DNA of 45,263 bases from an uncultured Ulvibacter sp. (GTDB lineage Bacteria > Bacteroidota > Bacteroidia > Flavobacteriales > Flavobacteriaceae), in assembly GCA_938041335.1 (NCBI GenBank), contig CALIAF010000012.1:1-45263 (forward strand). Reading direction: 5' to 3'. Shown here piece after piece: positions 1-45,263 of this stretch. The notes beneath the pieces were generated by a model. That model searched no databases. It saw only the letters and a program-made list of their open reading frames with translations, and was not told the origin of the DNA. The first letter of the stretch is position 1, and each line of letters begins with the position of its first letter. A program made the position numbers and the translations under genes.

Positions 1-1695
1 ATTGATGAAGTTGACGACAAGCAATTACAAGAATTTGAAAAACTAGTAGCCGAAAATTTTGTTGACACTTTAGATGACGAAGTGGTAGAAGGAACTGTAA
101 TACATATTACAGATCGTGATGCTATTATTGACATCAATGCAAAATCTGAAGGCGTTATTTCTTTAAACGAATTTCGTTACAATCCTAACTTAGCGGTTGG
201 CGATAAAGTAGAAGTATTAATTGATGTTCGTGAAGATGCAACTGGACAATTAGTATTATCTCACAGAAAAGCAAGAGTAATTAAGGCATGGGATCGTGTA
301 AATAGCGCTCATGATACAGGTGAAATTGTAAACGGTTTTGTTAAGTGCAGAACAAAAGGAGGTATGATTGTAGATGTTTTTGGAATTGAAGCATTCTTAC
401 CAGGTTCTCAGATAGATGTTAAGCCTATACGTGATTACGATCAGTATGTAAACAAAACAATGGAATTCAAGGTTGTGAAAATAAACCATGAATTTAAAAA
501 CGTTGTTGTTTCTCATAAAGCACTTATTGAGGCTGATATTGAAGAACAGAAAAAAGAAATCATTGGTCAATTAGAAAAAGGACAAGTATTAGAAGGTGTT
601 GTAAAAAACATTACTTCTTATGGTGTCTTCGTAGATCTTGGTGGAGTAGATGGATTAGTACACATAACAGACCTTTCTTGGTCTCGTATTAACCACCCTA
701 ACGAGATTGTAGAATTAGATCAGAAATTAAACGTTGTAATCCTTGACTTTGATGAGGACAAAACACGTATCCAGCTTGGTCTTAAGCAGTTAAGTGCACA
801 CCCTTGGGAAGCACTTGGCGATGAGCTTAAGATAGGTGATAAAGTAGAAGGTAAAGTTGTTGTAATCGCAGATTACGGTGCATTTATCGAAGTAACAGAA
901 GGTGTGGAAGGATTGATCCACGTAAGCGAAATGTCTTGGTCTACTCATTTACGTAGTGCACAAGATTTTGTAAACGTTGGTGATAAAGTGAACGCACAAA
1001 TCTTAACGCTAGACAGAGAAGAGCGCAAGATGAGCCTTGGTATCAAGCAATTGACGCCAGACCCTTGGACGGATATTACTACTAAATACCCTGTAGGTTC
1101 ACTGCACAAAGGTATTGTACGTAACTTTACTAACTTTGGTGTTTTTGTAGAACTAGAAGAAGGAATTGATGGATTAATTTACATCTCTGACTTATCTTGG
1201 ACTAAGAAAATCAAGCATCCAAGTGAGTTTACTAACGTAGGTGATACGCTAGAAGTTAAAGTACTTGAGTTAGACGTTGAAGGACGTAAGTTAAGTTTAG
1301 GTCACAAACAAACTGAGGAGAACCCTTGGGATAAGTATGAGGCTGAATTTGCAGTAGGAACTAAGCATACAGCATCTATTGATGAGGTTGTAGACAAAGG
1401 AGCTGTAATTAACTTTAACGAAGACATCTCTGCATTTGTACCTAAGCGTCACCTTGAGAAAGAAGACGGAACAGATGTGAAGAAAGGGGAAGAAGCAGAA
1501 TTCCAAATTATTGAGTTCAACAAAGAATTCAAGAAAGTGGTAGCTTCTCATATGTCTATTCATAAAGAAGAAGAAGCGAAAATTGTAAAGCAAGCGGCTG
1601 TAAAGGCTAAAAAGCAAGCTGATGAGTCTAAACCTACATTAGGGGATGCAAACTCAGCATTACAAGCGCTTAAAGATAAAATGGACGGGAAGTAA
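1..1695 (+). CDS. rpsA: 30S ribosomal protein S1 (5' end outside window)
   Basis: Ribosomal protein S1 binds mRNA on the small subunit and helps load it. The reading frame is open from base 1 and has no start codon inside the window, so the N-terminus is missing; the GTG at 82 is internal. Six S1/OB-fold repeats can be followed. The last four begin near VLEGVVKNITSYG, VEGKVVVIADYG, HKGIVRNFTNFG and HTASIDEVVDKG, and repeats 3-5 each carry the signature GLxxxxxxSW. The last repeat is more divergent (SAFVPKRHLE), and the lysine-rich tail ends in a short helix. The gene stands alone and is closed by a strong hairpin terminator. In Bacteroidota, where Shine-Dalgarno pairing is little used, S1 is presumed important for initiation; that is general knowledge rather than something shown here. 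Confidence 0.97.
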   Translation: MDEVDDKQLQEFEKLVAENFVDTLDDEVVEGTVIHITDRDAIIDINAKSEGVISLNEFRYNPNLAVGDKVEVLIDVREDATGQLVLSHRKARVIKAWDRVNSAHDTGEIVNGFVKCRTKGGMIVDVFGIEAFLPGSQIDVKPIRDYDQYVNKTMEFKVVKINHEFKNVVVSHKALIEADIEEQKKEIIGQLEKGQVLEGVVKNITSYGVFVDLGGVDGLVHITDLSWSRINHPNEIVELDQKLNVVILDFDEDKTRIQLGLKQLSAHPWEALGDELKIGDKVEGKVVVIADYGAFIEVTEGVEGLIHVSEMSWSTHLRSAQDFVNVGDKVNAQILTLDREERKMSLGIKQLTPDPWTDITTKYPVGSLHKGIVRNFTNFGVFVELEEGIDGLIYISDLSWTKKIKHPSEFTNVGDTLEVKVLELDVEGRKLSLGHKQTEENPWDKYEAEFAVGTKHTASIDEVVDKGAVINFNEDISAFVPKRHLEKEDGTDVKKGEEAEFQIIEFNKEFKKVVASHMSIHKEEEAKIVKQAAVKAKKQADESKPTLGDANSALQALKDKMDGK

Positions 1696-1718
1696 GATTC
1701 TCTAAGTTTTTAATACTT

Positions 1719-1752
1719 AAAAGCCTTTCATTTATTTGAAAGGCTTTTTTTT
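1719..1752 (+). terminator. Rho-independent terminator of rpsA
   Basis: An AAAGCCTTTCA arm pairs with TGAAAGGCTTT across a short AT loop and is followed by a run of eight T's, 24 bases after the rpsA stop codon. Confidence 0.9.
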
Positions 1753-1765
1753 ATGAAAAATAGTG

Positions 1766-1773
1766 TAATTTTG
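1766..1773 (+). promoter_or_regulatory. Bacteroidota -7 box upstream of pyrR
   Basis: TAATTTTG matches the Bacteroidota -7 consensus TAnnTTTG exactly. No convincing -33 TTTG was seen at the usual distance. It lies downstream of the rpsA terminator and 28 bases before the ATG at 1801. An in-frame ATG at 1753 precedes this box, so the transcript should not include it; this supports the 1801 start for pyrR. Confidence 0.6.
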
Positions 1774-1800
1774 TATCCTGATTATAAATCAGAAACTTCT

Positions 1801-2340
1801 ATGAGCCAAAAAGTGTTACTCAACGCAACAGAAGTGCAAATAGCACTTCATCGACTGGCTTGTCAATTAATTGAAAATCACGATACATTTAGTAATACCG
1901 TTCTTGTAGGCATACAGCCACGAGGCATTTTTCTTGCCGAACGTTTAAAAACGATGCTCCAAGAAGAATATGAAATTAAAAATATCCAGTTAGGGTACTT
2001 AGACATCACTTTCTATCGTGATGACTTTAGAAGGTCAGAAAAACCTCTTGAAGCAAATAAGACACAACTCAATTTTGTAGTAGAAGATAAGAAAGTCGTT
2101 TTTATTGATGATGTGTTATACACAGGAAGAAGTATTAGAAGCGCATTAACAGCAATACAAGATTTTGGGCGCCCACTAGAAGTAGAGTTGCTTACATTGA
2201 TAGATAGACGCTTTAGTAGGCATTTGCCTATACAACCAGATTATAGGGGAAGACAAGTAGATGCCATAGGCGACGAGAAAGTAAAAGTATGCTGGAAAGA
2301 GAATGATGGAGAAGACGCAGTATATCTAATGAATAGTTAA
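1801..2340 (+). CDS. pyrR: PyrR-like uracil phosphoribosyltransferase / pyrimidine regulator
   Basis: A type I phosphoribosyltransferase of the PyrR family, 179 residues from the ATG at 1801, the normal family length. The PRPP-binding loop reads VVFIDDVLYTGRS, and the N-terminal half has the PyrR-like GIQPRGIFLAERL segment. In Bacillus PyrR binds pyr mRNA to attenuate transcription and has weak UPRTase activity. Here it directly precedes pyrB (51-base gap), which supports a role in pyrimidine synthesis. I see no obvious PyrR-binding anti-antiterminator in the short leader or the pyrR-pyrB gap, so RNA-based regulation in this organism is not shown. The upstream ATG at 1753 was rejected because the promoter box lies inside that extension. 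Confidence 0.9.
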   Translation: MSQKVLLNATEVQIALHRLACQLIENHDTFSNTVLVGIQPRGIFLAERLKTMLQEEYEIKNIQLGYLDITFYRDDFRRSEKPLEANKTQLNFVVEDKKVVFIDDVLYTGRSIRSALTAIQDFGRPLEVELLTLIDRRFSRHLPIQPDYRGRQVDAIGDEKVKVCWKENDGEDAVYLMNS

Positions 2341-2391
2341 ATTATCAGCGTAAATAGCAATACGAGTATTAAATACTATTGAAAGAATAAG

Positions 2392-3333
2392 ATGGAATTA
2401 AGTGTAGACCATTTATTAGGGATTAAATATATCACTGAAGATGATATCCAACTCATTTTTGAGACGGCAGACCATTTTAAAGAGGTAATCAATAGACCTA
2501 TTAAAAAAGTGCCTTCGCTTAGAGATATTACTATTGCCAACTTATTTTTTGAAAACAGCACCCGAACCAGACTCTCTTTTGAGCTAGCAGAAAAAAGACT
2601 TTCTGCAGATGTTATTAATTTTTCTGCAGCTTCTTCATCTGTTAAGAAAGGAGAGACCCTTATAGATACTGTAAACAATATTCTATCTATGAAAGTGGAT
2701 ATGGTTGTGATGCGTCATCCTAACCCAGGAGCAGGAGTTTTTCTTTCTAGACATGTAGATGCAAAAATTATTAATGCAGGTGATGGGGCACACGAGCACC
2801 CTACACAAGCCTTATTGGATACCTATTCTATAAGAGAGCGATTAGGGGATGTAGCTGGGAAAAAAGTGGTAATCGTTGGTGATATTCTGCACTCTAGAGT
2901 AGCGCTTAGTAATATCTTCGCCTTAAAAAAATTAGGAGCCGAAGTGAAGGTATGTGGCCCAAAGACCTTAATGCCAAAGCACATAGAATCATTAGGTGTA
3001 AAATATGAGCCCTCCTTAATAAAAGCACTTAATTGGTGTGATGTAGCAAATATGCTCCGTGTTCAAAATGAACGTATGGATGTGAGTTATTTTCCGTCTA
3101 CACGAGAATACACACAACAGTATGGAGTGAATAAGAACGTGCTAAACAATCTAGATAAAGAGATTGTATTAATGCACCCAGGCCCAATTAATAGAGGAGT
3201 AGAGATTACTAGTGACGTAGCAGACAGTAAGCAAGCCATAATTCTAGATCAAGTTCAAAATGGGGTTGCAGTGCGTATGGCCGTCATCTATTTGCTAGCA
3301 GCAAAAATAAATAGAGGCGTGGCAATTCATTAA
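2392..3333 (+). CDS. pyrB: Aspartate carbamoyltransferase catalytic subunit
   Basis: Catalyses carbamoyl phosphate plus L-aspartate to N-carbamoyl-L-aspartate, the committed step of de novo pyrimidine synthesis. At 313 residues it has the normal catalytic-chain length. The carbamoyl-phosphate loop STRTR lies at residues 56-60, the HPTQALLD motif follows near 130, and the MHPGPINRG segment typical of the family is near the C-terminus. No regulatory chain gene (pyrI) lies nearby, so a PyrI-free trimer is likely but not proven. It follows pyrR on the same strand and is followed after 10 bases by a small STAS-like gene, suggesting one transcript. Confidence 0.96.
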   Translation: MELSVDHLLGIKYITEDDIQLIFETADHFKEVINRPIKKVPSLRDITIANLFFENSTRTRLSFELAEKRLSADVINFSAASSSVKKGETLIDTVNNILSMKVDMVVMRHPNPGAGVFLSRHVDAKIINAGDGAHEHPTQALLDTYSIRERLGDVAGKKVVIVGDILHSRVALSNIFALKKLGAEVKVCGPKTLMPKHIESLGVKYEPSLIKALNWCDVANMLRVQNERMDVSYFPSTREYTQQYGVNKNVLNNLDKEIVLMHPGPINRGVEITSDVADSKQAIILDQVQNGVAVRMAVIYLLAAKINRGVAIH

Positions 3334-3343
3334 AAGAAAGATT

Positions 3344-3679
3344 ATGAAGATTGAAAATAAAGAAAATTACGTCATCTTAGCTGATGAATATAATGACATC
3401 AACGATTTTGTGTCTTTTTTAGAATACCAAATTCCGGCAAAATATAAAGGACAAAATGTAGTGCTTAATCTTTTAGATTATGATGCGCTTACATTGGAGC
3501 AACTCGTTCTGTTTATGAAAGTGAATACAAAACATCGTGCTACAAAGCAATCTTTTGTAATCGTAACAAACACTGTTGATCCAGATGAAATTCCAGACGA
3601 GTTAATAGTAGTGCCTACCTTGCAAGAGGCCGAAGATATAATTGAGATGGAAGAGATTGAGCGGGATCTAGGCTTCTAG
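3344..3679 (+). CDS. Small STAS-like acidic protein (function unknown)
   Basis: An uncharacterised 111-residue acidic protein starting ten bases after pyrB. The pattern of an N-terminal beta strand, a helix (VSFLEYQI), a hydrophobic strand (NVVLNLLDY), a helix and another strand (FVIVTN) resembles the STAS/SpoIIAA fold. It ends in a very acidic helix (EAEDIIEMEEIERDL). From memory, flavobacterial homologues sit next to RNase Z and are sometimes labelled 'ribonuclease Z', but there is no metal-binding HxHxDH motif here, so that label would be wrong. It is probably co-transcribed with pyrR-pyrB, and its context suggests a connection with the following rnz gene. No function is assigned. Confidence 0.85.
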   Translation: MKIENKENYVILADEYNDINDFVSFLEYQIPAKYKGQNVVLNLLDYDALTLEQLVLFMKVNTKHRATKQSFVIVTNTVDPDEIPDELIVVPTLQEAEDIIEMEEIERDLGF

Positions 3680-3862
3680 CTTCGATACAATTTTCTTTTT
3701 TCCTTCGGAAAAGTGAAAACCACTCAGCTCCCTTTAATTGTTAGATTTTATTGAAATGAAAGGCTTAGATTAGCTAAAATAATTCGTATTAATAGTATCT
3801 TCTTATTTCAAATCTATACAGACTACTCTTAATACTTTGTACTAAATACTTAATACTAATCA

Positions 3863-4768
3863 ATGAAACTCACCATCCTAGGCTGTCATTCTGCTACTCC
3901 CAGATGGGATGCACATCCTACTTCTCAAATACTGGAAGTAAAGGGGCATTTGTTTTTAATAGATTGTGGAGAGGGTACCCAGGTGCAACTGCGACGTTAT
4001 AAAATTAAGTTTGCAAGAATCAAGCACATTTTTATTTCGCATTTACACGGAGATCATTTTTTTGGTTTGGTGGGCTTGGTCTCTACATTTAGATTATTGG
4101 GTAGAGAGGCAGATTTGCACATTTATGGGCCTAAAGGAATTAAAGAAGCGATTACCTTGCAGTTAAAATTGGGTAAATCTTGGACTAACTATGGGCTGTA
4201 TTTCCACGAATTAGAGAACACCGAGTCTGAAGTGATTTTTGAAGATGATTCTGTACTCGTAAAGACAGTTCCCTTAGTGCATAGAGTGTACACCAATGGC
4301 TTTTTAATTTCTGAAAAAGTCACAGAACGACCTTTAGATATAAATGCTTGTAGAAGACATAAAATAGATAAAAGCTATTTTAACAAAATTAAGCAAGGTG
4401 GAGACGTCAAAGCAGAAGATGGTTCTGTAATAAAAAACGAACTTTTAACCCTAGCCCCAGATCTGCCAAAATCGTACGCTTTTTGTAGTGATACCGTTTA
4501 TCATCCTGCCGTTGTGCCCATTATTAAGGGAGCTACCATGTTGTATCACGAAGCAACCTTCTTAGAGTCGCATAAGGACTTGGCTATTAAAACAAAACAT
4601 AGCACTGCAAAAGAAGCGGCGACTATTGCAAAGGATGCAGCAGTGGGTGGGCTCATAGTTGGACATTATTCTGGTAGATATGGCGACCACGAACTCTTTA
4701 AAACAGAAGCTCAAGAAATTTTTAAAAACGTGATTGTGGGCAGAGACGGCCTCGAAGTTTCTTTTTAA
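3863..4768 (+). CDS. rnz: Ribonuclease Z
   Basis: A metallo-beta-lactamase-fold endonuclease that trims the 3' end of tRNA precursors. At 301 residues it is the short bacterial/RNase Z-S form. The zinc motif SHLHGDH gives H60, H62, D64 and H65. Further expected ligands are the histidine in PLVHRVYTNG, the aspartate in FCSDTVYHP, and the histidine in VGHYSGRYGD near the C-terminus. RNase Z matters where tRNA genes lack an encoded CCA; the four tRNA genes at the end of this window indeed lack CCA. The 183-base gap before it holds no gene; it ends in a repeated AATACT-like AT-rich stretch. Confidence 0.96.
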   Translation: MKLTILGCHSATPRWDAHPTSQILEVKGHLFLIDCGEGTQVQLRRYKIKFARIKHIFISHLHGDHFFGLVGLVSTFRLLGREADLHIYGPKGIKEAITLQLKLGKSWTNYGLYFHELENTESEVIFEDDSVLVKTVPLVHRVYTNGFLISEKVTERPLDINACRRHKIDKSYFNKIKQGGDVKAEDGSVIKNELLTLAPDLPKSYAFCSDTVYHPAVVPIIKGATMLYHEATFLESHKDLAIKTKHSTAKEAATIAKDAAVGGLIVGHYSGRYGDHELFKTEAQEIFKNVIVGRDGLEVSF

Positions 4769-4925
4769 ATGCAACAGCATTCATTATTCAACATTATTCG
4801 GAAATTCTAAAAAAAGTGGAATAGGTGTCTTTTTCATTTACTGCAATAACTTTCTTCTCAACACTATTGGATTAACATTTAATCCAAATTTAATTTAGAC
4901 CATTCTTTGTTGCGCTGCATTCTTT

Positions 4926-4933
4926 GTAACTTT
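4926..4933 (+). promoter_or_regulatory. Probable -7 box for pdxH
   Basis: TAACTTTA matches TAnnTTTG at all but the last base. A TTTG at 4906-4909 could be the -33 element with a slightly short 16-base spacer. The box lies 15 bases before the pdxH start, giving a very short leader. Confidence 0.5.
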
Positions 4934-4948
4934 ACATAAACTAGTTTA

Positions 4949-5593
4949 ATGACAAAAGACCTGCACGCATACCGAAAATCTTACGAAAAAGGCGAACTCA
5001 ATGATGCCTTAGTCGCAGAGAATCCTTTTACTCAATTTAGTCAATGGTTTTCTGTCGCAGATGACAGTGAGCTTATAGATGAGGCAAACGCAATGACCTT
5101 AAGTACTGCAGATGCTTCTGGTATGCCTAATGCTAGAATAGTGCTTTTAAAAGAGTTTAGTAAAGATGGCTTTGTTTTTTACAGCAATTACGGTAGTGAT
5201 AAAGGACAGGCTATTGCTGCTAACAATCAAGTGTGTACCTCTTTTTTTTGGATAGGCCTTGAGCGCCAAGTTATTATAAAGGGTAATGCGATTAAAGTTT
5301 CAGAAGAAAAATCTATTGCCTATTTTGCATCACGTCCTCGTGCTAGCCAATTGGGTGCGCTAGTAAGTAATCAAAGTGCAAAAATAGCATCGAGAGCTGT
5401 CCTTGAAGAAAAATTAGCGGCATTAGAAAAGAAATATGAAGGTAAAGACATCCCAAAACCAGAAAACTGGGGAGGCTATTTAATACAGCCTGTTGCGTTT
5501 GAGTTTTGGCAAGGAAGACGAAGCAGATTACACGATAGAATACAATATACGCTTCACGAGAGGGAATGGATAAAATCTAGATTACAACCTTAA
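4949..5593 (+). CDS. pdxH: Pyridoxine/pyridoxamine 5'-phosphate oxidase
   Basis: An FMN enzyme that oxidises PNP/PMP to pyridoxal 5'-phosphate, the last step of vitamin B6 synthesis and salvage. The protein has 214 residues, the usual length. Signatures include NARIVLLKEF and FYSNYGSDKG in the FMN-binding core, and the C-terminal dimerisation/substrate motif FWQGRRSRLHDR. The end of the protein (EREWIKSRLQP) is the conserved WxxxRLxP tail. It is the first gene of a likely transcript that continues into the SixA-like phosphatase 33 bases downstream; a functional connection to the polyphosphate genes is not evident. Confidence 0.96.
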   Translation: MTKDLHAYRKSYEKGELNDALVAENPFTQFSQWFSVADDSELIDEANAMTLSTADASGMPNARIVLLKEFSKDGFVFYSNYGSDKGQAIAANNQVCTSFFWIGLERQVIIKGNAIKVSEEKSIAYFASRPRASQLGALVSNQSAKIASRAVLEEKLAALEKKYEGKDIPKPENWGGYLIQPVAFEFWQGRRSRLHDRIQYTLHEREWIKSRLQP

Positions 5594-5626
5594 CAGGATG
5601 GATGAATTAAAATTTCAATAGGAAAA

Positions 5627-6112
5627 ATGAAAAAACTATATATGTGTCGCCACGCAAAATCGTCGTGGAAACATGAGGTAACAGATCATCAAAGACCTTT
5701 AAAAGGACGCGGCAAAAGAGATGGCGTTTTAATGTCTAAACACTTGGCAGAAAATAGTGAAGCTCCAGAATTAATAGTGACCAGCGAGGCTGTGAGAGCA
5801 TTTTCTACAGCATTATATTTTAAAGAAGCTTGGAAAATTTCTGATAAAGATTTTATAAAAAATAATAGTCTTTACGATTTTAGTGGTCAGCAAGTGATGC
5901 AGGTGATTAAAGAGTTAGATGATAACAAAAACTGCATCATGATTGTAGGGCATAACCACGCATTTACATCTATAGCAAATATGCTAGGAAATGAATATAT
6001 GGATAATTTGCCCACCTGTGGTTTTGTAGCCATTGAATTTAATGTTGACAAATGGCAAGATATTAATAGTGGTAAAACGGTACAACGCGTTTTTCCAAGA
6101 GATTTAAAATAA
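5627..6112 (+). CDS. SixA-like histidine phosphatase
   Basis: A 161-residue member of the histidine phosphatase (phosphoglycerate mutase-like) superfamily, short SixA branch. The catalytic motif is CRHAKSSW (phosphoacceptor H8), with the second conserved histidine in IVGHNHAFT. SixA in E. coli dephosphorylates phosphohistidine on proteins. Here the gene sits directly before ppk1 (15-base gap) and ppx, two enzymes of polyphosphate metabolism, and PPK1 works through a phosphohistidine. An AGGA lies 4-7 bases before the ATG. The association is visible; that this phosphatase acts on PPK1 or on polyphosphate-related phosphohistidines is only inference. Confidence 0.88.
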   Translation: MKKLYMCRHAKSSWKHEVTDHQRPLKGRGKRDGVLMSKHLAENSEAPELIVTSEAVRAFSTALYFKEAWKISDKDFIKNNSLYDFSGQQVMQVIKELDDNKNCIMIVGHNHAFTSIANMLGNEYMDNLPTCGFVAIEFNVDKWQDINSGKTVQRVFPRDLK

Positions 6113-6127
6113 CGTATTCGCTTATTT

Positions 6128-8221
6128 ATGACAGCAAAAAAAGGAATAGTAACTACAGATAATGTGTACACCAATAGAGAATTAAGTTGGCTTCAGTTTA
6201 ATGCTCGTGTATTGCAAGAGGCTGAAGATAAAACAACGCCATTAATTGAGCGATTAAGGTTTTTAGGAATTTTCTCTAATAACCTAGATGAGTTTTTTAA
6301 GGTACGCTACGCCACCATTAAACGTATTGCAGAAGCCGGTAAAGGAGGTAGAAGTTATTTAGGTGGTTTTAGTGCAAAAGAACTACTAGTAAAAATTACC
6401 GAAACTGTTATTGAGCAACAGAAAACGAGTTTGAGAATTCTTAGCGCCATTAAAACAGAGCTTCAAAAAGAGAATATATTTATTATTACAGAAAAAGAAG
6501 TCACCAGAGAACAAAGCGTTTTTATAACAGAATACTTTACAAGTAAGGTAAGCCCAGCTTTAATGACGATAATGATAGGTGAGCTAGAAAAATTTCCTGC
6601 ATTAAAAGATAGCGCGGCGTATCTCGCCATCAAAATGGTAATGTCTAAGGATGATGATACTTTTGAGACAAAAAATAATTATGCACTTATAGAAATCCCA
6701 AGGTCGATAGATCGTTTTGTAGTTTTACCCAAAGATGGAGAAAAACAATATATTATTATTCTTGATGATTTAATTCGTTACAGTTTGCACAATATATTTA
6801 GCATTTTTAAATATGATAAAATTTCGGCACACATGATTAAGATTACTCGTGATGCTGAGCTTGATATAGACAGTGACTTAAGTAGGAGTTTTATTGATAA
6901 AATATCTAAAAGTGTAAAAAACAGAAGTGCCGGTGACCCTGTACGCTTTGTGTATGATAAGAGTATAGACAAAGTGACACTTGACTATTTAATGAATAAG
7001 ATGGGTGTAGATAATACAGATAGTGTGATTCCAGGAGGTCGTTATCATAACCGTCGAGATTATATGAAGTTTCCAAGTTTAGGACGTAAAGATTTACAAT
7101 ATGATAAAATTGTACCACTACCTATAAAAGGACTTAATTTACAGAGCAGTCTTTTTGCAGCGATTGCAGAGAAAGATTACCTAATGTACGCACCGTATCA
7201 AACCTATTCGTACGTTGTAAAATTATTACGTGAAGCGGCTTTAGACCCAAATGTTAGGACCATTAAAATTACTATTTATCGTCTTGCCGAAATATCACAC
7301 ATTGCAAGTTCGTTAATAAATGCTGCAAAAAACGGCAAAGAAGTTACCGTGCAAATAGAATTGCAAGCCCGTTTTGACGAAGCGGCAAACATAAAATATG
7401 CAGAACAGATGCAGAGTGAAGGTGTGCATCTTATTTTTGGGGTGTCAGGTTTAAAAGTACACTGCAAGGCTTGTGTAATAGAACGATTGGATGCAAATGA
7501 TAAACTCAAACGATTTTCATTTATTAGTACTGGTAATTTTAACGAGTCTACTGCAAAAGTATATACAGATTACACCTTGTTTACGGCAAATCAAAAAATA
7601 GGCAAAGAGATTAATAGTGTCTTTGACTTTTTTGAAGTGAATTATAAAATTAAAAAATACAGTCACTTAATAGTATCACCTCATTATACCCGTAATGCCA
7701 TTTATCATCTCATTGATCAGGAAATAATGCATAATATTAACGGTCTTAAAAGTGGTATAAAATTAAAACTAAACAGTTTGTCTGATTATAAAATGATTGA
7801 TAAGCTTTATGCGGCCAGTAGAGCAGGAGTAAAGATTAAACTCATTGTAAGAGGCATCTGTTGTTTAATCCCAGGAGTTAAAGGGATGAGTGAGAATATA
7901 GAAGTGATCAGTATTGTAGATAAGTTTTTAGAACATCCACGATTATTTATTTTTGAGAATAAAGGAGATCAAAAGATATACATCTCTTCGGCAGATTTTA
8001 TGGGTCGAAATTTAGATAGTAGAGTAGAAATTTCTTGTCCTATCTATGATGAAGAAATTAAGAAAGAAGTGTATGACACGTTTGAAATTTGTTGGAGTGA
8101 TAACGTAAAAGCTCGAAAAATAACGGCAAAAAGCTCTAATTCATACCGCACTAACGATAACGAAAAGGTGCGGTCTCAATTTAGGTTATACGAGTATTAT
8201 AAAGAAAAATTAAACACATAG
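6128..8221 (+). CDS. ppk1: Polyphosphate kinase 1
   Basis: Makes inorganic polyphosphate from ATP reversibly. The 697-residue protein has the full PPK1 layout: the N-terminal helical domain starting NRELSWLQFNARVLQEA, the middle domain with RYHNRRDYMKFP, and two phospholipase-D-like C-terminal domains. The phosphorylated histidine is expected at H445 in GLKVHCKACVIER, the position of H435 in E. coli PPK; the STGNFNESTAKVYTD segment follows. ppx starts two bases after its stop codon, so synthesis and breakdown enzymes are almost certainly on one transcript, preceded by the SixA-like phosphatase. Confidence 0.97.
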   Translation: MTAKKGIVTTDNVYTNRELSWLQFNARVLQEAEDKTTPLIERLRFLGIFSNNLDEFFKVRYATIKRIAEAGKGGRSYLGGFSAKELLVKITETVIEQQKTSLRILSAIKTELQKENIFIITEKEVTREQSVFITEYFTSKVSPALMTIMIGELEKFPALKDSAAYLAIKMVMSKDDDTFETKNNYALIEIPRSIDRFVVLPKDGEKQYIIILDDLIRYSLHNIFSIFKYDKISAHMIKITRDAELDIDSDLSRSFIDKISKSVKNRSAGDPVRFVYDKSIDKVTLDYLMNKMGVDNTDSVIPGGRYHNRRDYMKFPSLGRKDLQYDKIVPLPIKGLNLQSSLFAAIAEKDYLMYAPYQTYSYVVKLLREAALDPNVRTIKITIYRLAEISHIASSLINAAKNGKEVTVQIELQARFDEAANIKYAEQMQSEGVHLIFGVSGLKVHCKACVIERLDANDKLKRFSFISTGNFNESTAKVYTDYTLFTANQKIGKEINSVFDFFEVNYKIKKYSHLIVSPHYTRNAIYHLIDQEIMHNINGLKSGIKLKLNSLSDYKMIDKLYAASRAGVKIKLIVRGICCLIPGVKGMSENIEVISIVDKFLEHPRLFIFENKGDQKIYISSADFMGRNLDSRVEISCPIYDEEIKKEVYDTFEICWSDNVKARKITAKSSNSYRTNDNEKVRSQFRLYEYYKEKLNT

Positions 8222-8222
8222 T

Positions 8223-9131
8223 TTGTTGAAAATTGAAAAATATGGAGCCATCGATATTGGTTCTAACGCCATTAGACTTTTAATTGCTACGGTAATTGAA
8301 AAAGAAGGGACTGCGCCACAATTTAAAAAAACATCACTGGTACGACTCCCTATTAGGTTAGGGGCAGATGTGTTTCTAGAAGGTAGAATAAGCGACTTAA
8401 ATTATAGTAGGATGGAAGATGCTATGAAGGCTTTTTCGCTTATTATGAAATCTCACAAAGTGATAGACTATCGTGCTTGCGCTACTTCTGCAATGCGCGA
8501 AGCCAAGAATGGGAGTGAAGTAGCTCAAAAATTGTTAGAAGCAACAGGGATTAAGATTCAAATTATTGATGGTAATGATGAAGCAGCGATTATTGCTTCT
8601 ACAGATTTAAAGGATTTAATATCAGAGAATAGAACGTTTTTATATGTAGATGTGGGTGGTGGTAGTACAGAATTTACTGTTTTTTCAAAAGGAAAAAGTA
8701 TGGCATCAAAGTCCTTTCAGCTAGGGACTGTTCGTATCATTAATGATATGATTAGAGATACTATATGGGATGAGGTTAAAACATGGATTACAACTCATAC
8801 AAATGAATATTCTAAAATAGATGTAATAGGTAGCGGCGGAAATATTAACTCGATTTACCGCTTTAGTGAAAAGAAAATTGGACAACCATTGAGCTATTTC
8901 TTCTTAGCCCACTTTTATGATGAAATAAGAGACTACACCTATCACGAACGTATTTTTGAGCTAAAAATGAATCCAGATCGAGCAGATGTGATTGTACCCG
9001 CTACAAGAATTTACCTTTCTGCCATGAAATGGTCTAAAGCCAAAAATATATATGTACCAAAGATTGGCTTAGCAGATGGAATTATTAAGAGCCTTTATAA
9101 TGATCGATCTGCATCCGGAGAGCTCCAGTAA
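8223..9131 (+). CDS. ppx: Exopolyphosphatase / GppA-type phosphatase (short form, TTG start)
   Basis: A Ppx/GppA-family phosphatase of the actin-like ATPase superfamily, releasing phosphate from polyphosphate or the 5' phosphate of pppGpp. It has the phosphate-1 loop AIDIGSNAIRLLI, the phosphate-2 loop DVGGGSTEF, and the adenosine-type GSGGNINS. At about 300 residues it contains only the N-terminal two-lobed unit and lacks the C-terminal HD-like part of the roughly 510-residue E. coli enzyme, as is common in Bacteroidota. There is no in-frame ATG near the start; TTG at 8223 or the adjacent TTG at 8226 must initiate, right behind the ppk1 stop, which fits translational coupling. Confidence 0.93.
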   Translation: MLKIEKYGAIDIGSNAIRLLIATVIEKEGTAPQFKKTSLVRLPIRLGADVFLEGRISDLNYSRMEDAMKAFSLIMKSHKVIDYRACATSAMREAKNGSEVAQKLLEATGIKIQIIDGNDEAAIIASTDLKDLISENRTFLYVDVGGGSTEFTVFSKGKSMASKSFQLGTVRIINDMIRDTIWDEVKTWITTHTNEYSKIDVIGSGGNINSIYRFSEKKIGQPLSYFFLAHFYDEIRDYTYHERIFELKMNPDRADVIVPATRIYLSAMKWSKAKNIYVPKIGLADGIIKSLYNDRSASGELQ

Positions 9132-9169
9132 GATGGGAGTACTCTTAGTATAAAAACAGACTCAAGCCG

Positions 9170-9427
9170 TTATAGCAACATAGAAAGTTCTGTCATTTTT
9201 TTGGTCACTTGATTTATCCCAATAATGACCCCAGACATACCAGAAGTGGCACGTACTATTCTTAATTTTAAAGATGCTTTGTCTATTTCATTTACAAGTA
9301 CATGAAACTTGAAGTACTTTACAAAAGCGCCTAATAAAATACGTATAGTACGATTTCCATTTGTTTCTTCTATTTTTTGATAGTTTCTGCCTAACAGTAA
9401 TTTGTCTGCCTTTTGGTATGGCTCCAA
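9170..9427 (-). CDS. Doubtful hypothetical ORF, possibly the end of a decayed gene
   Basis: The gap 9132-9567 (436 bases) holds no recognisable gene except this 85-residue reading frame. It has no ATG near its beginning (TTG at 9427 is the only option). An in-frame TAA stands 15 bases further upstream at 9443-9445, and beyond that stop the same frame is open again for about 30 codons. The codon choice looks gene-like (lysine and isoleucine rich, mixed synonymous codons), and the C-terminal half reads as a basic beta-rich domain (LKLRIVRATSGMSGVIIGI). I recognise no family. It could be a genuine small protein, a pseudogene remnant, or chance. Confidence 0.3.
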   Translation of the reverse strand: MEPYQKADKLLLGRNYQKIEETNGNRTIRILLGAFVKYFKFHVLVNEIDKASLKLRIVRATSGMSGVIIGINQVTKKMTELSMLL

Positions 9428-9567
9428 ATGAGATATTCCCGTTTATGCAAATGAAATTTGGTCTTTAGAGCTCCCTTGATCTTTAGAAAAATGTGCCTTA
9501 TTTAATAGTATAATCGTTCTTACAATAGGTCTATCTTGAGCTTAAAAGTAAAACATGACTATGCGGT

Positions 9568-10500
9568 CTATGCGGTAACACTACTTTCAGCCTTCATTTT
9601 CTGTCTCATCTGCTTAATAGTTAATGTGCTGCCATCGTGACTCCAACCTGGAGGGCCAAAAACGTACATAAACTTGTGGCGCCAATTTTTAGATTTTTTG
9701 GTGTCATTCCAGATATCCTTATACTCGTGTGTTAATATGGTCCAAATATTATAAGAATTTGGTGGTTTTGAGACTCCATACTCAATGTCAATATCTTCAT
9801 CTAGTTCTTTCCAAGTGCCAAAAATCTTATCAAATATATTAAGAAAACCTCCGTGATTCTTATCCATATACTCAATGTTTCTGGCGTGATGCACTTGATG
9901 CATCGTGTGTGTATTAAATATCTTTTCTATAATTCCCATTTTAGGAATATACGTAGAGTGCAATTGAAACTGCCATAGTGCTTCAATACCAAGGCAAACA
10001 ACAAGCATTTCTGGCGGAAATCCTATGGCGCAAATCCACATATAGAAAAAGGGTTTATATAAAATGGTAAACCAACCATTTCTAACCGCGGTCCCTAAAT
10101 TAAAATTGTCGGAAGAATGGTGCACTATATGCGCTGCCCAGAAAAACCGTACCATATGATTCTGTCTGTGAAACCAGTAATAGCTAAAATCGTCTAATAG
10201 CTGACAAATTATCCAAACATACCAAGCATATCCAAATGACTCCCATCCCATAATATTGGTGCGAACACCGGCAATTTCAGGATTAAAAATCTCATAGACA
10301 AAGTTAAAAATTACAATGGCCGATATTGTTTTTAATAAAGGCGCAAGTATTGCAGAGCCAAAACCAAATGTTAAGCTGGAGAATAGATCTTTCCAGTTGT
10401 AAAGCTCTTTGTGGTCGTGCGTTTTGCTATAAGTTAGTTCAAGAAGGATGAACGCTAAAAAGCAGGGGGCTCCATATACTAGTGGGTTAGTAAAATCCAA
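9568..10500 (-). CDS. Sterol desaturase / fatty acid hydroxylase family membrane protein
   Basis: A membrane di-iron enzyme of the fatty-acid-hydroxylase superfamily, 310 residues. The histidine clusters that bind iron are visible: HRQNH, HIVHHSS, and HQVHHARN, spaced among hydrophobic segments near the N-terminus (LVYGAPCFLAFILLEL), residues 50-70, and around the second cluster (MWICAIGFPPEMLVVCLGI). Such enzymes hydroxylate or desaturate lipids, sterols or carotenoids; the substrate cannot be told. The frame begins at TTG with a TAA immediately in front, and the first ATG lies about 80 codons in, so TTG is the only start that keeps the first membrane segments. The gene is monocistronic and tail-to-tail with ppx across the gap at 9132-9567. 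Confidence 0.9.
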   Translation of the reverse strand: MDFTNPLVYGAPCFLAFILLELTYSKTHDHKELYNWKDLFSSLTFGFGSAILAPLLKTISAIVIFNFVYEIFNPEIAGVRTNIMGWESFGYAWYVWIICQLLDDFSYYWFHRQNHMVRFFWAAHIVHHSSDNFNLGTAVRNGWFTILYKPFFYMWICAIGFPPEMLVVCLGIEALWQFQLHSTYIPKMGIIEKIFNTHTMHQVHHARNIEYMDKNHGGFLNIFDKIFGTWKELDEDIDIEYGVSKPPNSYNIWTILTHEYKDIWNDTKKSKNWRHKFMYVFGPPGWSHDGSTLTIKQMRQKMKAESSVTA

Positions 10501-10642
10501 TTATCTTTTATTTAAAGTTTTGCGCAATATAGGTAATAAAACATTTGTTTAAGATATAATGCATAAGCTTAATCATTTTTATTAGAATAATGATCTATTT
10601 TCTATCAAATTACATTTCAGTAAATAGGAGTTATAGATATCA

Positions 10643-11242
10643 TTATCCGTGTATTGACTCTCCTTTACTTAGGTCTTTCATTATTTCTGCTTCAAAGTCT
10701 AAAAGGTCTTTCCATTTTTGATCCACCTCTGTTCGGTCTCCATATTGTCGCGCAAAGCCTAAAAACATGTTGTAATGATTAGCTTCACTTACCATTAAGT
10801 TACGATAAAATTCTGCCAGATCTTTATCTTCCAGTTCTTCACTTAATAATCTAAAGCGTTCGCAACTTCTAGCTTCAATTAAAGCTGCGTATAATAACCG
10901 ATGCACAAGCTGGGTAGTTCTGCTTCCACCTTTGGGAAAGAACTTCATAATCGCAATAACGTACTCGTCTTTGCGGTCGCGCCCCATAACCCAACCATTT
11001 GCAATAATTCTGTCATGAACCATCTTAAAGTGGCTTATTTCTTCTTTGACAAGTAGCACCATTTCTTGAACTAGTGCTGTATATTCAGGAAATGACACGA
11101 TAAGTGAAATTGCAGTAGAGGTGGCCTTTTGCTCACAATAGGCGTGGTCTGTTAATATCTCTTCAACATTTTTTTCAACAATGTTTACCCATCTTGGGTC
11201 TGTGGGTAGTCTGAGTCCTAACATTTTTAATTGGTTTGCCAT
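10643..11242 (-). CDS. miaE: tRNA-(ms2io6A)-hydroxylase (MiaE family)
   Basis: A non-haem di-iron ferritin-like hydroxylase that modifies the isopentenyl adenosine at tRNA position 37. The protein has 199 residues from the ATG at 11242; an alternative ATG 6 codons later (MLGLRLPTDPRW) may be the true start. Iron ligands are expected in EEILTDHAYCEQKA, EEISHFKMVH, EARSCERF and EANHYNMF, the four-helix E/ExxH pattern. It lies 18 bases behind the dnaX tau stop on the same strand and is probably co-transcribed with it. Nothing suggests truncation. Confidence 0.92.
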   Translation of the reverse strand: MANQLKMLGLRLPTDPRWVNIVEKNVEEILTDHAYCEQKATSTAISLIVSFPEYTALVQEMVLLVKEEISHFKMVHDRIIANGWVMGRDRKDEYVIAIMKFFPKGGSRTTQLVHRLLYAALIEARSCERFRLLSEELEDKDLAEFYRNLMVSEANHYNMFLGFARQYGDRTEVDQKWKDLLDFEAEIMKDLSKGESIHG

Positions 11243-11260
11243 AAAAAAGGTTTAACGAGC

Positions 11261-13152
11261 CTATAAATCTAGATCGAAGGTTTGTCTTAGCTTATCCAGT
11301 AATGGATTCTTCTGGTTGAGTTTATCAAATTTCTCTCGAGTAGTATATGCGTATTTTTTTGCTACCTCTTCGTTCACTTCAATAGAGAGGTCAATGTTGT
11401 AATTGTTTAATTTTTTCTTGATAAACCCTAAAAGATCACCTTGTTCACGTTCTACCTCAAGTTTGATCGTGTTATTTGGAAAAATAAGATGTATTAATTC
11501 TCCCTCTACTCTTGGCTCGCCCATGGTTAAATGAGAAAAAAGGATGTGTTTCCCTTCTTTTTGCACTTGCGCGGTGTATTCTTTCCAAACTGCTATGAGG
11601 GTTTCTTCTTTAAATGGATCTGTAGGTAAGTTTTGCGAATCTGGCTGCTGGGACTGCAGTTCTCGCTGCATTTTTTGCTTTTCCTGAATGCTTTTTATGG
11701 AGAGTCCAGAAATTTTACGTTCCGATCTTTTCACTTCAATAACTGGACGTGATTCTGTCTTTTTTATTTCTTCCGAAATAGGTTGTGTTTCAACCATAGG
11801 AGGATGTATTGAAGCAGAAGCTATAATGGGCTCTGTGTGTAATTCTGTTTTTTGAGTAGCAGGAATTCCAGGTGGTACTATTTCCGAAGTAGGCTCAGTC
11901 ACCATATGTTGTTCTTCTGAGATCGCACCTTCTTTCGGTATTATTTCTTCTCCTTCTGTATTAGTAGGAACAGTAACAGGTGCAGATGTAACATCTAATC
12001 GTTCTACTGGTGATACTAGCTGCCCTTTAAAATAGGAGGGAGGCAACACAAAGCGTTTTTCTGAATTTAGTTGGCTATTGGACTTTTTTTTTCCTCATTT
12101 GCCGTTATTGAGGCCAATTGCATTAAGCAAAGCTCCACTAACAATCTTTGGTTTCGGCTAGTCTTGTATTTCAAATCACAATCATTTGAAATCTTGATGC
12201 CTTCAATTAAAAAGCTTTTGGGCGCTTTTTGAGATTGCTCAAAATACATTTTCTTAACTTGCTCGCCTACTTCTAGAAGTGCTATGGTTTCTTGATTTTG
12301 GCACACTAAAAGATCTCTAAAGTGAGATGCCAGACCCATTATAAAATGATGACCGTCAAAACCTTTAGATAAGATGTCATTATAGTCTACGAGGGACTGC
12401 GGTATATTATTACTTAGCAGTAATATTGTTATTTTAAAATAATAGGTATAATCTAAAACATTGAGGTTTTGAGTGACGGCCTCTCTTGTCAAGTTTTTAC
12501 CACTAAAACTAACCACTCTATCAAAAATAGAGAGTGCATCACGCAGCGCACCATCTGCTTTTTGAGCAATAATGTGTAAGGCGTCATCTTCTGCCTCTAC
12601 TTGCTCCGCTTTTGCCACTACTTTAAGATGCCCTTTAATGTCTTGAACAGTAATCCGTCTAAAATCAAATATCTGGCATCTGGATAAAATGGTAGGGATG
12701 ATCTTATGTTTTTCTGTTGTTGCAAGTATAAATATTGCGTGTTTTGGCGGCTCTTCTAGGGTTTTTAAAAAGGCGTTAAATGCCGCAGAAGATAGCATGT
12801 GTACTTCATCAATAATATATACTTTATACTTTCCAGTTTGCGGTGGGATACGTACTTGGTCTGTTAGATTCCTAATGTCATCTACAGAGTTGTTAGAAGC
12901 CGCATCTAGTTCAAATACATTAAAAGCAAAATCTTCATCTGCTTTTTCTGTACCATCACTGTTAATCTTTTTTGCAAGTATACGTGCACAGCTTGTTTTT
13001 CCTACTCCTCTTGGACCAGTAAAGAGTAATGCTTGGGCCAAATGGTTATTGTCTATGGCATTCTCTAAAGTACTTGTAATGGCTTGTTGCCCCACAACTT
13101 CTTTAAAAGTAGTGGGCCTGTATTTTCGTGCCGAAACAATAAATGGTTCCAT
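11261..13152 (-). CDS. dnaX: DNA polymerase III tau subunit, read through a -1 shift at A9
   Basis: Clamp-loader/organiser subunit of DNA polymerase III. Full length needs a -1 shift at the A9 run on the minus strand (12092-12084), giving 630 residues, near the usual length for this family. Residues 1-360 are the AAA+ core. After the run the -1 frame reads through KRFVLPPSYFKG, then a Pro/Glu/Thr-rich linker of about 140 residues, and ends in a compact domain (LIFPNNTIKLEVEREQGDL to LRQTFDLDL) that I recognise as the flavobacterial DnaX C-terminus. The -1 frame has a TGA at 12097-12095 and the zero frame a TAA at 12069-12067, so the switch must fall between them. miaE follows after 18 bases. 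A single-base sequencing error in the run is the alternative. Confidence 0.8.
12067..13152 (-). CDS. dnaX: DNA polymerase III gamma-length product (zero frame of dnaX)
   Basis: The unshifted product of dnaX has 361 residues starting MEPFIVSARKYRPTTF. It contains Walker A GPRGVGKTS, Walker B IIDEVHML, sensor/SRC segment LSRCQIFDF, and the oligomerisation domain, and ends EEKKSPIAN right after the A9 run. That equals domains I-III, the part that makes a clamp loader, so the short form should be functional as gamma. The ATG at 13152 was chosen because it begins the conserved core and has a promoter box just in front; the frame is open upstream to 13329 without meaning. The four cysteines of the usual DnaX zinc module after Walker A are absent (ARILAKKINSDGTEKADED), as in other Bacteroidota. 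Confidence 0.88.
   Translation of the reverse strand: MEPFIVSARKYRPTTFKEVVGQQAITSTLENAIDNNHLAQALLFTGPRGVGKTSCARILAKKINSDGTEKADEDFAFNVFELDAASNNSVDDIRNLTDQVRIPPQTGKYKVYIIDEVHMLSSAAFNAFLKTLEEPPKHAIFILATTEKHKIIPTILSRCQIFDFRRITVQDIKGHLKVVAKAEQVEAEDDALHIIAQKADGALRDALSIFDRVVSFSGKNLTREAVTQNLNVLDYTYYFKITILLLSNNIPQSLVDYNDILSKGFDGHHFIMGLASHFRDLLVCQNQETIALLEVGEQVKKMYFEQSQKAPKSFLIEGIKISNDCDLKYKTSRNQRLLVELCLMQLASITANEEKKSPIAN
12084..12092 (-). other. A9 slippery run (programmed frameshift or transcript slippage)
   Basis: On the minus strand the zero-frame codons are GAG GAA AAA AAA AGT, so the run contains the heptamer A AAA AAA, a classical -1 slippery site, and nine A's is also the length at which RNA polymerase slips in Thermus dnaX. 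The zero frame stops five codons after the run. GAGG abuts the run on its 5' side, too close for the Shine-Dalgarno stimulator used in E. coli dnaX, and I see no clear stem-loop downstream, so slippage during transcription is the likelier mechanism. Confidence 0.7.
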
Positions 13153-13159
13153 AGAAAAA

Positions 13160-13167
13160 CAAAGATA
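13160..13167 (-). promoter_or_regulatory. -7 box of dnaX, almost at the start codon
   Basis: TATCTTTG on the minus strand is a perfect TAnnTTTG. It ends seven bases before the dnaX ATG (13152), so transcription would begin within a few bases of the start codon and the mRNA would be leaderless or nearly so. No -33 TTTG at the usual distance was found. Confidence 0.55.
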
Positions 13168-13391
13168 ACCATGTGCTTTAAGTAATAGAAAAATAGGACA
13201 ACCATTTTTATCCTTTTTATTAACATTGAACTCATGTATGCTTTTTGTGTTGAAGCGAAAATTAGGAACTTTGAAGTTAAATGAAGGTTTTTTAAAAAGC
13301 ATAGCATCGCTACAGAGATTAAAAATCAAGATTCAACTGAAAAAGAACAATTTTTTAGCAAATAGAAAAAGTATAAATGAGTTCATTCATC

Positions 13392-13399
13392 TACCTTTG
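13392..13399 (+). promoter_or_regulatory. -7 box of the RNase P RNA gene
   Basis: TACCTTTG matches TAnnTTTG exactly and ends five bases before the GCAGACC that starts helix P1 of the RNase P RNA. The 250-base gap between dnaX and rnpB (13153-13403) holds this promoter and that of dnaX, facing apart, and no gene. Confidence 0.7.
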
Positions 13400-13403
13400 C
13401 GAC

Positions 13404-13733
13404 GCAGACCGCCTTATCGCCGTCCGCCTTAGGCGGAAGGAGGAAAGTCCGAGCACCATAGGGAAGCATAGCGGCTAACGGCCGTCGTCCCGAACTAGTT
13501 TCGGGAAAGGACCAGTGCAACAGAAAGTATGTACAGGTAATGCTGTAGTGAAACCAGGTAAACTCTATGCGGTGAAATGTCACGTAAACTAGTGACTCGA
13601 TGAAAATCGGGAGAGGGTTCCTGCCCGATGCTAGAGGGTAGACAGATGGAGCAATCGAGTAATTGATTGCCTAGATAAATGATAAGGATTCACCTTTGTG
13701 AATACAGAACTCGGCTTATAGGTCTGCTTTTTT
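13404..13733 (+). ncRNA. rnpB: RNase P RNA (class A)
   Basis: Catalytic RNA of ribonuclease P, which cuts the 5' leader from tRNA precursors. The 5' GCAGACC pairs with GGTCTGC at 13721-13727 to form helix P1. The universally conserved GGAGGAAAGTCCGAGC (P4 strand, near 13438) and ACAGAACTCGGCTTAT near the 3' end (13704 onward) are present, as are the internal ACAGAAAG and GAAACCAGGTAAAC segments. A T-run after P1 (13728-13733) acts as the end. The length of about 330 nt fits a compact bacterial form. The P3 region is a very GC-rich hairpin (TCCGCCTTAGGCGGA, 13423-13437). The 3' boundary is approximate. Confidence 0.96.
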
Positions 13734-14100
13734 ATTCTCTTAATAAATTTTTTACAAAACCTTCACATTCTTCCATGGTGTAGCATGGCAAGAATGGGAT
13801 GTCAAAAAAGCCTTTTTCAAAAATAGATTTTCGATAACCAACTGATCCATAGCATAAAACAGCTATTCCCATAAGATTTGGGGTGGCTGATATTTTACTG
13901 AAAGTTGAGGCCTCTAAATGATAATCCTATTTTCGATTAGAAATATAAGCGAAAGGTTTGTCTTTAAACTGCTCTAAAAACAATGTTGTTATTTGCATAT
14001 ACTTATCATAATCAATAATGACATTCTCTTTAACTACCCCTATGGCATAATTATCATAGAATAAGTAGTCAACAAAATCAAGTGATATCTTTTTTGGCAC
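13732..14100 (-). pseudogene. Broken tandem copy of the STAS/SEC14-like gene (internal TAG)
   Basis: Translating the minus strand gives a protein that parallels the neighbour at 14132-14512 all along its length: KKISLDFVDYLFYDNY against KIINLDFVQVEIHANY, KPFAYISNRK against KKFGYISNRK, PNLMGIAVLCYGS against PNLLGFAVWCHSE, and IPFLPCYTMEECEGF against KPFEGFYTFEECKIW. Directly after ISNRK, where the intact copy has phenylalanine, this copy has TAG (13929-13927). The rest of the frame is open to a TAA at 13734-13732, which overlaps the T-run of rnpB coming from the other side. No ATG exists at the front; a GTG at 14100 is in the equivalent position. It is probably a recently inactivated duplicate. 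Confidence 0.82.
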
Positions 14101-14131
14101 CTTACTAGAATTAATAACTAAAGGTAATAAT

Positions 14132-14512
14132 TTAGTTCTTCGATATTAGAGTTTCAATCCAAATCTTGCATTCTTCAAAGGTATAAAACCCTTCAAATGG
14201 TTTACTGTTAAATGACTTTTCAAATTGAGTCGTATTAAAACTTGCCTCACTATGACACCAAACTGCAAATCCTAACAAGTTGGGGTACTTAACGGCGTCT
14301 TTGTAGCAGGTAGGGTCTACTGAGTAATCAAATTTTCTGTTAGAAATATATCCAAATTTTTTATTCGGATAATGAGTTTCAAAAAGAGTATAGAATGTCT
14401 CTAAATGCGCTGTACTAAAAACAATACCTTCTTGAATCGTAGAAATTAAATAATTGGCATGTATTTCAACCTGGACAAAGTCCAAATTGATGATTTTTGG
14501 GGAATGAAGCAT
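14132..14512 (-). CDS. STAS/SEC14-like small protein
   Basis: A 126-residue cytosolic protein. The order of strands and helices (LDFVQVEIHANYLISTI, then a helix, then KFGYISNRK, then LLGFAVWCH, and a closing helix EECKIWIETLI) fits the SpoIIAA-like STAS/SEC14 fold, and I recognise the family as frequent and multi-copy in flavobacteria. Function unknown. It starts five bases after the rsmD stop codon, so it is the downstream gene of the rsmD transcript, and a second, stop-interrupted copy follows 31 bases later, pointing to a local tandem duplication. Confidence 0.85.
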   Translation of the reverse strand: MLHSPKIINLDFVQVEIHANYLISTIQEGIVFSTAHLETFYTLFETHYPNKKFGYISNRKFDYSVDPTCYKDAVKYPNLLGFAVWCHSEASFNTTQFEKSFNSKPFEGFYTFEECKIWIETLISKN

Positions 14513-14517
14513 ATATA

Positions 14518-15054
14518 TTATTTGGGGAAAAAACTAAAAACAGAACCACCATATTTTCTGGATTCTTCAAAATGTGGTACTGCTGATAAGTCTGTATGTT
14601 TAGTGTGCTCAATGATAAGAAAACCTTCTTCCTTTAGCAAGTTATTTTCAAAAATAATTTTCACAATAGTACTTAATTGCTCTACCTCAAAGTTATAGGG
14701 TGGATCGGCAAAAATGAATGAAAACTGTTCTTTAGTTTTATTCAAATATTTAAAGACATCAGACTTTATAGATACAATATCAAAGTCTAATTGTTCGGCA
14801 GTTTCAGATATAAATTTTGCGCAGCCATAATGTCCATCAACTGCTGTTACACGTTCTGCGCCTCTAGAGGCGCACTCATATGCTATATTACCCGTTCCAC
14901 TAAATAAATCTAAAACGGTAGACTCATACATGTCAAGTCTATGGTGTAGAATATTAAAAAGACCTTCTTTTGCAAAATCTGTGGTGGGACGCACGGGTAA
15001 ATTCTTGGGTGCCGTTAATCTTTTTCCTTTATGAGTTCCAGAAATTATACGCAT
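14518..15054 (-). CDS. rsmD: 16S rRNA (guanine(966)-N2)-methyltransferase RsmD
   Basis: A SAM-dependent methyltransferase that methylates G966 of 16S rRNA. The protein is 178 residues, the normal size. It begins with the family signature MRIISGTHKGKRL and RPTTDFAKEGLFNIL, has the SAM-binding loop VLDLFSGTGNIAYE, an acidic turn TAVDGH, and the catalytic DPPYNF. It starts three bases after the DUF3822 stop, within a tight minus-strand operon (16528 to about 14132). Confidence 0.96.
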   Translation of the reverse strand: MRIISGTHKGKRLTAPKNLPVRPTTDFAKEGLFNILHHRLDMYESTVLDLFSGTGNIAYECASRGAERVTAVDGHYGCAKFISETAEQLDFDIVSIKSDVFKYLNKTKEQFSFIFADPPYNFEVEQLSTIVKIIFENNLLKEEGFLIIEHTKHTDLSAVPHFEESRKYGGSVFSFFPK

Positions 15055-15057
15055 TTA

Positions 15058-15876
15058 TTAGTAGGAGTTAGAGAGTACTAGTTGTGTGGGGTGATGCACA
15101 TCATTATCAGTAATTACATTAAAATTTCCGTCGAGCAACACTATATTCTTAATGTATTTTTCTGAAATAGAATACAATTCACTTTGTTTAAATTGATGTC
15201 CAATTATTGCTACAGTGGCTTCTTCTGGCAGAATTTTTAATTGTTCAAAGGTAAATAAGATATAGTATAAAAAATCTTCTGGTGTTTTATAAGCGTATGA
15301 GTTGCAAATTTGAAGCTTTTGTTTATTGTAAATCACTAAATCAAATTCTTCATCTCTAACATTTACTAAAATGGTGTCTGTGTTTTTAGATTTAAAGATA
15401 GCCGCGCTTTGGTCTAAAAATTTAGATATATGATGAAAGTAGCTAAAACTCCCTACGGCGTCAAAAAAGTAATTGTTGATATTCATAAAAGGGACATAAA
15501 CAACGACCATATCTAATGCCTCAATCTTGTCATGAGCAATAAAATCTGTTGCCAGTATTTTAGAATTGAACTTTAAATAATCACTACTTCTTTTTTCATT
15601 AAAAAGCGATGCAGGTACTAAGGTGTAAAGAGAAGAAGCATAATGAATCTCCACAGATTCAAAACGTGTAATCTGTATGTTGTTTTTTGCTATTAATTGC
15701 TGAAAAACTATCAGAAGTTCTTCTGGGGTTCCATTATTGGCAAGTTTTTCTTGAAAAAAAACAAACGCTTTCTTATCATTGGGGGATAAAAAAGAAAGTC
15801 CATTCAATGAAAATTGAACGGACAGTTTCTTTGTGTTTGAGGTGATGCTATTATTGTTTGTCTTTTGCAGTGTCAT
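15058..15876 (-). CDS. DUF3822 family protein
   Basis: A Bacteroidota-specific family of unknown function that resembles an actin-like/ASKHA fold (my recollection of the family; not shown by motif). Starting at the ATG at 15876 (MTLQKTNN) it has 272 residues; the open frame extends to 15897, but this ATG fits the family start. The N-terminus KKLSVQFSLNGLSFLSPNDK is characteristic. The start lies 26 bases inside the 3' end of the upstream gene, so translation is probably coupled. Its constant position in front of rsmD suggests a shared transcript, not a proven role in RNA modification. Confidence 0.88.
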   Translation of the reverse strand: MTLQKTNNNSITSNTKKLSVQFSLNGLSFLSPNDKKAFVFFQEKLANNGTPEELLIVFQQLIAKNNIQITRFESVEIHYASSLYTLVPASLFNEKRSSDYLKFNSKILATDFIAHDKIEALDMVVVYVPFMNINNYFFDAVGSFSYFHHISKFLDQSAAIFKSKNTDTILVNVRDEEFDLVIYNKQKLQICNSYAYKTPEDFLYYILFTFEQLKILPEEATVAIIGHQFKQSELYSISEKYIKNIVLLDGNFNVITDNDVHHPTQLVLSNSY

Positions 15877-16528
15877 ATAACTTAGGCCAATTACCACTAG
15901 TATTTACATCTGTCATAGAACCTACACGAATTTCTGTACCTTTTATTCCTTCAACAGAGACTACTTGTAATTCTTGCATCAATAAGTCTTTCTTGCCAAG
16001 ATCTTCTAAAAGTTCTTGTTTTGAGATTTTGGCTTCAAAAACAGCATACATTGTTCCGTTCTTTTCAACCTGTCCTGCCTGCATTTTGATCTTTTTATTG
16101 AGACCTTCTACAGGAACATTCATCATTGTTTTATGACGATTGGTGTTTTTAAACAATGAATCTTTAACAGATTCAAAGCGTAAGGTATCTATAATGGTAG
16201 CTTCTGTATAGTATCCTCCTGTTTTTGCATCAAGACCATAAGCCCTGTTTTTCTTCTCATCAGCATATGAGGTATCTCTTCTTGCTGTAATAGCAAATTG
16301 TGCGGTATCAATAAAACGAGTCAAGCTATCATATGTGCCAGCAAAACTCCCTGTGATTTCTTGATGTGCCAATTGAGAAGCTCTAATATCTTTTAGATTA
16401 TTAATTACTTTCTGATAGCGTTCTACCTTGGTATTATTAAATTTTTCTGGCTCGCTAATAGAACTCCATAATTGGTAACCTAAAAATACAATAAGTGCCC
16501 AAAGAACAATCTGAATAACAATTTTCAT
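15851..16528 (-). CDS. Membrane-anchored protein with pilin-like N-terminus, unknown function
   Basis: A 225-residue protein with an N-terminal membrane segment (IVIQIVLWALIVFLGYQLW) followed by a charged helix (KVERYQKVINNLKDIRASQLAHQEITGSFAGTYDSLTRFI) that resembles the helix of type IV pilins and pseudopilins, although no prepilin cleavage glycine/Glu5 pattern can be seen. The rest should be outside the cytoplasm. It is the first gene of the operon with DUF3822 and rsmD and has a good -7 box 44 bases upstream. I know homologues only as hypothetical proteins of flavobacteria. Confidence 0.82.
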   Translation of the reverse strand: MKIVIQIVLWALIVFLGYQLWSSISEPEKFNNTKVERYQKVINNLKDIRASQLAHQEITGSFAGTYDSLTRFIDTAQFAITARRDTSYADEKKNRAYGLDAKTGGYYTEATIIDTLRFESVKDSLFKNTNRHKTMMNVPVEGLNKKIKMQAGQVEKNGTMYAVFEAKISKQELLEDLGKKDLLMQELQVVSVEGIKGTEIRVGSMTDVNTSGNWPKLYDTAKDKQ

Positions 16529-16571
16529 TAGTGGATAGTTTTAATTTTCTAAATTTAAAATAGGTCTATCG

Positions 16572-16579
16572 CAAATCTA
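16572..16579 (-). promoter_or_regulatory. -7 box of the rsmD operon
   Basis: TAGATTTG on the minus strand matches TAnnTTTG, 44 bases before the ATG at 16528. On the other strand TATCTTTA at 16625-16632 (7 of 8 matches) may serve the divergent helicase gene starting at 16652. Confidence 0.55.
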
Positions 16580-16651
16580 CAATTTTTTTTTGTTCGTAAA
16601 AGGTTTAGCCCAAAAAAACATGGCTATCTTTAACCCTTCTATTTACAACCT

Positions 16652-18076
16652 ATGAATGTTAGCTCGTTTTACAGCTTATTAAAATCAGATTTTCCGCATA
16701 AAACAACCCTAAAACAAGATATCGCGCTACAATTAATGGCAAAATTTGCGATTGAAGACGACAAAAAAGCAGCGTTTTTGCTTAAAGGATATGCTGGAAC
16801 TGGTAAAACTACCTTGATTGGGACATTGGTAAAAAACCTTTGGCAGGCAAAATTATCACCAGTTTTGATGGCTCCAACAGGGAGAGCAGCAAAAGTAATT
16901 TCTAATTATTCTCAAAAGGAGGCTTTTACAATACATAGAAAAATCTATCAGCCTAAATCTAAAAGCGGAGGAGGAGTGACGTTTACACTTCAGAAAAACA
17001 AACACCGTAACACTATATTTATTGTAGATGAAGCTTCTATGATACCAGATGTGAATCAAGATGGTAAAATGTTTGATTCTGGTTCGTTGTTAGATGACTT
17101 AGTGCAATATGTTTATGGAGGCCATAACTGTAAATTACTACTTATAGGAGATACCGCGCAGTTGCCACCCATTAAACTAGATGTAAGTCCTGCACTGGAA
17201 CCGCGAACTTTAGAGGGTAGATATCAACTCAATGTTCAAGAAGTTGAGCTTGATGAGGTACTGCGTCAAAAATCAGATAGTGGTATTCTTTTTAACGCAA
17301 CAGAAATAAGGCAGTGTCTAGATGATGGTGTGTTTGAGCGTTTTAAGTTTGATATTTCGCAAGCTACAGATGTAATACGTCCCGTAGATGGAATGGAGGT
17401 AATGGACGCTATTAGTGATGCCTATAATGAGAACAATGACGACGATGCCGTTTTTATTGTGAGGAGTAATAAACGGGCAAATCTGTATAATCAAAACATA
17501 CGTGCCAGAGTATTATATCAAGAACAAGAACTCTCTGCAGGTGATAGATTGATGGTTGTAAAGAATAATTATTTTTGGGTGTCTTCTGAAAGCCCGGCGG
17601 GATTTATTGCGAATGGCGATATTATTGAGGTACTTGAAATTTTTAGATTTTTAGATTTATACGGTTTTCGTTTTGCTGAAGTAAAAGTACAAATGGCAGA
17701 TTACCCGAGAATGAAGGCTTTTGAAACCGTTTTGCTACTCGATACAATCACTGCTGAGACGCCTTCATTACCTTATGAAGAATCCAATAGATTATATCAA
17801 GAAGTAGCCAAGGATTATGCAGATGAAAAATCGAAGTATAAAAAATTTCAAGCCATAAAGAAGAATCGCTATTTTAATGGGCTACAAGTAAAATTCTCTT
17901 ACGCTATCACTTGTCATAAATCGCAAGGTGGACAATGGAATACCGTTTTTGTAGAGCAACCTTATTTACCAGGAGGGATTGATAAAGATTATTTGCGTTG
18001 GTTATACACAGCCGTAACTAGAGCAAAGGATAAATTATACCTTATTGGTTTTAAGGATGATTTTTTTGTAAATTAG
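16652..18076 (+). CDS. RecD-like ATP-dependent DNA helicase
   Basis: A superfamily 1B helicase, 474 residues. Walker A GYAGTGKTT near residue 49, Walker B/motif II FIVDEASMI, motif III GDTAQLPPI, the UvrD-C2 segment ITCHKSQGGQW, and motif VI YTAVTRAKDKLYLIG are all in order. It is shorter than RecD2 and lacks the N-terminal helix-hairpin-helix extension, as usual for the small flavobacterial AAA_30/UvrD_C_2 proteins. No recB or recC lies near it, so it is probably a stand-alone helicase for DNA repair or recombination; its exact role is unknown. DUF4126 follows after five bases. Confidence 0.93.
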   Translation: MNVSSFYSLLKSDFPHKTTLKQDIALQLMAKFAIEDDKKAAFLLKGYAGTGKTTLIGTLVKNLWQAKLSPVLMAPTGRAAKVISNYSQKEAFTIHRKIYQPKSKSGGGVTFTLQKNKHRNTIFIVDEASMIPDVNQDGKMFDSGSLLDDLVQYVYGGHNCKLLLIGDTAQLPPIKLDVSPALEPRTLEGRYQLNVQEVELDEVLRQKSDSGILFNATEIRQCLDDGVFERFKFDISQATDVIRPVDGMEVMDAISDAYNENNDDDAVFIVRSNKRANLYNQNIRARVLYQEQELSAGDRLMVVKNNYFWVSSESPAGFIANGDIIEVLEIFRFLDLYGFRFAEVKVQMADYPRMKAFETVLLLDTITAETPSLPYEESNRLYQEVAKDYADEKSKYKKFQAIKKNRYFNGLQVKFSYAITCHKSQGGQWNTVFVEQPYLPGGIDKDYLRWLYTAVTRAKDKLYLIGFKDDFFVN

Positions 18077-18081
18077 ACATT

Positions 18082-18657
18082 ATGGAAACAATGCAAATTT
18101 TATTAGGTGTGTGCCTGGGACTTGGTCTTGCCGCCGCAGTAGGTTTTAGAGTCTTCTTGCCTTTATTATTTTTAAGCCTCGCAGGGTTTTATGAAGTGAT
18201 TCCGCTTAGTGAAAGTTGGCAATGGGTAGGTAGTATTACTGCCATCATTGTATTAGGAATCGCTACTGTAATTGAAATTGCAGGATATTACATACCGTGG
18301 GTAGATAATGCCCTAGATACGATTGCTGTGCCATTAGCGACCATTGCAGGTACACTTGCGGTTGCAGCAACTGTAGGCGACTTAGATCCAGTAGTCACTT
18401 GGGCCTTGGCTATTATTGCTGGTGGTGGTACAGCTGCTGCCATTTCTGGCACGAGTTCTGCCGTGCGATTAACATCTACTGCTACAACGGGTGGTATAGT
18501 AAACCCCCTAGTGTCAACGGTAGAGACCGCTACCGCTTCTGTGTTTTCTGTGTTAGCTATTTTTGTTCCTATCGTTGCTGGAATCTTGGTATTGTTGCTT
18601 TTTTACTTTGTATTTCGATATTATAAAAAGAGACGTCAGAAGGTGATAAACGAATAA
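18082..18657 (+). CDS. DUF4126 integral membrane protein
   Basis: A 191-residue hydrophobic protein that matches the DUF4126 family: GLAAAVGFRVFLPLLFLSLA near the N-terminus, GYYIPWVDNALDTIAVPLATIAGTL, and a glycine/alanine-rich stretch GGGTAAAISGTSSAVRLTSTATTGG in the middle. About five membrane segments, with a basic tail (YYKKRRQK) predicted inside. Function unknown. It probably shares a transcript with the helicase upstream. Confidence 0.9.
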   Translation: METMQILLGVCLGLGLAAAVGFRVFLPLLFLSLAGFYEVIPLSESWQWVGSITAIIVLGIATVIEIAGYYIPWVDNALDTIAVPLATIAGTLAVAATVGDLDPVVTWALAIIAGGGTAAAISGTSSAVRLTSTATTGGIVNPLVSTVETATASVFSVLAIFVPIVAGILVLLLFYFVFRYYKKRRQKVINE

Positions 18658-18664
18658 ATCCTAT

Positions 18665-18672
18665 TATTTTTG
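18665..18672 (+). promoter_or_regulatory. -7 box of kdsB
   Basis: TATTTTTG matches TAnnTTTG, in the 48-base gap after the DUF4126 stop codon and 33 bases before the kdsB ATG. No -33 element seen. Confidence 0.5.
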
Positions 18673-18705
18673 TAGTATAAATCTTCACTTTTTAAAATTT
18701 CAGAA

Positions 18706-19446
18706 ATGAAAATTATTGCGATGATCCCTGCACGATATGAGGCTTCCCGATTTCCGGCGAAGTTGATGCAACCTTTGGGTGATAAAACCGTAATTTTAAC
18801 GACTTATGAAGCCACTGTGGCAACAAGACTTTTTAGTGAAGTATATGTCGTTACGGATAGTGAGATAATTGCTACGGAAATTATAAACAACGGCGGCAAA
18901 GCTATAATGAGTAAAACGCCACATGAGTGCGGTAGTGATCGCATTGCCGAAGCTGTTGCAGATATAGCGTGTGATATTATCCTTAATGTGCAAGGCGATG
19001 AGCCTTTTACTAATAGAAAAAGTCTTGAAAATCTATTGGCTGTCTTTAAAGGAACAGACTCTTATAAAATCGATTTAGCCTCTATTAGAACCCCTATAAC
19101 TAACGCAGAAGATATTAATAATCCTAACTGTGTAAAGGTGGTAACCGGTGAAGATGGTTTTGCAAAGTATTTTTCTAGAGCTCCCATACCATACAACAGA
19201 ACAGATGATACCGACGTTCTATATTATAAACACGTAGGTATTTACGCCTTCAAGAAACAAGCTATATTGGATTTCAAAAAACTTGAGATGTCACCTCTAG
19301 AAACGGCAGAAAAAATAGAGTGCTTGCGGTTTTTAGAAAACGGCAGACAGATAAAGATGGTGATATCAAACGAGACCACCTTTGGGATAGACACGCCAGA
19401 AGATTTAGCAAAGGCAAATGAATTTTTAAAACATTATTCTAATTAA
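18706..19446 (+). CDS. kdsB: 3-deoxy-manno-octulosonate cytidylyltransferase
   Basis: Activates Kdo as CMP-Kdo for lipopolysaccharide inner-core synthesis, which marks the organism as Gram-negative with LPS. The protein has 246 residues, the usual length. The nucleotide-binding start IIAMIPARYEASRFPAKL, the VQGDEPF metal-site motif, and the ETAEKIECLRFLENG segment (usually ExIEQLRxLENG) are present. The stop overlaps the next start (TAATG), indicating translational coupling with an acyltransferase. Confidence 0.97.
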   Translation: MKIIAMIPARYEASRFPAKLMQPLGDKTVILTTYEATVATRLFSEVYVVTDSEIIATEIINNGGKAIMSKTPHECGSDRIAEAVADIACDIILNVQGDEPFTNRKSLENLLAVFKGTDSYKIDLASIRTPITNAEDINNPNCVKVVTGEDGFAKYFSRAPIPYNRTDDTDVLYYKHVGIYAFKKQAILDFKKLEMSPLETAEKIECLRFLENGRQIKMVISNETTFGIDTPEDLAKANEFLKHYSN

Positions 19447-19982
19447 TGGGTTTGACAAAGTTTTTATATGCAAGAGTTTTGGGCTGGAAGATAGAAGGCG
19501 ATTTTGATCGTACTATAAAAAAGGCGGTACTTATTTGCGCACCCCATACCAGTTACTTTGATTTTATTATTTCGATACTCGCTCGAAGAATTTTAAAAGT
19601 AGAAATCAATTACGTGGCAAAAAAAGAGTTGTTTGCTTGGCCTATTGGTTGGTATTTTAGATGGACAGGCGGTGCGCCATTAAATAGAGGTAAAGCAGAG
19701 AATAAAGTAGAAGCAATTGCAGATGTAATAAAGTCCAAAGAAGAATTTAGACTTGCCTTAGCACCAGAAGGCACTAGAAAAAAAGTAGAAACATGGAAAT
19801 CTGGTTACTATTATATTTCGCTTGCAGCTGGCGTGCCTATCATTCCTGTTGGCTTTGATTACCCTTCAAAAACACTCTATATTGGGGATGCTTATTATCC
19901 TAGTGGAGATATCACTGTGGATGAACCTAAGTTAAAAGAATTTTATAAAGATATAGTGGGTCGTGTGCCAGAGTGGTCATAA
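19446..19982 (+). CDS. 1-acylglycerol-3-phosphate acyltransferase-like protein
   Basis: A small PlsC-family acyltransferase of 178 residues. Motif I is HTSYFD (the HxxxxD catalytic pair), motif II GGAPLNRGK, motif III APEGTRKK, and a hydrophobic region IIPVGFDY follows. No N-terminal membrane segment is visible. It is coupled to kdsB by a TAATG overlap, which suggests membrane-lipid or lipid A work, but the lipid substrate cannot be told. A weak hairpin follows, where it meets yebC from the other side. Confidence 0.9.
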   Translation: MGLTKFLYARVLGWKIEGDFDRTIKKAVLICAPHTSYFDFIISILARRILKVEINYVAKKELFAWPIGWYFRWTGGAPLNRGKAENKVEAIADVIKSKEEFRLALAPEGTRKKVETWKSGYYYISLAAGVPIIPVGFDYPSKTLYIGDAYYPSGDITVDEPKLKEFYKDIVGRVPEWS

Positions 19983-19983
19983 A

Positions 19984-20012
19984 AAAAACCACTTAAATGA
20001 ATGAGCGGCTTT
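19984..20012. terminator. Imperfect hairpin between converging genes
   Basis: AAAACCACTTA can pair with TGAGCGGCTTTT with one mismatch and a bulge. It lies between the acyltransferase (+) and yebC (-) and could stop transcription from both sides. Weak call. Confidence 0.4.
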
Positions 20013-20036
20013 TGTTATGTATTATAGCATTTTTTA

Positions 20037-20783
20037 TTAATCTGCACTTTCTTCCATAGTATGATACACGTTTTGCACGTCATCATCTTCTTCTAGTTTT
20101 TCTAAAAGTTTTTCAACATCTTCGGCTTGTTCTGTAGTGATTTTCTTTGTCACTTGCGGAATACGTTCAAAGCCTGACGACAAGATTTCAATGTTATTTT
20201 CCTCTAAGTAGGATTGTATGGCTCCAAAACTTTCAAAAGGGGCATAAATCATAACACCATCTACTCCTTCTTCCTCAGTCTCATCTGCCTTGTCTTCAAA
20301 GATTTCTTCTACCCCGTGATCTATTAATTCTAATTCTAGTTCTTCTAGATCTAAACCTTCTGCCTTTACTCTAAAGTTACAGGTGTGGTCAAACATAAAA
20401 ACCACTGAACCAGAAGTGCCTAAACTACCGTCTGTTTTATTGAAGTATGAACGAACATTTGCTACCGTACGGGTATTGTTATCTGTTGCTGTTTCTATTA
20501 AAACCGCAATACCGTGTTGTGCATAGCCTTCAAATAATACTTCTTTATAATCCCCTAAGCTTTTGTCACTAGCCTTTTTTATAGCACGTTCTACATTGTC
20601 TTTAGGCATATTTACTGCCTTAGCATTTTGTATCACCGCGCGTAGTCGTGAATTTGAATCTGGATCAGGTCCTCCTTCTTTAACGGCCATCACAATATCT
20701 TTCCCAATGCGTGTAAACGCCTTAGACATGGCAGACCATCGTTTCATTTTTCTTGCCTTCCTAAACTCAAAAGCTCTTCCCAT
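20037..20783 (-). CDS. yebC: YebC/PmpR/TACO1-family protein
   Basis: A 248-residue YebC-family protein. It starts MGRAFEFRKARKMKRWSAMS (the family start usually reads MAGHSKWxxIKxxK) and contains the signature RIGKDIVMAVKEGGPDPDSN and NMPKDNVERAIKKA, with the acidic middle domain. Members are annotated as transcription regulators; recent work on YebC and mitochondrial TACO1 points to relieving ribosome stalls at proline runs. Which applies here cannot be seen. It is monocistronic, with a palindrome-rich 349-base gap upstream. Confidence 0.95.
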   Translation of the reverse strand: MGRAFEFRKARKMKRWSAMSKAFTRIGKDIVMAVKEGGPDPDSNSRLRAVIQNAKAVNMPKDNVERAIKKASDKSLGDYKEVLFEGYAQHGIAVLIETATDNNTRTVANVRSYFNKTDGSLGTSGSVVFMFDHTCNFRVKAEGLDLEELELELIDHGVEEIFEDKADETEEEGVDGVMIYAPFESFGAIQSYLEENNIEILSSGFERIPQVTKKITTEQAEDVEKLLEKLEEDDDVQNVYHTMEESAD

Positions 20784-20803
20784 AAAAATTTTATTTTAAT
20801 GTC

Positions 20804-20823
20804 ATTCCCGCGAAGGCGGGAAT
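20804..20823. repeat. Small GC-rich palindrome
   Basis: ATTCCCGC-GAAG-GCGGGAAT is a perfect 8-bp stem with a 4-base loop, in the gap 20784-21132. That gap holds no gene; it also contains a REP-like pair and, near 21065-21095, a purine-rich CAGCAAAGCAGCAGAG stretch of the 'CGCAAAG' type. Confidence 0.75.
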
Positions 20824-20971
20824 CTTATCTAATCAATTATTATTTTTTAAGCCGAAATATTCCAGCTTGTATACTTGTTATGCCAAATATAAGAGTACTC
20901 TGTAATTGTACAAAGTAAAAGTGTTTATTGTTTGGGTTTATCGCAGACCAGTGTAAAACTATTTTTAATAA

Positions 20972-21030
20972 TGTCAGTCTGAGCTTGTCGAAGACCAATC
21001 ACGCGGCACTTCGACAAGCTCAGTGTGACA
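20972..21030. repeat. REP-like palindromic element, copy A (head-to-head)
   Basis: The left arm TGTCAGTCTGAGCTTGTCGAAG (20972-20993) and the right arm 21009-21030, read in reverse complement, agree at 20 of 22 bases. The spacer is 15 bases. The transcript of either strand would fold into a long hairpin. Two related elements lie at 22516-22591 and 27717-27841. Confidence 0.85.
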
Positions 21031-21132
21031 AATGTTTGTGATTTTTTAAATTTATAAAGTTATTTCACAGCAAAGCAGCAGAGTACGCAAAGAGTTTCTA
21101 CGAACACTGCAAACTGCGACTGCCACTTTTTT

Positions 21133-21414
21133 CTATCCAATCAAATCATCAATAATCCCTGCCAACTCAAAATCTTTATCTGTCACGCCATCAGCGTCGT
21201 GTGTAGATAAGAAAATCTCTAGTTTGTCATAGACGTTAGTCCATTCTGGATGATGATTAAGACGTTCTGCTTCAAAAGCAATGCGGGTCATAGAACTAAA
21301 GGCTTCTTTAAAGTTTTCAAATTCGAAAGAAGTATGTAATGCTCCATCAATATATTCCCAACCTTCCATTTCTTCTAGGCGTACGTTTATTTGGTCTTCT
21401 GTTAGTGCTTTCAT
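21133..21414 (-). CDS. 4a-hydroxytetrahydrobiopterin dehydratase (PCD/DCoH)
   Basis: A 93-residue pterin-4a-carbinolamine dehydratase, which recycles the pterin cofactor of aromatic amino acid hydroxylases. The active-site motif RLNHHPEWTNVYDKLEIFLSTHD contains the His-His-Pro and the later Trp/Tyr/His positions of the family. No phenylalanine hydroxylase gene lies in this window. Length is normal. It is flanked by non-coding DNA on both sides (140 bases upstream with no clear promoter box). Confidence 0.94.
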   Translation of the reverse strand: MKALTEDQINVRLEEMEGWEYIDGALHTSFEFENFKEAFSSMTRIAFEAERLNHHPEWTNVYDKLEIFLSTHDADGVTDKDFELAGIIDDLIG

Positions 21415-21553
21415 AACTGCGTGCTTTATGCTTTAGGCGGTATGCTTTAAGCTTTTATTATTTATTTTTTTGTCTTTTGTCATCACAAGAATATGATTTT
21501 GGCCATACTCATTGTTTTTTTCTCTTTCTTCTTTCAGCGAAGCGGTCTATTTT

Positions 21554-22408
21554 TTATAATTTCAAGCTTTCAATTTCTTCGTTCAAGGTACAATCATCAA
21601 TGACTTCTTGGACGGTAATTCTGTAATTTTTTGGGAGTTTATTTTCTTTTGGGAGAATGGCTTGAAAACTGTCTTCGTTGCTAGTAAAAACACGTTGAAA
21701 AACAGGAAATTTTCCGTGTGCTTTTTCACAGATCTCTGTAAAGAGATCTTCGTGATGGATAACATCTTCACTGGCTAAATGGAAGATGCCGATTTTGTTT
21801 TTATTGATAATGTAATGTACTTGTTGCGCTATTTTATTTACTGTGGTAATGCTAATGATTCGGTTCGGGAATACTTCAAAATTTGCTTTGTTTTTAATTG
21901 CCTCCCTTAGATGGATGAGTTCTGGCGAATATGGGCCTAATACCATGGGTAATCTTAAAATACCCACTTGATCTGGAATGGTTTTAAGTAATAACTTTTC
22001 TTCGGAAATTTTAAACTTTCCGAAGCTAGAATCTGCTGCTTGCACATCGTTCTCATACGACGGAAACTGATACGTAGCATCAAATACTTTTGAAGAAGAC
22101 ATATATAATAACCTGCATTCTGGATGCGAAGCCACATAAAATGCAATCGCTTCGTGAGCTCGATATATATCTTTTTCATCTCCTTCTATGCAAGAAATAA
22201 TAATAGTAGGAGCAACCTCAATTAAGATAGTCGCAATACTATTTAAGCAGCTGTCAAGTCTAATAAATGCTTCATTATCCTTGTAAGCTGCATCTTCCTT
22301 CTCATAGGTGCCATAAGTCACCATAAACTGGCAGAGCTCGTGATAGATCACATTACCCACAAAGCTAGTGGCGCCGAGAATGAGGACTTTATGTTTGGGG
22401 TGTTGCAT
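21554..22408 (-). CDS. RmlD-like extended SDR protein, catalytic tyrosine missing
   Basis: A 284-residue NAD(P)-binding protein of the sugar-nucleotide epimerase/reductase type. The dinucleotide loop is VLILGATSFVGN (a glycine of GxxGxxG replaced by serine). The serine strand LLYMSSSKVFDA matches the usual S(S/T)xxVF of RmlD. Where RmlD has YxxxK, this protein reads FGKFK, so the catalytic tyrosine is phenylalanine. The C-terminus resembles the substrate domain (GIFHLASEDVIHHEDLF). It may be a structural or regulatory relative rather than an active dehydrogenase. It stands between gcvT and the pterin dehydratase with no obvious pathway connection. Confidence 0.82.
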   Translation of the reverse strand: MQHPKHKVLILGATSFVGNVIYHELCQFMVTYGTYEKEDAAYKDNEAFIRLDSCLNSIATILIEVAPTIIISCIEGDEKDIYRAHEAIAFYVASHPECRLLYMSSSKVFDATYQFPSYENDVQAADSSFGKFKISEEKLLLKTIPDQVGILRLPMVLGPYSPELIHLREAIKNKANFEVFPNRIISITTVNKIAQQVHYIINKNKIGIFHLASEDVIHHEDLFTEICEKAHGKFPVFQRVFTSNEDSFQAILPKENKLPKNYRITVQEVIDDCTLNEEIESLKL

Positions 22409-22515
22409 AGATGAATAACGGGAAATGGGTTTGTATTATTTGATACTGAAAATGTTAAGCGAATACTTGTTATTCGGGGTTTTGGTATACCTTATGAATT
22501 AGCAAATTTAATTGT

Positions 22516-22591
22516 CTTCGATTGTGCTCAGACTGACATTAGTTGGGTAAATATTGCTCTAAGCTTGCCCTTCGACAAGCTCAGGGTGACA
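22516..22591. repeat. REP-like element, copy B (two half-sites in the same direction)
   Basis: Half-sites CTTCGATTGTGCTCAGACTGACA (22516-22538) and CTTCGACAAGCTCAGGGTGACA (22570-22591) share the core CTTCGAnnnnGCTCAGnnTGACA and point the same way. The second has its own small palindrome AGCTTG/CAAGCT. It lies in the 286-base gap between gcvT and the SDR-like gene, which otherwise holds no gene. Confidence 0.8.
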
Positions 22592-22694
22592 ATTGTAGTT
22601 AAAACTTCAAGAATTAATTAAACAACTAAAAGCTAAAACGTGCACCCAAGCCAAAACCCCGATTAACTTTTAACCCTTTTCCATTTAACCTTTT

Positions 22695-23780
22695 CTAACG
22701 CTTCTTATAAAAAGGCAATTTAACGACCGTAGCAGGAATCGCGTTCTTTCTAATCTGGATGTTAATCTTTGATCCTACAGATTTAAAAACTGGTGGCACA
22801 TAGCCCAAGCCTATTCCTGTACCCATAGATGGAGACATGGTTCCGCTAGTTACATTTCCTATCTTATTTCCGTTACCGTCAACGATGTCGTAACCTTGGC
22901 GCGGGATTCCGCGTTCGTCAAGCTCAAAAGCTACTAGGCACTTGTCAACACCGCGTTCTTTTTGTTTCTTTAGGTTTTCGCTATTTACAAACTCTTTTGA
23001 GAATTTTGTTATCCAGCCTAAACCTGCTTCAAGAGGAGAAGTAGTGTCGTCTATATCATTTCCGTAGAGACAGTAGCCCATTTCTAAGCGCAGTGTATCA
23101 CGAGCAGCAAGACCAATAGGTTTAATGCCAAAATCTGCTCCAGCTTCTAGGACCTTTTCCCATATCTGAGCCACCTCATCATTCTTGCAATAGATTTCAA
23201 AACCACCACTTCCAGTATATCCAGTTGCGCTGATAATCACGTGTTCTATCCCGGCAAAGTCAGACACTTTAAACGTATAAAATTTAATAGCAGATAGATC
23301 TTCACTCGTTAAAGATTGCATCGCTTCAACTGCTTTTGGCCCTTGTATGGCTAGTAGTGAAAAGCCTTCGCTTATATTTTGTAGCTCAGCGCCTACGTGA
23401 TTGTGTGCCTTAATCCAATCCCAATCTTTATCGATGTTAGAGGCATTCACCACTAACAACCATTTTTCCTCTTCAAGACGGTACACAATAAGATCATCTA
23501 CAACACCGCCGTCTTCATTAGGTAGGCAGCTATACTGCGCTTGTCCATCCACTAATTTTGATGCATCATTACTAGTAACGTGTTGTATAAGCGCTAGTGC
23601 ATTAGGCCCCATCACTAAAAACTCTCCCATATGAGATACATCAAAAACACCTACGGCATCTCTTACTGTCTCGTGTTCTGCATTAATACCCTCATAAGAA
23701 ACGGGCATATTATACCCCGCAAAAGGAACCATTTTTGCCCCTAGGGCTTTGTGTATAGATGTTAAAGCTGTGTCTTTCAT
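22695..23780 (-). CDS. gcvT: Glycine cleavage system aminomethyltransferase (T protein)
   Basis: Transfers the methylene group of glycine from the H-protein lipoyl arm to tetrahydrofolate. The protein has 361 residues, normal for GcvT. Signatures include [25 protein letters not shown], the folate-binding region [27 protein letters not shown], and [19 protein letters not shown]. gcvH and gcvP are not adjacent, as is common in flavobacteria. A well-spaced promoter stands in front, and no glycine riboswitch is seen in the leader of about 40 bases. Confidence 0.97.
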
Positions 23781-23825
23781 ATGTATGCCTAATTTTATAG
23801 GTGAATGTTATTTAAAATACCCTTA

Positions 23826-23858
23826 CAAATGTACACAGTAGGCGAGGAGGTTACCAAA
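23826..23858 (-). promoter_or_regulatory. Complete Bacteroidota promoter of gcvT
   Basis: On the minus strand TTTG (23858-23855), a 21-base spacer, and TACATTTG (23833-23826) match the -33/-7 consensus TTTG-N(19-21)-TAnnTTTG. The leader to the gcvT ATG is about 40 bases. Confidence 0.75.
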
Positions 23859-23960
23859 TTTTAATCAGAATTGTTTCTCTGCGGAAGTCAATTAGATACT
23901 ACAATTAAAATAGTGTGCATTTGTATCACTTTATTGAATGAATCAAGGCATTATTTTGTT

Positions 23961-23968
23961 TAGCTTTG
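23961..23968 (+). promoter_or_regulatory. -7 box of the TPR-HTH regulator gene
   Basis: TAGCTTTG matches TAnnTTTG. TTG at 23934-23936 is 24 bases upstream, slightly too far. The leader is about 40 bases. It diverges from the gcvT promoter within the same 234-base gap. Confidence 0.6.
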
Positions 23969-24014
23969 AGCGGTTTAATATGAACAAAATTTTAATCCAT
24001 TTGGTTATACACAA

Positions 24015-25634
24015 ATGAAAATAGCTATTTATCTATATGTTCTTTCTGCTTTAGGGATGCTATTTTTCTGCACTCCAGTAATTGCTCAAAATAAAGAGGC
24101 TGCGCTACAGTCAATTTGGGAGGATACAAGTAAATTAGATACAGTTAGGTTTAAAGCTTTAGACGACTATCATCATATAAATAACCATTCTCAACCAGAC
24201 TCAGCAATTGTAGCTTTAGATTACTACTATAATCTAGCGAAAGAAAAGAAGGCTACTAGACATGTATTTAGAGCGTTAAACAGAAAAGCAAATATATTTA
24301 GGCTCAAAGGTCAATTTGAAGAATCAAGGGATCTGTATAATCAAGCTGCAGATGTAGCGATTAAGTTAGAAAGCCCTGTTCTTCAAGCTACTATAACTGG
24401 AAATATTGGTAATATATTTCTTAAACAACAAAATTACCAAGAAGCGACATTATATTATTCGTCTGCGTTGAAGGTTTTTCAAGAGCAGAAAAATAAAAAA
24501 GGAGAGGGTAGAATGCTGCTTAGTTTAGGGAGTGTATACATGACCATTGGACATTATGATTTGGCTCTAGAGTATTATGAAAAATCGCTACCCATTTATA
24601 AAAATATTGACCCTAAAGAATCGGGTAACGCTATTATTTTAATGAATATTGGCTGGATACATCATGAGACGAAAATGTATGTTGAAGCAAAGGATTCATT
24701 TTTAAGAGCATTGGAAATACTTCAAATAAAAAATGAAAAGTTTTACATCGCAGGTTGTTATAGCTCCTTAGCTAAAATACATCACAAATTAGAACAATTA
24801 GATGAGGCAAATAAATATGCTGAAAAAAGTCTAGTTCTTAATAAGGAGCTTAATTTAGAATCTGGAATTATGGAGTCGCTATTAATTATAGCACAACTGA
24901 CTTATGAAACTAATATAGATGAAGCTACAAAAAAAGGAGAGGTCATTTTAGCTCGTTTAACACCAACTTCTACTAATTCACTAAAAGAAAAAGTCTACAA
25001 GCTTTTATATAAGTGTTATAAAACTCAAAATAAATTGGGATTATCGCTTAAAATGCATGAATTCTACACCATTTATAATGACAGTACCCAATTAGAGAAA
25101 AATAATTTTGCTGTAGCAAGAGAAGTTGTTAAAAATGATTTTGAAGTTAAGTTGTATGAGACACAACTAGAAAATGAAAAAGCTCAAACGGATCTTAAAC
25201 TAAGTCAATTAAAAAGAACGTTTGCGATAATTACAGCATCAGCACTATTAATTGGAATCATTCTATTTTTCTTCAGAAAACAAGCTTTAAGTAATCGTAA
25301 AAAAAGAGATGCATTATTAGAAGAATTAGAACATCTTAAAAAAACTAACGTTTCCACCATTGCTGTAAATTCTGGTAAATTTGAATTAGATAAGGATAAT
25401 ATAGAATTATCTCTTGATCGAAAAATTAACCAAACCGATTGGACAGTGCTTCAAATTTTATTGGAAGACCCAGTAATTCCTAACAAAGAGATTGCCGAAA
25501 AGGCTTTTTTAAGTGTTGATGGAATTGGCTCATCATTAAGAAGAATGTATGAGTATTTCGAAATCAAAGAATCGAAGTACAAAAAAATATCTTTGCTCTT
25601 AGATGCTATAAAACGCTCAAATAAAACAGCGTAA
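24015..25634 (+). CDS. TPR sensor with membrane segment and C-terminal LuxR-like HTH
   Basis: A 539-residue protein with a signal peptide (LYVLSALGMLFFCTPVIAQ), about seven tetratricopeptide repeats from residue 75 to 330 (for example YEKSLPIYKNI, KDSFLRALEILQ), a coiled coil (residues 365-400), one membrane segment (FAIITASALLIGIILFFF, about 403-420), and a cytoplasmic helix-turn-helix (about 471-535: TDWTVLQILL, IPNKEIAEKAFLSVDGIGSSLRRMYEYFEI). This topology, outside sensor and inside DNA-binding tail, is a one-protein membrane regulator common in flavobacteria. No kinase or receiver domain. The secreted propeller gene follows 123 bases later on the same strand and is a possible target; that is inference. 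Confidence 0.88.
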   Translation: MKIAIYLYVLSALGMLFFCTPVIAQNKEAALQSIWEDTSKLDTVRFKALDDYHHINNHSQPDSAIVALDYYYNLAKEKKATRHVFRALNRKANIFRLKGQFEESRDLYNQAADVAIKLESPVLQATITGNIGNIFLKQQNYQEATLYYSSALKVFQEQKNKKGEGRMLLSLGSVYMTIGHYDLALEYYEKSLPIYKNIDPKESGNAIILMNIGWIHHETKMYVEAKDSFLRALEILQIKNEKFYIAGCYSSLAKIHHKLEQLDEANKYAEKSLVLNKELNLESGIMESLLIIAQLTYETNIDEATKKGEVILARLTPTSTNSLKEKVYKLLYKCYKTQNKLGLSLKMHEFYTIYNDSTQLEKNNFAVAREVVKNDFEVKLYETQLENEKAQTDLKLSQLKRTFAIITASALLIGIILFFFRKQALSNRKKRDALLEELEHLKKTNVSTIAVNSGKFELDKDNIELSLDRKINQTDWTVLQILLEDPVIPNKEIAEKAFLSVDGIGSSLRRMYEYFEIKESKYKKISLLLDAIKRSNKTA

Positions 25635-25757
25635 TAATGTAGTTTTTTTTCTCATAAATTTCACTGATGCCACTTATTTCACGGCTACACGTGAAGACTT
25701 TTAAAGAGATTTTATTCAACTTTGTTTAACGAAAAATAAAATTAGAAGAAAATTGCT

Positions 25758-27173
25758 ATGAAAAAGTTTACCCTATTTACCCTATCCCTTTTTACGTTTA
25801 GTCTGTGCTCAGCACAAATTATCGAATTCACATTGGCTGATCCGCAACCAGATTTAGTTGATGTCTATGCAGGTTCCTTTGCTAGTGGTGACATTGATGG
25901 AGATGGCGATCAAGATTTATTGATTGCTGGTCAAACCCCGTCAAAAGAGACGGCCCTTTACTTAAATGATGGTGCCGGTAACTTTACAGAAGTTACATCT
26001 ATACCTTTTCCAGAGGCTACAGATACTGTCACTATTTTTGAAGATTTAGATTTAGACGGTGATCTAGATTTGTTTTTTTCTGGTAATGGACCCGCCGATA
26101 TTCAAGAATTTGCACATATATATTTAAATGATGGTATGGGTGTGTTTTCACAGCTCACAAACCCATTTTTACCTCAGTTTTTAAGCAAAGGAGCAGCCAT
26201 TGAAGATGTAGATGATGATGGGGATAAAGACATTCTTGTCTCTGCCCTTGATAAGAACAATAATTTCGTTGCCGATGTGTATCTTAATGATGGGAACGCA
26301 AATTTTACACCACTAGGTAGTACTGGTATCACACCTGTTAAGTTTGCATCTATCGCATTTATAGATGTTGAAAATGATGGCGATTCTGATGTGATTATTT
26401 CAGGTACTCAAGAGAATGATGCCGCATTAACAAGGCTTTACCTCAATGATGGGTTAGGAAATTTTAGTCCAGAGACTAGCACAAACTTCGAACAGCTTGC
26501 TGCAGATGATGTAGATGTTGCAGATACCGATAATGATGGAGATTTAGATATACTGATGTCAGGTTCTGATAACGATTTTAATGTTCGTACCATTCTGTAT
26601 GTTAATGATGGTGATGGACAATTTACAGAACTGTCTACTGGTATGCAAGAGACTTTTGCAGGTGCAAATGCTATTGCAGATCTAGACGATGATGGCGATC
26701 AGGATATCGTTATTGTTGGCTCTCAAGATGGTGGAGTACCTAATATTTTTACCATCGTATATGAGAATGTAGGTAATAATGAATTTTTAGAAGCGGTGAC
26801 CGCTGGTGGTGAGTATATCGCGGCTTGTGTTGTAGATGATTTTAATGGCGATCAATTGCCGGATATTATTATACAGGGAATTGCAGATAGAACTAACGTA
26901 TTTTGGAACAGCTCTGATGTTTTAGGGATTTCAGATACGTCTCATCAACTCCTAAAGGTATACCCTAATCCTGCATCAAATAGGCTACTTATAAGTGCCT
27001 CAGATGTGATCCAGTCTGCCACTTTACATAATCTTCTTGGTCAAGAACTATTTGTTAAGACGGGCCCTAGTACTCAATTAGAACTAGATGTATCTGCACA
27101 GCCTTCAGGTACATATCTTTTAAAAATACAAACTCAAAACGGTACGGAAACTTTAAAGATCGTAAAGGAGTAA
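25758..27173 (+). CDS. Secreted seven-bladed FG-GAP/VCBS propeller with T9SS sorting domain
   Basis: A 471-residue exported protein. A signal peptide (LFTLSLFTFSLCSAQ) is followed by seven repeats with calcium-binding acidic loops: DIDGDGDQD, DLDLDGDLD, DVDDDGDKD, DVENDGDSD, DTDNDGDLD, DLDDDGDQD and DFNGDQLPD, so the fold is very probably a seven-bladed beta-propeller. The last 75 residues (VYPNPASNRLLI ... GTYLLKIQTQNGTETLKIVKE) are a type A C-terminal sorting domain for type IX secretion, so the protein ends at the cell surface or outside. Ligand unknown. It may be co-regulated with the TPR-HTH protein upstream. Confidence 0.92.
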   Translation: MKKFTLFTLSLFTFSLCSAQIIEFTLADPQPDLVDVYAGSFASGDIDGDGDQDLLIAGQTPSKETALYLNDGAGNFTEVTSIPFPEATDTVTIFEDLDLDGDLDLFFSGNGPADIQEFAHIYLNDGMGVFSQLTNPFLPQFLSKGAAIEDVDDDGDKDILVSALDKNNNFVADVYLNDGNANFTPLGSTGITPVKFASIAFIDVENDGDSDVIISGTQENDAALTRLYLNDGLGNFSPETSTNFEQLAADDVDVADTDNDGDLDILMSGSDNDFNVRTILYVNDGDGQFTELSTGMQETFAGANAIADLDDDGDQDIVIVGSQDGGVPNIFTIVYENVGNNEFLEAVTAGGEYIAACVVDDFNGDQLPDIIIQGIADRTNVFWNSSDVLGISDTSHQLLKVYPNPASNRLLISASDVIQSATLHNLLGQELFVKTGPSTQLELDVSAQPSGTYLLKIQTQNGTETLKIVKE

Positions 27174-27268
27174 AACCATCTTATTCGTGTTGCTTTAGCT
27201 TAGGCCAAAATATTATTACACCAAATTCCAGCGGGTAGACATTGCCCATTAATCGACTGTGAGAAAAC

Positions 27269-27316
27269 AAAATCAACCACTATTTCTTTTAAGAAATGGT
27301 GGTTGATTTTTACTTT
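27269..27316 (+). terminator. Very long perfect hairpin with T-tail
   Basis: The arm 27269-27288 (AAAATCAACCACTATTTCTT) pairs with 27291-27310 over 20 base pairs with a single G-U pair and only two loop bases, followed by TTTTTAC. It lies 95 bases after the propeller gene and is the likely terminator of it; the symmetric A and T flanks would also let it act on the other strand. Confidence 0.8.
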
Positions 27317-27363
27317 GTATCTTTAGGTTTTAGCACATCTAAATTAATGAAGAAATCAAACCA

Positions 27364-27702
27364 ATGTCAACACCTCTAGAAAACTACAATGCATTAGTCC
27401 AAGGCTTCCCAGAAGTAGAGCGTAAGGGTAAAACCACACCATACACTTCTATGAACGGACATATGTTTTCGTTTCTGTCTAAAGAGGGCGACATGGGACT
27501 GCGCCTTTCAAAAGAAGATTTGGCCACTTTCCTTACAGTAAATAATAGTGAAGTGATGATGCAACATGGACGTGTGATGAAAGAGTATGTTAGGATTCCA
27601 AATGCGTTATTAGAAAACACACAGGAGCTTTCTTTTTATCTAGAGAAAAGTCTGGGCTATGTTTCTTCTTTAAAACCTAAGCCGACTAAAAAGAAAACGT
27701 AA
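27364..27702 (+). CDS. TfoX/Sxy N-terminal domain-like protein
   Basis: A 112-residue protein resembling the N-terminal domain of TfoX/Sxy. Supporting signs are an early KTTPYTSMNGHMFSFL strand region, the LRLSKEDLATFL turn, and the closing GRVMKEYVRIPNALLENT ... LEKSLGYVSSLKPKP, which matches the family's GR-MKEYV-x-VP ... W/ExSLxYV pattern. It has no DNA-binding second domain. TfoX regulates competence in Proteobacteria, but the single-domain proteins in Bacteroidota have no assigned role, and no competence genes are nearby. A C-terminal lysine-rich tail (KPTKKKT) ends it. Confidence 0.78.
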   Translation: MSTPLENYNALVQGFPEVERKGKTTPYTSMNGHMFSFLSKEGDMGLRLSKEDLATFLTVNNSEVMMQHGRVMKEYVRIPNALLENTQELSFYLEKSLGYVSSLKPKPTKKKT

Positions 27703-27716
27703 AATAGTTTTAACAA

Positions 27717-27841
27717 TGTCAGATTGAGCGCAGTCGAAATCCATTAAAGAGACTAATCTTAAATGCTAGTAAGGATTTAATAAGAATCCTAATTTTTACC
27801 ACTTTGGTCACTAATGGTCTTCGACTGCGCTCAGACTGACA
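27717..27841. repeat. REP-like palindromic pair, copy C
   Basis: Left arm TGTCAGATTGAGCGCAGTCG (27717 onward) and right arm CTTCGACTGCGCTCAGACTG (27819 onward, ending TGACA at 27841) are inverted copies, differing at few bases, around an 79-base spacer. The core differs from copy A by carrying GCGCAGTCGAA in place of GCTTGTCGAA. It lies after the TfoX-like gene and before the nnr promoter. Confidence 0.85.
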
Positions 27842-27879
27842 ATAGGCTTTAATAAAACATTTTCATCAATCATTAATTG

Positions 27880-27912
27880 TTGTATTCCTCATCAATAATT
27901 TGAGTATTTTTG
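27880..27912 (+). promoter_or_regulatory. Promoter of the NAD(P)HX repair gene
   Basis: TTG at 27880-27882, a 22-base spacer, and a perfect -7 box TATTTTTG at 27905-27912. The ATG at 27934 follows after 21 bases. The frame is open from a TTG that overlaps the -7 box, which excludes that earlier start. Confidence 0.7.
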
Positions 27913-27933
27913 AAGTATATTTTACACCCCACT

Positions 27934-29472
27934 ATGAAGGTATTTTCTACAGAACAACTTTACGAAGCAAATAAAGTAACCGAAGCAAAACAAGAGGTTT
28001 CTTTTAATGATTTAATGGAACGCGCTGGCACTCAGATTTTTAATTGGTTTCATCAACGGTTGCAAGGAGCACCAGTGCCAGTGCACGTTTTTTGCGGTAT
28101 TGGTAATAATGGAGGAGACGGTCTTGTGGTCGCTCGATTGCTCGTTGAAAATGGGTATAACGTAAAAACATATATCGTTAATTACAGTGACAAACGCAGT
28201 AAAGATTTTTTAATCAACTATGATCGTATTAAGAATGTCACTAAAGATTGGCCCTTGTTGATGACCTGCGAAGATGATTTTCCAGCAATGACTCCAGATG
28301 ATATTGTGATTGATGGGATGTTTGGTATTGGTATTAACCGATCGCCAGAAGGATGGGTGAAAAAATTGATACAGTATATTAATGCACAGCCTTGTTTTAA
28401 GTTGGCAATAGATATGCCCAGCGGTATGTTTGCGGATGCACCTACAGAAGATTTAGAGACGGTTATTCAAGCCAATCATACGCTTACTTTTCAAGCGCCT
28501 AAGTTGGCTTTTTTCTTGCCGGCAACTGGAAAGTTTACTGGTTATTTTGATGTGTTAGATATTGGGATTGATAGAGAATTTTTAGCCACAAACCCGGGTA
28601 TTGCAACGGTCATTTCTAAACCCAATGCACAACGGATGTACAAGCAAAGAGCTAAGTTTTCTCACAAAGGAAGTTTTGGACATACATTAATAGTTGCAGG
28701 TTCTTATGGATCGATAGGTGCGGCTATATTAAGTACGAAAGGTGCTTTTAGAATTGGTGCAGGAAAAGTAACTGCCTTTATACCAGAATGTGGTTATACA
28801 GCGATGCAAACTGCTGTGCCAGAAGCAATGGTGATCACTAATGATGCGGATGATTTTATCACAGACATTACACACCATTTTGAACCTACTGCTATTGCGG
28901 TTGGTATGGGAATAGGAACCAAGAAGGCAACGGCTGATGCCTTATTAGCCTTATTTAAAAATACCAAGTCACCCATTGTCATTGACGCAGATGCGATTAA
29001 CTGTATTTCAGAAAATAAGGAGTTACTCAAACATATTCCTGAGAATGCCGTATTTACGCCTCATCTTGGGGAACTTGAAAAATTGGTTGGCAAATGGAAA
29101 AACGACTTCGATAAAATAGAGCGAGCTAAAAAATTTGCTAAAAAACACAAAGCCATTGTTGTGATTAAAGGCGCAAATACCTTGACGGTTTTTGAAGACC
29201 ATATTTATATTAACACTTCTGGAAACCCAGGAATGGCAACCGCAGGAAGCGGCGATGTATTAAGTGGCGCTATTGTGGGTTTATTATCTCAAGGCTATGA
29301 TCCATTAACAGCGGCTATGTTTGGTGTTTATCTTCACGGTAGTGCGGGTAACATAGTGTCTCACGCGATCAGTTATGAAGGTACTATGGCTGGCGATATT
29401 GCAGATGCCTTAGGGGAAGCTTTTATTGAATTGTTTAGGAAAGAAGAGCCTGTTGAGGAAGTTAAGGGTTAA
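27934..29472 (+). CDS. nnr: Bifunctional NAD(P)HX epimerase/dehydratase
   Basis: Repairs hydrated NAD(P)H: an N-terminal YjeF_N epimerase (about residues 1-220) converts R to S NAD(P)HX, and a C-terminal ADP-dependent dehydratase of the ribokinase fold restores NAD(P)H. Signatures are MERAGTQIFNW, HVFCGIGNNGGDGLVVARLL, the middle KRAKFSHKGSFGHTLIVAGS-like junction, PIVIDADAINCI, TPHLGELEKL and NPGMATAGSGDVLSGAIVG (dehydratase GSGD). The 512-residue length fits the fused bacterial form. The start at 27934 is set by the promoter box. It is a single gene with no neighbour in its pathway. Confidence 0.95.
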   Translation: MKVFSTEQLYEANKVTEAKQEVSFNDLMERAGTQIFNWFHQRLQGAPVPVHVFCGIGNNGGDGLVVARLLVENGYNVKTYIVNYSDKRSKDFLINYDRIKNVTKDWPLLMTCEDDFPAMTPDDIVIDGMFGIGINRSPEGWVKKLIQYINAQPCFKLAIDMPSGMFADAPTEDLETVIQANHTLTFQAPKLAFFLPATGKFTGYFDVLDIGIDREFLATNPGIATVISKPNAQRMYKQRAKFSHKGSFGHTLIVAGSYGSIGAAILSTKGAFRIGAGKVTAFIPECGYTAMQTAVPEAMVITNDADDFITDITHHFEPTAIAVGMGIGTKKATADALLALFKNTKSPIVIDADAINCISENKELLKHIPENAVFTPHLGELEKLVGKWKNDFDKIERAKKFAKKHKAIVVIKGANTLTVFEDHIYINTSGNPGMATAGSGDVLSGAIVGLLSQGYDPLTAAMFGVYLHGSAGNIVSHAISYEGTMAGDIADALGEAFIELFRKEEPVEEVKG

Positions 29473-29710
29473 AAGTTAATCGTAGATTATTATTATTCTT
29501 TGGGAAATATGGTTTGTCTTTTAATAGCCCTTAGTTTAGTAAGAGCTTAAGTTGATTTCTTTTCTATATAATTAGTATCACTCTGAACTTAGCTAAATAC
29601 GAATCTTTATTAAACCCAAAACTTCGATAGTCACTCTGGATTATATTGAGTGCAAGCTTTAAAATAGAGCTATATTCCTATTAACTTTTAACAGAGCTAC
29701 ATTTAACGTA
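29473..29710. other. Gene-free AT-rich gap
   Basis: Between the NAD(P)HX repair gene and the terminator of the TlpA gene on the opposite strand. I see no ORF, RNA or repeat that can be supported here; short CACTCTG-like words occur at 29580 and 29633 but do not match the palindrome family of this window. Confidence 0.6.
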
Positions 29711-29747
29711 AAAAAAAAGTCGCCCAGATTTGAAATCCAGGCGACTC
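29711..29747 (-). terminator. Terminator of the TlpA-like gene
   Basis: On the minus strand AGTCGCCTGGATTT pairs with AAATCTGGGCGACT across a CAA-type loop with a two-base internal mismatch, followed by nine T's, 25 bases after the stop codon. Confidence 0.85.
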
Positions 29748-29771
29748 TTAAATATTTAATATTTCCGAAGT

Positions 29772-30806
29772 TTACAATAACCCGTCAAGTGCAACTCTTA
29801 TTTTATCACTACTTGGTCTTGGTGCATTTGCATCTACAATTTTACCTTCTGCGTCAATTAGTATAAATCTTGGGATTCCATTTATTTTATAATCACGTAC
29901 AAACTGTGTTTGCCATCCTTTTGGGGCATAAATCTGGATTCCACCTAAGTCTTTATCTGCCACCATTTCTTTCCAGTCTGCTTTTGCTTGATCCCAAGAG
30001 CCACCGTGTGATCTATCATCATCAATAGACATACTCACAAAAGCAATGTTTTTACCTGCATAATCATGCTCTAGTTTTTTAAGACTAGGAATTTCTGCTT
30101 TACAAGGTCCGCACCAAGTAGCCCATACATCTACATAAACGTTTTTTCCTTTTAAATCTGACAGTGAAGTCGTGCCCCCTTTAAAGTTTTCGAAGTCATT
30201 AAAAGTAGGAGAGGCTTTACCTAATGGTAAATCTCTTTTTAACGCGAGCATCTCCCCATAGTATCCTTTCATAGATTTCATCATCCCATCTAGATCCTCT
30301 TTATTAATGCGAGTAAGCATCGTATCAATGTCTTTTTTGCTATCTATAAAAGCCATTGCTTCTTTTTTTAGCGTGGCTACTTTAGTTTCTAATCCTGTTT
30401 CATCAAGATCTGCCATATCATCATCCCCAAATAATTTTTCTTCAAAAAGTGATTTTTCTGCTAAGTAGTTGCTTTGTTCTGCGCCTAAGCCCTCATATTT
30501 GATAGACTCATCAAATTCTTCTGTGTTTATAGTCATGTCTAGTTCATATCCATTTCTTAAGAAAACAGGAGAACTCTCATTACTGTCAGAAAAATAATAA
30601 ATACCTGGTGCTACTTTAAGTGTGTCAGAAAAAGTTCCATCTGCATTTACAGGGATTGCTTTACTAAATCCGCGTTTAGCAATACGAATGGTGTCCGTTT
30701 TATTATTTGTTATCTTCCCAGAGAAGGTAACATAATCGTTCATTTTCTTTTCTTCAGTACAAGCTAAAATAGTTATTGCACAAAGAAGAATTAGTATTTT
30801 TTTCAT
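29772..30806 (-). CDS. TlpA-like thioredoxin-fold lipoprotein
   Basis: An exported thiol-disulfide protein of 344 residues from the ATG at 30806. The signal peptide KKILILLCAITILAC ends in a lipobox (ILAC), so it should be a lipoprotein. A beta-rich DUF4369-like region (residues 22-110) precedes a helical spacer and a C-terminal TlpA/AhpC domain with the redox motif WATWCGPCKAEIP. The cis-proline loop may be NGIPRFILID. Likely role: reductant of periplasmic thiols, for example in cytochrome maturation. The frame extends to 30848, but the ATG at 30806 starts the signal peptide and a promoter box sits just upstream. Confidence 0.92.
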   Translation of the reverse strand: MKKILILLCAITILACTEEKKMNDYVTFSGKITNNKTDTIRIAKRGFSKAIPVNADGTFSDTLKVAPGIYYFSDSNESSPVFLRNGYELDMTINTEEFDESIKYEGLGAEQSNYLAEKSLFEEKLFGDDDMADLDETGLETKVATLKKEAMAFIDSKKDIDTMLTRINKEDLDGMMKSMKGYYGEMLALKRDLPLGKASPTFNDFENFKGGTTSLSDLKGKNVYVDVWATWCGPCKAEIPSLKKLEHDYAGKNIAFVSMSIDDDRSHGGSWDQAKADWKEMVADKDLGGIQIYAPKGWQTQFVRDYKINGIPRFILIDAEGKIVDANAPRPSSDKIRVALDGLL

Positions 30807-30829
30807 GATAAAAGGTTTAAATTGTGTCA

Positions 30830-30858
30830 CAAAGTTAAAAGGAATCAAGACACTACAA
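30830..30858 (-). promoter_or_regulatory. Promoter of the TlpA-like gene
   Basis: TAACTTTG (30837-30830) is a perfect -7 box and TTG (30858-30856) lies 18 bases upstream. It overlaps the region in front of hutH, which has its own near-consensus TACTTTTA at 30888-30895 on the plus strand, so the two genes diverge from a roughly 100-base control region. Confidence 0.65.
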
Positions 30859-30914
30859 TAATTTTAGGAAAACCTTAACGAGTGTTGTACTTTTACAACA
30901 TACAGTATTCCCCT

Positions 30915-32423
30915 ATGAGAGACATTCATTATATCAGTACAGAGCTATTAGACCTTTCGGTTTTAAAGGATATTATCGAGAACAATAAAACGCTTGCCCT
31001 TTCTGAAGAGGCAGTTGCAAAAATTAATAAAGCACACACCTATTTACAGAATAAAATTAAAGATAGTGCCACGCCTATATATGGTATAAATACTGGTTTT
31101 GGTTCTTTATGTGATGTAGAGATTTCTGCAGAAAATCTATCTCAGTTGCAAGAAAATTTAGTGATGTCTCACGCTTGCGGAACCGGTGAAAAAGTACCTA
31201 AAAGCATCGTAAAGCTGATGCTTTTACTTAAAATTCAATCTTTAAGTTACGGGCATAGTGGAGTGCAATTGGTCACTGTAGAGCGCTTAGTAGATTTTTA
31301 TAATTACAATGTATTACCTGTAATATATAATCAAGGAAGCCTTGGAGCATCTGGTGACTTAGCGCCATTGGCACACTTAGCATTGCCACTTTTAGGTATG
31401 GGAGATGTATATGATGATGAGGAGATTGTTGCTTCGGAAATGGTCTTAAAAAAACACAATTGGCAACCTATTGTATTACAAGCTAAAGAAGGACTGGCGC
31501 TATTAAATGGTACTCAGTTTATGAGTGCTTATGGCGTTCATTGTTTATTAAAGGGATTCAAGCTTTCCTATTTAGCAGATTTAATTGGTGCATTATCCGT
31601 TGATGCATTTGATTGTAATATGAGCCCGTTTAACCCATTAGTGCATTTGGTGCGGCCACATCGTGGACAAGTAAAAACGGCAGAGAATATTTTAGAGATG
31701 TTAACAGATAGCGAAATAGGCGCCTCTACCAACAAAAAAGTACAAGACCCGTATTCTTTTAGGTGCATCCCTCAAGTACACGGAGCTTCAAAAGATACCT
31801 TGTATTTTGTGCATAAAACGGTGAAGACTGAGATTAATAGTGTGACAGATAACCCGAACATCTTTGTTGGAGAAGATTTAATTATTTCTGGCGGAAATTT
31901 TCACGGCCAACCCCTCGCACTAGCCTTTGATTTCTTAGGTATAGCAATGGCAGAATTGGGTAATATTTCAGAAAGAAGAACCTACCAGCTTGTGTCTGGA
32001 GAAAGAGAATTACCAGCATTCTTGGTAAGCAATCCAGGTTTAAATAGCGGATTTATGATCCCGCAATACACGGCAGCAAGTATTGTGAGCCAAAATAAAC
32101 AGTTGTGTACACCAGCTTCTGTAGACTCAATTGTTTCTTCTAACGGGCAAGAAGATCACGTAAGTATGGGAGCTAATGGCGCCACTAAGTTATTGCGTAT
32201 TGTAGATAATCTAGAAACTATTCTTGCTATTGAATTAATGAATGCCTCTCAGGCTATCGAGTTTAGAAGACCTCAAAAAACATCCCCGTTATTAGAATCT
32301 TTATTAGAGTCATATAGAAATACGGTTCCTTTTGTAGAAGAAGATAGACTGCTGGCAGAAGATATACATGCTTCTGTTGCATTTTTGCAGAGTTTTGCTG
32401 TAGATGCAGATTTAATGTTTTAA
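30915..32423 (+). CDS. hutH: Histidine ammonia-lyase
   Basis: Removes ammonia from histidine to give urocanate. The protein has 502 residues from the ATG at 30915, the usual size. The MIO prosthetic group forms from A145-S146-G147 in GSLGASGDLAPLAH. The residues at the substrate-selectivity site read SH (VMSHACGTGE), the pattern of histidine rather than tyrosine or phenylalanine lyases. The frame is open back to a GTG at 30882, but a -7 box at 30888-30895 lies inside that extension. hutU, hutI and hutG are not nearby; a T9SS cargo gene follows after 10 bases. Confidence 0.94.
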   Translation: MRDIHYISTELLDLSVLKDIIENNKTLALSEEAVAKINKAHTYLQNKIKDSATPIYGINTGFGSLCDVEISAENLSQLQENLVMSHACGTGEKVPKSIVKLMLLLKIQSLSYGHSGVQLVTVERLVDFYNYNVLPVIYNQGSLGASGDLAPLAHLALPLLGMGDVYDDEEIVASEMVLKKHNWQPIVLQAKEGLALLNGTQFMSAYGVHCLLKGFKLSYLADLIGALSVDAFDCNMSPFNPLVHLVRPHRGQVKTAENILEMLTDSEIGASTNKKVQDPYSFRCIPQVHGASKDTLYFVHKTVKTEINSVTDNPNIFVGEDLIISGGNFHGQPLALAFDFLGIAMAELGNISERRTYQLVSGERELPAFLVSNPGLNSGFMIPQYTAASIVSQNKQLCTPASVDSIVSSNGQEDHVSMGANGATKLLRIVDNLETILAIELMNASQAIEFRRPQKTSPLLESLLESYRNTVPFVEEDRLLAEDIHASVAFLQSFAVDADLMF

Positions 32424-32433
32424 TTTAACCCAT

Positions 32434-33315
32434 ATGAGAAAATTAACTTTATTATTTGTTTTAGCTTTTGCAAATTACTCAATTGCTCAAGATTACACCC
32501 CTATGCTTGCAGAGGTAAATGAATGGCATCTTACATATTGCTTTAATGGTAATTGCTCTGAAGATGTTTATTATACTGACGGTGAAATGGAAGTGCAAGG
32601 AAATGTGTACAAGGTTTTAGACGGATATCATTATATATCGAGAGAGTTTTTATTAAGAGAAGAAGTAGAAGATGGTAAAGTATACTTAGCTACTATTATA
32701 GGCGGTATATTTAGAGAATATTTACTCTATGATTTTTCACTAGAAGTAGGTGATGAGTTCGAAATGATAAACCCGCTTACTCCTTTTCCTGAGAATGGAG
32801 GTTTTTTTACACTGGTAGATGTACAGATGATTGAACTTGCAGATGGCGATCTATACAAGCACTATTATTTTTCACCATCACCAGGAAATACAGCTAGCAC
32901 TTGGAATGCAATTTGGGTAGAAGGCGTAGGTTCTCTATCATTACCAAACGCTCCAGGAGGGGATCCCATTGCAAATGGTGTAGGTCGTGTAAGTTGTGCG
33001 TTTAGAGATGGAACTGTTTTTTATACAGATTTTGACTTGGTAGAAGATTGTTCTCCAACGGTGCTTACTATTAAAGAACTAGAAAATAACATAGATATAT
33101 TCATCACTACTTCACAAGAAAGGCTTACTATAAAAAGTAGTCAGAGAATACAATCATATCAACTTATTGATGCTGCCGGTAAAGTACTTTTAGATACCAA
33201 TATTGACGGGCTAAACGAAACAAGTTTTGAAACGGCACAATTTAATGATGGGATTTATTTTTTACAAATCAAAGGAGAAGGGTTCTTTAACATAGAGAAA
33301 GTAATAATCTATTAA
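32434..33315 (+). CDS. Secreted protein with T9SS type A sorting domain
   Basis: A 293-residue exported protein with a signal peptide (LTLLFVLAFANYSIAQ) and a C-terminal sorting domain (residues about 220-293: ...QSYQLIDAAGKVLLD ... GIYFLQIKGEGFFNIEKVIIY). The middle is beta-rich with many tyrosines and acidic residues and no motif that I recognise. Cysteines at residues 30, 36 (CFNGNC) and 188 (VSCAF) and 207 may form disulfides. It starts 10 bases after hutH and so may be transcribed with it, but a functional connection is unlikely to be more than that. Closed by a strong terminator. Confidence 0.87.
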   Translation: MRKLTLLFVLAFANYSIAQDYTPMLAEVNEWHLTYCFNGNCSEDVYYTDGEMEVQGNVYKVLDGYHYISREFLLREEVEDGKVYLATIIGGIFREYLLYDFSLEVGDEFEMINPLTPFPENGGFFTLVDVQMIELADGDLYKHYYFSPSPGNTASTWNAIWVEGVGSLSLPNAPGGDPIANGVGRVSCAFRDGTVFYTDFDLVEDCSPTVLTIKELENNIDIFITTSQERLTIKSSQRIQSYQLIDAAGKVLLDTNIDGLNETSFETAQFNDGIYFLQIKGEGFFNIEKVIIY

Positions 33316-33353
33316 GATTAATTAGGACATCGAGAATAAAAATTAGTAGTAAA

Positions 33354-33390
33354 AAAAGCCACTTAATTTTTTGTTAAGTGGCTTTTGTCT
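33354..33390. terminator. Bidirectional terminator
   Basis: AAAAGCCACTTAA (33354-33366) pairs with TTAAGTGGCTTTT (33374-33386) over 13 base pairs, with A's before and T's after, between genes converging from both sides. Confidence 0.9.
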
Positions 33391-33402
33391 TTTAAATAAA
33401 AA

Positions 33403-33792
33403 TTAATTATCGGTAATCAATTCATGCTCTCCCTCGGGTTTTAGCGGAATTATTTCGACAAAGAAATAGATAATACTGCCGATACCTCCGGCTAAAACAA
33501 GGATTAAAATCCACATCAATCTATTATTTTCTGTAAACTTCTTGTTTTTAACCACATGTACTATATCATAAATCAGAATGCCAATTCCAGATAGTACAGC
33601 AACCATCATACATAAAAATACAATAGCAAAATTTCCTAATAACAAACTTGGGTCATCCATATTAGACCCTTCCATTTCGCCTACATGGGCAATGTTCCAA
33701 AACATAGAAAAGAAGAAGAAAAAGTATCCTAAAATACCTATGACCGGTAAAAAGGTAAAGAAGCCAATCCAGAATTTTTTAGTTTTTGACAT
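33403..33792 (-). CDS. Small PLDc_N-like membrane protein
   Basis: A 129-residue protein with three or four membrane segments (FWIGFFTFLPVIGILGYFFFFF, NFAIVFLCMMVAVLSGIGILIY, LMWILILVLAGGIGSIIYFFVEII). The last segment with its preceding N-R resembles the 'phospholipase D nuclease N-terminal' small membrane domain, which occurs alone in many Bacteroidota. Function unknown. It follows clpC three bases after its stop codon on the same strand, so it is almost certainly translated from the clpC transcript. Confidence 0.8.
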   Translation of the reverse strand: MSKTKKFWIGFFTFLPVIGILGYFFFFFSMFWNIAHVGEMEGSNMDDPSLLLGNFAIVFLCMMVAVLSGIGILIYDIVHVVKNKKFTENNRLMWILILVLAGGIGSIIYFFVEIIPLKPEGEHELITDN

Positions 33793-33795
33793 CGT

Positions 33796-36357
33796 TTAAG
33801 ATTCCGTTTTTTTCTTTCCTTTTTTAATCTTTATTGTAAGCTCATCAGTCTTATCGTCAAGATCCATTGTGATCGTATCTCCTTCTTGCAGGTTTGAGTT
33901 AATAATCTCTTCGGCAAGGCTATCTTCTATATATTTCTGGATAGCTCTTTTTAAGGGTCTCGCTCCATATTCTTTGTCAAACCCTTTATCTGCAATATAA
34001 TCTTTTGCTTTTTCTGTAAGCTCCAGTGTATAGCCCAAATCACTAATGCGAGCTAATAAATTATCCAGCTCAATATCAATAATTTTATGGATATCCTCAC
34101 GTTCTAGCGCATTAAATACCACGACATCATCTACACGGTTTAAAAATTCTGGTGCAAAAGCTTTCTTTAAAGCTTGCTCGATAATAGATTTTGCATTAGA
34201 ATCTGCCTGACTCACTTTTGCCGATGTACCGAAACCAACGCCCTGCCCAAAATCTTTCAATTTTCGAGCTCCAATGTTGGAAGTCATTATTATAATCGTA
34301 TTCCTAAAATCTATTTTACGACCTAAACTATCTGTAATATGGCCATCATCTAATACTTGGAGTAGAATGTTAAACACATCTGGATGCGCTTTTTCTATTT
34401 CATCAAGTAACACAACAGCATACGGTTTGCGGCGTATCTTTTCTGTTAACTGCCCGCCTTCTTCATAACCCACGTATCCTGGAGGTGCTCCTACTAATCT
34501 AGAGATAGAGAACTTCTCCATATATTCACTCATATCTATACGCACTAATGCCGTGTCGCTATCAAATAACTGCTGTGCGAGTACTTTGGCAAGCTGTGTT
34601 TTACCTACTCCTGTTTGTCCTAAAAATATAAAAGACCCAATTGGCTTATTAGGATCTTTAAGTCCTGCACGGTTGCGCTGTATCGCTTTTGTCACTTTGG
34701 CTACTGCCTCGTCTTGACCTATTACCTTGCCTTTTATTAATTCAGGTAATTTTGATAATTTATTACTTTCTGTCTGTGCGATTCTATTTACTGGAATTCC
34801 AGTCATCATAGAAACTACCTCTGCTACTTCTGCCTCATCAACAACTTCACGGTGGAGTTTAGATTCTTCTTCCCAACGCTCTTGTTCTACGGCAAGTTCT
34901 TTTTCAAGATTCTTTTCGTCATCACGAAGCTTTGCAGCTTCTTCATATTTCTGTTTTTTTACCACGGTATTTTTACGCTCGCGCACGGCTTCCAAATCTG
35001 TTTCTAATTTCAGTATTTTTTCTGGCACATTAATATTTGTAATGTGTACTCGAGACCCAGCCTCATCCATGGCGTCAATAGCTTTGTCTGGTAAAAATCG
35101 CTCCGTCATATAACGGTTGGTCAACTTTACACAAGCCTCTAAGGCGTCATCAGTGTATGTTACATTGTGATGTGCTTCATATTTATCCTTAATATTATTT
35201 AAGATCTCTATAGTTTCATCTACAGATGTAGGTTCTATTAATACTTTCTGAAATCTTCTTTCTAGTGCACCGTCTTTTTCAATATACTGACGGTATTCGT
35301 CTAATGTAGTCGCGCCAACACATTGTATTTCTCCTCTAGCTAAAGCCGGCTTAAACATATTTGAAGCGTCAAGAGAGCCAGTAGCGCCACCCGCACCTAC
35401 GATGGTATGGATTTCATCAATAAAAAGAATAATGTCATCATTCTTTTCAAGCTCATTCATAACGGCTTTCATACGTTCTTCAAACTGCCCGCGGTATTTT
35501 GTTCCGGCTACAATACTTGCAAGATCTAAAGTAACCACACGCTTGTCATAAAGAATTCTAGAAACTTTACGCTGTACAATGCGTAATGCAAGACCTTCTG
35601 CAATGGCAGATTTACCAACACCAGGTTCTCCTAAAAGTAAGGGATTGTTTTTCTTTCGTCTACTTAAAATTTGAGAAACACGTTGTATTTCTTGTTCACG
35701 CCCAACCACAGGATCAAGTTTACCCTCATCTGCCATTGCAGTGAGATCTCTACCAAAATTATCTAAAACTGGTGTCTTAGATTTTTTATTGCTTTTTGAG
35801 CCGGTTGCACCGCCGCTAAGTATGTTTTCATTCTCGTTTTCTTCTGGGCCTCTATTCTCATCATCATTCGGGAATGACTCTGCAGTAGGGTTTTCTAAAT
35901 AATCTTCGTCGCTTGCCATCATTAGTTTAAATTGATCTTTAACACCATCATAATCTACTTTCATCTTGTTTAGCAGTTTTGTGGTAGGGTCGTTTTCGTT
36001 TCTTAAAATGCAAAGCAATAAGTGCGCAGTATTAATGGATGTACTCTGAAAAAGTTTTGCTTCCAGAAATGTTGTTTTTAACGCACGCTCTGCCTGTCTT
36101 GTTAAGTGGAGATTTTTTTTGTCATTTGTTGAAATGCCGGGCGTTGGGTTTGCTGGGCTTAGAATTTCAACCTTACGCCGTAAATGGCTCAGGTCTATTT
36201 CTAAGGCATTTAAAATGGTTACTGCTTTACCATCACCATCACGTAAAAGTCCAAGCATTAAATGCTCTGTGCCAATAAAATCGTGGCCTAAGCGCAATGC
36301 TTCTTCTTTGCTGTATGCAATTACGTCTTTTACTCTTGGGGAAAAATTATCATCCAT
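33796..36357 (-). CDS. clpC: ClpC-type AAA+ unfoldase (Clp protease ATPase subunit)
   Basis: Unfolds substrates and feeds them to ClpP. The 853-residue protein shows the double Clp N-domain (residues 1-145: FSPRVKDVIAYSKEEALRLG), the first AAA+ with GEPGVGKSA near 245 and the pore loop/sensor LFIDEIHT, a coiled M-domain with a UVR-like KYEEAAKLRDDEKN around 475, and the second AAA+ with GQTGVGKTQ near 580 and VVLLDEIEKAHPDV, then the D2-small domain ending with a basic tail. A linker of about 60 residues rich in N, E and S (residues 155-200) separates the N-domain. No McsA/McsB-like genes are adjacent. No clear promoter box was seen in the 264-base gap to gyrA (36358-36621). Confidence 0.96.
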   Translation of the reverse strand: MDDNFSPRVKDVIAYSKEEALRLGHDFIGTEHLMLGLLRDGDGKAVTILNALEIDLSHLRRKVEILSPANPTPGISTNDKKNLHLTRQAERALKTTFLEAKLFQSTSINTAHLLLCILRNENDPTTKLLNKMKVDYDGVKDQFKLMMASDEDYLENPTAESFPNDDENRGPEENENENILSGGATGSKSNKKSKTPVLDNFGRDLTAMADEGKLDPVVGREQEIQRVSQILSRRKKNNPLLLGEPGVGKSAIAEGLALRIVQRKVSRILYDKRVVTLDLASIVAGTKYRGQFEERMKAVMNELEKNDDIILFIDEIHTIVGAGGATGSLDASNMFKPALARGEIQCVGATTLDEYRQYIEKDGALERRFQKVLIEPTSVDETIEILNNIKDKYEAHHNVTYTDDALEACVKLTNRYMTERFLPDKAIDAMDEAGSRVHITNINVPEKILKLETDLEAVRERKNTVVKKQKYEEAAKLRDDEKNLEKELAVEQERWEEESKLHREVVDEAEVAEVVSMMTGIPVNRIAQTESNKLSKLPELIKGKVIGQDEAVAKVTKAIQRNRAGLKDPNKPIGSFIFLGQTGVGKTQLAKVLAQQLFDSDTALVRIDMSEYMEKFSISRLVGAPPGYVGYEEGGQLTEKIRRKPYAVVLLDEIEKAHPDVFNILLQVLDDGHITDSLGRKIDFRNTIIIMTSNIGARKLKDFGQGVGFGTSAKVSQADSNAKSIIEQALKKAFAPEFLNRVDDVVVFNALEREDIHKIIDIELDNLLARISDLGYTLELTEKAKDYIADKGFDKEYGARPLKRAIQKYIEDSLAEEIINSNLQEGDTITMDLDDKTDELTIKIKKGKKKTES

Positions 36358-36621
36358 AGCTTATTGTGTTCCTTTCGTCTAAAAATAGTAAATATTACCC
36401 TGTATAGACAACAATTATGCCTCCTTATGAAGCTAGGAAGTAAAATGACAAAAAAAAGCACGATATACAAAGATTATGATGCCATAGTTATTAACCAAAA
36501 GAGGGGTGGTTTTTGTTAATAAAAACGTTGAAAACCGACATCTAAATCCCTTCTTGTACCCTTAAATTACTGTATATTGCTTCTCTGTTATAATAACTAT
36601 AAAATTAAAGAAAATTAGAAT

Positions 36622-39150
36622 ATGGCTGACGGCGAAAAATTGATTTCGATTAATATTGAAGATGAAATGAAGTCTGCTTACATCGATTACTCGATGTCTG
36701 TAATTGTGTCACGTGCGTTACCAGATGTGCGCGATGGGATGAAACCAGTTCATAGGCGTGTTTTGTTTGGAATGCACGAACTAGGAATAAGAGCAACAGG
36801 TGCACATAAAAAATCGGCAAGAATTGTTGGAGAAGTACTAGGTAAGTATCACCCGCACGGTGATACTTCTGTATATGACGCAATGGTGCGTATGGCTCAA
36901 GAATGGAGTTTACGCTATATGTTGGTAGATGGCCAGGGTAACTTTGGCTCTATTGACGGTGATAGCCCAGCTGCAATGCGTTATACTGAGGCTAGAATGC
37001 AGCGCATTTCCGAAGACATGCTGGCAGATATTGATAAAGATACAGTAGATCATCAATTGAACTTTGATGATACGCTTATGGAGCCTAAAGTGTTGCCTAC
37101 CCGTATTCCAGGTTTATTGATTAACGGTGCTTCTGGTATTGCTGTAGGTATGGCAACAAACATGCCACCGCACAACCTGACAGAAGTTGTAGATGGTACG
37201 CTTGCTTATATTGATGATAACGATATAACTATAGATGGATTGATGGAGCATGTAAAGGCGCCAGATTTCCCTACAGGAGGAACCATTTATGGTTATGATG
37301 GTGTAAAAGATGCTTTTCATACAGGCCGAGGGCGTGTTGTTTTAAGGGCTAAAGCTAGTTTTGAAGAAGTGCAAGGACGTGAGTGTATTATTGTTACTGA
37401 AATACCATATCAAGTCAATAAGGCTGATATGATTAAAAAAACAGCAGATCTTGTAAACGATAAAAAGATAGAGGGGATCTCTAACATTCGTGATGAATCT
37501 GATAGAAACGGTATGCGTATCGTTTATATTTTAAAGCGTGATGCGATACCTAATATCGTACTTAATACCTTATATAAGTATACCGCACTGCAATCTAGTT
37601 TTAGTGTAAATAATATTGCCTTAGTAAAAGGACGTCCACAAATGTTGAATCTTAAAGAACTGATTCACTATTTTGTAGAACACCGTCATGAGGTAGTAGT
37701 AAGACGTACGGAGTATTTACTTCGGAAAGCAAACGAGCGTGCACATATCTTAGAAGGATTAATAATTGCTTCAGATAATATTGATGAAGTGATTCGTTTA
37801 ATTCGTGCTTCTGCAAATGCAGATGAGGCAAGAGCGGCATTAATTGAAGCCTTTAAGCTGACAGAGATACAGGCAAAGGCCATTGTAGAAATGCGCCTAC
37901 GTCAATTAACGGGACTAGAACAAGACAAACTGCGTACGGAGTATGATGAGTTAATGAAGACAATTTCTGGCTATCAAGATATCCTTGGAAGTAAGGAGCT
38001 TAGAATGAATATTATTAAAGAAGAGCTTCTTGAGGTACAAAGAAAGTATGGTGATGACCGTCGTTCTGTTATTGAATATGCGGGTGGTGATGTGAGTATC
38101 ACAGATTTGATACCAGATGAACAAGTAGTATTGACTATCTCGCACGCGGGTTACATTAAGAGAACATCGCTTACAGAATATAAAACACAGAATAGAGGAG
38201 GAGTAGGGCAGAAAGCCTCTGCTACGCGTAATGAAGATTTCTTAGAACATTTATTTGTGGGAACTAACCACCAATACATGTTATTCTTCACACAAAAAGG
38301 AAAATGTTTCTGGATGCGTGTATTTGAAATTCCTGAAGGAAGTAAGACTTCTAAAGGTCGTGCGATACAGAATTTGATCAACATTGAGCCAGATGATAAG
38401 GTGATGGCATTTATCTGTACACAAGACTTAAAAGATGAAGAGTATGTAAATAGCCGTTATGTGATTATGGCTACAAAGAAAGGCCAGGTTAAGAAAACAC
38501 CTTTAGAGCAATATTCTCGTCCTAGAACAAATGGAATCAACGCCATTACAATTAAAGAAGGAGATGAGTTGCTAGAGGCTAAGTTAACTAGAGGAGATAG
38601 CCAAGTAATGCTTGCGGTTAAGAGTGGTAAAGCCATTCGTTTTGAAGAAAGCAAAACAAGACCAATGGGGCGTAATGCTTCTGGAGTTCGTGGTATTCGT
38701 TTAGCAGATGATAATGATGAGGTAGTTGGTATGATTGCTATTAATGATCTAGAGTCTGAAATACTAGTAGTTTCAGATAAAGGATACGGTAAACGTTCTA
38801 GTATAGAGGACTATAGAATTACCAATCGTGGAGGAAAAGGAGTGAAAACTATTAATGTCACAGAAAAAACCGGTAAATTAGTAGCTATTAAGAACGTAAT
38901 AGACAGTGATGATTTAATGATTATCAATAAATCTGGTATCGCTATACGTATGGATGTTTCAAGTTTACGTGTTATGGGTCGTGCAACTCAAGGGGTTCGA
39001 TTAATAAAGGTAAGAGAAGATGACTCTATAGCGGCGGTTGCAAAAGTAATGAAAGATGAAGATGAGGTAGAGGAGCTTGATGCAGAAGGCGTTCCTATAG
39101 AAGGAGCTGAAGGTAATGGCACAGCTCTTGATACTAAGGAAGAAGAATAA
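36622..39150 (+). CDS. gyrA: DNA gyrase subunit A
   Basis: The DNA-cleaving subunit of gyrase, 842 residues. The catalytic tyrosine is Y121 ([10 protein letters not shown]). The quinolone-resistance region reads [13 protein letters not shown]: Thr82 stands where E. coli has Ser83, and Asp86 matches Asp87. The GyrA box in the C-terminal wrapping domain is QNRGGVG. The long acidic tail ([11 protein letters not shown] ... DTKEEE) is usual for this subunit. A TPR gene follows 32 bases later. No -7 box of good quality was found in front. Confidence 0.97.
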
Positions 39151-39182
39151 ACAAACACTAACAAATATTTAAACCTTAACAC

Positions 39183-40439
39183 ATGAAAAAAGTACTATTA
39201 GCAGCAGGAGTATTATTGATTACTGCTGTATCCTTTGGACAAAAAAAGGAAATAAAGAAAGCTGAAAAAGCGATTAAATCTGGAGATTATGCTGAGGCGA
39301 TGACACAATTAAGTGCTGCCGAAACATTATTGGCTGGTGCAGACGACAATATGAAGGCAGATTTTTATGCCACGAAAGCCTTAGCGTTGACTAAGAGCTC
39401 TAATAATAATTTTGACAAGATGAAACTTGCAGCTGAGGCTTATGCTCAAGCCATCGACGCAAAGGGAACTGTAACATCTGACTTAATAGATGGTATAACA
39501 GAGCTTAGAACGAGTCTTATCAACTCTGCCGTAGAAGATCAGAATGGGAGCAATCATAACATTGCAGCTGAGAAATTGTATACCAGTTATTCAATTACAA
39601 AAAGAGATACCTCAGATCTTTACTTTGCAGCAAGTAGTGCTGTAAATGGACAAGATTTTCCAAAAGCACTTAAGTATTACAAGATGTTGCTTGATATGGG
39701 CTATAAGGGGAATACAACGTCTTATGTTGCTACCAATAAAGAAACTGGTGAGGTGCAGTCATTTAACACCAAAAATGAACGCGATCTTATGGTTAAGACT
39801 AGTCAGTTTATTAAACCAGAAACTAAAAAAGAAGAATCTAAGCAAGCAGAGATTTTACGTAATATGACCTTAATCTATATTGATCTGGATCAAACGGATG
39901 AGGCGGAAGCACTTTTGGCAAAAGCAAGAGCAGAAAATCCAGATGATACTTCTTTAATGAGGGCTGAAGCTAATATGGCCTACAAATTAAATGACCTAGT
40001 TAAGTATAATAAAATTATGGAGCAAGTAGTTGCAACAGACCCTACAAATCCAGAATTGTACTTCAATCTTGGTGTTGGAGCTAGCGGTATGGATCAACAG
40101 GACAAAGCTTTGGGTTATTATGAAAAAGCACTGGAGTTAAAACCAGATTATAGAGAAGCTTTGATCAATTATGCCATTTTAAAATTATCTGCAGAGAAAG
40201 TTATAGTTGATGAGATGAACGGTTTAGGTACTTCTAGAGCAGATAATGCACGCTACGATATCCTTAAAGGGAAACGTAATGCAATGTATGTAGAAGCTGT
40301 TCCTTATTTAGAGAAGGCTATTGCTGTAGATGAAGAAGCTAATAATACAGATTTAATGAAGACGCTAATGTCTATTTATAGTCAATTAGGAGAAGATGCT
40401 AAATATAAAGCACTAAAAGCAAAAGTGGAAGGGATGTAA
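39183..40439 (+). CDS. Secreted tetratricopeptide repeat protein
   Basis: A 418-residue protein with a signal peptide (KKVLLAAGVLLITAVSFGQ) and TPR helices throughout: an early pair (AEKAIKSGDYAEAMTQL), a middle region (DFPKALKYYKMLLDMGYKGN), and the strongest consensus repeats near the C-terminus (NPELYFNLGVGASGMDQQDKALGYYEKALELKPDYREA). TPRs act as protein-binding scaffolds, here in the periplasm. It directly follows gyrA and ends in a strong terminator, so the two are probably co-transcribed, a common pair in flavobacteria. Partner unknown. Confidence 0.9.
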   Translation: MKKVLLAAGVLLITAVSFGQKKEIKKAEKAIKSGDYAEAMTQLSAAETLLAGADDNMKADFYATKALALTKSSNNNFDKMKLAAEAYAQAIDAKGTVTSDLIDGITELRTSLINSAVEDQNGSNHNIAAEKLYTSYSITKRDTSDLYFAASSAVNGQDFPKALKYYKMLLDMGYKGNTTSYVATNKETGEVQSFNTKNERDLMVKTSQFIKPETKKEESKQAEILRNMTLIYIDLDQTDEAEALLAKARAENPDDTSLMRAEANMAYKLNDLVKYNKIMEQVVATDPTNPELYFNLGVGASGMDQQDKALGYYEKALELKPDYREALINYAILKLSAEKVIVDEMNGLGTSRADNARYDILKGKRNAMYVEAVPYLEKAIAVDEEANNTDLMKTLMSIYSQLGEDAKYKALKAKVEGM

Positions 40440-40460
40440 TCCTCTTTACGATGTATAAAA

Positions 40461-40490
40461 AAACCTCAACAATTTGTTGAGGTTTTTTTT
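40461..40490. terminator. Bidirectional terminator
   Basis: AAACCTCAAC pairs with GTTGAGGTTT around an AATTT loop, followed by a T-run and preceded by A's, between the TPR gene (+) and the NlpC/P60 gene (-). Confidence 0.9.
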
Positions 40491-41238
40491 ATATAATACG
40501 TTTTATTACACGCAGCTTATGACTGTGTTTTCGTAATTCATTATTAAAAATACCGGTATGGTCTAATCTGTCTATGCGTACTTTTCCGTGTGCATGTATG
40601 ATATAGTGATCTTCCATAATGATTCCTACATGAACTATGTTTCCTTCAGTATTGTCAAAAAAGGCTAAGTCTCCAGGTTCGCTTTCTTCAATAAAACTTA
40701 GCGGTTCTCCCTGGGTTGCTTGTTGGCTTGCATCTCTCAGTATTTTATGGCCATTAAGCTTATAAACCATTTGCGTAAAACCACTACAGTCAATACCAAA
40801 AGGCGTCTTTCCACCCCAGAGATAGGGTGCATTAAGATAGAGCAGAGCGGTTTCTATAAGTTTGCTCTTTTCAGTTTTAGCATCTTGTGACTTCCCTTCA
40901 AAAGTATGATTGAGAATTGAGGTGCTGTTTAAAGTACTTCCTAGACAGATGGAGAGCAATTGCTCATTATCCATAGAGACAAAGTCCACTAAGTCTGATG
41001 ATAATTGTGGTTTTTCTTCTTGAAGTGTTTTATAAGTTTCTTCTGAAATAATAAGGTGTTGCTTATTGTCAATCCATCCTTCATACTTGTCAAACGCGAG
41101 ACGAATTTTACTCCATTTTTTGCGCTGTTCAATGATTTTAAAGGATTCTCCATAGAGTACTTGCGATACCATTTCACTAGTATCTGAGGGCTCTAAGCGA
41201 AGTGGCACAATGCCAAGATTACATACACCGTAGTTCAT
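40489..41238 (-). CDS. NlpC/P60 family cell-wall peptidase
   Basis: A 249-residue C40 peptidase with one or two SH3-like domains first (LGIVPLRLEPSDTSEMVSQVLYGE at residues 8-31) and a C-terminal NlpC/P60 domain. The catalytic cysteine is in GGKTPFGIDCSGFTQMVYK, the histidine in IVHVGIIMEDHYIIHAHGKV. Such enzymes cleave the gamma-D-Glu-diamino acid bond of peptidoglycan stem peptides or cell-wall fragments. No signal peptide is visible, which suggests a cytoplasmic peptide-recycling role. It follows the thiolase by 14 bases on the same strand. Confidence 0.92.
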   Translation of the reverse strand: MNYGVCNLGIVPLRLEPSDTSEMVSQVLYGESFKIIEQRKKWSKIRLAFDKYEGWIDNKQHLIISEETYKTLQEEKPQLSSDLVDFVSMDNEQLLSICLGSTLNSTSILNHTFEGKSQDAKTEKSKLIETALLYLNAPYLWGGKTPFGIDCSGFTQMVYKLNGHKILRDASQQATQGEPLSFIEESEPGDLAFFDNTEGNIVHVGIIMEDHYIIHAHGKVRIDRLDHTGIFNNELRKHSHKLRVIKRII

Positions 41239-41252
41239 TTGAGAAATTAGGG

Positions 41253-42431
41253 TTAGGCTAGTTCTAAAACCATTGCAGAAGCGCCACCACCACCATTACA
41301 GATAGCTGCAGCTCCTAGTTTTCCTCCATTTTGTTTTAATACATTGATAAGAGTGATCATAATACGAACACCACTACATCCTAATGGATGGCCTAATGAT
41401 ACTGCACCTCCATTTACATTTACTTTAGCCGGATCTAAATCTAGGATTTTCATATTAGCAAGGCCCACAACGGCAAATGCCTCGTTTAACTCAAAATAAT
41501 CTACATCGTTTATTGATATACCTGCTTTTGCTAGTGCTTTAGGCAATGCTTTACTTGGTGCTGTTGTAAACCATTCTGGCTCATGTGCAGCGTCTGCATA
41601 TCCTTTTATAGTTGCTAATGGTTTTAGATTTAGTTCTTTAGCTTTATCGGCGCTCATTAAAACCATAGCACCAGCGCCATCATTTATAGTGGACGCATTA
41701 GCTGCTGTTACCGTTCCGTCTTTTGAAAAGGCGGCTCGTAAAGCAGGAATTTTTTCCATTTTCACATTCTTGAATTCTTCGTCTTCAGATACTATAATTG
41801 CATCTCCACGACGCTGAGGTACTTCGACAGGAACTACTTCATCTTTAAATTTCCCAGATTCCCAAGCATTTGCTGATCGCTTATAGGACTCAATTGCAAA
41901 AGCATCTTGATCTTCTCTACTGAAATTATATTTACTTGCACATGCATCTGCACAAACTCCCATCGCGTTATTGTCGTAAGCGTCTACAAGGCCATCACGT
42001 TGCATTCCGTCAATCATCGTTCCTGGACCAAATTTTTGTCCATTACGCAAATGCATATAATGAGGGATCAAACTCATGTTTTCCATTCCACCTGCTACTA
42101 TAATATCTGCATCTCCTAAAGCAATACTCTGTGCAGCTTGCATCACCGTTTTCATACTGGACGAGCAAACCTTATTAATAGTAGTAGATGGTACTGTGTT
42201 AGGTATTCCAGCTCCTAATGCAGCCTGACGAGCAGGTCCTTGCCCAGTTCCAGCTTGTACTACATTACCCATCAGAACTTCTTGAACAAGCGATGGATCA
42301 AGATTAATTTTATCTAAAGCCCCTTTAATTGCGATGCTCCCTAGTTTGGTTGCGGGAACTGAAGATAAGCTACCCATAAAACTTCCTATAGGTGTTCTTA
42401 CTGCTGAAACGATAACAACTTCTTTATTCAT
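41253..42431 (-). CDS. Acetyl-CoA C-acyltransferase (thiolase)
   Basis: A type II thiolase of 392 residues. The acylated cysteine is C89 in INKVCSSSMK, and the second cysteine is in AAICNGGGGASAMV near the C-terminus; the histidine motif is SLGHPLGCSGVRI. Catalyses either the last step of fatty acid beta-oxidation or acetoacetyl-CoA formation. The sequence alone does not separate the two; the close family is generally annotated acetyl-CoA acetyltransferase. No other beta-oxidation genes are present nearby. Confidence 0.95.
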   Translation of the reverse strand: MNKEVVIVSAVRTPIGSFMGSLSSVPATKLGSIAIKGALDKINLDPSLVQEVLMGNVVQAGTGQGPARQAALGAGIPNTVPSTTINKVCSSSMKTVMQAAQSIALGDADIIVAGGMENMSLIPHYMHLRNGQKFGPGTMIDGMQRDGLVDAYDNNAMGVCADACASKYNFSREDQDAFAIESYKRSANAWESGKFKDEVVPVEVPQRRGDAIIVSEDEEFKNVKMEKIPALRAAFSKDGTVTAANASTINDGAGAMVLMSADKAKELNLKPLATIKGYADAAHEPEWFTTAPSKALPKALAKAGISINDVDYFELNEAFAVVGLANMKILDLDPAKVNVNGGAVSLGHPLGCSGVRIMITLINVLKQNGGKLGAAAICNGGGGASAMVLELA

Positions 42432-42498
42432 AGTAGTGGTATAATGTGTTTAATATTTTAGAACAAAAAGAGCGAATAATACCTCTTAAAAATGATAG

Positions 42499-42506
42499 CA
42501 AATTTA
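42499..42506 (-). promoter_or_regulatory. -7 box of the thiolase gene
   Basis: TAAATTTG on the minus strand matches TAnnTTTG, about 68 bases before the ATG at 42431. No -33 seen. Confidence 0.5.
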
Positions 42507-42545
42507 CATATTAAATCTTATTATTTCTATCATTACGAGTCTGAC

Positions 42546-42578
42546 TTTGGGATTAATGCAAGCTAAGTACTACCTTTA
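42546..42578 (+). promoter_or_regulatory. Promoter of the 7TM-HD gene
   Basis: TTTG at 42546-42549, a 21-base spacer, then TACCTTTA at 42571-42578 (7 of 8 matches). The leader before the ATG at 42596 is only about 12 bases. Confidence 0.6.
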
Positions 42579-42595
42579 CGGTAGCGAAATCGCTT

Positions 42596-44644
42596 ATGAA
42601 AAAAATATTTGCCTTTTTAACAGAAAATCAATCGCACATTTACAAAACGTTTCTTTTTGTGATGTCAACGGTTTTAATAATTTATATGCTCCCTAAGGGC
42701 GGGCAATTTAAATATGATATTCAAAAGGGAAAACCTTGGCAATATGAAAACTTGTACGCCCCCTTTAGTTTCACCATCAAAAAAGATCAAGCAACAATTG
42801 AAAAGGAGGAGAATGTAATAAGAGAAACTTCTGTGCCTTATTTTAATGTAGATAAAAGCATTAAAGCTTCTGGAAAACAAGAGTTTAATTATTTATTGGA
42901 TCAGATTTACAATGATACATTGTTTGATGTGTCTAAAAGCAAAATGCTCCGAATTTCAAATCGAGTTTTTGACGATATTTATAAAACTGGAGTCATAGAA
43001 AAGATCTATAATTATGAGCCAGATCGCCTTATTTATATTCGAAACGGGAGTGAATTTAGCCAATCAACGTATGCGCGACTATTTAGTATACAAGATTTAA
43101 CTACTAAATTAGAAGCTACAGTTTCTGAGAAGGAATTTGAAGATGTGGGAGAGGTACTTGTTAAATTATTGGGTCGAACGGTTAAAGCAAACATAAGTTT
43201 AGACACCAAGTATACAGAAGAAACACTCTCTTCAGAAATTGCTAGTATAAATCCCAACCGCGGGGTTATTGAAAAAGGGTCTAGAATTATCGCCAAAGGA
43301 GAAGTAGTTGAAGGCGATAAATTCCAGATATTAAATTCTTTAAAAGACGAGTATCAATCTCAAATATGGAATCAATCCAATTATTACTGGCTAATTATAG
43401 GATATTCCTTACTTGTTTCTTTAGTGTTTTTAATGCTCTTCTTGTTTCTTAAAAAATATAGGCCCGCAATTTACACAAACAATACCAAGGTAACTTTTAT
43501 ATTTTTTAATGTAGTATTAATGGTATTGCTTACGACTATAGTTGTTAAAGAGATAGGAGCGGCATATGTATATGTAGTGCCCTTATGTATTTTACCTTTA
43601 ATCTTAAAAGCATTTTTTGACCCAAGATTAGGGCTGTTTGTTCACGTTTTAACCATTTTGCTTTTAGGGTTTGTAGTACCCAACAGTTTTGAGTTTATGT
43701 TTCTACAAATTATAGCTGGAGTAGTTACTATTCTTACTGTTTCTGAACTCTATAGAAGGGCAAATCTTTTCATCTCAGTAGGGCAGATTACCCTAATTTA
43801 TATTATTGGGTATTTTGCGTTTTACATTATTCATGAAGGAAATATTAAAGGGATGGAGTGGACTACTTATGGGTATTTCATTCTATGTGGTCTTGCCACG
43901 CTTTTTGCACATCCGTTAATTTATTTTTATGAAAAGATTTTCGGATTAGTTTCAGATGTTTCGTTATTAGAGCTCAGTGATACCAATAGTAAACTCTTAA
44001 AAGAACTTGCAAATAAGGCGCCAGGCACATTTCATCATTCATTAAACGTAGCAAATCTTGCGGAAGCCGCAGCTAATGAGATCGGTGCAAATGCAATGCT
44101 AATTAGAGTGGGGGCATTATACCATGATATTGGTAAAATGCCAAATCCGACATTATTTACTGAAAATCAGGTCAATTCTGTCAATACTTTAAATGAAATA
44201 GAACCAAAAGAAAGTGCCACAATCATAATTGACCATGTGATTAATGGGATAGAAATAGCGCGTAAACATAATCTTCCAGATCGTGTAATCGATTTTATTA
44301 GAACACATCATGGAACCAGTCTTGTCTATTATTTTTATAAGAAGGAATTGGATGCAAAAGGAGCCGCTAATGAAGCAGATTTCAGGTATCCTGGGCCGAC
44401 ACCTTTTAGTAAAGAAACTGCCATATTGATGATGGCAGATAGTGTTGAGGCAGCAAGTAAGAGTTTAAAAGAACCTACATCCACTAAAATAGATGCATTT
44501 GTAGAGAAGATTATTGATGCCCAACTGGCTCAAGGGCAGTTTTTAAATGCAAATATTACGCTTAAAGAAATCCAATTAATTAAGAAAGTTCTTAAAAAGA
44601 AGCTAAATAACATCTATCATTTAAGGGTAGAGTATCCTGAGTAG
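42596..44644 (+). CDS. PgpH-like 7TM-HD phosphohydrolase (probable c-di-AMP phosphodiesterase)
   Basis: A 682-residue membrane protein of the 7TMR-HD family. A short first membrane helix (FLFVMSTVLIIYML) precedes an extracytoplasmic 7TMR-HDED domain (about residues 50-260), then a seven-helix membrane block (about 260-445), then a cytoplasmic HD domain with the catalytic HDIG at 510-513 and HHGTSLVYYFYKK. The family's PgpH hydrolyses cyclic di-AMP in Firmicutes, and flavobacteria usually contain a DAC-type cyclase; so a c-di-AMP role is likely by family and not shown by this sequence. Single gene with its own promoter. Confidence 0.92.
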   Translation: MKKIFAFLTENQSHIYKTFLFVMSTVLIIYMLPKGGQFKYDIQKGKPWQYENLYAPFSFTIKKDQATIEKEENVIRETSVPYFNVDKSIKASGKQEFNYLLDQIYNDTLFDVSKSKMLRISNRVFDDIYKTGVIEKIYNYEPDRLIYIRNGSEFSQSTYARLFSIQDLTTKLEATVSEKEFEDVGEVLVKLLGRTVKANISLDTKYTEETLSSEIASINPNRGVIEKGSRIIAKGEVVEGDKFQILNSLKDEYQSQIWNQSNYYWLIIGYSLLVSLVFLMLFLFLKKYRPAIYTNNTKVTFIFFNVVLMVLLTTIVVKEIGAAYVYVVPLCILPLILKAFFDPRLGLFVHVLTILLLGFVVPNSFEFMFLQIIAGVVTILTVSELYRRANLFISVGQITLIYIIGYFAFYIIHEGNIKGMEWTTYGYFILCGLATLFAHPLIYFYEKIFGLVSDVSLLELSDTNSKLLKELANKAPGTFHHSLNVANLAEAAANEIGANAMLIRVGALYHDIGKMPNPTLFTENQVNSVNTLNEIEPKESATIIIDHVINGIEIARKHNLPDRVIDFIRTHHGTSLVYYFYKKELDAKGAANEADFRYPGPTPFSKETAILMMADSVEAASKSLKEPTSTKIDAFVEKIIDAQLAQGQFLNANITLKEIQLIKKVLKKKLNNIYHLRVEYPE

Positions 44645-44684
44645 TAGCCCCTTATAATTTAACCAATAAAAAAGCTGTTTTTTG

Positions 44685-44716
44685 TTTGCAATTATATAAT
44701 TGATAAACTACATTTG
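44685..44716 (+). promoter_or_regulatory. Promoter of the tRNA operon
   Basis: TTTG at 44685-44688, a 20-base spacer, and TACATTTG at 44709-44716 give an exact match to both Bacteroidota elements, 36 bases before the first tRNA. The clearest promoter in the window. Confidence 0.85.
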
Positions 44717-44751
44717 CACCCGCAATTTTATTGTAAGTTCTTTAAAATAAC

Positions 44752-44835
44752 GGAGAGGTGCCAGAGTGGTAATGGAGCAGATTGCTAATCTGTCGACGGG
44801 TAACTGTCGCCAGGGTTCGAGTCCCTGTCTCTCCG
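44752..44835 (+). tRNA. tRNA-Ser (GCT)
   Basis: Cloverleaf with acceptor GGAGAGG / TCTCTCC, anticodon loop TTGCTAA (GCT, serine AGC/AGU codons), a long variable arm as expected for serine, and TTCGAGT in the T-loop. CCA is not encoded. Confidence 0.96.
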
Positions 44836-44866
44836 CAAGTAATAAGTAAGTAAATTAGAAAATTTA

Positions 44867-44941
44867 CGGGGTGTAGCGTAGCCCGGTTATCGCGCCACGT
44901 TTGGGACGTGGAGGCCGCAGGTTCGAATCCTGCCACCCCGA
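44867..44941 (+). tRNA. tRNA-Pro (TGG), first copy
   Basis: Acceptor CGGGGTG / CACCCCG, anticodon stem CCACG/CGTGG around TTTGGGA (TGG, proline), T-loop TTCGAAT, discriminator A, no CCA encoded. Confidence 0.96.
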
Positions 44942-44998
44942 CTATTTTTTCTAATTGCTTAATGGTATTTCAAGTACGCCTTGAGATAAGTATCCATT

Positions 44999-45073
44999 CG
45001 GGGTGTAGCGTAGCCCGGTTATCGCGCCACGTTTGGGACGTGGAGGCCGCAGGTTCGAATCCTGCCACCCCGA
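44999..45073 (+). tRNA. tRNA-Pro (TGG), second identical copy
   Basis: Identical to the tRNA-Pro 57 bases upstream over all 75 bases; a tandem duplication kept identical. Confidence 0.96.
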
Positions 45074-45115
45074 CTATATTTATTACAAAAAAATTTATGA
45101 TTTCCTAAAAGCTAC

Positions 45116-45189
45116 GGGCTCGTAGCTCAGCTGGATAGAGCACCTCCCTTCTAAGGAGGCGGTCACAGGTTCGAATCCTGTCGGGCTCA
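45116..45189 (+). tRNA. tRNA-Arg (TCT)
   Basis: Anticodon stem CCTCC/GGAGG around CTTCTAA (TCT, arginine AGA codons). The acceptor GGGCTCG pairs with CGGGCTC through two G-U pairs (second and fifth). T-loop TTCGAAT, discriminator A, no CCA. The operon ends with the hairpin just downstream. Confidence 0.95.
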
Positions 45190-45191
45190 CG

Positions 45192-45217
45192 AAAAATCTC
45201 CTTTTGGGGATTTTTTT
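45192..45217 (+). terminator. Terminator of the tRNA operon
   Basis: AAAATCTCC pairs with GGGGATTTT (one G-U pair) around a TTTT-type loop, followed by a T-run, two bases after the tRNA-Arg. Nothing recognisable lies in the remaining 46 bases of the window. Confidence 0.85.
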
Positions 45218-45263
45218 GTTTTATATTTATAAAAAAAAAGCGCTAATAAGAGAAATCTCATTA

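Follow-up and report, generated by a model that had tools for sequence, protein, structure and literature searches.

Results

The dnaX gene of the window is divided between two reading frames

In the window (the whole 45,263-nt stretch of DNA that was analysed), dnaX lies on the reverse strand. Its zero frame spans 12067-13152, from an ATG at 13152-13150 to a TAA at 12069-12067, and encodes a gamma-type product of 361 aa. The zero-frame codons at the joint read AAT GAG GAA AAA AAA AGT CCA ATA GCC AAC TAA, in which GAA AAA AAA AGT contains a run of nine A's (A9, 12092-12084), the putative slippage site. The C-terminal part of tau is found on the same strand in the -1 frame (11261-12094), where 277 codons lead to a TAG at 11263-11261. 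This frame is closed upstream of the run by a TGA (12097-12095) and the zero frame is closed downstream of it by the TAA, so the switch between frames is confined to 12094-12067. A third frame, entered with one A less or two more, ends at a TAG at 12077-12075. If the run is read as A10, full-length tau has 630 aa. Re-reading of the sequence confirmed where the original prediction had placed the run, the stops and the switch, as well as its view that gamma is the templated default and that tau needs a net shift, the zero frame stopping at 361 codons and the tail being in the -1 frame.

The two pieces are consecutive parts of a single protein model, PRK14971 (NCBIfam gamma/tau, 614 positions). 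The 361-aa piece corresponds to positions 1-371 (E 2.5e-190) and the -1 tail to positions 401-613 (E 5.2e-23). Either piece by itself falls below the full-length cut-off of PRK14971; with TIGR02397 the gene scores 381 bits, the cut-off being 250. Based on these matches, the gene is predicted to encode the DnaX gamma/tau subunit of the clamp loader, with an AAA+ clamp-loader part and a tau tail. The gamma frame had also been said to end exactly with the AAA+ core. It does not: the AAA lid covers residues 172-218 of the gamma piece and approximately 140 residues come after it, including a weak delta-C-type match (residues 239-346) that is below its cut-off. The nearest named dnaX genes, among the best 80 of at least 594 matches, belong to Flavobacteriaceae, namely Aequorivita viscosa (85% identity) and Pukyongia sp. 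(84%).

Runs of at least nine A's were surveyed in the window and in loci L001-L008. The window contains four, and only the dnaX run sits in a long open frame (421 codons from stop to stop); the remaining three lie in open frames of 22, 46 and 67 codons.

The A-run is widespread in the family and order

We drew 149 Flavobacteriaceae genomes with a completeness of at least 90% and obtained 148 dnaX genes, all of which were retrieved; the family counts were built from genomes with G handles only. A run of at least nine A's is present at the gamma/tau joint in 147 of the 148 genes. Relative to the gamma part, the tau tail is in the zero frame in 124 genes (hereafter tau-default), in the -1 frame in 20 and in the +1 frame in three (both gamma-default), with one gene unassigned. 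The tau-default genes include L269, which was placed there by hand because the script had scored it as +1 owing to a break 77 codons downstream. One family member, L046 (G030), reads GTG GAA AAG TAA at the joint and has no A-run, yet its tau tail is in the -1 frame.

From 23 genomes of other families of the order we recovered 21 dnaX genes, G038 and G058 giving weak matches only. Their tau tails are in the zero frame in 10, in -1 in eight and in +1 in one, with two unassigned. In the 80 named loci, which are the best 80 of at least 594 matches and an uneven sample of the phylum, the script found runs of at least nine A's in 62; the count is 64 after reading two rows whose runs it had clipped (L122 and L155, where the printed codons give A10). 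The tau frame in these 80 loci is zero in 55, -1 in 20 and +1 in two, with three unassigned. Named gamma-default species include Flavobacterium denitrificans, F. quisquiliarum, F. psychrotolerans, Flavicella marina, Chryseobacterium lathyri and Halpernia humi. Within the stretch searched, a run of at least nine A's is absent from all three Bacteroidaceae, both Mucilaginibacter and all three Hymenobacter named loci, where the site either does not occur, and so is not universal, or is placed elsewhere; in the other named loci with short runs, too, the run may fall outside the stretch searched. Counts taken over all sets overlap to some degree, since L159 and L059, and likewise L131 and L056, seem to come from the same genomes, each pair having contigs of identical length. 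L076 gave no tau match since its contig ends.

In L063 (G050, a genome of 0.3 Mb), dnaX stops at approximately 341 codons and no tau-tail match was found in the stretch fetched; the genome is reduced, and its dnaX may encode gamma only. In the portion of PMC3971599 available, dnaX of symbionts is given merely as present or absent. A search of a plasmid collection (34 records) returned only distant dnaX matches, of 60-80% identity; one Prevotella region (L273) was left out of the analysis.

The run and its flanking stops appear to be under selection

In 142 of 146 family genes, both non-tau frames reach a stop within 10 codons of the run, compared with 37% of controls taken from tails and 35% from gamma parts (L269 being entered here with the frame of its later break). 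The corresponding figures are 15 of 18 in the other families of the order (controls 37% and 30%) and 56 of 60 in the named loci (controls 31% and 28%). We then considered the 123 family genes scored as tau-default and reshuffled them synonymously, keeping the protein and redrawing codons according to the usage of each gene. A run of at least nine A's was observed in 123 of 123 genes versus 46% expected, and both stops in 120 of 123 versus 22.5% expected; in these tests, as in those on the stops above, related genes are taken as independent. Elsewhere in the same 123 dnaX genes there is one other such run in 217,122 coding nt. The site thus looks selected.

The length of the run varies little. 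In the tally over all loci, the numbers of A9, A10 and A11 runs are 10, 154 and 14 where tau is in the zero frame, 5, 34 and 9 where it is in -1, and 1, 3 and 2 where it is in +1, such that A10 is the most frequent length in each of the three frame states. Other loci with tau in the zero frame have shorter runs (5-7 A's, in 10 loci) or no run close to the joint. The tally counts L269 as tau-default and omits L064, L270 and L272 (from G010, with other breaks), L271 (the same place as L065) and L046, L054 and L063 (no long run).

The templated frame changes repeatedly

To follow the default frame across species we used a single-gene FastTree phylogeny of the gamma part with 256 leaves, 249 of which have an assigned state; L065 and the G010 loci are outside this tree. 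Tau is the default in 194 leaves and gamma in 55, the latter including L046 and L054. The minimum number of changes of default frame is 33 on the resolved tree, 29 when branches with support below 0.8 are collapsed and resolved toward fewer changes, and 22 at 0.9. For the family loci alone the minima are 19, 17 and 14. Raising the threshold to 0.95 leaves just six changes, two of them in the family (values that predate the reassignment of L269), which shows that the count depends on branches of moderate support. Some of the rarer frame states may stem from single homopolymer miscalls. When labels are shuffled, approximately 51 changes are needed on the resolved tree, compared with 33, which indicates that the frame state is partly inherited.

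An instructive pair is Flavobacterium sp. YO12 (A9, tau in +1) and F. denitrificans (A10, tau in -1), which have near-identical flanks and are both gamma-default. A labile templated frame combined with a near-constant run length is as expected if the run itself generates the mixture of frames.

Three relatives have an E. coli-like cassette

Three loci from another family of the order, L054 (G054) in one genus and L304 (G184) and L305 (G201) in a second, have no long A-run. Their joint reads CCA AAA AAG, followed at once by a TAG or TAA stop, and a hairpin begins 5-6 nt past the AAG. The hairpin of L054 has a folding energy of -26.5 kcal/mol (z -5.6); 70-nt folds of L304 and L305, taken without a shuffle control, gave -20.8 and -21.6 kcal/mol. 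The -1 frame is open for 211-217 codons in the three loci and contains the tau tail. Judged by these features, the joint resembles the ribosomal shift site of E. coli, but with inverted frame logic. Most other examined loci of that family have kept the A-run, which suggests that one mechanism may have replaced the other.

Transcriptional slippage or ribosomal frameshifting as possible mechanisms

The dnaX gene of Thermus thermophilus resembles that of the window in having A9 at the gamma/tau joint and nearby stops in the non-tau frames (PMC1088944, PMC5009743); in the window these stops are the TAA and the TAG described above. The two differ in that Thermus templates tau, as do 124 of the 148 family genes, whereas the window templates gamma, and its slippage is predicted from sequence. 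We consider the window dnaX to be genuine and functional, and its A-run to be a programmed, Thermus-like site of transcriptional slippage that gives both gamma and tau, with a probability of approximately 0.7. Most likely, RNA polymerase would slip on the run, giving dnaX mRNAs that differ in their number of A's. Transcripts carrying 10 A's (or 7, or 13) would yield full-length tau, and those with other numbers of A's would reach a stop within a few codons and yield gamma. A faithful copy of the A9 template of the window would thus encode gamma, and a faithful copy of the template of most relatives, which is in the tau register, would encode tau. The templated frame would matter little, gamma and tau being made together. 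We infer that slippage occurs, that it takes place during transcription and that the cell makes and uses both products.

The main rival, which we regard as improbable though well ahead of the others, is a programmed -1 ribosomal frameshift, in which tRNA-Lys re-pairs at A_AAA_AAA to make tau from a faithful mRNA. The motif itself counts against slippage by the polymerase, as A_AAA_AAA, and A_AAA_AAG in some relatives, is shift-prone for ribosomes too. The direction of the shift bears on both readings. Across the 55 gamma-default leaves, the net shift required is -1 in 49 (two of which, L046 and L054, have no long run) and +1 in six. The six favour slippage, because a -1 ribosomal shift does not give +1. 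The bias of 49 to six counts against slippage that is blind to direction, as it is what a -1 ribosomal shift, or slippage biased toward adding one A, predicts. Direction-blind slippage is therefore only partly consistent with the data. According to the rule of Antonov et al. (PMC3711429), both directions within one gene family point to transcription and a single direction points to translation; here both are present but unequal.

Downstream structure bears on both readings as well. The window has no downstream hairpin (fold z +0.78). In every second of the 148 family loci (n = 73), structure downstream of the run is weak, with a mean z of -0.34 compared with +0.01 in controls. A z below -2 is found in five of 73 downstream stretches and one of 73 controls. 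These five loci, and a mean slightly below that of controls, fit a ribosomal shift, as does the resemblance of L054, L304 and L305 to a ribosomal site, but the window and the 68 of 73 genes that are not below -2 do not. Furthermore, 9-11 A's exceed what a shift heptamer needs. An upstream stimulator would be weakened by the sequestered anti-Shine-Dalgarno of Bacteroidia, although prfB frameshifting persists there (PMC8710568). GGAG directly precedes the run in 91 of 148 family genes; we set it aside as a Shine-Dalgarno stimulator given this sequestration and because it also encodes Gly-Glu. Overall, transcription is favoured by the length of the run, the +1 genes alongside the -1 genes and the weak downstream structure. 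Transcriptional slippage and a ribosomal shift may also both act at one run.

The dnaX gene of Escherichia coli, like that of the window, encodes two products and has a lysine-codon slip site. It templates tau, with a -1 shift at A_AAA_AAG that is stimulated by a hairpin and a Shine-Dalgarno-like element (PMC3711429, PMC5009743). The window differs in having neither a hairpin nor a zero-frame A_AAA_AAG; L054, L304 and L305 have both, with the frames inverted. Closer to these three than to the window is the reversed dnaX of Chlorobium phaeobacteroides, described as unpublished in PMC5009743, which has potential E. coli-like stimulators. It shares with the window a zero-frame gamma stop past the site and a tau that would be made by frameshifting.

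The A9 state is shared within the genus

In a sample of 11 genomes of the genus, A9 and a tau tail in the -1 frame are found in three species, that of the window among them (G000, G005 and G009). A fourth genome, G006, has A10 and a shorter flank, and it too templates gamma. At the joint of the remaining seven, tau is the default and the run is A10 throughout; according to the original prediction, relatives whose frame is unbroken and which lack the A-run would refute it, and these unbroken relatives keep the run. The contig of G002 ends early, and the dnaX of G010 (L064) has extra frame breaks away from the run that resemble sequencing indels. The A9 genomes group together as a single clade in a phylogeny of 22 tau tails (support 100/99), and G006 joins them (97/94). 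In the three pairs within the A9 clade, dN/dS of the out-of-frame tail is 0.11, 0.08 and 0.11, synonymous sites being nearly saturated. The out-of-frame tau tail is under purifying selection. Given the shared clade and the low dN/dS of the tail, the flip is probably older than the A9 species and the tail is still selected.

These observations leave little room for phase variation or decay, in which the run mutates in the DNA and flips cells or strains between tau-on and tau-off, or in which tau is being lost. Such a process would fit a default frame that is labile between species (the comparison is between species, with one genome for each), and A-runs do mutate by replication slippage (PMC1088944). 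However, the tail remains constrained after the flip and the stops in both other frames are kept. We therefore consider this explanation highly improbable. Moreover, tau is essential for replication in E. coli. Loss of one A from an A10 tau frame by sequencing or assembly error, raised in the original prediction and plausible in that homopolymers are error-prone and the most frequent state is A10 with tau templated, is very unlikely and was rejected, since three separate genomes of one clade share A9 and its frame state, G006 of the wider clade is gamma-default with A10, and 23 of the 148 family genes are gamma-default.

Discussion

That inversion of the frames, with gamma templated and tau requiring the shift, is a new logic is not supported. 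Besides occurring in those 23 family genes, the inversion belongs to a type known since 2013, when Antonov et al. (PMC3711429) described 17 dnaX genes from 12 genera that need recoding to make tau. A poly-A run is at the transition in 12 of the 17, with A10 in nine and 9, 8 and 7 A's in three, and transcriptional slippage was proposed for them. The window has the same arrangement: a zero frame that ends as gamma, a conserved tau tail in another frame (-1 in the DNA) and a poly-A joint. It differs from the nine A10 genes in having A9, and the members named in the text available are Chlorobi; some of those nine may already come from flavobacteria. Nor would the arrangement be inverted in effect, because slippage of the polymerase would yield mRNAs in all three frames whatever the template.

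A literature search, partial in its coverage, recognised no paper on the spread of the site across Flavobacteriaceae or on the lability of its frame. What is added here is the breadth of the site, its lability, and the finding that three relatives have instead a shift cassette resembling that of E. coli. A broader picture, for which we see an even chance, is that much of the Bacteroidota makes its replicase subunits by a frame-neutral transcriptional stutter, in which the run is selected to stay near ten and drift of the templated frame is almost unconstrained (at least approximately 29 flips in the genes examined), 'broken' and 'intact' dnaX being alike in function; in a side branch of the order, a hairpin-driven ribosomal shift with inverted logic would have taken the place of the stutter.

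If the slippage reading is right, reading-frame flips are tolerated in an essential gene because RNA polymerase supplies all frames, which would be a clear case of a functional homopolymer frameshift that could be mistaken for gene breakage or misassembly. The family would then offer a large natural series, with the same run and differing templated frames, for measuring the yield and direction of slippage and the ratio of gamma to tau, and its relatives would allow transcriptional and translational recoding to be compared within one gene.
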